In this document: positions 1 to 37,403 of the stretch, piece after piece
How the letters are laid out: each line of letters starts with the position of its first letter
How positions within the stretch are numbered: the first letter of the stretch is position 1
Assembly: GCA_016871355.1 (NCBI GenBank)
Contig: VFZC01000024.1
Span: forward strand, 1-37,403
Source: Actinomycetota bacterium
Lineage (GTDB): Bacteria > Actinomycetota > Acidimicrobiia > Acidimicrobiales > Ilumatobacteraceae
Length of the DNA stretch: 37,403 nt
Direction of reading: 5' to 3'
Position numbers and translations under genes: made by a program
Notes under the pieces: generated by a model
Told to the model about the DNA's origin: nothing
What the model saw: the letters and a program-made list of their open reading frames with translations, nothing else
Database searches by the model: none

Positions 1-1
1 C

Positions 2-514
2 TTGCAACCCGGTGTGCGCGGCGTCGATTCGTCGTCGACGGCACCCGCGGTGAACACGGTCGACGTGACCGCGCCATCATCGTCACCGGCCGTGATGTCG
101 CGCGAGGTGTTGCCGCCCGACGTTTCCACCATGGATCTCGCCGAGGCACCGCGCATCGTCGGCGGCGGAGCCGGACTCGCCGATGCCGAACGCTTCTCAC
201 AGTTGGCCGAGTTCGCGCGCACGATCGACGCGTCGATGGGAGTCACGCGCGTGATCACCGATCGCGGCTGGGCTCCGCATCAGCGCCAGATCGGAACCAC
301 CGGCATCGTGGTCGACCCCACGCTCTATCTCGCGTTCGGGATCAGCGGCGCGGTGCAACACACCAGTGGTCTCGGTCAACCCGATCACATCATCAGTGTC
401 AACACCGATGCGCACTGCCCCATGATGCAGATGTCCGACTTGGCCATCGTGTCCGATGCCAATGCCGTGCTCGACGAACTGGCCGCACTCCTGAGCAAGG
501 ACGCCGCGTCGTGA
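2..514 (+). CDS. Electron transfer flavoprotein alpha subunit, C-terminal part (mycofactocin-linked)
   Basis: This is the 3' part of a gene that begins outside the window. The last ~120 residues have the FAD-binding domain pattern of ETF alpha: RIVGGGAGL, then GVTRVITDRGWAPHQRQIG, then LYLAFGISGAVQHTSGL, then a C-terminal part with SVNTDAHCPMMQMSDLAIV. ETF alpha with beta forms a soluble FAD heterodimer that passes electrons from dehydrogenases to an ETF:quinone oxidoreductase. The next gene starts inside this one (GTGA overlap), followed by FixC-, FixX- and ETF beta-like genes and mftE/mftF, so a role in electron transfer linked to mycofactocin is inferred. The first ~45 residues are low in recognisable motifs. 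The true start cannot be seen. Confidence 0.88.
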   Translation: MQPGVRGVDSSSTAPAVNTVDVTAPSSSPAVMSREVLPPDVSTMDLAEAPRIVGGGAGLADAERFSQLAEFARTIDASMGVTRVITDRGWAPHQRQIGTTGIVVDPTLYLAFGISGAVQHTSGLGQPDHIISVNTDAHCPMMQMSDLAIVSDANAVLDELAALLSKDAAS

Positions 515-1812
515 GCGATGCCGATGTGATCGTGGTCGGCGCCGGTCCGGCTGGATCGTGCGCCGCCATCGCCGCCGCTCGCGCCGGTCGTCGCGTGATT
601 CTCATCGAACGCGGTCCGTTCCCCGGTTCGAAGAACATGTACGGCGGCGTTGTGTACCCGCGCATCCTCGACGAACTGGTTCCGCGCTGGTGGGAGACCG
701 CACCGATCCAGCGCTGGGTCGTGCGTCGTTCCACGATGGTGTTGTCGGAAACCGGTGCACTCACCGTCGACTACCGCAGCAACGCCTGGGGCGAACCTCC
801 TTACAACGGCGCCACCGCCTACCGACCCGACTTCGACGAATGGTTGTCGCGACAGGCCGTGGCCGCCGGCGCGCAACTGGTCACCTCCACCACCGTCACC
901 GGTCTGTTGCGCGACGCATCGGGTCGCATCAACGGCGTGCGTACCGATCGCCCCGACGGCGATCTCAGCGCGTCGATGGTCATCGCGTGCGACGGCGTCA
1001 ATTCGTTTCTTGCCAAAGAAGCCGGTCTCTACACCGCCACCGATCCGGCCAACTTCACTCTCGGCGTGAAGGAAACACTCGCCCTCCCCAAGCACGTGAT
1101 CGACGAACGTTTTGGCGTGCGTGACGATCAAGGCGTCGACATCGAGATCCTCGGTGGCACGTCCGGAGTGAACGGTGGTGGCTTCGTGTACACCAACCTC
1201 GACACGATCGCTCTCGGTGCGGTGCTCAAATTGCCCAAGTTGGCCGCGCAGAAGAAGCGCCCCGAAGAGATCATCGCCACGCTCAAGGCCCATCCGGCCA
1301 TCGCCCCGCTCATCGAGGGCGCCGAAGTGAAGGAATACTCGGCGCACGTGATCCCGGAAGCCGGCTACTCGATGATGCCCACCATGGTCACCGACGGCAT
1401 GGTGGTGGCCGGCGACGCCGCCGCGTTGTGTCTGGCCGCGGGCATCTGGCTCGAAGGCGTGAACTTCGCGATGGCCAGTGGCATGTACGCCGGCGAGGTG
1501 GCGGCCGCCGCGGTGGCTCGCAACGACGTATCGGCCAAGAGCCTCACCGCGTACACCGACAAGCTGAACGCCACCTTCGTGTTGCGCGATCACAAGAAGT
1601 TGCGCAAGGTTCCCGGTTTGGTTCTGTCGGATCGCGTGCAGCAGAAGTATCCGGCGTTCGTGACATCCGTCGTCGAGCGCGTGTTCCGGGTCGACAACCC
1701 GCAGCCCAAGCCCGGCCTACGGCGCATCGTGCGCGAAGAGCGAAAGCGAGCCGGTATCAAACTCTCCCAACTGATCCGCGACGGCTGGACTGGTCTGCGA
1801 GGATTCGGCTGA
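511..1812 (+). CDS. FixC-like FAD-dependent oxidoreductase (ETF:quinone oxidoreductase family)
   Basis: The 433-residue protein opens with an FAD-binding Rossmann motif, VVGAGPAG at residues 8-15, with the acidic residue ending the second strand in LIERG (E33). A second FAD-contacting motif, VVAGDAA, lies near residue 300. Length and pattern match the FixC / geranylgeranyl-reductase superfamily. FixC with FixX accepts electrons from the FixAB-type ETF and reduces quinone at the membrane. The start is GTG, overlapping the ETF alpha stop by four bases, and the stop shares one base with the FixX-like start, so the genes are translationally coupled. The FixC role is inferred from both sequence and neighbours; other flavin oxidoreductase roles remain possible. 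Confidence 0.88.
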   Translation: MSDADVIVVGAGPAGSCAAIAAARAGRRVILIERGPFPGSKNMYGGVVYPRILDELVPRWWETAPIQRWVVRRSTMVLSETGALTVDYRSNAWGEPPYNGATAYRPDFDEWLSRQAVAAGAQLVTSTTVTGLLRDASGRINGVRTDRPDGDLSASMVIACDGVNSFLAKEAGLYTATDPANFTLGVKETLALPKHVIDERFGVRDDQGVDIEILGGTSGVNGGGFVYTNLDTIALGAVLKLPKLAAQKKRPEEIIATLKAHPAIAPLIEGAEVKEYSAHVIPEAGYSMMPTMVTDGMVVAGDAAALCLAAGIWLEGVNFAMASGMYAGEVAAAAVARNDVSAKSLTAYTDKLNATFVLRDHKKLRKVPGLVLSDRVQQKYPAFVTSVVERVFRVDNPQPKPGLRRIVREERKRAGIKLSQLIRDGWTGLRGFG

Positions 1813-2123
1813 TGACATCGATCGCCCGCGACACCAGTTGGCCCGAGATCTCGTTCGAGGAGCGCATCGGAACCGCCGAGTTCCGCATTCACGAACGCGC
1901 TCACATCGTGGTCGACGGCGACACCTGCCGTGGTTGCTCCACGCGCGAGTGCGTCGTCGCCTGCCCGGCCAACCTGTTCGTCCCCACCAGCGACGGCGGC
2001 ATCCTGTTCAACTACGAGAACTGCTTCGAGTGCGGCACCTGTTACATGGTGTGCAACAAAGAAGGCGCCATCTCGTGGTCGTACCCCGAAGGCGGTTTCG
2101 GCATCGTCTTCCATCGCACGTGA
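1812..2123 (+). CDS. FixX-like ferredoxin
   Basis: A 103-residue protein with eight cysteines in two groups: C39, C42, C47 and C51 (CRGCSTRECVVACP), and C71, C74, C77 and C81 (CFECGTCYMVC). It ends in W-S-Y-P-E-G-G-F-G, the typical tail of FixX. This fits the ferredoxin-like partner of FixC-type ETF:quinone oxidoreductases, carrying one or two 4Fe-4S clusters. The ATG at 1812 shares its first base with the FixC-like stop codon, which fixes the start. The open frame extends further upstream, but only as a shadow of the FixC-like gene. Confidence 0.9.
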   Translation: MTSIARDTSWPEISFEERIGTAEFRIHERAHIVVDGDTCRGCSTRECVVACPANLFVPTSDGGILFNYENCFECGTCYMVCNKEGAISWSYPEGGFGIVFHRT

Positions 2124-2127
2124 TGCC

Positions 2128-2907
2128 ATGACCGTCGTCGCCTGTCTCAAGTGGGTCACGCCACGCGCCGATGATGACGATCGCTTCGCTGGCATCTCGG
2201 CCGCCGACCAGTCGGCCCTCGAGTTCGCGTTGCAGAGTGCGCAACCCGGCGAAGACGTGGTGGCGGTGTGCGCCGGTCCCGTTGGTGCCGAGCGAGCCTT
2301 GCGCGACGCCGTCGCCTGCGGTGTCACGCGCGCCGTTCGCATCGACCTCGATCCGCGCGCGTCGAGCAGCGCCGTGGCCTCGGCCATCGCATCGGTTGTC
2401 ACCGAAGCCCGACTCGTGTGGTGCGGCGACTACTCACTCGATCGTGGCACCGGTTCGATGCCCGGATTCTTGGCCGCACGTCTCGGCATCGGCCAAGCCC
2501 TCGGCCTCATCGACGTGACGATCGCTCACGACGCGATGACGGTGGTGCGTCGTCTCGACGGTGCTCGCCGCGAGATCGTGCGCGTGTCGGGCCCGGCCGT
2601 GTTGTCGGTGGAGGGTTCCACCGCGCGTTTGCGCCGCGCGTCGTTGCGCGGAGTTCTGGCCGCCGACACCGCCACCATCGATGTGGTCACCGGCCCGTCG
2701 TCGGTGGTCGACACCGTCGACGAGAAGCCGTTCCGTCCGCGCGCGCGGGCCCTGGCCGCACCGGCCGGTGCCTCTGCGCTCGACCGTGTTCGTTCGCTCA
2801 CCGACGCCGGTTCCGTCACCGCGCGCTCGGAAACCGTCGTGCTCGATCCGCCCGCGGCGGCGGCTCGCATCGTCAGCACGTTGCGCGAGTGGGGTTATCT
2901 CGGATGA
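2128..2907 (+). CDS. Short electron transfer flavoprotein beta subunit
   Basis: The 259-residue protein begins MTVVACLKWV, matching the ETF beta/FixA N-terminus. It keeps the layout of that family: a helix with SAADQSALEFAL, the strand VVAVCAGP, AERALRDAVACGVTRAVRI, and an RGTG turn near residue 110 in place of the usual DGDTGQ. The C-terminal third is diverged and carries few typical ETF beta motifs. It would pair with the ETF alpha encoded at the window start, although the two genes are separated by the FixC- and FixX-like genes, an order unlike fixABCX. The ATG four bases after the FixX-like stop is preferred. The stop overlaps the mftE start (ATGA). Confidence 0.83.
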   Translation: MTVVACLKWVTPRADDDDRFAGISAADQSALEFALQSAQPGEDVVAVCAGPVGAERALRDAVACGVTRAVRIDLDPRASSSAVASAIASVVTEARLVWCGDYSLDRGTGSMPGFLAARLGIGQALGLIDVTIAHDAMTVVRRLDGARREIVRVSGPAVLSVEGSTARLRRASLRGVLAADTATIDVVTGPSSVVDTVDEKPFRPRARALAAPAGASALDRVRSLTDAGSVTARSETVVLDPPAAAARIVSTLREWGYLG

Positions 2908-3575
2908 CCTGGACCGAGGTCGCCGATCTGTCGGCACCCGTCGTTCTGGTGCCGGTCGGATCGTTCGAACAACACGGCCCGCATCTTCCCCTCGACACCG
3001 ACACCCGCATCGCCGAAGCGTTGTGCAACGAGTTGCAATCGCTCCTGAACATCGACAGCGTGATCGCACCATCGATCGGTGTGGCGGCCAGCGGCGAACA
3101 CAACGGGTTTCCGGGCACTCTCTCGATCGGCACACCCACGACGGCGGCTCTCCTGGTCGAGATCGCGCGTTCGGCCGATTGGGCTCGTGGGGTCGTGTTC
3201 GTGAACGGACACGGAGGCAACGCCGATGCGCTGGCCGCCGCTTCACGAACCTTGCACGACGAGGGTCGCGCGGTGCTCTTCTGGTCACCCACGGCCGACA
3301 CCACCGACGACGCCCACGCCGGCTTCACCGAAACATCGGTGATGCTCTACCTCGCATCCGAACTCGTGAACATGGACGCCGCCGAACGCGGCAACGTTCG
3401 TGCGGTGTCGGCGTTGGCCGAGCAGTTGCGTCGCGACGGCGTTCGCGCGGTGTCGGACAACGGCGTGTTGGGCGATCCGCGCCACGCCAACCCCGCCGAC
3501 GGGGAACGCATCTTCCAGCGTTGGCTCGACGATCTGGCCGCCACCTGTCGACGCATCTGGCCGGAGCCGTCATGA
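2904..3575 (+). CDS. mftE: Mycofactocin maturation peptidase MftE (creatininase family)
   Basis: A 223-residue creatininase-family metallohydrolase. Metal-site motifs are PVGSFEQHGPHLPLDTDT (residues 17-34, with E22, H24 and D31/D33), NGHGGN (101-106) and DAHAGFTETS (136-145). In mycofactocin biosynthesis MftE removes the processed C-terminal dipeptide (as AHDP) from the MftA core after MftC has acted. Length and motifs fit MftE rather than creatinine amidohydrolase, and the next gene is an MftF-type glycosyltransferase. The ATG at 2904 overlaps the previous stop by four bases, and the stop overlaps the mftF start in the same way. mftA-D are not in the window and would be expected upstream. 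Confidence 0.9.
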   Translation: MTWTEVADLSAPVVLVPVGSFEQHGPHLPLDTDTRIAEALCNELQSLLNIDSVIAPSIGVAASGEHNGFPGTLSIGTPTTAALLVEIARSADWARGVVFVNGHGGNADALAAASRTLHDEGRAVLFWSPTADTTDDAHAGFTETSVMLYLASELVNMDAAERGNVRAVSALAEQLRRDGVRAVSDNGVLGDPRHANPADGERIFQRWLDDLAATCRRIWPEPS

Positions 3576-4942
3576 CTCGCTATCGGCCCGACTCGTCGTG
3601 GTGGCGTACCCGCAGTCGCAACGCCGATGGCACCAACAACGACACCGTCGTCGCCGGCTCTCCCCTGCGTCTGTTCCGACTCGGACCAGCCGGATCGAAG
3701 TTGGCCGACGCGCTCGAAGCCACCGGTGACGCACCGAGCGGGTCGGAGCGACTCGTCGATCGCTTCGTCGACGCCGGGGCCATTCATCCGATTCCGGAAG
3801 CGTCGCCCGATTTGTCGCGGGTCACCGTCGTGATTCCGGCGCACAACGAGCGCCACGTCGATCTGCAGGTACTCGTGTCGTCGGTTCAGAGTACGGCCAA
3901 GGTGATCGTGGTCGACGATGGTTCTCGGCTCGAACTGGCTCCGCTCGACGGGGCCTTGGTGTTGCGGCGCGAACACTCCGGTGGGCCGGCGGCCGCGCGC
4001 AACACCGGTGCCGCCCTCGTCGACACCGAGTTCATCTTGTTCCTCGATGCCGACACACACTGGAACGACGACGCCATCTGTCTGTTCGGACACTTCACCG
4101 ACGATCACGTCGTTGCGGTCGCGCCTCGAGTGCGCAGTGTCGACGGACCGTCGTTGCTCGAGCGTTACGAGACGGCCGAGTCGCCACTCGATCTCGGCCC
4201 CGAAGCGGCTCGCGTGCGACCCAACACCCGAGTGTCGTTCGTTCCGGCCGCCGCGCTGGCCGTTCGTCGTACGACGTTCGAACAACTGGGTGGCTTCGAC
4301 GAGTCGTTCCGTTACGGAGAGGACGTCGATTTCGTGTGGCGAGCCGTCGAGGCCGGACACATCGTTCGCTACGAGCCCCTCGCCGAAGTGACTCATCGTC
4401 CGCGTGGTTCGTTCGAGGCGTGGGTCCGACAGCGGGTCGGTTACGGCTCGGCCGCTGCCTCACTGGCCGCTCGACACCGCGGTGCCGTCACGCCTCTCAA
4501 GATCAACCGCTGGAGCGCGGGCGCCTGGGCCCTCGTCGGGTGGGGTCGTCCCGATGCCGGTGCGTTGGTGGCCACCACGTCGTGGGCATTGCTCTTGCGC
4601 AAGTTGGGTGACGCCCCCGATCGTCGCGGTATCGCGTTGCGATTGGCCGGTCGCGGCAACCTGCACGCCGGTCGACTGGTCGCATCAGCCATCACGCGCG
4701 CCTGGTTGCCCATCGCCATCGTGCTGGCCCTGTTCTTCCCGCGCGCACGCCGCGCGCTGTTGTTGGCGCTCACGGTTCCGAGCACCGTGCACTGGATCAC
4801 CAGCAAGCCGAACGTCGACCTACCGCGTTACGTCGTGTTGAAAGCGCTCGACGATGCGAGCTACTGCACTGGTGTGTGGCGCGGAGTCGTGCGGTCGCGA
4901 GCGAACGGACGCTGGGGCGCGATCAGACCGCAGTTCGACTGA
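3572..4942 (+). CDS. mftF: Mycofactocin glycosyltransferase MftF
   Basis: A 456-residue family 2 glycosyltransferase. An N-terminal region of ~80 residues precedes the GT-A fold: VTVVIPAHNE (84-93), VVDDGS (113-118), the DXD metal motif in LFLDADT (D159/D161), and GEDVDFVWR (249-257). Hydrophobic stretches around residues 390-420 suggest membrane association. MftF adds the oligoglucoside chain to the mycofactocin redox cofactor. It directly follows mftE with an ATGA overlap and is the last gene of the operon. Its 3' end runs 20 bases into the oppositely transcribed DUF4395 gene. Confidence 0.88.
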   Translation: MTRYRPDSSWWRTRSRNADGTNNDTVVAGSPLRLFRLGPAGSKLADALEATGDAPSGSERLVDRFVDAGAIHPIPEASPDLSRVTVVIPAHNERHVDLQVLVSSVQSTAKVIVVDDGSRLELAPLDGALVLRREHSGGPAAARNTGAALVDTEFILFLDADTHWNDDAICLFGHFTDDHVVAVAPRVRSVDGPSLLERYETAESPLDLGPEAARVRPNTRVSFVPAAALAVRRTTFEQLGGFDESFRYGEDVDFVWRAVEAGHIVRYEPLAEVTHRPRGSFEAWVRQRVGYGSAAASLAARHRGAVTPLKINRWSAGAWALVGWGRPDAGALVATTSWALLLRKLGDAPDRRGIALRLAGRGNLHAGRLVASAITRAWLPIAIVLALFFPRARRALLLALTVPSTVHWITSKPNVDLPRYVVLKALDDASYCTGVWRGVVRSRANGRWGAIRPQFD

Positions 4943-5432
4943 GTCGACTGGTGATGTCGGCGCACTCTTCGCAGATGCTCTCCGGAATCAAGCCAGCGCG
5001 GATGAGCAGATTGAAGATCTTGCAACCGAGGCAATAGCCCGCGAAGGCTTCCAAACTGGCCGCACCGAGCAAGCCTGCGATCACGACGACGGCGAGAGTG
5101 TTGGCACCGGCGAGCGACGCGATGAGCGCGGTCACCGAAAAGGCCACGCCGATTCCCTGCGCGAAACGCTTGGGCGGGCCGGGCACGAACGAGTGCTCGA
5201 TCGACAGACGCGGTGTGATGACTGTGGTGACCAGGGTTCCGAGCGGGCTGAGCGTAGGACCCGTGAGCACGCGGGCCACGAAGCCGTAGGCCAGCGGCAC
5301 GAGCACCCACCACTCGCGGATCACGAGGAACAGGATCGACTGCAGAACCACCCCGGTGGCCACCAGACGGGCCGAGGTCTCGTTGACCGGATTGGGGAAG
5401 GAGAACAATCGCTTCACTGGTGACTCCGTCAT
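4923..5432 (-). CDS. DUF4395 domain membrane protein
   Basis: A 169-residue protein with about four hydrophobic segments. It has the DUF4395 pattern: an N-terminal NETSARLVA, a PLAYGFVARVLTGPTLSPLG loop, and a C-terminal region with two cysteine pairs, GYCLGCKIF (~131-137) and CEEC (~152-155). The family has no established biochemical role; paired cysteines are often taken to suggest a thiol or metal function. The ATG at 5432 is chosen because the family homology begins just after it; a longer reading to 5597 would overlap the divergent gene at 5500. It is convergent with mftF. Confidence 0.75.
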   Translation of the reverse strand: MTESPVKRLFSFPNPVNETSARLVATGVVLQSILFLVIREWWVLVPLAYGFVARVLTGPTLSPLGTLVTTVITPRLSIEHSFVPGPPKRFAQGIGVAFSVTALIASLAGANTLAVVVIAGLLGAASLEAFAGYCLGCKIFNLLIRAGLIPESICEECADITSRLSRTAV

Positions 5433-5451
5433 GACGGTCAGGCTAAGCCGG

Positions 5452-5477
5452 AAATCCCGACTCACCAAGTCGGATTT
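5452..5477. promoter_or_regulatory. Inverted repeat in a divergent promoter region
   Basis: The 67-base gap between the DUF4395 gene and the racemase-like gene holds an inverted repeat. The left arm AAATCCCGACT and right arm AGTCGGATTT pair over ten positions with one bulged C, around a five-base CACCA centre. Its place between two divergent starts suggests an operator shared by both genes, but it could also form an RNA hairpin in either leader. No clear -10/-35 pair was seen. Confidence 0.4.
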
Positions 5478-5499
5478 AGAGGGTCGGTAGCGTCGCAGT

Positions 5500-6444
5500 G
5501 TGACCCTGTCGCTCGAGGTCGACCGCATCGCCTGGAATCGCCACGTGGATGGCGTGGCTGGCCGCGTCTCGGGCCTGGTACCGGTCGTGAAGGGCAATGG
5601 CTATGGCCTGGGCCGACGCTGGCTGGCCGACCGCGCCAGTCGCCTCTCCGACACCACGGCCGTGGGCACCGTGCACGAGCTGGCCGACGTCCCCCAGGGG
5701 GTCACCCCGGTGGTCCTCACCCCCGCTCTCGACGTGATCTCGGTGGCCCGCGCCGACGCGATCCTCACCGTCGGGTCGGTGGCCCATCTGGCCGCCCTCG
5801 GTCGTACACCGCGCCGGGTGCTGGTGAAGATCCGGTCGTCGATGAACCGCTACGGCACACCCGTGGCCGATGCGGCCGCCTTGATCGACGAGTGCGAGCG
5901 GGCCGGCCACACCGTGGAGGGCGTGTCGATCCATCCGCCTCTCGCGGGTCAGAGCGCCGACCACGCCGACGAGATCGCGAACCTTCTGCGCCACGTCGAT
6001 GTCCGGCACACCGCCTGGGTGAGTCATGTGTCGATCGATGATTACGACGCGCTCCGTGCCGCCGACACCGCCCGCGCGTGGCGCCTCCGACTCGGCACGT
6101 CGTTGTGGCACGGCGACAAGTCGATGTTCCATCTGCGCGCCGATGTGCTCGATGCGCGGCCCGTCGACGCCGGTGCGGTGGTCGGCTATCACGCGTCCAC
6201 GGTCTCGACTGCTGGCACGTTGCTCATGATCGGTTGCGGATCGACCCACGGCGTCGCTCCCCTGCCCGACGGGCGCAGTCCGTTCCACTTCGGCCGTCGA
6301 CGACTGATGCTGGTGGAGGCTCCGCACATGCACACCACGCTCGTGCTCGCACCGCACCGTCAGCCCACACCGCAGGTGGGCGAATTCGTCGACGTGCAGC
6401 GTCCGCTCATCACGACTCAGCCCGACCACGTCGACTGGCGATGA
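5500..6444 (+). CDS. Alanine racemase-like PLP protein
   Basis: A 314-residue protein starting with GTG. The PLP-lysine motif is PVVKGNGYGLG (K31), with the alanine-racemase N-terminal barrel following: RVLVKIRSSMNRYG and later VEGVSIHPPLAGQ. Typical alanine racemases are ~370 residues. Here the C-terminal beta domain is shortened; VGYHAST near residue 230 may stand where the family has its GYGG tyrosine loop. The gene overlaps the following membrane-protein gene by four bases (ATGA). That coupling and the shortened C-terminus suggest a paralogue with a side role in the cell envelope rather than the main alr. Whether it racemises alanine is uncertain. Confidence 0.75.
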   Translation: MTLSLEVDRIAWNRHVDGVAGRVSGLVPVVKGNGYGLGRRWLADRASRLSDTTAVGTVHELADVPQGVTPVVLTPALDVISVARADAILTVGSVAHLAALGRTPRRVLVKIRSSMNRYGTPVADAAALIDECERAGHTVEGVSIHPPLAGQSADHADEIANLLRHVDVRHTAWVSHVSIDDYDALRAADTARAWRLRLGTSLWHGDKSMFHLRADVLDARPVDAGAVVGYHASTVSTAGTLLMIGCGSTHGVAPLPDGRSPFHFGRRRLMLVEAPHMHTTLVLAPHRQPTPQVGEFVDVQRPLITTQPDHVDWR

Positions 6445-7562
6445 CGCAATTCGACCGGCCGGCGGCCGGTACCACCAGCGCGGGATCGCCGCGCCTCATC
6501 GGCCTCGACGTGACGCGGGCCATCGCGCTCATCGGCATGGTGGTCATGAACTACGTGGGCGCGATGTACGAGATCGAGTTCGATCCGTCGTTCCTCGAGC
6601 GACTCCTCGATCCGTACACCGGTGTTCTGTCCACGCGCTTCGCCGCCACGTTCGTGGTGGTGGCCGGTATCTCGATCACGTTGCTCACCAATCGCGCGCG
6701 TCTCGGTGACGCGGCCGATCGCCACGCCGCTCGCTTGCGCTTGGCCCGCCGCGGGCTGTTGCTCGTGCTCGTCGGTTACTTCCTCGACTTCCACTGGCCC
6801 GGCACGATCCTGTTCTTCTACGGCGCCTACTTCTTGCTGGCCACCGTGCTCTTCACACTGTCCACCCGTTGGCTGGCGGTGGTTGGTGCCGCTTCGGCCG
6901 TCATCGCCACCACGGTGCGCACGATCGTGAACTGGCGCTACGAGAACGGTCACTACGACGACTGGATCAACTCCACGCCCATCGAGTCACTGCAGGATCT
7001 CGTGGTGCGCACGTTCCTCGACTACACCCACCCGGTGTTCCCGTGGCTCGCCTTTCTGTGCGCCGGCATCGTCATGGGCCGACATCTGAACACGTTCGCA
7101 CAGTGGCGTGGTCGGGTCGCCGCACTGTGCCTGGGCGTCGTGATGGGCATCTACGTCGCGGCCACGATTCTCGATGCCGGCAGCGCTCGCGACAACACGG
7201 TGGTGTGGTCGCTCACGTCGATGCAGACGTTCGAGCGCAGCATCCCCTTCACCGCCAGCACCTTGACCATCGCCGTGCTGGCCACCATCGCGATCGTGAG
7301 CCTGGCCGAACACTTCAGCACCTCACGCGTCGTGGTGCCGTTCCAGCGCGCCGGCCAACTCACGCTGTCGCTGTATCTGCTGCACGTCCTCGTGTACCAC
7401 GTGCTCGTGGACTGGACCGGATGGGTGTCGCTGTCGAGTGTGACGGCAGCGCTGTTGTTCGCACTCGCCTTCTGGGTCGTGGCCATCGCCCTCGGATCGT
7501 GGTGGCACCACCGCATCGGACGGGGCCCGGCCGAAGTGGTCTATCGCGCGTTCGGTGGCTGA
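6441..7562 (+). CDS. DUF418/HGSNAT-type multi-pass membrane protein
   Basis: A 373-residue protein that begins RLIGLDVTRAIALIGMVVMN (18-37), the hallmark N-terminus of the DUF418/DUF1624 (heparan-alpha-glucosaminide acetyltransferase-like) families. About nine to ten membrane segments follow, with the late motif GQLTLSLYLLHVLVYH. Members are thought to transfer acyl groups across the membrane, but substrates are usually unknown. It is translationally coupled to the racemase-like gene. Its last 22 bases overlap the convergent glucokinase gene. Confidence 0.78.
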   Translation: MTQFDRPAAGTTSAGSPRLIGLDVTRAIALIGMVVMNYVGAMYEIEFDPSFLERLLDPYTGVLSTRFAATFVVVAGISITLLTNRARLGDAADRHAARLRLARRGLLLVLVGYFLDFHWPGTILFFYGAYFLLATVLFTLSTRWLAVVGAASAVIATTVRTIVNWRYENGHYDDWINSTPIESLQDLVVRTFLDYTHPVFPWLAFLCAGIVMGRHLNTFAQWRGRVAALCLGVVMGIYVAATILDAGSARDNTVVWSLTSMQTFERSIPFTASTLTIAVLATIAIVSLAEHFSTSRVVVPFQRAGQLTLSLYLLHVLVYHVLVDWTGWVSLSSVTAALLFALAFWVVAIALGSWWHHRIGRGPAEVVYRAFGG

Positions 7563-8467
7563 TTCACGTCGCGGTTGAGTCCGCGCCAACCAAGGGCGGC
7601 TGCACCCACGAGTGGGCCGCGATCACCGAGGCGGGCCGGCACCACGCGCGCACCTTTCGAGAAATCGAGACGACACTGTTCGTCGAGGACCTGTTGAGCA
7701 CTGGCGAAGAACGTGGGGCCGAAGCCGAGCGCGACACCACCGCCGATCACGGCCAACTTCAGATCGAAGAAGTTGCACACGCTCGCCACGGCCAAGCCGA
7801 CCATACGACCCGTGCGCTGCATGATGTCGTAGGTGGGCTGCGTGGGTGGGCGACCGGTGATCGCCTCGATCGCGATGCCCGACGCTTCGGCTTCCAAGCA
7901 CCCGCGCGCGCCGCAACCGCAGCGATGTCCTTCGGGATTCACGATCACGTGGCCCACGTGCCCGGCGTTGCCCGACGCTCCGTCGAGCAACTTGCCGTCG
8001 AGCACGATGCCTCCACCCACACCGGTGCTCACGACCATTCCGATGAAATTGGTTTCACCTTGGGCGGCGCCGAGCCACCCCTCGGCGAGGGCGAAGGCCT
8101 TGGCGTCGAGATCACCGAACACGGGAACTTCCATTCCTGCGTCTCGCAACGTGTCGCCCACCGCTTCGCGCAAAGGAAACCGACGCCACGCTGGGATGTT
8201 CAACGGCGACACCGTCTCGCAATCGGTATCGATGGGGCCAGCCGAGCCGATACCGACGACGACGATGCGACCGTTGTGGGTGTCGACGGCGCGCTGCACT
8301 TGACGACGAACGAGCGAGGCGAGCGACTCAAACAAGTCGTTGGCGCGCTTGTCGAGATCGGTGCGCACCATGTCGCGGTGGACGAGGTTTCCCCGGCGAT
8401 CGACGAGTCCGACGGCCATCTTGGTTCCGCCGATGTCGATCGCGAGTGCCACGTCGGTATTCGCCAC
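7541..8467 (-). CDS. ROK-family glucokinase / sugar kinase
   Basis: A 308-residue ROK protein. It has the phosphate-binding motif AIDIGGTKMAVG near the N-terminus (9-20), VVGIGSAGPID, GDLDAKAFALAEG near residue 115, STGVGGGIV, and the ROK zinc signature with GHVIVNPEGHRCGCGARGC at ~172-190. These support ATP-dependent phosphorylation of glucose or a related sugar in the cytoplasm. There is no N-terminal helix-turn-helix, so it is a kinase rather than a ROK repressor. The GTG at 8467 is chosen because it precedes the kinase fold by a few residues; the frame stays open to 8683 but would cross the divergent lipoprotein gene. Confidence 0.85.
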   Translation of the reverse strand: MANTDVALAIDIGGTKMAVGLVDRRGNLVHRDMVRTDLDKRANDLFESLASLVRRQVQRAVDTHNGRIVVVGIGSAGPIDTDCETVSPLNIPAWRRFPLREAVGDTLRDAGMEVPVFGDLDAKAFALAEGWLGAAQGETNFIGMVVSTGVGGGIVLDGKLLDGASGNAGHVGHVIVNPEGHRCGCGARGCLEAEASGIAIEAITGRPPTQPTYDIMQRTGRMVGLAVASVCNFFDLKLAVIGGGVALGFGPTFFASAQQVLDEQCRLDFSKGARVVPARLGDRGPLVGAAALGWRGLNRDVNQPPNAR

Positions 8468-8511
8468 CTCGCGCAGGTTAGCGATTACGGTGGTGGCGGC
8501 GATCGAGTACA

Positions 8512-8543
8512 CGGCTCGTCGTGACGAATGAAGGGACGAGCCG
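8512..8543 (+). promoter_or_regulatory. Inverted repeat abutting a lipoprotein start codon
   Basis: Arms CGGCTCGTC (8512-8520) and GACGAGCCG (8535-8543) are perfect nine-base complements around a 14-base loop. The right arm ends exactly before the ATG at 8544. The likely ribosome binding site (GAAGGGACGAG) lies partly in the loop and partly in the right arm. The structure could modulate translation of the lipoprotein, or act at DNA level as an operator in this divergent promoter region. Confidence 0.35.
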
Positions 8544-8906
8544 ATGAGAAACTCGCGACTCATTGGTCTGGCCTGTTCGATTCTTCTGTTCGCGGCCCCG
8601 GCCTGTGGCGGAGACAGCTCGTCGAATGACGGCGGAGGCAACGGCGGGAATGCTGCCAGCAGTGACGGCTCGAACGCCGACAAGGTCGCTCAGTCGGTGA
8701 TCGATTCGGCCGCCGAAGAAGGCGTCGACATCGACGAGGACTGCATCCGCGAGGCCGTTACCGCGATTCCCGAGGCCGACCTGCAGATCATGGTCGACAA
8801 TCTCGCCGCTCTCGACTCGGGTGATGCCGACGTCGACACGATCGGAATCAGCGACGAGGGCCTCAACGGACTCAACGCGATTTTCGAATGCATCACCGGC
8901 GGCTGA
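8544..8906 (+). CDS. Small secreted lipoprotein A
   Basis: A 120-residue protein with a short signal sequence, MRNSRLIGLACSILLFAAPA, followed by a cysteine (C21) and a Gly/Asp/Ser/Asn-rich linker, as expected for a lipoprotein anchored outside the membrane. The lipobox (A-P-A-C) is not canonical. The mature part (~60 residues) is acidic and has two cysteines, one in EDCIREA and one in the final FECITGG. It resembles the next gene in layout: anchor, low-complexity linker, and an acidic domain with two cysteines ending in GG. Function is unknown. A GAAGGGA ribosome binding site lies upstream of the ATG. Confidence 0.75.
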   Translation: MRNSRLIGLACSILLFAAPACGGDSSSNDGGGNGGNAASSDGSNADKVAQSVIDSAAEEGVDIDEDCIREAVTAIPEADLQIMVDNLAALDSGDADVDTIGISDEGLNGLNAIFECITGG

Positions 8907-9013
8907 CAGACCTTGATGAAGCCTGAACGACACACGGACATTCGAATCGATCGTTTTTGGCAACATCGACACCAGCTGTTCCGCACCGCGGAGCGTTACA
9001 CCAAGGAAACAAC

Positions 9014-9319
9014 ATGAACAAGTACGTGACAGCCGGTCTCGTGACCGTGGCTCTCGCTCTCGGAGCGAGCGCTTGCGGTGGCGACGACGACAAGAGCGGT
9101 GGCGGTGGATCGGGCAGCGGCGACGTCCGCGAACAGCTCGCCGCCCTGATCAACGAAGACGGTGAACTGGACGAAGCCATGGTCAACTGCATGGTCGACG
9201 CCGCCCTGGAGTCGTTCAGCGAGGACGACATAGCCTCGGTGCTCGACGGTGGCGAACCGTCCCCCGAGGGTGAAGACAAGTTCTTCGATGCCGCACTCGA
9301 CTGCGGCATGGGCGGCTGA
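9014..9319 (+). CDS. Small secreted lipoprotein B
   Basis: A 101-residue protein beginning MNKYVTAGLVTVALALGASAC, a signal peptide with a good lipobox (A-S-A-C). A G/D/S-rich linker and a short acidic domain follow, with cysteines in MVNCMVDAA and in the final ALDCGMGG. The ATG at 9014 is chosen for its signal peptide and the AAGGAA ribosome binding site 7-12 bases upstream; the frame is open from 8957 but that extension is hydrophilic. The shared layout and ending with the preceding lipoprotein suggest an old tandem duplication. Function is unknown. Confidence 0.77.
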   Translation: MNKYVTAGLVTVALALGASACGGDDDKSGGGGSGSGDVREQLAALINEDGELDEAMVNCMVDAALESFSEDDIASVLDGGEPSPEGEDKFFDAALDCGMGG

Positions 9320-9325
9320 CCAGAG

Positions 9326-10300
9326 TCAGTCGTCGACGCGTCGCGCGTCCTCGATGAGGTTGATCTGATACAGAACCTCGTCGAGGGCGTCGGCGGCGCT
9401 GACGGCCGAGAACCGCTGCGGCGTCTCGGGCCCGCAACAACTCGGCACGGGCGACAAGATCGTCCAGGGCCGCGGGTGCAAGAACTGCACCACGCTGTAG
9501 CGCTCGCCTTCGAAACCAGGTGACGCCACCACTCGATGCCAACCAACCGGAATCACTCCGTTGGTGAGACGCTCGAGCATGATCCCGGTGTTGATGATCA
9601 CCTTGTCGTCGGGCGGAATCGCATCGACCCACTGTCCGTCGACTTCCACCTGAAGACCGGGAGCGGTGGCGCGCGGTAACGCGGTGATGAGGTTGATGTC
9701 GCCGTGAGCACCCGCCCACACGTGACCGCCGGCTGGTGCGTCCTTCATGGATGGATAGCGAATCGCGCGGGTGAGCGTAGGACCGTCTTGAACCATGTCG
9801 TCGAAGAATGTTTCACCGCAACCGATTCCGAGGGCGATCACGCGCAAGAAGCGACGCTGCAGATCGGCGATCGCGTCGTGGAACGCGTACAGAACTTTGG
9901 AGATACCCGGGACCACGGCATCGGGGAGCAATTGGTCGGGATACGACCCGGGGAACTTGCGGCGCAGCGGATGACCGGTCGCGATGGGCGACGCCCAGTT
10001 GAGCATCTCTTTCCAGTCGGGCTTGTCGCTGGAGGCCGCGGTCTCGACCAACAGGCCGGTGTAGCCGGTCTGGCCGTGCGCACCCGGGGCCACGAAGTTC
10101 TGTTTCACGTCGGGCGCCATCGAGAAGAACTCGCGCAGCATTCCGTAGGCGGAATCGAGCAGATCGTCCGACAGGTCGGAGCTCGTGTACACGAATCCGG
10201 TTTCGAGACTGCGACGGACTCCGTCGACCACGGCACGACGGGTCGATTCGGACCCGGACTCGAAGGCGAGCAGATCGACGTCGAGGATCTGACTGGTCAT
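9326..10300 (-). CDS. 2-oxoglutarate/Fe(II)-dependent oxygenase (isopenicillin N synthase-like)
   Basis: A 324-residue protein of the isopenicillin-N-synthase-like family. An N-terminal DIOX_N-type region is followed by the jelly-roll core. The iron ligands are visible as H-x-D in AHGDINLITAL (~199/201) and the distal histidine in GWHRVV (~253). The R-x-S cosubstrate motif is in GERYSVVQFLHP (~265). Such enzymes hydroxylate, desaturate or cyclise small molecules using O2; the substrate cannot be told here. ATG 10300 is used because the family N-terminus (ILDVDLLAF) begins there. It sits nine bases from the end of the next minus-strand gene, so co-transcription with the PLP genes is likely. 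Confidence 0.84.
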   Translation of the reverse strand: MTSQILDVDLLAFESGSESTRRAVVDGVRRSLETGFVYTSSDLSDDLLDSAYGMLREFFSMAPDVKQNFVAPGAHGQTGYTGLLVETAASSDKPDWKEMLNWASPIATGHPLRRKFPGSYPDQLLPDAVVPGISKVLYAFHDAIADLQRRFLRVIALGIGCGETFFDDMVQDGPTLTRAIRYPSMKDAPAGGHVWAGAHGDINLITALPRATAPGLQVEVDGQWVDAIPPDDKVIINTGIMLERLTNGVIPVGWHRVVASPGFEGERYSVVQFLHPRPWTILSPVPSCCGPETPQRFSAVSAADALDEVLYQINLIEDARRVDD

Positions 10301-10310
10301 GACGTCAACG

Positions 10311-11381
10311 CTAACGGTTGAGCGCTTGATCGAGGTCGCGCCACAGATCGTCGACGTCTTCGATACCGACCGACATGCGCACGAGACCCGGCTCGACGTG
10401 CGCATCACCCGGATACTTCTGACGTCGCTCCATGGTGGTCTCGACACCACCCAGACTGGTGGCCTCGACGATCACTTGGGTGGACGCACACACTCGGTCG
10501 GCGGCTGACGCCCCACCCCGCACCACGAAACTCACCATCGGGCCGACTCGTCGTACCGACTCGACCGCGCGATGGGAGGCCAGACGTTCGGCGAGTACAC
10601 CGGCCGACTCGGAGGCTGCTGCGTAGCGGAGTGGCAAGGTGCGTAGTCCGCGCAGCGCGAGGAACGCTTCGAGGGCGCCGGGCGTGGCGCCTTGAACCAC
10701 GCGGGCCCGCGCCAAGGCGTCGTACACGGCGTCGTCGTTGGTGCAGGCGAGGCCGATGAGCAGATCGCTGTGGCCACCGATGAACTTGGTGCCCGAGTGC
10801 ATGACCACCGTGGCCCCGTTGGCCAAGGGTTGAACGCCGATGGGCGTGGCGAAGGTCGAGTCGACCACGGTGCGAACTCCGCGCGCACTCGCTTCACGAC
10901 ACAAACGAGCGAGATCGGCTTCGTCGAGAGTGGGATTGGTGGGTGTTTCGATCCAGAGCAGCACTCCGTCGGCGCCGAGCGACGCATCACGTTCGGCCCG
11001 TTCGATCGCCGCGACCACCTCGAGCGTGTTCTGAATGACGACGGGAACCGTGGTGAGAGTTCCGCGTTCGGCCAAGTCGCTGAGCAACGCGCGAACTCCG
11101 AGATAACTCACCGATGGCACCACCACGATCTGTGGGCGTAGTGCGAACAGAATCGCCGACGCCACGGCCATACCCGACGAGTACGAGAGGCAGCGCCCAC
11201 CTTCGAGTCGGCCCACCGCATCTTCGAGCGACGCCCAGGTGTCGGTTCCGTGGGTGCGCGAGTACTCCGGACCACTGCGGAAGTTGGACGCCAACGTGAT
11301 GGGCGTGTTGAGCGGATCGCCGGGTTGATCGGGTCGCCCGGCCGTGACGGCAACGGTGCGCGGCTTGGGTTGCTCAGTCAT
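10311..11381 (-). CDS. Cys/Met-metabolism PLP enzyme (cystathionine gamma-synthase family)
   Basis: A 356-residue fold-type I PLP enzyme of the trans-sulfuration family. Visible motifs are LEGGRCLSYSSGMAV (PLP phosphate site), WIETPTNPTLDEAD, and the PLP lysine in MHSGTKFIGGHSD (K at ~199). It also has the late TSLGGVETTMERR block and GLVRMSVGIED. Members make or break C-S bonds in cystathionine, homocysteine or methionine; the exact reaction is unresolved. The ATG at 11381 overlaps the preceding gene by eight bases, indicating coupling to the D-cysteine desulfhydrase-like gene. Confidence 0.85.
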   Translation of the reverse strand: MTEQPKPRTVAVTAGRPDQPGDPLNTPITLASNFRSGPEYSRTHGTDTWASLEDAVGRLEGGRCLSYSSGMAVASAILFALRPQIVVVPSVSYLGVRALLSDLAERGTLTTVPVVIQNTLEVVAAIERAERDASLGADGVLLWIETPTNPTLDEADLARLCREASARGVRTVVDSTFATPIGVQPLANGATVVMHSGTKFIGGHSDLLIGLACTNDDAVYDALARARVVQGATPGALEAFLALRGLRTLPLRYAAASESAGVLAERLASHRAVESVRRVGPMVSFVVRGGASAADRVCASTQVIVEATSLGGVETTMERRQKYPGDAHVEPGLVRMSVGIEDVDDLWRDLDQALNR

Positions 11382-12390
11382 GATGCACGAACACTTCTGG
11401 TTGACCTCCGGTGTGGATCCACACCACATTGTCGCCGCTCGCCCACCGACCGTCGGCGGCATTGCCCAACAGGCCGGCCATACCCTTGGCCGTGTACACG
11501 GCGTCGAGCACCCAGGCGCCGGTGCGCGCGGCCCAGTCGGCCGCTCCGGTCGATTCGGGCGTGGCGATCGCGTAGTCGGCACCCAACCAACGCGCGTCCA
11601 CGTCCACATCGGCCGTCTCGACGCGTCCGGGTAGCCCGGCCTGCCGCAACGCATCGTTGGCGAGTTGATCGACACTCGGGAATCCGGCCACGACACCCTT
11701 GGCCACTCCGATGGCGACGACCGGTGGATGCGCCAAGCCGAGCACGCGACGCCACGCGCGCCCCGCCACCAGACCCGCGTGCGTGCCTCCGCTCGACGAC
11801 GTGAACACGATGGCACGGGGAGTGAAGCCACTGCTGGTGCACTGCTCGACGATCTCGTCGTACGCGAGCACGTAGCCGAGCGCACCCACGTGCGTGGAGC
11901 CTCCGATCGGAATGGAATACGGCGTGAGCCTCTGTGCCGCCAACTCGTCGGTGAGTGATTCGCGCGCGATCTCGAGCACTCCCCACTCGGACGGACCGGC
12001 TCCGGTGAAGTGCATGTGCGCGCCGAACCGATCGGACAACAACTGGTTGCCTTCGAGACGATCGGGGCGATCGCCGGCGAGGACGAGATGCGTTTCGAGG
12101 CCGAGCAGGGATCCGGCGGCCGCTGTCATGCGGCAGTGATTCGACTGACCCGCACCGACGGTGACGAGCGCACGCGCACCATTGCGTACGGCGTCACCGC
12201 ACAAGAACTCGAGTTTGCGGGCCTTGTTGCCGCCCATGCCCAAGCCGGTGAGGTCGTCGCGTTTCACCCACAACCGAACACCGTTGCCGACGAGCGGGCC
12301 GCGTTCGAGCGGCGTGGGCAGAGTGGCCAGTCGGACGCGCGGTACGCCGTGCCATTCGGTGAGGCGTTCAGTGGCGAGATCCGACGTCAC
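11374..12390 (-). CDS. D-cysteine desulfhydrase / ACC deaminase family PLP enzyme
   Basis: A 338-residue fold-type II PLP enzyme. GMGGNKARKLEF carries the PLP lysine (K56), followed by TVGAGQSNHCRMTAA and the glycine-rich TSSSGGTHAG phosphate loop. The pattern fits the D-cysteine desulfhydrase / 1-aminocyclopropane-1-carboxylate deaminase family, which cleaves D-cysteine to pyruvate, H2S and ammonia or opens the ACC ring. Coupling to a trans-sulfuration enzyme favours a sulfur amino-acid substrate (inference). It is divergent from ung with a ~33-base gap. Confidence 0.84.
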   Translation of the reverse strand: MTSDLATERLTEWHGVPRVRLATLPTPLERGPLVGNGVRLWVKRDDLTGLGMGGNKARKLEFLCGDAVRNGARALVTVGAGQSNHCRMTAAAGSLLGLETHLVLAGDRPDRLEGNQLLSDRFGAHMHFTGAGPSEWGVLEIARESLTDELAAQRLTPYSIPIGGSTHVGALGYVLAYDEIVEQCTSSGFTPRAIVFTSSSGGTHAGLVAGRAWRRVLGLAHPPVVAIGVAKGVVAGFPSVDQLANDALRQAGLPGRVETADVDVDARWLGADYAIATPESTGAADWAARTGAWVLDAVYTAKGMAGLLGNAADGRWASGDNVVWIHTGGQPEVFVHHD

Positions 12391-12423
12391 GCTTCGAGGC
12401 TACGAGACGATGTCGAATCGCAC

Positions 12424-13110
12424 ATGGCCGACTGCCAAGATGAGCCGGTGCCGACCACCGACTGGAACCCGATTCTGCGGGCCGAGTTCAATGAGCCGTA
12501 CTGGGGGGAACTCCAGTCGTTCGTGGCCGACGAAAGGTTGCGCGGTCCCGTCTATCCGCCGGCGGCCGATGTGTTCGCCGCGTTGCATCTCACGACGTAC
12601 GCCGACACCAAAGTGGTGATCCTCGGCCAGGATCCGTATCACGGGGCCGGTCAGGCTCATGGTCTGTGTTTCTCGGTGCGTCAGGGTGTGGCGATTCCGC
12701 CGTCGCTGCGCAACATCTACCAAGAACTCCGAGACGACCTCGGCTCCACGATTCCGAAGCACGGCAACTTGGAGCAGTGGGCACGACAAGGTGTGCTGTT
12801 GCTCAACACCACGCTCACGGTTCGCGCCGGTCAAGCCGCGTCACATCAGGGTCAGGGCTGGGAACGCTTCACCGATCGGGTGATCGGCGCCGTGAACGCC
12901 AAGACCGATCGCGTGGTGTTCTTGTTGTGGGGCGCGCCGTCACGAAAGAAGAAGTCGCTCATCGACGCGAGCCGCCACACGATCATCGAGTCGGCTCATC
13001 CGTCGCCGCTCTCGGCCCACAACGGGTTCTTCGGGTCCCGACCCTTCTCGCGCGCGAATGCCGCGTTGCGAGAAGGGGGCCGGGACCCGATCGATTGGCA
13101 GATCAGCTAG
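12424..13110 (+). CDS. ung: Uracil-DNA glycosylase (family 1)
   Basis: A 228-residue family 1 UDG that excises uracil from DNA in base excision repair. The catalytic water-activating motif GQDPYHG is at 68-74 (D70). LLLNTTLTV forms the uracil pocket, and HPSPLS (~192-197) is the minor-groove intercalation loop. The start is either ATG 12424 or GTG 12448 (protein beginning MPTTDWNP); the latter has a weak GATGAG upstream. The frame is open further upstream, but that part lies opposite the desulfhydrase-like gene. The 3' end overlaps the convergent binding-protein gene by eight bases. Confidence 0.93.
   Translation: MADCQDEPVPTTDWNPILRAEFNEPYWGELQSFVADERLRGPVYPPAADVFAALHLTTYADTKVVILGQDPYHGAGQAHGLCFSVRQGVAIPPSLRNIYQELRDDLGSTIPKHGNLEQWARQGVLLLNTTLTVRAGQAASHQGQGWERFTDRVIGAVNAKTDRVVFLLWGAPSRKKKSLIDASRHTIIESAHPSPLSAHNGFFGSRPFSRANAALREGGRDPIDWQIS
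13031..13090 (-). terminator. Long inverted repeat in the ung 3' end, possible terminator for the binding-protein gene
   Basis: Bases 13031-13051 and 13068-13090 are near-complementary arms (core GGGTCCCG paired with CGGGACCC, and CTTCTCGC paired with GCGAGAAG) separated by 16 bases. It lies inside the ung coding sequence but directly downstream of the stop of the convergent gene that ends at 13103. It could therefore terminate transcription of that gene. There is no T-run. The arms encode ordinary UDG residues (GSRPFSR and REGGRDP), so coding chance is an alternative. Confidence 0.4.
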
Positions 13111-14836
13111 CCGGACTCGGGAAGTCGCGTGGCTCTTCGCCAGCCGGTGGTGTGTCGTAGATCGTGACCGAACCATCAACCACGAAGAGTTTGTCTTCAC
13201 TCGGCCATTCACCGGGCAAGAAACGCTTGCCGCCATCCACGTAACGGGTCATGCCCGTTCCGTCCTTGCGGATCTCGTCCGGGCCGGTGGCGGCGGCGTC
13301 CCACCAGAACAGCGTGGCGTCGTCGATGCCGGAATAATCAGGCTTGTCCCAGATGCCGTGGTCACCCCAGGTGAGCCGGGGTGCGCTGATCGCGTTGCCC
13401 GAGTCTAAGCTCCGGATGGCCTCGGCCAGTGATTCATGCGTGAGGTTGGGCCCCGCGCTCTGCAACGCCGACATCAACAAGAAGAACGGCGGCATGTACA
13501 CACCGATCGAGTCCTCGGCCGCCGGCGTCTTGCCGGTGAACCACGAGTACAGGGCGTAGTAGCCACTTGTCTCCGGAACGAGCCGAGCAGCCAGGCTCGT
13601 CACGCCGAAGGCGTGCGCCCACTGCGCCTGATCGTACGAACGACCGAACGCGGTCGTGTCGGTCAAGGTCGCCGCCGCCACGATCCACTCGGGGAAGTAC
13701 TCCTGCGCGGTTGCTTCACGCGTGAAGTCGCGCGGCGCAACCGGATCGGTGGCGAGGATCACCGAAGTAACGCCAGACGCCTTCAACTTCGCGATGGCTT
13801 GTGAAGCCGTCTGCTGCAAAGTACCCGGGTCGAGAACGTACGGAATCACTTCGGCGGGTTCGGCTCCGACTTCCGCGAGGCGCGACACCATGAGGTCGGC
13901 CAACACCTTCGATTCGGAGCTGCCTTCCACGTACATCAAACCGAACTTGCGCGTGGTCTCCTTGAAGGCGTCACCGGCGTGCACGGCCGGCTTGCCGGCC
14001 AACTGCTTGCCGATGAACTCGACCACGTGCACCTGCTTCTGTTCGGCCGCACCATCGATGCCCCACACGTACGGGTCGCGCTCGGCGTACCACTCGGGCG
14101 AACCACCACCACACGAGATACAGAGGATCTCGCGGGCCGCCAACTCGTCACCGAACGCGTTGGTCAAAGCGGGTCCGCCGATCACCGCGAACGGCTTGAA
14201 CTCGTCGGCGATGCGCTGCGCATCGGCCCGGGCCGTCACTTCATCAGTGGACAAGCCGGTGCTCTCGTACTTGACGTAGTTGATCTTGCGTCCGTAGAAC
14301 TCGTAATACGTCTGGAAGTACTCGATGAAGTCACGAATGACTTCCTCTTCCTGCGCATTAGTGTCGTCCACCTTGATCGCATCGGTGATGTAGTTGATCA
14401 CCGGGTCACCATCCGGAGCCATGTAGTGGACGATCGTGATCTCATCGGCCGTGACGCCGACGTCGGTGGCACCACCGTTGTCTCCGGTGAACGGAGCCAT
14501 GCAGAACGGTGCGAAGTAGTCGATCACGGCGATGCGACCGACCGATGTGTCACAGCGCGCACCCCAGTCGATATCACCCTCGACACCGAGTTCCTGAGCC
14601 TGCGGGTACGAGAGCGGATACGTCCATCCGCCATCGGTGGGTGCTTCCGATCCTGCGGGAGCCTCGGTGGCGGCCGGGGCCGCGGTGGTGTCGGTGGACT
14701 CTCCGTCGTCACCACCACCGCCGGCCAGCGCCACGATCGCCACGACGATCACGGCCACCACGGCGATGCCGATGAGCGGACCCCACTTCTTGAGCGAACG
14801 CGACCCCTCGGCCGGTCCACTGCTGGCTGGTTGCAT
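13103..14836 (-). CDS. Membrane-anchored ABC transporter substrate-binding protein (branched-chain amino-acid type)
   Basis: A 577-residue protein with a cytoplasmic N-terminus of ~18 residues and one membrane segment (PLIGIAVVAVIVVAIVALAG, ~20-39). A Thr/Ala/Glu/Pro linker and a type I periplasmic binding fold of the LivJ / Peripla_BP_6 kind follow, with blocks such as VGVTADEITIVHY, FKPFAVIGGPA, and ASGVTSVILATDPVAP. There is no lipobox, so anchoring is by the membrane segment. It is longer than usual LivJ (~370-400 residues). AAGGGGG upstream of ATG 14836 is a strong ribosome binding site lying at the end of the preceding gene, two bases away. It is the third gene of the Liv-type operon; the ligand is unknown. 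Confidence 0.84.
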   Translation of the reverse strand: MQPASSGPAEGSRSLKKWGPLIGIAVVAVIVVAIVALAGGGGDDGESTDTTAAPAATEAPAGSEAPTDGGWTYPLSYPQAQELGVEGDIDWGARCDTSVGRIAVIDYFAPFCMAPFTGDNGGATDVGVTADEITIVHYMAPDGDPVINYITDAIKVDDTNAQEEEVIRDFIEYFQTYYEFYGRKINYVKYESTGLSTDEVTARADAQRIADEFKPFAVIGGPALTNAFGDELAAREILCISCGGGSPEWYAERDPYVWGIDGAAEQKQVHVVEFIGKQLAGKPAVHAGDAFKETTRKFGLMYVEGSSESKVLADLMVSRLAEVGAEPAEVIPYVLDPGTLQQTASQAIAKLKASGVTSVILATDPVAPRDFTREATAQEYFPEWIVAAATLTDTTAFGRSYDQAQWAHAFGVTSLAARLVPETSGYYALYSWFTGKTPAAEDSIGVYMPPFFLLMSALQSAGPNLTHESLAEAIRSLDSGNAISAPRLTWGDHGIWDKPDYSGIDDATLFWWDAAATGPDEIRKDGTGMTRYVDGGKRFLPGEWPSEDKLFVVDGSVTIYDTPPAGEEPRDFPSPAS

Positions 14837-14838
14837 GG

Positions 14839-17766
14839 TTATCCCCCTTGCCCGGAACGGGCGATCGCGGCACTCGACGTGCCGAGGTATGACTCGACGA
14901 CCAACGGGTGTACGAGGACATCAGACGGTGGGCCACTGGTGACCACTCGTCCTTGATCCATCGCGACCAGTCGATCGGCGACCGATGAGATGAACGGAAT
15001 GTCGTGTTCGACAATGAGAAGAGCAGCTCCCATGTCGTCACGCAGACGGCGAACGACCGGGGCCAACGCCTCGACTTCACGTTGCGCGAGCCCCGAGGTG
15101 GGTTCGTCGAGAAGGATCACGGTGGGCCGGTGAGCGACTAAGCACGCCAGGTCAACGATGCGTCGGATGCCGGTGGACAACTCGCGGGTGGCCTTGCGCT
15201 GGAAGTCCCCGAGGCCCAGCACCTCGATCAATTCGTCGACACGCTGGCGAACCGCGTCCTCCGACTCGAAGACCGGCGGCAGGTAGAGCGCAGCCGCCAA
15301 CGCACTGCGTGTGCTCACCCATCGTTCGAGCGACACCGCGAGCGTTTCGCGCACGGTGAGTTCGGGGAACAATCGCGCGTCCTGGAACGAACGGCCGAGA
15401 CCCGCGTTGGCTCGACCGTTGGGTGACGCACTCGTGACATTACGCCCCCCCACTTCGATCGTGCCGTCGATGAGCGGGGTGTAGCCCGAGATAAGATCGA
15501 AGAGCGTCGTCTTGCCGGCTCCGTTCGGACCGATCACGCCGACGATCTCACGTTCGCGAACCTCGATCGACACCCCGTCGACCGCGCGAATGCCACCGAA
15601 GCCGGCTGAGACTCCGTTGGTGCGCAGCACGATAGTGTCACCCACGGACGACGACTCGTGCGCAGTAGTCGACGTATCGTCGGCCATTCCCGACAAGAAG
15701 ACCGACCGCAGAACGTCGGGCCGTTGCAACAATTCGGTGGTGGGTCCGGAGAATCGGATCTCGCCGCGCTCGAGGAAGTAGGCCCGCTCGGCCACGGTGA
15801 GAGCCACGTTGACGCTCTGCTCCACGAGCACGACCGTGACACCGTCGTTCGACATGCGCTGCACGATCGGCAGCATCTGCCCCACCACCACCGGGGCCAA
15901 CCCGAGCGAGAGTTCGTCGATGAGCAACACCTTAGGCCGCATCACGAAGCTCATCGCCAGGGCGAGCATCTGCTGTTGACCGCCCGACAAGTTGACCGCC
16001 GGCTCATCGAGGCGAGCAGCCAGCATCGGGAAGATCTCGAGGACTTCGACTTTGGCTCGTTCGACGCCGGCGGAATCGCGCCGGTTGGTCCAGCCCGACA
16101 GGTCGAGGTTCTCGCGCACCGTGAGCGAACCGAACACGCCCGCACCACCGGGCATCTGCACGATGCCGAGGTGCGCGATCTCGTGCGGCGGTGCGTGGGT
16201 GATGTCGCGGCCGTCGAAGATCACTGCGCCGCGATCGGCCTCGACCACACCACTAATCGTCTTGAGAAGAGTGCTCTTGCCCGCACCGTTGGTGCCGAGC
16301 AGCGCGATGATCTCCCCTTCTTCGAGATCCATGTCAATGCTGTGCAGCACCGGCCGGCCGTCGTAGCCCGAGCGCACGCCGCGCAGAATGAGCAACTTGG
16401 CTCGCCCCTGGCGTCGTTCGTACAACACTTCCGATCGTGCGGCCGCCGACTGCCATACCTGGCCGATGTCGTCCATGATCACGTTGCCGATGGTGCGCTG
16501 AATGAGTCCGCCGATGATGAAGAGCGGGATCATCACGAGCATTCCGATGCGAATCGTGAACTGATCGGCCAACCAACCGATCATCGGCAGCACGAACAGA
16601 CCCGGAATGACCCACAGCGATGCCACCGAGAAACCGGTGGCGCGGGCCCTTGGCGGAATCGCCAACGAGAGTCCGGAGAACACCGCCGGCGCCAAGATGG
16701 CCAACGCCGCCGAGATCACGCAGTTGATGGCCACCGCCACCACGATGTTGGGGGCCAACGCGAACGCGGCGGCCAACACGGCGGCGGCGATCGAAACGTT
16801 CGCGCCCACCTTGGTGAGACCGGCCACGTTGTTGGCGTAGCGCTTGGCAATGTAACGACTTCCGACCACCAGACCCACCAACTGGAACGGCTCGGAGATG
16901 GCCGCTGCCACACCACGCGCGCGTTCGTCGAGGCCGAACTCCTGGTCGTACATCAGCGAGGCCAACGACACGAACCCGATGAGGCCGGTGGCGAGGAACG
17001 GCAGGCTGTACCAGATTCGCCTCAGCGACTGGACTTTGTGCACCGTACGCCAACTCTCACTGAACGACGGCGCCACTTCTTCGGTCGCGGCCACTTCGTC
17101 GGACACGCCCATGGCCTTGCGTTCCCACTGCCCGCGCACCGGCTCGACCAGACGCAGAGCGAGCACCGCGAAGATGATCGTCGGAACGATGAACACGAAG
17201 AACGGTGTTCGCCAGCCGAAGTAGTACGCGAGTAGACCAGCACTCAGCGGGCCGACGAACGCGCCCACCGCGTTGGCCGCCCGGTGTACCGAGAACACTT
17301 TCGTGCGCGCTTCGATCGGGTAGTAGTCGGAGATCAACGAGTTGTGCGTTGGATCGATGACCGCCTTACCGAGAGCCGATCCGCTGCGCGCGATGGTGAG
17401 CACGATGAGACCGGTGGCCAGGCCGGTGAGGCCGGAGAACATGGCCCACACCAACGCGCCGATGAGCGCGAGCCGGGTGCGCTTCGAGTGATCGGCGATC
17501 TGCGCGATGGGTACCTGCAGCGCGAGGGCCGCCACACTGGCCAGGCCCACCAATCCCAACGTGGTTCCGAGATCGAGATCGAAGTGCTCGCGAATTTCGG
17601 GCAGCAAGATGCCGAACGCGGCGCGGTCGAGTTCGTCGACGGCGTTGAGCCCGAAGAGAATCACCAACGGGTACACGGGTTGACCGCCGCACACGTCGCT
17701 CAGCCACGAACTCGGATGGCGGAATCCATACCAGAACCGCTTCCACAGCGACGCCTTCTCGCTCAC
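14839..17766 (-). CDS. MFS-LivF-LivG triple fusion: transporter domain plus two ABC ATPases
   Basis: One uninterrupted frame of 975 residues. Residues ~1-440 are a major facilitator domain with ~10-12 hydrophobic segments and a motif A-like loop ([10 protein letters not shown]). Residues ~457-700 are a LivF-type ATPase: Walker [10 protein letters not shown] (~493), signature LSGGQQQ, Walker B LLIDE. Residues ~712-975 are a LivG-type ATPase: Walker [10 protein letters not shown] (~743), signature LSTGIRR, Walker [12 protein letters not shown]. The GTG at 17766 overlaps the LivHM stop by four bases (GTGA). LivF and LivG normally are separate proteins that power LivHM; the MFS part is not expected there. 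It may couple a second transport or exporter route, or have become a scaffold. The frame is open upstream to 18792, but only as a shadow of the LivHM gene. Confidence 0.9.
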
Positions 17767-19826
17767 TTCGACTCCTTGCTGCGTTCGGCCCGCCGGGCGA
17801 TGAGCATCGCCAACTGATCGCGAATCTTGATGACGAGAGCGCCCAGACCGCCGGGGACGATGAGGAGAACCAACAACACTCCGGCCGCCGACGACAGGAA
17901 GCGCCACTCTTCGGCGGTCACGAACCACTCGGTGCCACGCAGGTACACCGCACCGAGTACGGCGCCGAACATCGAGCCGAGTCCGCCCACCACCGACGCG
18001 GTGAACACGTCGAGGCTCTTGCCCACGCCGTAACTCTGCAGATCGAAACTGTGGTTCAGGTGAGAGAACAATCCGCCCGCCACGCCGGCCAACGTGCCCG
18101 AGACCGTGAAGGCGGTGAGCTTGATCTTGGTAGCCGACAACGAATACGCCTGGGCGCCCTTTTCGTTGTCGCGCAGGGCGAGGATTGCGCGTCCGGTTCG
18201 ACTGCGGCGAATGCCGCGCACCGCCATCATCGCGATGGCCAGCACGACGAGCGTGTACACGTAGAAGCGTGTGGGCGTTTCCACGTCGATGCGCCCGAAC
18301 AGCGGCGGCCGCTCGATGCGCTTGTTGCCCGGTACCCACGAGAAGAAGCGATCGTTGAGCAACCACGAGATGACCGACATGGCGAACACCAGCGTGGTGA
18401 CCGCGAGATAGAGGCCACGAAGCCGCAGTGCGGGCAGGCCCACGAGGAACGCGGCCAGCGCACCCACTGCTCCGCCGGCCAGAAGTGCGAGCGTGAGGTC
18501 GACGTTCCATTCGAGCGTCAACTTGGCGCTCACCGCGGCGCCGATGGCCACCAGGGCCACCTGCCCGAGTGAAATCTGCCCGGCCCATCCGGTGAGCACC
18601 ACCAACGACAAGCCGATGATGGCGAAGATCGCGATGGCCGTGATCTTGATGACCTGATCGGATCGCAGTGCGAGCGGGATGATCACGAGCCCGATGGGAG
18701 CGAGGGCATAGGTGCTGTAACGAAGCAGGCGGACCAAGGGCAGACGCGCGACGGCCGGATCGAGATCGCGCACTTCGTCGGCCAGGCGCCACGACGCCGT
18801 CGTGTCCTGATCGAGTCGGGTGCTACCGCGTCGCTGCATGAGAAGTGCCGCCATCACGGCCGCTCCCACGAAAGGGGTCACCAAGAGTGGACTCTCAGCG
18901 TTCCAGGCCACGCCGTACTCGAGGATGCCGAGGGCAACCGCGGCCGCGGCGATGGTGCCGAGATTGCGCAGTCGCCCGATCACGAGCGCGGCCAGTGCTT
19001 GCACGAGCGTGGAGATACTCAACGCGTTGCCGAGCGGCACGCCGAGGATCCCGGCGCGCAAGAACAGAGCCAGGAACGACAAGAACGCGGCCAGCATCCA
19101 CACGACGGTGGAGAGTCCGCCCACCGGAATACCGAGCAGCGACGCCCGTTCGCTGCGTTCGGCGGCCGCTCGCACCGCCGTACCCACGCGCGTGCGAGTG
19201 AGGAACAGCACGACCACGAGCATGGCCAGTGGCGCCACGATCATCGCGATGAAATCGTTGGCATTGAGGATGAACGATCCGATCGTGAGCTTCCAGTCGA
19301 ACGGCGGCGGGATGCGTTGCGAGGCCGCGTTCTCGTCCCACATGCGCGGAATGAGGATGGCGAACACCGCGAGCAACTGCGTGATGCCGATGGTGGCCAC
19401 GGTGAGGACCAGTCGTGGCGAGCGCGCGAATCGTCGCACGATGACCAACTCGACCAATGCTCCGAGGACGATCGACGCGCCGAGGCCAGCGACCAAGCCG
19501 AGCAGATACGGCAGACCCGAGAACACGATGATGCCCACGGACAACGCGGCCGGGACGAAGCCGAGATCGGCCTGCGCGAAGTTCAGAACGCGATTGGCGC
19601 GGTACACGAGGGCCATGCCGACGGCGAGCAATGCCGTGAGCAGACCGATCACCACACCGCGAATCCACGCGCCGAATGGCACGCCGAAGAACACCAACTG
19701 CACGAGGACAAGAACGAGCCCAGGCGTGAGCGGCGCGATCGCGCGCCGTCCAGACATCACTCGGTTGGCCAAACCACTCACTGGCGCACCGACCCCCTCG
19801 GTTCCCCTCGCCTCGTTGTCTATCAC
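17763..19826 (-). CDS. Fused LivH-LivM permease of a branched-chain amino-acid-type ABC transporter
   Basis: A 687-residue protein. The first ~330 residues are a LivH-type permease (ALLAVGMALVYRANRVLNFAQ; GIPVGGLSTVVWMLAAFLSF). After a hydrophilic linker (~330-360), a LivM-type permease follows (GLSLVVLTGWAGQISLGQVA; LRGLYLAVTTLVFA; FTVSGTLAGVAGGLFSH; SVVGGLGSMFGAVLGAVYL). Together they would form the whole transmembrane channel. It is the first gene of the minus-strand operon. The start is GTG 19826, with ATG 19757 as an alternative that removes 23 mostly polar residues. The divergent SRPBCC gene begins 31 bases away. Confidence 0.9.
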   Translation of the reverse strand: MIDNEARGTEGVGAPVSGLANRVMSGRRAIAPLTPGLVLVLVQLVFFGVPFGAWIRGVVIGLLTALLAVGMALVYRANRVLNFAQADLGFVPAALSVGIIVFSGLPYLLGLVAGLGASIVLGALVELVIVRRFARSPRLVLTVATIGITQLLAVFAILIPRMWDENAASQRIPPPFDWKLTIGSFILNANDFIAMIVAPLAMLVVVLFLTRTRVGTAVRAAAERSERASLLGIPVGGLSTVVWMLAAFLSFLALFLRAGILGVPLGNALSISTLVQALAALVIGRLRNLGTIAAAAVALGILEYGVAWNAESPLLVTPFVGAAVMAALLMQRRGSTRLDQDTTASWRLADEVRDLDPAVARLPLVRLLRYSTYALAPIGLVIIPLALRSDQVIKITAIAIFAIIGLSLVVLTGWAGQISLGQVALVAIGAAVSAKLTLEWNVDLTLALLAGGAVGALAAFLVGLPALRLRGLYLAVTTLVFAMSVISWLLNDRFFSWVPGNKRIERPPLFGRIDVETPTRFYVYTLVVLAIAMMAVRGIRRSRTGRAILALRDNEKGAQAYSLSATKIKLTAFTVSGTLAGVAGGLFSHLNHSFDLQSYGVGKSLDVFTASVVGGLGSMFGAVLGAVYLRGTEWFVTAEEWRFLSSAAGVLLVLLIVPGGLGALVIKIRDQLAMLIARRAERSKESK

Positions 19827-19857
19827 ACCTGTTCACGGCCCTGATACGGTCGCCCGA

Positions 19858-20247
19858 GTGGGAACAGTCAGGCGGCACGTGTTCATCGATCGACCGGCTG
19901 AGCATGTGTGGTCGCTGGTCGGCGATCCGGCTCGACTGCACGAGTGGTTTCCCACCACCGCCACGGAAGTAGTCGGCAACAAGCGTTGGGTCTCGTTGGC
20001 CTCGGGTCTGAAGTTCGAAGAAGACATCGTCACGCTCGACCACGACCTACGGCGCTTCCAGTACACGATCGTCAACAACGCGATCGTGAAGTCGCACCTC
20101 GGCACGGTCGACGTCATTCCAGACGGTGATGCGCGCTGCGTGGTGGTCTATTCCACCGACGCCGACCCCGAGGTGATGGCGCTCATGATCGCCGGGGCCG
20201 CTGGCGATGGTCTCGAACGGCTCAAGACAACGATGGAGGAGTCCTGA
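19858..20247 (+). CDS. SRPBCC-family protein
   Basis: A 129-residue protein with the START/polyketide-cyclase-like pattern: an N-terminal strand VRRHVFIDRPAEHVWSLVGDP, the LHEWFP helix, mid-strands around YTIVNN, and a long C-terminal helix. The fold holds hydrophobic ligands; no specific role can be read from it. GTG 19858 is the only start that keeps the full fold and avoids the divergent LivHM gene. Its stop shares a base with the sulfatase ATG, so the two are coupled. Confidence 0.75.
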   Translation: MGTVRRHVFIDRPAEHVWSLVGDPARLHEWFPTTATEVVGNKRWVSLASGLKFEEDIVTLDHDLRRFQYTIVNNAIVKSHLGTVDVIPDGDARCVVVYSTDADPEVMALMIAGAAGDGLERLKTTMEES

Positions 20248-21800
20248 TGGGTCGCAAGATCCTGTTCATCACGACCGACCAGCAGCGGTTTGATTCACTG
20301 GGCTGCAACGGCGGCTCGGTGGCTCGCACCCCCACCATCGATCGACTGGCCGCCGACGGCATCAACTACACGCGCGCACATCCGCAGAGCGTGGTGTGCA
20401 TGCCGTCGCGCTCCACCATGATCACCGGTCAACACGTGGCCACGCATGGCGTGTGGATGAACGGTGTGCCGCTCCCTGACGAAGCTCCCAGCATCGCCAG
20501 CACCCTGCACGACGTCGGCTACCGCACCGCACTCATCGGCAAGGCTCATTTCGAGCCGTTCCTCGATCCGTTCCTGCGTTTCGTCGAGAACCAGCTGGGC
20601 ACATCGGGAGATTTCTCGCGCGATGTGAACGGCCATCTGCATCGCGGTTTCGATCACATGGAATCGGCGTCGCACGGAGGCATGGGCAGCTTCCACTACG
20701 CGCGTTGGCTCATGCAGAACCATCCCGAAGCGATCGGTATGTACTACCGAGTGCTCGACATGACGCTGCAGGTGAACTCGAGTGGTGGCGGCGACACCGC
20801 CGGCCCGCAGGTTCATCACAACGCGATTCCGCGCGAGTGGTATCACACCGAGTGGGTGGCCGATCGCACGATCGCCTGGCTCGATTCGCTGAACGCGAAC
20901 GACGACTGGTTCTGCTGGATGAGTTTCCCCGATCCGCATCACCCGTGGGATCCGCCGCAATCCGAACTGCACCGTGTGAACTGGCGCGATCTCGATCTGC
21001 CCGAGAACTATCCGGTCGATCGAACCGAGCGCGAGGCGATTCTCGACGCCAAGCCGCGTCACTGGCGTCTGTGGTACGAGGGCGAATTCGTGTCGAACTA
21101 CGAGGCGCCGGCCAGTTGGGTTCCGAAGACGCTCACCGACGATCAGGTGCGCGAGATCAACGCGCTCACGCACATCGAGAACGAACTCATCGACGAGGCC
21201 ATCGCGCGCGTACTCCGCACGGTGGCGGCGCGCGGTTGGGCCGACGACGTCGACATCGTCTTCACCACCGATCACGGCGAACTACAGGGTGACTACGGCT
21301 TGTTGTTCAAGGGGCCGCAGCACGTCGATTCGCTCATGCGCCTGCCGCTCATCTGGCGTCCGGCCCCGTCGGCGGGTGTGGCGCCGTCCACGGTGACGTC
21401 GCCCGTCGGTTTGGTGTCGCTCGCGTCCACGTTCGCGCACATCGCAGGTGTTCCCGAGCCGTCGTACGTCGAGGCGCATCGTCTGCCCACCCACGACGCC
21501 GAAGCCCCGGCCCTCGGCCACGAGCGCGTGCTCACCGAATGGGACTCGGTGCTGTTCGGCAAGATCGTGCGGCTGCGCACCATCTGCCGCGACGGCTGGG
21601 TGGCCACGGCCTGCCTACCCGGCACGGTGCACGACGGCAGCGAGGGCGAGTTGTACGACGTGTCCAACGATCCGCTGCAGCGCGAGAACCTCTGGAACGA
21701 TCCGCGCCTGGAGGGCACGAAGAGCGATCTGCTCGCCGACATGTGGGATTCGCTCCCGAGCACCGCGTCGCCGCGACGCGAGTGCGACGCACCGGTCTGA
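20247..21800 (+). CDS. Type I sulfatase (formylglycine-dependent)
   Basis: A 517-residue sulfatase of the alkaline phosphatase superfamily. The N-terminal metal motif is FITTDQQR (D11). The signature CMPSRSTMITG begins at C51, the cysteine that an FGE-type enzyme would convert to formylglycine. The second metal motif TTDHGELQGDYG lies near residue 345. It hydrolyses a sulfate ester, or possibly a related phosphonate/phosphate ester; the substrate is not evident. No signal peptide is seen, so it is probably cytoplasmic. GGAGGAG lies 5-11 bases before the ATG. Confidence 0.87.
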   Translation: MGRKILFITTDQQRFDSLGCNGGSVARTPTIDRLAADGINYTRAHPQSVVCMPSRSTMITGQHVATHGVWMNGVPLPDEAPSIASTLHDVGYRTALIGKAHFEPFLDPFLRFVENQLGTSGDFSRDVNGHLHRGFDHMESASHGGMGSFHYARWLMQNHPEAIGMYYRVLDMTLQVNSSGGGDTAGPQVHHNAIPREWYHTEWVADRTIAWLDSLNANDDWFCWMSFPDPHHPWDPPQSELHRVNWRDLDLPENYPVDRTEREAILDAKPRHWRLWYEGEFVSNYEAPASWVPKTLTDDQVREINALTHIENELIDEAIARVLRTVAARGWADDVDIVFTTDHGELQGDYGLLFKGPQHVDSLMRLPLIWRPAPSAGVAPSTVTSPVGLVSLASTFAHIAGVPEPSYVEAHRLPTHDAEAPALGHERVLTEWDSVLFGKIVRLRTICRDGWVATACLPGTVHDGSEGELYDVSNDPLQRENLWNDPRLEGTKSDLLADMWDSLPSTASPRRECDAPV

Positions 21801-21809
21801 TCGAGTCGT

Positions 21810-22679
21810 TCAGTCGGCGCCGTCGAGGCGCACGATCGGTTCGTACAACTCGGGTCGCCGATCGCGGAACACTCCCCAACTCTGGCGAAGTGCGGCCACG
21901 GCATCGAGATCGAACTCGGCCGTGATCACGGCTTCGCTCGTGCGATCGGCTTCGACGATCACCTCACCGGTGGGTCCGGCGATGAACGAGGTTCCGTAGA
22001 ACGTGAGGGTGTGCTGTCGACCGGTCTCGACACCCACGCGATTGGCCGCGATCACCGGCACCAAGTTGGCTCCGGCGTGACCCTGCATCACCCGTTGCCA
22101 ATGGCGACTCGAGTCGTACGTCGGATCATGGGGCTCGCTACCGATTGCCGTCGGATACAGAATCACCTCGGCGCCGCGCAGTGCGAGCACGCGCGCGGCT
22201 TCCGGGAACCACTGATCCCAGCAGATGGCGAGGCCGATGCGACCGACCTTGGTGTCCCACACGCGAAAGCCGGTGTCACCCGGATTGAAGTAGTACTTCT
22301 CCGAGTAGCCCGGACCATCGGGGATGTGACTCTTGCGGTACACGCCCAGGACGGTGCCGTCGGCATCGATGATGGCCACCGAATTGAACGCGGCGTTGTT
22401 GGCGCGCTCGAAGAAGCTCACCGGGAGCACCACACCGAGTTCGGCCGCCACGCGTGCGAAATGGGCGATGGTCGGGTGTCCGTCGAGCGGTCGAGCCCGG
22501 CTCATGTGATCGGCCAGTTGATCGGTGCAGAAGTAATGACCCTCGAAGAGTTCGGGAATCTGTACGAGACGCGCACCGCGTGACGCGGCCTCACACACGA
22601 GTCGTTCGGCAGTGGCGACGTTGATGGCGATGTCGTCGGTCATCGCCATCTGCACGGCGGCAACGACGAGCGGGCGCAT
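21810..22679 (-). CDS. aguB: N-carbamoylputrescine amidase
   Basis: A 289-residue nitrilase-superfamily enzyme. The catalytic Glu-Lys-Cys triad is visible in PELFEGHYF, YRKSHIPDGPGYSEKYYFNPG and ICWDQWFPEA. The block after the cysteine (YPTAIGSEPHDP... HWQRVMQGHAGAN) and the ending RDRRPELYEP match N-carbamoylputrescine amidases closely. These convert N-carbamoylputrescine to putrescine, CO2 and ammonia in the agmatine route. No agmatine deiminase gene is seen nearby. The flavodoxin-like gene upstream ends three bases before this ATG, so they are probably co-transcribed. Confidence 0.87.
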   Translation of the reverse strand: MRPLVVAAVQMAMTDDIAINVATAERLVCEAASRGARLVQIPELFEGHYFCTDQLADHMSRARPLDGHPTIAHFARVAAELGVVLPVSFFERANNAAFNSVAIIDADGTVLGVYRKSHIPDGPGYSEKYYFNPGDTGFRVWDTKVGRIGLAICWDQWFPEAARVLALRGAEVILYPTAIGSEPHDPTYDSSRHWQRVMQGHAGANLVPVIAANRVGVETGRQHTLTFYGTSFIAGPTGEVIVEADRTSEAVITAEFDLDAVAALRQSWGVFRDRRPELYEPIVRLDGAD

Positions 22680-22682
22680 CGG

Positions 22683-23120
22683 TCAGGCCGAAGCGAGAGC
22701 GCCCACGAGGCGCGCCGCGAACTCTTCGGTGTGCGCGGCCAACTTCGAGCGATGCAACGCCATGCCACCGATCACGTCGGCGCCGAGTCGTTCGACCGCC
22801 TTGTCCATGGCACCGAGGGTGCGGCCCGGGTTGAGCGCGAAGGTGCAGAACGTGACGGCCTTCTTGCCTCCGAGCGAGGGCAGAGCGTTGATGGCACCGA
22901 TGCCCCACGGGGCCTGACCGAACACGAAGGCACCGTGCACCCACGTGCCGATGAGCACGACATCGGCGGACTGAATGGATGCGTGATCGGGTCGACGCAT
23001 GGGCGACAGACCGGTGATCGACCAGTTCTCCTGCTGCAAGTTGGCCGCGATCGACTCGGCGGCTCGCCAGGTGTTGCCCGTGAGACTCTCGACCAGAAGC
23101 GCTGCTTTCACGCCTCTCAT
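22683..23120 (-). CDS. Flavodoxin-like protein
   Basis: A 145-residue protein with a flavodoxin-like layout. It opens with strand VKAALLVES and the phosphate-binding loop SLTGNTWRAAESIA, then SADVVLIGTWVHGAFVFG and KKAVTFCTFALNPG. It probably binds FMN and acts as a small electron carrier or quinone-reductase-like protein; the partner is unknown. ATG 23120 is preferred over an ATG at 23135 because the fold starts right after it. Confidence 0.75.
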   Translation of the reverse strand: MRGVKAALLVESLTGNTWRAAESIAANLQQENWSITGLSPMRRPDHASIQSADVVLIGTWVHGAFVFGQAPWGIGAINALPSLGGKKAVTFCTFALNPGRTLGAMDKAVERLGADVIGGMALHRSKLAAHTEEFAARLVGALASA

Positions 23121-23142
23121 TCTGCTCCCCCACACATCCCCA

Positions 23143-23189
23143 ACCGGTGATCTGAAAGGGAATTAGGTGAGGAATCTGACCGAGAATCT
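23143..23189. repeat. Degenerate repeat units beside a large hairpin
   Basis: This stretch upstream of the flavodoxin-like gene repeats pieces of the adjacent hairpin arm. ACCGGTGATCTG occurs here at 23143 and again at 23191. GGTGAGGAATCT occurs at 23166 and 23202. AATCTGACC occurs twice within 13 bases. It looks like a decayed or partly duplicated copy of the hairpin arm at 23194. Confidence 0.55.
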
Positions 23190-23193
23190 GACC

Positions 23194-23248
23194 GGTGATC
23201 TGGTGAGGAATCTTCACCGATACGGTGAAGATTCCTCACCAGATCACC
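23194..23248. repeat. 55-base perfect hairpin element, copy 1
   Basis: Two perfectly complementary 26-base arms (23194-23219 and 23223-23248) flank a three-base loop ATA. The element lies 18 bases after the stop of pcrA on the minus strand and ~74 bases before the flavodoxin-like start. A second element of the same length, loop size and core (GATCTGGTGAGGA) lies at 30883-30937. No T-run follows on either strand, so a classical Rho-independent terminator is not supported; a tail-less terminator or a mobile palindromic repeat fits better. Confidence 0.85.
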
Positions 23249-23265
23249 ATGAGAACAACAGGTGG

Positions 23266-25512
23266 TCAGAGTTTTCTGAGGGGGGCCCAGGCGAGAAGCA
23301 GGTGTTTCGTACCCTTCCCGCCGAAGTTCACGACGGCTTCGGCCTTGTCGCCGGCACCGGTGATGTCGATGATGATGCCTTCGCCGAACGCCGAGTGCTC
23401 GACCCGATCGCCGATGCGCAGACCGAGCGTGTGCGAGTTGGTGGGTTCGATGGTGGCCGACCCGCGACCAGCGGCCAGGGCCTGATCGACAATGCGCTCG
23501 CGGCGCTCGTGCGCGGCTTGCCGATCGTCGTCGTCGATGTCGAACGAACTCACGGAACGACGCGAACCTCCGAACGCATCGCGCGACGAGCGATGCGTGG
23601 GCACGTTGCCTTCGTTCTCCACGAGTTCGGCCGGAATCTCCTCGAGGAACCGCGACGGCGGGTTGTATTGCGTGGTGCCGAACTGCTGACGCGACCACGC
23701 GTGGCAGAGGTAGAGCTTCTCCTGAGCGCGGGTGATGCCCACGTACGCGAGGCGGCGCTCTTCTTCGAGCTCGTCGGGGTCGGTGAGTGCGCGCACGTGC
23801 GGGAAGAGTCCCTCCTCCACGCCCACGATGAACACGACCGGGAACTCGAGCCCTTTGGCCGAGTGGATGGTCATCAACACGACCTTGTCGTCGTCGTTGA
23901 GCTGATCGGTGTCGGCCACCAGCGCGACTTGTTCGAGAAACTCGTCGACGCGCGCGAACTCGCGGGCCGAGCCCACCAATTCGGCCAGGTTGTCGAGACG
24001 CCCATCGGATTCGACCGACGACTCGGCTTCGAGTTCGGCCAGATAACCCGACTTGTCGACGAGGAACTGCAGCAGATCGCCCGGGCCGCTTTCGTAGTGG
24101 CTCCCGGCCTCGTCGATGAGCGCGAGGAACTCGGTGATCCCCTTGCGAGCGGCCCCGGTGACTCCGGCTTCGGTCGACTGACGCAGGGCGTCGATGAACG
24201 GAACGCCGAGTTGGGCGGCCAGCGCGTCGATCCGCGCGACCGAGGTGTCGCCGATACCGCGCTTGGGCACGTTGAGCACGCGCTTCACGTTCACTTCGTC
24301 GAGCGGGTTGTGCACCACGCGCAGATACGCGATGGCGTCCCTCACCTCGCGGCGGTCGTAGAAGCGCGTACCACCGAGCACCTTGTACGGAACACCGAAA
24401 CGCATGAGCGCTTCTTCCACCGCGCGGCTCTGCGGGTTGGTTCGATAGAAGACGGCCATCGAACGCCAGGGCCGACCGTTGTTGTGCAGGCGATCGATGG
24501 AGCGCGCGACGAAATTGGCTTCGTCACCCTCGTCGTCGGCATGGAAGCGGACGATCTTGTCGCCGGCACCGGCGTTGGTCCAGAGATCCTTGGGCTTGCG
24601 CGCCACGTTCTGCGCGATCACTGAGTTGGCGGCGTCGAGGATGTTCTGGGTGCTGCGGTAGTTCTGATTGAGCACGACCACCGACACGTCGGGAAACGCG
24701 TCCTGGAACTGGAGGATGTTGCGATAGTCGGCGCCGCGGAACTTGTAGATCGACTGATCGGTGTCGCCCACCACGCACACGTTGTGATGCTGCGCGCCGA
24801 GCATGAGAATCATCTCGTTCTGCGCGACGTTGGTGTCCTGGAACTCGTCGACCAAGATGTACTTGAACTTGCGCTGATACTCGGCCAACACATCGGGGTG
24901 ATTGCGCAGCAGGACGACCGTGTTCACGAGCAGATCGTCGAAGTCCATCGCCCCGGCCTTGAGGAGGCGGTTCTGGTATTCGGCGTAGATGTCGGCGTGC
25001 TTGCGGTCGATCATGCTGCCGGCCCGCTCGGCCGCCTGGGCCGGCGAGAGCAGTTCGTTCTTCCAGTTGGAGATGGCGGCGTGAACTCCGCGGGGCGTGA
25101 AGCGCTTCTGGTCGAAACCCATGTCGCGGATCACGTAGCCATTGAGGCGCTGGGCGTCGGCCTGGTCGTAGATGCTGAAGTTCTTCGGATACCCGATGCG
25201 TTCGGCGTGCACGCGCAACATGCGAACGCACGCCGAGTGGAACGTGGAGATCCACATCGAGTTGGCGATGGGGCCGACGAGGGCCTCGATGCGGTGCTTC
25301 ATTTCGCCGGCGGCCTTGTTGGTGAAGGTGATGGCGAGGATGGCCGACGGGTGCACGCCGTGGTGCTCGATGAGATGCGCGATGCGGTTGGTGAGAACGC
25401 GGGTCTTGCCCGAACCGGCGCCAGCGACCACGAGGAGTGGACCGTCGACGTGCTCGACCGCATCCCTCTGCATCGGATTCAGGGTTGGGATGGGCGAAGA
25501 AGAATCGGTCAT
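23266..25512 (-). CDS. pcrA: ATP-dependent DNA helicase PcrA/UvrD
   Basis: A 748-residue superfamily 1A helicase that unwinds DNA 3' to 5' in repair and replication restart. Motifs in order are Q-motif LNPMQRDAV; Walker A AGAGSGKT (30-37); TFTNKAA; Walker B VDEFQDTN (~222); GDTDQSIYKFRGA; LNQNYRST; motif V-VI region MTIHSAKGLEFP and YVGITRAQEKL. The C-terminus ends with the Tudor-like PcrA tail (GDRVEHSAFGEGIII...HLLLAWAPLRKL). ATG 25512 is chosen because the helicase core starts soon after; ATGs at 25536 and 25593 would add a low-homology leader. Confidence 0.93.
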   Translation of the reverse strand: MTDSSSPIPTLNPMQRDAVEHVDGPLLVVAGAGSGKTRVLTNRIAHLIEHHGVHPSAILAITFTNKAAGEMKHRIEALVGPIANSMWISTFHSACVRMLRVHAERIGYPKNFSIYDQADAQRLNGYVIRDMGFDQKRFTPRGVHAAISNWKNELLSPAQAAERAGSMIDRKHADIYAEYQNRLLKAGAMDFDDLLVNTVVLLRNHPDVLAEYQRKFKYILVDEFQDTNVAQNEMILMLGAQHHNVCVVGDTDQSIYKFRGADYRNILQFQDAFPDVSVVVLNQNYRSTQNILDAANSVIAQNVARKPKDLWTNAGAGDKIVRFHADDEGDEANFVARSIDRLHNNGRPWRSMAVFYRTNPQSRAVEEALMRFGVPYKVLGGTRFYDRREVRDAIAYLRVVHNPLDEVNVKRVLNVPKRGIGDTSVARIDALAAQLGVPFIDALRQSTEAGVTGAARKGITEFLALIDEAGSHYESGPGDLLQFLVDKSGYLAELEAESSVESDGRLDNLAELVGSAREFARVDEFLEQVALVADTDQLNDDDKVVLMTIHSAKGLEFPVVFIVGVEEGLFPHVRALTDPDELEEERRLAYVGITRAQEKLYLCHAWSRQQFGTTQYNPPSRFLEEIPAELVENEGNVPTHRSSRDAFGGSRRSVSSFDIDDDDRQAAHERRERIVDQALAAGRGSATIEPTNSHTLGLRIGDRVEHSAFGEGIIIDITGAGDKAEAVVNFGGKGTKHLLLAWAPLRKL

Positions 25513-25599
25513 GGTCGTCGTTCCGGGAAACGCCATGTTAGAGAGTGGGTGCGCGGAGGAAGAGCCACTGCTCAGCAGCGGCGAGCCCCACACGCGGCA

Positions 25600-25639
25600 C
25601 GGGCCGGACCGCGGGCCTCTCAGCCAACGATCCGGCCCG
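25600..25639 (-). terminator. Possible terminator hairpin after the chimeric regulator gene
   Basis: Nine-base arms CGGGCCGGA (25600-25608) and TCCGGCCCG (25631-25639) are perfect complements around a 22-base loop. The site begins ~30 bases downstream of the stop at 25671 on the minus strand and lies upstream of pcrA. The loop is long and there is no T-run, so the call is tentative. Nothing else is recognised in the 158-base gap 25513-25670. Confidence 0.4.
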
Positions 25640-25670
25640 GCGGGCGGAAACCGTATGAATTCGGGTGTGA

Positions 25671-26561
25671 TCAGTTACCGGTGGGCGCGGTCGGCTGGGT
25701 GGGCCGAACACCATTCACCAGATCGGTGATGCGCTGACGCAGCGTTGCCGTCGCATCGGCCACCATCGCATCGATCACGCTGTTCACCGAGACGCCGTTG
25801 GCCTGGGCCACCTGAGCGATCGTCTGACCACTCTTCAACGCGGTCTTCAGATCGGCCACGCTGATACCGATCACTTCAGCAGCCTTGGCGAGCCCTTCGG
25901 CGCGCGGGCCGCGCTGATGTGTCGAGTGATCGTGGTCATCGCTGCCCGTGCCCTCAGCCGGACGAGCGGCCCGCAGGGCCGCTGCCACCGCATCGGCCTT
26001 GGCCTGTGTGATGGTTCCAGCGCTCACGAGAGCCGACAGCTTGGCCTGCGGGCCACGCGGTGCGCCTTCGGCCGGACGCGTGGTGGGTCGGGTGGTGAAT
26101 GCCGTGATGATCGCGGTGCGATCGGCCGCGGTGATGGTGCCGGCATCGACGAGCGGCTGGAGTGCGGTGTTCAACTTGGCGGTGATCTCGGCCACGTGAT
26201 CGGCGCGGTTTCCGTGATGCTGCGGCGTGATGGTGCCCGACTCGCTGTCGGCGCCGGCATCGAGACCGGCCACGCGATCACTCGTCTCGGTACGCGCCGT
26301 GAGCATGAGCACCGGAACCCGGTTCCTCTCGGCTCGCAACACGCGGCACACCGTGAGCCCGTCGACGGCCGGCATCATCACGTCGAGCACCACCACATCG
26401 GGTCGCTCGCTCTTCACGAGATCGAGCGCCTTGGCTCCATCGTTGGCCGCCACCACCGCGTAGCCCTCGAGAGTGAGTGCCCGCACCAGCGACTCGCGCA
26501 CCGACTTGTCGTCGTCGGCCACCAAGATGCGTGCGGACGACTCGACTCGATTCACGCTCAC
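25671..26561 (-). CDS. Chimera: truncated response-regulator receiver domain fused to a helical-repeat protein
   Basis: A 296-residue frame. Residues 1-105 are a textbook receiver domain: acidic pocket in ILVADDDKS (D16-D18), phosphoacceptor D60 in VVVLDVMMP, T88 in LMLTART, then VAGLDAGAD. At that point family members continue D-Y-L-V-K-P-F; here that switch lysine and any DNA-binding domain are absent. The sequence changes at ~106 to a Thr/Ala-rich helical-repeat protein (VDAGTITAADRTAIITAF, then VSAGTITQAKADAVAAAL, then IGISVADLKTALKSGQTIAQ and VAQANGVSVNSVIDAMVADA). Repeats of this kind normally follow a signal peptide in actinobacterial proteins, and none is present here. An ancestral deletion joining two genes is inferred. 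GTG 26561 has GAGGGG upstream. Confidence 0.8.
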   Translation of the reverse strand: MSVNRVESSARILVADDDKSVRESLVRALTLEGYAVVAANDGAKALDLVKSERPDVVVLDVMMPAVDGLTVCRVLRAERNRVPVLMLTARTETSDRVAGLDAGADSESGTITPQHHGNRADHVAEITAKLNTALQPLVDAGTITAADRTAIITAFTTRPTTRPAEGAPRGPQAKLSALVSAGTITQAKADAVAAALRAARPAEGTGSDDHDHSTHQRGPRAEGLAKAAEVIGISVADLKTALKSGQTIAQVAQANGVSVNSVIDAMVADATATLRQRITDLVNGVRPTQPTAPTGN

Positions 26562-26610
26562 AGTCTGCCCCTCGCGGGTAAGAAGTCGTTGAGAATGCCG
26601 ATTCAGTAGC

Positions 26611-27876
26611 GTGACGCGAGTGCCGCCGGCCCTCCGCGCTCCCCTTCACCTGATCGGCATCACGGCCCTGGCCGTGATGGTGGGCGCTGTATCGGGTCTG
26701 GGTTCGTGGGCGCTCTTCGAGGCGCTCGACGCCGCCACGTCCACCCGACTCGACGCCGACTGGCTCGTGTGGCCTCTCCCCGTCGCGGCCTTCGCACTCG
26801 GAGCCGCGTACCACTACGTCGGTGCCGACGCGAACAAGGGCACCTCGCTCGTGATCACCGAGTCACTCGCGCCATCGGACGACGGCACCGAGCGCGCCCC
26901 GCACGTGCCCGCGCGCATGGCCCCGATGATTTTCAGCGCCACCTACATCGCTCAACTCACCGGTGCGTCGGTGGGTCGTGAAGGGGCCGCGCTGCAAGTC
27001 GCCGGCTCGATGGTGTCGACCCTTCTGAAGCCGTTCCGTCTGCCCGCGCACGAACTGCGACTCATGCTGATCGCTGCCATGGCCGGAGCGTTCGGCGGTG
27101 CGTTCGGTGTTCCGGTTGCCGGGGCCATCTTCGCGCTCGAAGTTCAGCGCACCGGACGCATTCGTTACGAAGCACTCGCACCGGCGCTCGCTGCTTCGGT
27201 CACGGCCGACTACGTGGTGGAGGGTCTCGGTCGATCGACTCCGATCATCGCTCTGCCCGTCGATCTCGACGTGGCCGTCGTGTTGAAGCTCGTGGTCGTT
27301 GGTGTGCTGGCCGGCTTGGCGGCACGGGCATTCATCGTGTCGTTGCACGCGATCAAGAGCGCGTCGCGTCGACTCGTGGTGTGGGCACCGGCCCGGCCCG
27401 TGATCGGCGCCGTCACCACCCTCGCGCTCATGGGGTTGTTCGGTCGCGACTACCTCGGCCTGTCGCTACCGCTCGTCGACAGTGCACTCAGCGGTATCGC
27501 CGCCGACTGGTGGGAACCGGTGCTCAAAATCGTGTTCACGGTGGTTGCTCTCGGTTCGGGAATTCCCGGCGGCGAAGTGACGCCGTTGTTCGTGGTCGGC
27601 GCCACGCTCGGCTCCACTCTCGCCGAACCATTGTCGCTCGATCCGCGCCTGGCCGCAGCGGCCACCCTGGCCGCCGTGTTCGGCGCCGCATCCAACACAC
27701 CCATCGCCTGCGCGATTCTGGCCGTCGAACTCTTCGGGGGCGGACTCGCGGTTCCGGCCGCCGTGGTGTGCATCGTGGCCTACGCGGTGTCACCCGAGCG
27801 CGGCATCTACGACGGTCAACGCACTGGCGCTACGAAAGACCTCCGGGCCAGCGCACCACGACGACCTCGCTCATGA
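26611..27876 (+). CDS. ClC-family chloride/fluoride channel or antiporter
   Basis: A 421-residue membrane protein of the ClC fold. It has the gating-glutamate motif GREGA (122-126, E124), the GVPVAGAIFALE helix, and GGEVTPLF near residue 320 where chloride-type members have G-x-F-x-P. At the first anion motif, where GSGIP is usual, it reads GTSLV (77-81). These differences resemble the EriC-like / CLC-F branch (fluoride-proton antiporters) more than classic chloride transporters, but specificity is not proven. No CBS domains. It starts with GTG, divergent from the chimeric regulator. The last 47 bases overlap the convergent methyltransferase gene. Confidence 0.85.
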   Translation: MTRVPPALRAPLHLIGITALAVMVGAVSGLGSWALFEALDAATSTRLDADWLVWPLPVAAFALGAAYHYVGADANKGTSLVITESLAPSDDGTERAPHVPARMAPMIFSATYIAQLTGASVGREGAALQVAGSMVSTLLKPFRLPAHELRLMLIAAMAGAFGGAFGVPVAGAIFALEVQRTGRIRYEALAPALAASVTADYVVEGLGRSTPIIALPVDLDVAVVLKLVVVGVLAGLAARAFIVSLHAIKSASRRLVVWAPARPVIGAVTTLALMGLFGRDYLGLSLPLVDSALSGIAADWWEPVLKIVFTVVALGSGIPGGEVTPLFVVGATLGSTLAEPLSLDPRLAAAATLAAVFGAASNTPIACAILAVELFGGGLAVPAAVVCIVAYAVSPERGIYDGQRTGATKDLRASAPRRPRS

Positions 27877-28690
27877 ACGCCGGCGGATGATCGCGGATCC
27901 ACGCTTCGATCTCCGGCAAGCGCGCTTCGGGTAGACACAAACGTCGGCGCGCCGATTGCGCGAGCTGGGACGGCTGGGCGGCATGACGACTCAAGGGTGG
28001 ACGCGGAACCTCCACTACTTCGGGTTCGATACCGAGCGCGCGCACCACGGCCACGAAGTCGTCGGACGTGGGCCCGTCGGGCCGCTTCAGATTCCAGAAG
28101 TGGAGCCAACCTTCGTTCCAGGCCGACTGCGGATGACGCTTCGGGAGAACCACCACCACACCGAGCGTGGCTGCCGCCGTGAGCGCCACCACGAACGCCT
28201 CGATGTTCTGCACGTTGTAGACGACGTGATGACACACCACCACATCGCGTGGTGCGAGTGGTGCGCCGTGCACTTCGGCTTCGATCGCGGCATCGGGCCA
28301 CTTGCCCTGAATCTCGGCGTGAGCGACGCCGATTTCGTCGCAAGCCGTCGCGAACTTGGCGAGCATGGCCGGGTTCTCGTCGACACCAGTGATGTGCGTG
28401 GCGCGCGGCGCGAGCGGAACCGAACTGCGCCCACCACCACAGCCGACGTCCATGACCGAACCGCCGTCGATCGGCAACAGTTCACGCGCCATCTCGAAGA
28501 TGGGGCTGGCCGGATCGACCGTGTCGTCCATGGCGAAGGTGGCCGGGTCGTGCGCCCAGGGCGGAACTTCGGCTTGCGCAAGAATGTGCTCGGGCACACC
28601 CCAACCGTGCAACTGTTCGGCCCAGTGTCGACCAGCCTCGGTGAGGAACCCGTCGTCGGCCGACGGTGACGAAACGTCGTCGTGAGTCAT
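27830..28690 (-). CDS. Class I SAM-dependent methyltransferase
   Basis: A 286-residue protein. It has SAM motif I VMDVGCGGGRSS (79-90), the acidic residue ending the second strand in ITGVDENPAM, and motif IV in DVVVCHHVVYNV. The N-terminal ~70 residues are helical. The acceptor substrate is unknown. The P450 gene ends one base before this ATG, and ferredoxin and P450 precede it in the same direction, so all three probably form one transcript. Confidence 0.8.
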   Translation of the reverse strand: MTHDDVSSPSADDGFLTEAGRHWAEQLHGWGVPEHILAQAEVPPWAHDPATFAMDDTVDPASPIFEMARELLPIDGGSVMDVGCGGGRSSVPLAPRATHITGVDENPAMLAKFATACDEIGVAHAEIQGKWPDAAIEAEVHGAPLAPRDVVVCHHVVYNVQNIEAFVVALTAAATLGVVVVLPKRHPQSAWNEGWLHFWNLKRPDGPTSDDFVAVVRALGIEPEVVEVPRPPLSRHAAQPSQLAQSARRRLCLPEARLPEIEAWIRDHPPAFMSEVVVVRWPGGLS

Positions 28691-29923
28691 CTACGCGATG
28701 CGAACGGGCAGTGCACGCGGACCGCGGATCTGACCCACGCTCCACACGACTCCCTCTTCACCGTGCGCCAACTCGAAATCGGGGAAGCGCTTGATGAACT
28801 CCTCCACCGCCACGCGCAGTTCGAGGCGCGCGAGGTTCGATCCGAGGCAGCGGTGAATGCCGAGGCCGAACGCGGAGTGTCGATTCTCGGCGCGATCGAT
28901 GAGCACCCTGTCGGCGTCGGGGAACTCGGCCGGATCGAGATTGGCGGCCGGGAACGGCAGCAACACCCACTCGTCCTTCTTCATCGGGCAGCCGTGGAAG
29001 TCGTGATCCTTCGCCACCAGGCGGGCCATGGTGACGGGCGCGTACGCGCGCAGGAACTCTTCGATGGCCGTGGGCATGAGCGACGGATCGCTCGCGAGTC
29101 GACGGCGATCGTCGGCGTGCGTGGCGAGGTGCCACAGGCTCGAACCGATGGCACTCCAGGTGGTGTCGATGCCGGCCACGAGGAGCAGCAGGATGAACCC
29201 ACCCACCAACTCGTGCGGGATCTTTTCGCCGAATAGTTCGACGTCGAGCAGGTAACCCGCGAGGTCGTCGCGCGGGTTCGCGATGTGATCGTCGATCTGC
29301 GCCTTGACGTAGGCGTCGATGCGTTCGAACGCGCTGATGCGATCCTGCGGATCGAGATTGATGTTCTCGAGCAAGTCGTGCACGAACTCGCGGAACAGGT
29401 CTTGATCTTCGAGCGGGAAGCCGAGCATGCGCGCGATCACGTTGACCGGAATATGCTGCGCGTACTGAATGGCGGCGTCGACGGTGAGGCCGATTTTCGC
29501 TTCGGCTTCCATCTCGTCGAGCAATTCGTTGCAGAGCCGACGGATCTCGGGCTCCCATTCGGCGATCTTCTTCGGCGAGAACGGCGGCAGAACGACGCGA
29601 CGCGCTTCGTGATGGAAGGGCGGGTCGCTCGTGATGGGCGGGGCACCACCGATGGGCGCCGGATCGAGCGGGATCTCGGTGCTCACGACCACGGCGCGGC
29701 TGGTGAAGTTCTCGGTGTCGTAGGCGATCTCGCGCACGAGTTCGTGCGTGACGGGCAACCAGGTTCCGCCGTAACGCTCGGAGTGGGCGACCGGGCACTT
29801 GTCGCGCAGTTCGGCCCAGATGGCATGCGCGTGCCGGTTGTATTGCGGATCACCGTGATCGAAGTCGGTCACCCAATCGGTGACCGGACCGTAGATCGAC
29901 TTGGGGGCGTCGTATCCGGTCAT
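28691..29923 (-). CDS. Cytochrome P450
   Basis: A 410-residue soluble bacterial P450. The I-helix oxygen motif is AGIDTT (~250), the K-helix ExxR is in EEFLRAY, and the heme-thiolate loop is FGLGIHRCLG with the cysteine near 358. Length and motifs fit a class I enzyme using ferredoxin. The ferredoxin gene lies one base upstream. Typical roles are hydroxylation of steroids, fatty acids or terpenoids; the substrate cannot be assigned. Confidence 0.92.
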   Translation of the reverse strand: MTGYDAPKSIYGPVTDWVTDFDHGDPQYNRHAHAIWAELRDKCPVAHSERYGGTWLPVTHELVREIAYDTENFTSRAVVVSTEIPLDPAPIGGAPPITSDPPFHHEARRVVLPPFSPKKIAEWEPEIRRLCNELLDEMEAEAKIGLTVDAAIQYAQHIPVNVIARMLGFPLEDQDLFREFVHDLLENINLDPQDRISAFERIDAYVKAQIDDHIANPRDDLAGYLLDVELFGEKIPHELVGGFILLLLVAGIDTTWSAIGSSLWHLATHADDRRRLASDPSLMPTAIEEFLRAYAPVTMARLVAKDHDFHGCPMKKDEWVLLPFPAANLDPAEFPDADRVLIDRAENRHSAFGLGIHRCLGSNLARLELRVAVEEFIKRFPDFELAHGEEGVVWSVGQIRGPRALPVRIA

Positions 29924-29924
29924 G

Positions 29925-30119
29925 TCATTCCGACAGCGTGATGGCGAACTCGGGGCAGTTCGCCACGGCGAGACGAGCGCGCTCGACCAACTCGGGCGGA
30001 ACGTTGCCGTCGCCGATCACCACGGCCTGGCCGTAGTCGTCGACATCGAAGAGTTCGGGGGCCAGGGCGTAGCAGCGGTTGTGACCTTGGCACTTCTGAG
30101 CGTCCACGTGAATGCGCAT
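29925..30119 (-). CDS. 3Fe-4S ferredoxin (P450 redox partner)
   Basis: A 64-residue ferredoxin with the cluster pattern C10-x2-H-x2-C16 (CQGHNRC) and C55-P. The histidine or other non-cysteine at the second position is typical of actinobacterial 3Fe-4S ferredoxins that serve P450s. The acidic stretch ELFDVDDYG is also typical. It lies one base upstream of the P450 gene. ATG 30119 is chosen from family length; an in-frame ATG at 30152 would add 11 residues and overlap the divergent yaaA gene. Confidence 0.9.
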   Translation of the reverse strand: MRIHVDAQKCQGHNRCYALAPELFDVDDYGQAVVIGDGNVPPELVERARLAVANCPEFAITLSE

Positions 30120-30150
30120 GAGACGAGGGTAGTGGGACAAACTCTCGGTC

Positions 30151-30879
30151 ATGGCCTCGCGTCGTACTCCCCCGTTGGCGATCCTGCTCCCGCCGTCGGA
30201 GGGCAAGGCCGAGGGCGGCCACGCGCCGAGGTGGAAGACCAGCGCGGGAACGTTCGGCAAGGCCTTGGGCGCACGGCGAGCCGAGGTGGTGGCGGCCATC
30301 GACAAGGCCAAGGGTGGCGACGCCACGTTGCTCGGTGTGAACGGCAAGCACCTGGCTCGCGCGCAGGAGTCGAATCGTGCGTTGGTGGGTGCGCCCACGT
30401 TGCCGGCTCACGCTCGTTACACCGGTGTAGTGTGGGAACACTTGTCGCCGTCCACGTTGTCGGCGAGCTCGCGCACGCGCGCGGCCGATTCGATCGTGGT
30501 GGTGAGTGGACTGCTCGGTGTGGTTGGATTCGCCGACGCGGTACCCGATTACCGATTGAAGATGGGCGCGTCGCTCGCGCCGCTCGGCAAGTTGTCCACC
30601 TGGTGGCGTCCGTCGTTGTCGGATGCGCTCAACGAATGGGCCGACGGACGGTTCGTGATCGATCTGCTGCCGGGCGAACATCGCGCGGCGTGGATTCCGT
30701 CAACGGATGATTTCGCCGGAATGGTGTCGGTGTCGTTCGTGGAGAAGTCGGGCAAGGTGGCAGGGCACGATGCGAAGGCGGCCAAGGGGATGTTGGCGCG
30801 GTACTTGGTGGAGTCGAGTGGTGACGTGGAGAAGGCGCTGAGGGAGTGGAAACACCCCCGCTTCCGCCTGACGTGGTGA
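30151..30879 (+). CDS. yaaA: YaaA-family peroxide stress protein
   Basis: A 242-residue protein of the YaaA (DUF328) family. Conserved blocks are ILLPPSEGKAEGG near the N-terminus, VVSGLLGVVGFADAVPDYRLKMG in the middle, and GHDAKAAKGMLARYL near the C-terminus. In E. coli YaaA binds DNA and lowers free iron during peroxide stress; that role is known for the family, not shown here. It is divergent from the ferredoxin gene. A 55-base hairpin starts four bases after the stop. Confidence 0.87.
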   Translation: MASRRTPPLAILLPPSEGKAEGGHAPRWKTSAGTFGKALGARRAEVVAAIDKAKGGDATLLGVNGKHLARAQESNRALVGAPTLPAHARYTGVVWEHLSPSTLSASSRTRAADSIVVVSGLLGVVGFADAVPDYRLKMGASLAPLGKLSTWWRPSLSDALNEWADGRFVIDLLPGEHRAAWIPSTDDFAGMVSVSFVEKSGKVAGHDAKAAKGMLARYLVESSGDVEKALREWKHPRFRLTW

Positions 30880-30882
30880 AGC

Positions 30883-30937
30883 GAGGATCTGGTGAGGATT
30901 TTTCACCCTGAGGGTGAAAAATCCTCACCAGATCCTC
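30883..30937. repeat. 55-base perfect hairpin element, copy 2
   Basis: Two perfectly complementary 26-base arms (30883-30908 and 30912-30937) flank a three-base loop TGA. It lies between the convergent ends of yaaA and the dienelactone hydrolase gene, where a bidirectional terminator would be expected. It shares the core GATCTGGTGAGGA and the TTCACC end with copy 1 at 23194-23248. The arms differ at five positions, each with the matching change on the opposite arm. No T-run follows. Confidence 0.87.
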
Positions 30938-30943
30938 AAGTGG

Positions 30944-30979
30944 CTCGAGTTAGTGGAGTTACTCGAGTCACTCGGGTCA
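30944..30979. repeat. Four degenerate 9-base tandem repeats
   Basis: Four consecutive units, CTCGAGTTA, GTGGAGTTA, CTCGAGTCA and CTCGGGTCA, run up to and include the stop codon of the dienelactone hydrolase gene (30977-30979, minus strand). They follow the hairpin element after six bases. Function unknown; this may be slippage or debris. Confidence 0.5.
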
Positions 30980-31720
30980 GTGCAGTTTGTCCTTGAAGAA
31001 GGTGAGGACGCGCTCGACACTCGCTTCGTCGCGCTGTTCGGTGAGCACCGAGTGATCGGTCTTCTTCACCGACGGCAGTTCGATCGCCACGAACTTGTCG
31101 CCGATCAAGTCGCGCAACGTAGAAAAACGATCACCCACCAGACGATCACCGGTGTACCGCAATCCGAGCACTTCGCAACCAGCGGCCGCGCGACGCTGCA
31201 CCGCTCGCTCGTCGTCGGCCGACAAATGAAGATTGGCCGAACGCTTCTTGCCCATCGGGAACGGCAACGACGGCTGACTCAGAACCGGCGCGACCATGTG
31301 ATCGTCGATCATCATGCCGAGCGCGAATCCGCCCGAGAAGCACATACCGAGCGCACCGATGCCCTTGCCGCCCACCTCGGAATGGAGTTGCCGACCGAGC
31401 GCGCGCAAGAACGCGATGATGGGCGACGTCTTGTTCATGGCCAACGCCGAGAACTCCTTCGACACGCACACCTTGGTGAGTGACGACATCGCGTAGCCGT
31501 TCGAGAACTCCTTGCCCGGCGTGCCCACCAGGCTCGGCATCACCACGGTGAATCCGGCGTCCACCAGGTCGTTGGCGAACTTGGTGACGTTGGGCGTGAT
31601 GCCCGGAACTTCGTGCACCACGATCACGCCCGGGCCCGAGCCGCGACGATAGGTGTCGCGCGTGAAGCCCGCAGCCGTGAACGAACCCTTCTCCCAACCG
31701 GCCAGAACGTCGGTGCTCAT
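30977..31720 (-). CDS. Dienelactone hydrolase family protein
   Basis: A 247-residue alpha/beta hydrolase of the dienelactone hydrolase type. The early motif is GVIVVHEVPGITPN; the nucleophile elbow GMCFSGGFAL has a cysteine near 128. A candidate acid is in TGDRLVGD and the catalytic histidine in KTDHSVL. The substrate is unknown. ATG 31720 overlaps the phosphotransferase stop (ATGA), with a GAGGAGA ribosome binding site upstream. It ends the guaA / phosphotransferase / hydrolase transcript. Confidence 0.83.
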   Translation of the reverse strand: MSTDVLAGWEKGSFTAAGFTRDTYRRGSGPGVIVVHEVPGITPNVTKFANDLVDAGFTVVMPSLVGTPGKEFSNGYAMSSLTKVCVSKEFSALAMNKTSPIIAFLRALGRQLHSEVGGKGIGALGMCFSGGFALGMMIDDHMVAPVLSQPSLPFPMGKKRSANLHLSADDERAVQRRAAAGCEVLGLRYTGDRLVGDRFSTLRDLIGDKFVAIELPSVKKTDHSVLTEQRDEASVERVLTFFKDKLH

Positions 31721-32757
31721 GACAGTCTCCTCACTGATTCGAGCGCGCGTTCGGCGAGCCCTTCGGGGCCGAGTTTCAACGCGGCCAGATCGACACCTTC
31801 TTGCTTGCCCATCGCACCGTGAAGGTAGCGCGCGTACACACCCTCGCTGATCACAGCGAGTCGCCAGCACGAGAACGCGACGTAGTAGTCGATGCCACTC
31901 ACGTCGCGACCGGTGCGCGTTGCATAGCGATCGACGAGCGACCGATACGCGGGGAATCCGCCAGCGGGGGTCGGATCGTTGGCGCGGAACTGCGGATTGG
32001 ACGCATCGGCCCAATACACGCCGAGATATCCGAGATCGGCCAGCGGATCGCCGAGCGTGCACAACTCCCAATCGAGAACACCCGCGATGCGCCCGGTCGT
32101 CACATCGGTGAGACAGTTACCGAAGCGGTAGTCGCCGTGCGCGATCACGGTGCCCTGTTGTGTTGGCACACGCTCGCTGAGTCGACGCGCCACTTCGTCG
32201 ATGGCCGCCAACTCACGCGTCTTCGAGTTCTCCCACTGGCTCTTCCAACGCTTCAGCTGCCGTTCGATGTAGCCGTCGCGACGAGCGAGATCGCCCAGAC
32301 CCACGGCATCAACGTCGACCGCGTGCAGATCGGCCATCACGTCAATGAGGTGATGCGACGCGGTCTCGCGCAACGACGGATCGAGAAGAGCAGCCTTGTC
32401 GGCACTGTCGAGAACCACGCCGTCGACGAAGCCCATCACGTAGAACGGTGCACCATTCACAGCCTCGACGGTGCACACACCGAGGGCGGGCGGAACCGGC
32501 ACGTTGGTTCGGCCCACGGCGGCGATGATCTTGTACTCGCGCGCCATGTCGTGCGCGGTGGCCAGAACGTGACCGAGCGGTGGACGGCGCAGCACGTAGT
32601 GCGTGCTGCCCGCGTCGGTGACACGGAACGTGAGATTGGATCGGCCGCCGGCGATGAGATCGAACACGAACGGCGCGCGCGCACCGTCGATGTTCTCGAC
32701 CAGCCACGCGCTCACCTTGTCGACATCGATCCCCTGCACCGCAACCCCCAACGTCAC
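31717..32757 (-). CDS. Aminoglycoside-phosphotransferase-like kinase (ACAD10/11 type)
   Basis: A 346-residue APH-fold protein. It has a nucleotide-binding N-lobe (GGRSNLTFRV, then YVLRRPP), catalytic loop HGDYRFGN (~204-211) and metal motif DWEL (~231) followed by GDPLADLGYLG. This pattern is typical of the phosphotransferases related to the kinase domain of ACAD10/11, often linked to 4-hydroxy-acid and fatty-acid breakdown, not antibiotic resistance. The GTG at 32757 is ten bases after the guaA stop; the frame continues upstream only into guaA. It is coupled to the hydrolase gene by an ATGA overlap. Confidence 0.82.
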   Translation of the reverse strand: MTLGVAVQGIDVDKVSAWLVENIDGARAPFVFDLIAGGRSNLTFRVTDAGSTHYVLRRPPLGHVLATAHDMAREYKIIAAVGRTNVPVPPALGVCTVEAVNGAPFYVMGFVDGVVLDSADKAALLDPSLRETASHHLIDVMADLHAVDVDAVGLGDLARRDGYIERQLKRWKSQWENSKTRELAAIDEVARRLSERVPTQQGTVIAHGDYRFGNCLTDVTTGRIAGVLDWELCTLGDPLADLGYLGVYWADASNPQFRANDPTPAGGFPAYRSLVDRYATRTGRDVSGIDYYVAFSCWRLAVISEGVYARYLHGAMGKQEGVDLAALKLGPEGLAERALESVRRLS

Positions 32758-32767
32758 CGTAGTGGCG

Positions 32768-34309
32768 TCATTCCCATTCGATCGTGCCTGGCGGCTTCGA
32801 CGTGATGTCGTACGCCACCCGATTGACACCCTTCACCTCGTTGATGATGCGACTGGCCATGCGCTCGAGAAGGTCGTACGGCAGCCGGGCCCAATCGGCG
32901 GTCATGGCGTCGTCGCTGGTGACCGCGCGGATGATGATGGGGTGCGCGTACGTGCGCTCGTCGCCCATCACACCCACCGAGCGGATGTCGGGCAACACCG
33001 CGAAGGCCTGCCAGATCTCGCGCTCGAGTCCGGCCTGCTTGATTTCGTCACGCACGATCGCGTCCGCTTCCTGCAGGATGGCCACCTTGTCGGGCGTGAC
33101 CTCGCCGATGATGCGCACGCCCAAGCCGGGGCCGGGGAACGGCTGCCGCCACACGATCTCGTCGGGCAGACCCAACTCGTGACCGAGCTTGCGCACTTCG
33201 TCCTTGAACAACGAACGAAGCGGTTCGACGAGTTTCAGCGTCATGTCATCGGGCAAGCCGCCGACGTTGTGATGGCTCTTGATCACGGCCGCAGTGCCAT
33301 CGGCGCCGCCACTCTCGATCACGTCGGGATACAGCGTGCCCTGCACCAAGAACTCGGCGTCGGTCACGCCACCGGTGTGCTTTTCGAAGATGCGCACGAA
33401 CAATTCGCCGATGATCTTGCGCTTGGTCTCGGGTTCGGTCACGCCCGCGAGTCGCTCGAAGTACTGCGGGCCGGCATCGACGTGGATCAACTCGATCCCC
33501 ATGTTGCGCCGGAACGTCTCGACCACCTGTTCGCTTTCGCCCTTGCGCATCAGACCGGTATCGACGTACACACACGTGAGCTGCGATCCGATCGCGCGAT
33601 GAACGAGCGCGGCGGCGACCGACGAATCGACACCACCCGACAGTCCGCAGATCACGCGCTTGTCTCCTACTTGCGCACGCACGGCCGCTACTTGTTCGTC
33701 GATGATCGACCCCATCGTCCAAGCGGCTTCGCAACCGGCGAGTTCGTGCAGGAATCGCTTCATCACGTCGGCGCCGTAGGGCGAGTGCACCACTTCGGGG
33801 TGATACTGAGCGCCCCAGATACGACGCGCGTCGTTCTCGAGCACCGCGACCGGCGCCTCGGGAGTGGACGCGACCCCGGTGAATCCGTTGGGCACACGCG
33901 TAATGGCGTCGAAATGACTCATCCACACGTCTTGTTCGGCCGGCAGACCTTTCAACAACGTCGAGTTCGACGCGGCCGTCAGTCGCGTGCGCCCGTACTC
34001 GCCGCGCGAACCGCGCCCAACTTCACCACCCAACTGTTGAGCGATGAGTTGCGCGCCGTAACAGATGCCGAGAATCGGCACACCCGCTTCGTAGATCGCG
34101 GCGTCGAGACTCGGCGCACCGTCCACGTGAACACTCTTCGGGCCACCCGACAAGATGATGGCGGCGGGCTGGCGCCGAGCGACCTCGGCCGCGGTGATGG
34201 TGTGCGGCACGATCTCGGAATACACGTTGTGCTCACGCACACGTCGGGCGATGAGCTGCGCGTACTGCGCACCGAAATCGACCACGAGCACGGTTTGCCG
34301 GGGGCTCAC
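32768..34309 (-). CDS. guaA: GMP synthase (glutamine-hydrolysing)
   Basis: A 513-residue enzyme that converts XMP to GMP with glutamine and ATP in purine synthesis. The N-terminal class I amidotransferase has the catalytic cysteine in GICYGAQL (~83) and the histidine and glutamate in QYHPEV. The ATP-pyrophosphatase has the P-loop LSGGVDSS (~222), and the dimerisation domain contains [13 protein letters not shown] and ends [12 protein letters not shown] 34309 is chosen because the amidotransferase strand ([11 protein letters not shown]) follows directly; the frame is open to 34378 without homology. Confidence 0.95.
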
Positions 34310-34387
34310 GGGTCGATCGTAGTGGCCCTTGCCACGCCACATCCGATCCGCTGGGTGCGTGTCGCCCGGGCGTGTCACGATGGGAGG

Positions 34388-34702
34388 GTGACGTGGCTGA
34401 AGCGACTCCTAGTGTGCGCGGTCGTCTCCATCGCACCGCTGGCCGCCGTTGGATCGAACGCCGTTGCCACCACGACGCCGCCCGCTCCCCCGGTCACCAA
34501 CGACTTCATGGATCTCGAGCGCGACGTGAGCGAGTGCATCAGCGCGATGCCGAAGCCCGGATGTGGTCGCGAACCCACTGCATCGGGTGATCGCGGCGGC
34601 GCCATGCAACTCGCGTTGTTCGGCATCATCCTCGTGGCCATGGCCGGAATCGGCACGCGAGTCGCCTTCGCGGTGCGAGCCCGCGACCGTCAGCCTTCGT
34701 GA
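34388..34702 (+). CDS. Small predicted membrane/secreted protein
   Basis: A 104-residue protein not recognised. Residues ~4-25 ([19 protein letters not shown]) look like a signal peptide or membrane segment. A Thr/Pro linker, a short acidic domain with cysteines in [14 protein letters not shown], and a C-terminal membrane segment ([20 protein letters not shown]) with a basic tail follow. That predicts a small extracytoplasmic domain held by the C-terminal helix. The GTG at 34388 is preceded directly by GGGAGG, closer than usual, so the start is uncertain. It is divergent from guaA. Confidence 0.6.
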
Positions 34703-34711
34703 TTCAGAGGC

Positions 34712-35416
34712 TCAGAAGACTTCGCTGAAGAAGTCGAGCATCGCGCGCCACGAACGATCATCGGTGGGCGCGTCATACTTGATGCCCGGGCGCTCCATCA
34801 GATCGGCATTCTTGTTGGTGAACGAATGCTCAGCACCACCGAACACGTACAACCGCCAATCGCATCCGGCCGCCTTCATCTCGGCCTCAAAGGCATTGCG
34901 TTGTTCGACCGGGATCATCGGGTCGTCGGCTCCGATACATACGAGCACTTTCGCGCTGATCGCTCCGGCTGCCGCTGGCTTCGACGTGCCGAGTCCGGAA
35001 TGGAATCCGACCACCGCGGCGAGATCGACACCATCACGCGCCAACTCGAGCGACATGGTTCCGCCGAAGCAGTAGCCGATCGACGCGACGCGCTTGTGAT
35101 CGACGCGCGGATGAGCGAGCAGTTGCGCGAGTCCGGCCTTGGCTCGCTTGCGCGTTTCGTCGGGCGACTGAATGAGCGCCACCAGTTTGGGCATCATCTC
35201 GTCGAACGGCACCGGCTTACCGCCGCCGTGATAATCGAGTGCGAACGCCACGTGGCCGAGTTCGGCCAGACGATCGGCCCGCATCTTGGCGTGATCGTCG
35301 AGACCCGGACCCTCGTGACACACGAGAACACCCGATGTGGTTCCACTTCCGGATGGCTCGGCCAGATAGCCGATGTACTCGACACCGTCGATCACGTACG
35401 AGACGTCGCGTCCCAT
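34712..35416 (-). CDS. Dienelactone hydrolase family protein (second copy)
   Basis: A 234-residue alpha/beta hydrolase. It has the early motif GVLVCHEGPGLDDHAK, nucleophile elbow GYCFGGTMSLEL with cysteine near 113, acid region CIGADDPMIP, and catalytic histidine in GAEHSFTN. The cysteine elbow is the classic dienelactone hydrolase form. The substrate is unknown. ATG 35416 has GGGGGAGGGG just upstream. A 16-base palindrome centred ~38 bases before the start may control it. Confidence 0.85.
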   Translation of the reverse strand: MGRDVSYVIDGVEYIGYLAEPSGSGTTSGVLVCHEGPGLDDHAKMRADRLAELGHVAFALDYHGGGKPVPFDEMMPKLVALIQSPDETRKRAKAGLAQLLAHPRVDHKRVASIGYCFGGTMSLELARDGVDLAAVVGFHSGLGTSKPAAAGAISAKVLVCIGADDPMIPVEQRNAFEAEMKAAGCDWRLYVFGGAEHSFTNKNADLMERPGIKYDAPTDDRSWRAMLDFFSEVF

Positions 35417-35434
35417 GTCCCCTCCCCCTGTGAT

Positions 35435-35476
35435 GGGCGAAATAACCGGCAAATTTGCCGGGTTTTCGCGCCCAAT
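35435..35476 (-). repeat. Palindromic repeat, copy A (inverted relative to copy B)
   Basis: Contains the perfect 16-base palindrome CCGGCAAATTTGCCGG (35446-35461) with partly complementary flanks GGGCGAAA and TTTTCGCGCCC. On the minus strand, 31 bases (35446-35476) match the copy at 37242-37272 with one mismatch. It lies between the acyl-CoA synthetase stop and the dienelactone hydrolase start. It could be an operator for the hydrolase gene, a terminator for the synthetase gene, or one end of a mobile or recombining unit. Confidence 0.8.
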
Positions 35477-35478
35477 GG

Positions 35479-37200
35479 TTATTCGCCGACGAGTTCCTTG
35501 CGGAGTTCGCGCTTCAAGAACTTGCCGCTCGCGTTACGCGGGATCGGCTCGCTGCGGAACCACAACTTCGACGGGACCTTGTAGCTCGCCAACGACTGCT
35601 TCAAGAACGCGCGCAGTTCGTCTTCGCCCACCGACTTACCGGGTTGCAACACGATGCACGCCGCGACCTCTTCACCCAGACGCTCGTCGGGGATTCCGAA
35701 CACGGCCGCCTCGGCGATCGCGTCGTGACGATAGATCGCGGTCTCGACTTCCGAGCAGTACACGTTCTCGCCACCGCGGATGACCATGTCCTTGGCGCGG
35801 TCGACGATGTAGATGAATCCGTCGGCGTCGATGCGCGCGATGTCACCGGTGTTGAGCCAACCGTCCTTGATGGTCTCGGCCGTGGCCTCGGGGCGATTGA
35901 GATAACCCTTGATCGTGATCGCACCCTTCACGCACAAGATGCCGGTGATGGCCGGATCGCGCGGAAGATCGCGTCCTTCTTCGTCGACGAGCTTCACGTC
36001 GAGAGTGGGCACGGCCGGGCCGCACGACTCGGGCTTGCTCGTGTACCAGAGCGACGTATTGGCGGTGATGATTCCGTGGGTCTCGGTCATGCCGTAGCCC
36101 GTGGTGGGCGTGCCGTGCTCGAGTTCCTTGTCGATCTTCTCGACGAGGTCGGGCTGCACCGCCGCACCACCACCGGAGATGGCGGCCAGCGACGACGTGT
36201 CGCGCGTCTTCCAATCGGGATGCAGCAGGAGTTCGCGACCCATGGTGGGAACGCCCGAGAAGTTGGTGCACTTCTCGCGCTCGATGAGTTCGAGAGCGCG
36301 GCCCGGATCCCACTTATACATGAGAACGAGCGTGCCGCCTACGAGCGTGGCCGGGTGCAGGATGCAGTTGCACGCCGTCACGTGGAAGAGCGGTGTGGGC
36401 GCCATGAACACCGGCGGCAACGCGGGCGGCGCGGGCGGCGCTTCCTTGAGCGCACCAGCCGCCACGGCCTTGGCGATACCGGCGGTGGCCGCACCGGTCA
36501 TGGACGCGATGTTCATGACGTTGATGACCGAACCGCGGTGGTGCAACTGCGCACCCTTCGGGAAACCGGTGGTGCCCGATGTGTAGAAGATGGTGGCGTC
36601 GTCATCGGGGTCGATGTCGGCCGGCGGGAGCGAACCCGGATCGGCGGCGGCCATCACGTCGATCCAACGAGCGCCACCGGCGGGCAACGCGCGATCGGTA
36701 CGCACCGAGATCACATGAGCGGACGGCGCGTTCGGGATCTGCGAGAACCGCTCGAGACGCTCGTCGTCGACGATGAGAATCTTGGGCTTCGAGTCGTTGA
36801 GCGCGTACTCCATTTCGGTGGGGGTCCACCACGCGTTCATGCCCACCACGGCGGCACCGAGCGACACGGTGGCCCAGTAGCCCACGACCCACTCGGGATA
36901 GTTGCGCATGGAGAGGGCGACGCGATCGCCGCGCTGCACTCCCTGGCTCACGAGGTAGTGCGCGAGCTTGCGAACCTGCGCGTGAATCTCGTTGTAGGTG
37001 TACGACTCGTCTTCGTAGACCAAATACTTCTTGTCGCCGTGGGCTGCGGTGAGCTCCCAGATGAAGCGCATGTTGGGCGGAGCGGCGGCGAAGGTCTTGA
37101 CCTCCACTCCACGGACGGTGACGGTCGTGACCTCGAATGGAGATCCGGGACCTTCGATTTCTTTACGGGCGGCGATGTAGTGCTCGATCACGGGGTACAT
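35479..37200 (-). CDS. Acyl-CoA synthetase (AMP-binding, fatty-acid type)
   Basis: A 573-residue adenylate-forming enzyme that activates a carboxylic acid with ATP and CoA. Motifs are the P-loop YTSGTTGFPKG (~208-218), PLFHVTAC, GYGMTETHG, the hinge region LNTGDIARIDADGFIYIVDR, and GGENVYCSEVE. The C-terminal catalytic lysine is in PRNASGKFLKREL. Length and sequence suit a fatty-acid or aromatic-acid CoA ligase of the FadD type; the chain length is not evident. A GGGGAGAGG stretch lies ~14-22 bases upstream of the ATG. Inverted copies of a palindromic repeat flank the gene. Confidence 0.9.
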   Translation of the reverse strand: MYPVIEHYIAARKEIEGPGSPFEVTTVTVRGVEVKTFAAAPPNMRFIWELTAAHGDKKYLVYEDESYTYNEIHAQVRKLAHYLVSQGVQRGDRVALSMRNYPEWVVGYWATVSLGAAVVGMNAWWTPTEMEYALNDSKPKILIVDDERLERFSQIPNAPSAHVISVRTDRALPAGGARWIDVMAAADPGSLPPADIDPDDDATIFYTSGTTGFPKGAQLHHRGSVINVMNIASMTGAATAGIAKAVAAGALKEAPPAPPALPPVFMAPTPLFHVTACNCILHPATLVGGTLVLMYKWDPGRALELIEREKCTNFSGVPTMGRELLLHPDWKTRDTSSLAAISGGGAAVQPDLVEKIDKELEHGTPTTGYGMTETHGIITANTSLWYTSKPESCGPAVPTLDVKLVDEEGRDLPRDPAITGILCVKGAITIKGYLNRPEATAETIKDGWLNTGDIARIDADGFIYIVDRAKDMVIRGGENVYCSEVETAIYRHDAIAEAAVFGIPDERLGEEVAACIVLQPGKSVGEDELRAFLKQSLASYKVPSKLWFRSEPIPRNASGKFLKRELRKELVGE

Positions 37201-37241
37201 CGTGGCCGTTCGACCTCTCCCCTGGCAACGTCTAGACCCCT

Positions 37242-37272
37242 ATTGGGCGCGAAACCCCGGCAAATTTGCCGG
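37242..37272 (+). repeat. Palindromic repeat, copy B
   Basis: A 31-base sequence with the perfect palindrome CCGGCAAATTTGCCGG (37257-37272) preceded by ATTGGGCGCGAAAC. Thirty of 31 bases match copy A (35446-35476) read on the opposite strand. It lies just after the stop of the SGNH-type gene (37274-37276, minus strand), with its palindrome centred ~65 bases upstream of the acyl-CoA synthetase start. Confidence 0.8.
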
Positions 37273-37273
37273 T

Positions 37274-37403
37274 CTAGTTCGCCAAGCCTTCAGCCGGTAC
37301 CGGAATCCGGAGCAGTTGCTCGGCGATGGTCTCGAAAATCAGTTTCGCGCCCCGGCGATACACGTGGACCCCGTCGTATCGGTAGTCGAGATCGATCGCC
37401 TCG
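37274..37403 (-). CDS. C-terminal end of an SGNH/GDSL-type hydrolase (partial)
   Basis: Forty-two C-terminal residues of a gene that continues beyond the window. The sequence reads D-Y-R-Y-D-G-V-H-V-Y-R-R-G-A-K-L-I and ends VPAEGLAN. The DGVH motif followed by a glycine helix is the Asp-His block of SGNH/GDSL esterases and of the C-terminal domain of membrane O-acyltransferases. Which of the two it is cannot be told from this fragment. Stop codon TAG. Confidence 0.65.
   Translation of the reverse strand, partial: EAIDLDYRYDGVHVYRRGAKLIFETIAEQLLRIPVPAEGLAN

Follow-up and report, generated by a model that had tools for sequence, protein, structure and literature searches.

What does a transport operon do in which a carrier of the major facilitator superfamily (MFS) is read in one polypeptide with both ATPases of a Liv-type ABC importer? 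The question is raised by a locus of an Ilumatobacteraceae genome (Actinomycetota; Acidimicrobiia), found in the 37,403 nucleotides of contig VFZC01000024.1 (assembly GCA_016871355.1), the whole of which we refer to as the window. The initial annotation, made from the sequence alone, had described a single uninterrupted frame of 975 residues in which an MFS domain is followed by LivF-like and LivG-like ATPases. This description proved correct: the fusion is one 975-codon frame on the minus strand, running from 17766 to 14839, with a GTG start and no internal stop, and the plus strand across 14839–17766 carries several stops in the corresponding frame.

The fusion gene and its operon

The fusion gene (14839–17766, minus strand; 975 aa), defined by its translation, its Pfam and NCBIfam matches and an AlphaFold2 model, opens with an MFS domain whose helices span residues 32–428 (16483–17673, minus strand), as delimited by Pfam, a profile comparison with solved structures, hydropathy and the helices of the model. 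Ten to twelve membrane segments had been anticipated; hydropathy gave 12, the model agreed, and Pfam MFS_1 matched residues 38–384 with 119 bits (cut-off 33), which together with the motif A/B relay described below places the domain in the superfamily. The model (62-row alignment; mean pLDDT 83, pTM 0.64) also contains two ATPase domains and, after the final MFS helix, a continuous helix at residues 430–452. The helical joint that links MFS helix 12 to LivF (residues 429–456; 16399–16482, minus strand) is based on this model helix and on a fixed spacing, and LivF begins at residue 457.

The LivF-like ATPase (residues 457–691; 15694–16398, minus strand) was recognized by its motifs and by the NCBIfam UrtE model at residues 461–679 (1.8e-91, above cut-off). 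The LivG-like ATPase (residues 712–962; 14881–15633, minus strand) was recognized by its motifs and by the UrtD model at residues 713–963 (4e-87; 291.9 bits, slightly below the cut-off of 304.1), and the LivF and LivG models were matched below their cut-offs. Pfam ABC_tran matched the fusion in two stretches (195 bits). Walker A, signature and Walker B motifs, which had been reported for each ATPase, are present in the window fusion and in nearly all homologous frames: both ATPases have an intact Walker A in 93/93 frames, and the signature and Walker B patterns were found in 89–90 of the 93 (duplicates kept). The VEHD pattern of the LivG H-loop occurs in only 14/93 frames, yet the histidine is conserved in 62/62 aligned rows. 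In a structure search with the whole fusion, the 50 matches listed were all of ABC type and thus uninformative on the MFS fold.

Upstream of the fusion lies one gene encoding both permease domains (LivHM, 687 aa; 19826–17763, minus strand; frame P0002), which matched Pfam BPD_transp_2 in two stretches (179 bits), and downstream lies the gene of a 577-aa substrate-binding protein (SBP; 14836–13103, minus strand). The close packing noted at the outset is borne out by the coordinates, as the LivHM and fusion genes overlap by 4 bases (17763–17766) and only 2 bases (14837–14838) separate the fusion from the SBP gene. The start codon that yields the overlap, a predicted start, is present at 100 of the 109 loci examined.

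Pfam gave no match for the SBP at 1e-3, and the protein was identified by its fold, as its AlphaFold2 model (pLDDT 94) is of the LIVBP type. The best Foldseek matches, 4ey3 and 4eyg (E 4e-15 and 6e-15), are aromatic-acid binding proteins, neighbours that at 12–13% identity are too weak for ligand assignment. These folds, taken with NCBIfam galactonate and aromatic-acid MFS models matched far below cut-off, give a faint hint that the substrate may be an organic, possibly aromatic, acid. Read from the sequence, the N-terminus has a hydrophobic stretch and no Cys before about residue 95, and the protein seems to be tethered through a membrane helix at its N-terminus and a linker rich in Thr, Ala and Pro, without a lipobox Cys. 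Two cysteines near the start of the fold are invariant in 55 rows.

Judged by sequence and predicted fold, LivHM, LivF, LivG and the SBP are the parts of a Liv-type ABC importer. Like the Liv/Urt-type importers (branched-chain amino acid or urea type), the operon encodes two BPD_transp_2 domains, LivF-like and LivG-like ATPases with intact motifs and an SBP that belongs to the group by fold, not by Pfam. Unlike them, it carries an MFS domain on LivF, and LivH-LivM as well as LivF-LivG are fused.

A uracil-DNA glycosylase frame (12010–13110, plus strand) faces the SBP gene; of the 80 loci kept as best among the relatives' 162, 26 have a cluster of uracil-DNA glycosylase-like frames on the downstream side (duplicates kept). 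Other neighbours in the window (9326–12390, minus strand, and 20247–22679) were assigned by Pfam to a 2OG-Fe(II) dioxygenase, a Cys/Met-metabolism PLP enzyme, a PALP-type PLP enzyme, a sulfatase and a carbon-nitrogen hydrolase. Clustering of the flanking frames returned the uracil-DNA glycosylase and, by eye, a sigma factor, a ROK kinase, UvrD and a sulfatase, with no catabolic partner among them, and in the flanks examined no catabolic gene constantly adjoined the fusion operon.

The Pfam and NCBIfam scans named the individual parts of the fusion, not the MFS-LivF-LivG combination, and a literature search, mostly outside subscription journals, returned no paper or named family for it among the matches listed. 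The kinds of component, a Liv-type importer and an MFS carrier, are known; the combination is unnamed in the databases scanned, and we do not claim that it is absent from print. Two known systems resemble it in idea: TRAP transporters are SBP-dependent secondary carriers, with another carrier fold and neither ATPases nor LivHM, and the ArsAB pump is a carrier with an optional ATPase, built from unrelated families with no Liv permease or SBP. Sensor kinase-MFS fusions, named in PMC3924187, form TCDB family 2.A.1.34; there too an MFS is joined to a non-carrier module, but the partner is a kinase and not ABC ATPases. The phthalate transporter PatDABC was considered as a precedent and rejected, as the accessible part of its description names an ATPase, two permeases and an SBP, and no MFS.

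A conserved family with a constant junction

The initial annotation had held that a hybrid machine of this kind would be unusual. The fusion is not a one-genome oddity: it is a conserved family in Acidimicrobiia (class as given in record titles), with relatives elsewhere in the phylum. A search with the MFS part found matches of at least 330 bits in 29 of 148 genomes of the class, and a search of the phylum found matches at E 1e-30 in 21 of 396 genomes. Relatives were encoded in 162 stretches from named assemblies; the best 80, i.e., those selected for MFS similarity, gave 75 distinct MFS, of which 57 belong to full MFS-F-G frames, 17 are cut by a contig end, one is an MFS-F without LivG that ends 28 bases from the contig end (L143), and none is a lone MFS. 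Another 39 distinct loci comprised 28 MFS-F-G, five MFS-F, a single frame of H-M-MFS-F-G (L071), two lone MFS and three cut frames, and 19 loci, mostly from other groups of the phylum, comprised 10 MFS-F-G, six MFS-F, two lone MFS and one cut frame. Counting the window, there are 134 distinct MFS loci. Four of them are contig-cut before LivF and four hold lone copies; at all others the MFS is read in frame ahead of LivF, and wherever the two share a frame the MFS is N-terminal to LivF. The order LivHM, MFS-F-G, SBP recurs in the complete genome of strain IMCC26256 (CP011489.1, L147) and in Ilumatobacter nonamiensis YM16-303 (L133). Misassembly or a frameshift, the weak point that had been named for the original proposal, is countered by the same order and frame in other assemblies, one complete genome included.

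LivG is placed more freely. At MFS-F loci it is fused to LivHM (L073–L077, L202, L209 and L211, from Embleya) or encoded separately (L194, L196), and at L195 no LivG was found within the 13 kb examined. Queried with the window MFS, plasmids yielded one partial match, and with a family-B MFS a full match to the same Embleya record, which holds an MFS-LivF and LivHM-LivG arrangement. Since the F-G and HM-G junctions vary among MFS-F and MFS-F-G loci, MFS-LivF is the constant junction, and LivG is variously joined to LivF, joined to LivHM or separate.

The same junction is constant in length. Among loci of family A, defined by phmmer scores above 300 bits to the window MFS, the distance from D433 to the LivF Walker A is exactly 58 residues in 100/100 loci where both were located. 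D433 itself is present in 100/100, and both D433 and V437 are invariant in 62/62 aligned rows. This anchored count supersedes the MFS-F spacing taken from match boundaries (17–26 residues; up to about 30). The linker between LivF and LivG varies from 5 to 93 residues. Given this fixed joint and variable linker, the 12-segment MFS carrier, joined onto LivF through a predicted helix of invariant length, appears to be held rigidly to LivF, and LivG loosely.

Three of the four lone MFS copies nest within fused clades in a midpoint-rooted tree. Near two of the lone copies (L191, L068) we found an M20 peptidase, a P-type ATPase, a prolipoprotein transferase and a thiolase, among others, and no Liv genes. 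At L071 (7370–12556) a single frame of 1,729 residues encodes LivH, LivM, a motif-poor MFS, LivF and LivG, i.e., the importer minus its SBP; it was seen in a single genome and could stem from an indel. Tandem pairs of SBP frames follow the fusion gene at L051, L053, L059 and L128. Contigs of metagenome-assembled genomes labelled Bifidobacterium breve, Ferrithrix and Acidobacteria (L088, L089, L110, L134) carry the family at 54–76% identity, and these odd labels look like label or binning errors.

The genome of the window (G000) has other Liv loci. Ordinary layouts are found on contig 18 (H, M, G, F; L212) and contig 17 (G, F, H, M, SBP; L213), and a G-F pair lies at the end of contig 4 (L214). 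A second unusual Liv system is encoded on contig 7 (L078; 12792–14732 and 14339–17356), with a counterpart in the same genus (L210). At L078, LivF has an N-terminal domain of 11 hydropathy segments and stands beside a LivHM-LivG fusion and a Peripla_BP_6 SBP. We considered this pre-LivF domain as another MFS and found homology unsupported (hhalign probability 3.8% against profile A1 and 0.4% against A2), though one match extended from query residue 323 into LivF. Domains of the type occur in 2 of 148 genomes of the class.

The MFS domain and its link to the binding protein

Measured against the window at the 83 loci that have every one of the six domains (duplicates kept), identity averaged 62.0% for the MFS, 58.2% for LivH, 57.0% for LivM, 54.2% for the SBP, 69.9% for LivF and 64.3% for LivG. 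The MFS is more conserved than LivH and LivM of the same operons and less than both ATPases, a pattern that marks it as strongly constrained and no passenger.

Compared as a profile (A1) with solved structures, the MFS matched best the bacterial spinster transporter HnSpns (6e8j, E 6e-24), with EfpA, a spinster homologue and an antiseptic resistance protein among the other top relatives and a galactonate transporter also present. PMC9440201 assigns Asp87, Arg91 and Asp142 of HnSpns to the charge relay of motif A and Arg122 to motif B as its arginine, and gives two putative proton sites, Asp41 and Glu129, of which the latter is the suggested main protonation switch. Residues D47, D92, R96, R127 and D147 of the window align to Asp41, Asp87, Arg91, Arg122 and Asp142, respectively, and all five are kept in 104/104 family-A sequences, which indicates that the MFS of close relatives, like spinster-type carriers, retains the residues that drive alternating access in HnSpns. 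Farther out, the five are complete in 11 of 14 divergent MFS-F-G fusions (one of the 14 is contig-cut, with gaps), in 7 of 12 divergent MFS-F and in three of the four lone copies; at L070 and L071, a single side lineage, the motif-A Asp, the motif-B Arg and the TM1 Arg are lost, yet the fusion is retained. Unlike in HnSpns, where it is an acid, the position of Glu129 in TM4 is Lys in 75 and Arg in 17 family-A copies (92/104) and Glu in only two of 104, the window having Lys134, and two ABC ATPases are fused to the carrier. By this position the domain is not placed in the Spns family. Because it is mostly Lys or Arg, Spns-like proton coupling as such would not be expected, and the likeness does not imply lipid transport. 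The best-scoring NCBIfam MFS models were the galactonate (TIGR00893; 87 bits, cut-off 395) and aromatic-acid (TIGR00895; 69 bits, cut-off 419) symporters, scores far under the cut-offs, and the domain is not a member of either subfamily.

Evolutionary rates tie the MFS to the SBP. With a single topology used to fit the branch lengths of the six domains (79 loci, 155 branches), the partial correlation was 0.64 for LivH-LivM, 0.55 for LivF-LivG, 0.43 for MFS-SBP (bootstrap 0.29–0.57) and 0.25 for MFS-LivF (0.09–0.39). MFS-SBP was the third strongest pair, and the SBP was the top partner of the MFS in 96% of 1,000 resamples. On ranks the values for MFS-SBP and MFS-LivF were 0.35 and 0.25. MFS-SBP stood at 0.38 after the longest 10% of branches were dropped, at 0.54 on terminal branches, and at 0.56, 0.52 and 0.55 on topologies from HM, FG and HMFG, respectively; on internal branches it was 0.29 versus 0.28 for MFS-LivF. 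With plain tree distances MFS-SBP (0.87) equalled MFS-LivH and the SBP was the best partner in only 36% of subsamples, the partial value being 0.49. Close linkage fails to explain the covariation, as the MFS domain does not adjoin the SBP gene in the window; shared ligand specificity or physical contact could.

The control was one type of conventional Liv operon, sampled at 49 loci, of which 44 had all five genes (85 branches); here the SBP tracks LivH (0.30) and LivM (0.34), or 0.60 with the two merged. In the fused family the merged value for SBP-HM was 0.30 when the model included the MFS and 0.47 when it did not. A shift of SBP covariation from LivHM to the MFS was rejected, the difference between 0.47 and the control 0.60 having an interval of -0.05 to 0.30, and SBP-MFS exceeded SBP-HM by 0.13, which is not significant (interval -0.12 to 0.38). 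A fair statement is that the MFS appears tied to the SBP about as strongly as the LivHM permease is, and does not look like a permease replacement. Rate covariation is not exclusive to MFS and SBP and is no proof of contact or of a common substrate.

The role of the MFS in the importer

The reading we put first, with a confidence just short of even, is that the operon specifies a hybrid importer: one substrate, perhaps an organic acid, would be handled by an active MFS together with a complete Liv ABC core. As no component of a Liv importer is missing, ATP-driven import through LivHM would be the default. LivHM and the fusion protein would form one complex, with the MFS as an active transport module for the substrate of the SBP, beside the LivHM path; its movement may couple to the ATPase cycle through the joint, and import, exchange and release of substrate are all possible roles. 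Taken together, the fixed joint, the constraint on the domain, its retained relay and its tie to the SBP speak for an active MFS within this complex, and the lone copies within fused clades agree with a domain able to work or persist alone. Counted against this reading are L070 and L071, fused without normal carrier motifs, the incomplete set of five residues in some divergent copies, and the non-exclusive link to the SBP. A hybrid machine was what the initial annotation had envisaged, and its outline stands, in one polypeptide with complete ATPases, a LivHM and a LIVBP-fold SBP in the operon and a constrained MFS; as to the MFS itself, sequence evidence leans to an active carrier over a plain scaffold and proves neither.

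The scaffold is the serious rival, and we hold it possible though doubtful. A non-transporting MFS would anchor both ATPases against LivHM and steady the assembly, and LivHM with LivFG would transport as an ordinary Liv importer. A joint of single fixed length suits such a role, as do the persistence of the fusion at L070 and L071 after the loss of transport motifs and the second Liv system of the same genome, whose LivF carries an 11-segment domain with no Pfam or NCBIfam match. Five intact alternating-access residues throughout family A speak against it, as do a conservation above that of LivH and LivM, the covariation with the SBP and the lone MFS descendants inside fused clades.

A bolder reading, which we think unlikely, has the SBP deliver substrate to the MFS and the LivFG ATPases, which LivHM would share, act through the joint to drive or gate the carrier, making it an ATP-gated, SBP-dependent importer. 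The absent Spns proton switch, the otherwise kept relay, the rigid joint and the MFS-SBP covariation are compatible with such gating. Because SBP-MFS does not significantly exceed SBP-LivHM in strength, we lowered the weight of both this reading and the hybrid importer and raised that of the scaffold.

Rather unlikely, too, is an exchange or release valve, in which LivHM would import with ATP and the MFS of the same complex would export a product or surplus substrate. The top solved relatives of the MFS (Spns, EfpA, the spinster homologue and the antiseptic resistance protein) are mostly exporters, and covariation with the SBP would be expected for related ligands. The best NCBIfam models, although below cut-off, are symporters, a galactonate transporter is among the solved relatives, and the lack of a constant catabolic neighbour in the flanks examined also speaks against export.

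That adjacent genes were fused by chance, each part working alone, is very improbable: fusion is common in the lineage, these operons having LivH joined to LivM and LivF to LivG as well, but a joint of identical length in all 100 family-A loci with invariant D433 and V437, and an MFS that stays on LivF while other junctions change, argue against a neutral join. An assembly or frameshift artefact can be dismissed, for although the window belongs to a draft assembly of 59 contigs with a completeness of 85.8%, the fusion recurs in the same frame in many assemblies, a complete genome among them, with all three domains conserved.

ABC importers and MFS carriers, both among the largest superfamilies of transporters, are as a rule seen as separate solutions to energy coupling. 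Annotation by best domain would call these fusion genes 'MFS transporter' or 'LivF/LivG' and overlook the machine. A conserved ABC-MFS fusion family makes it possible to ask directly if an MFS can be gated by an ATPase and if it can be served by an SBP, and an ATP-gated, SBP-dependent MFS importer, if true, would be a hybrid of primary and secondary transport within one complex.
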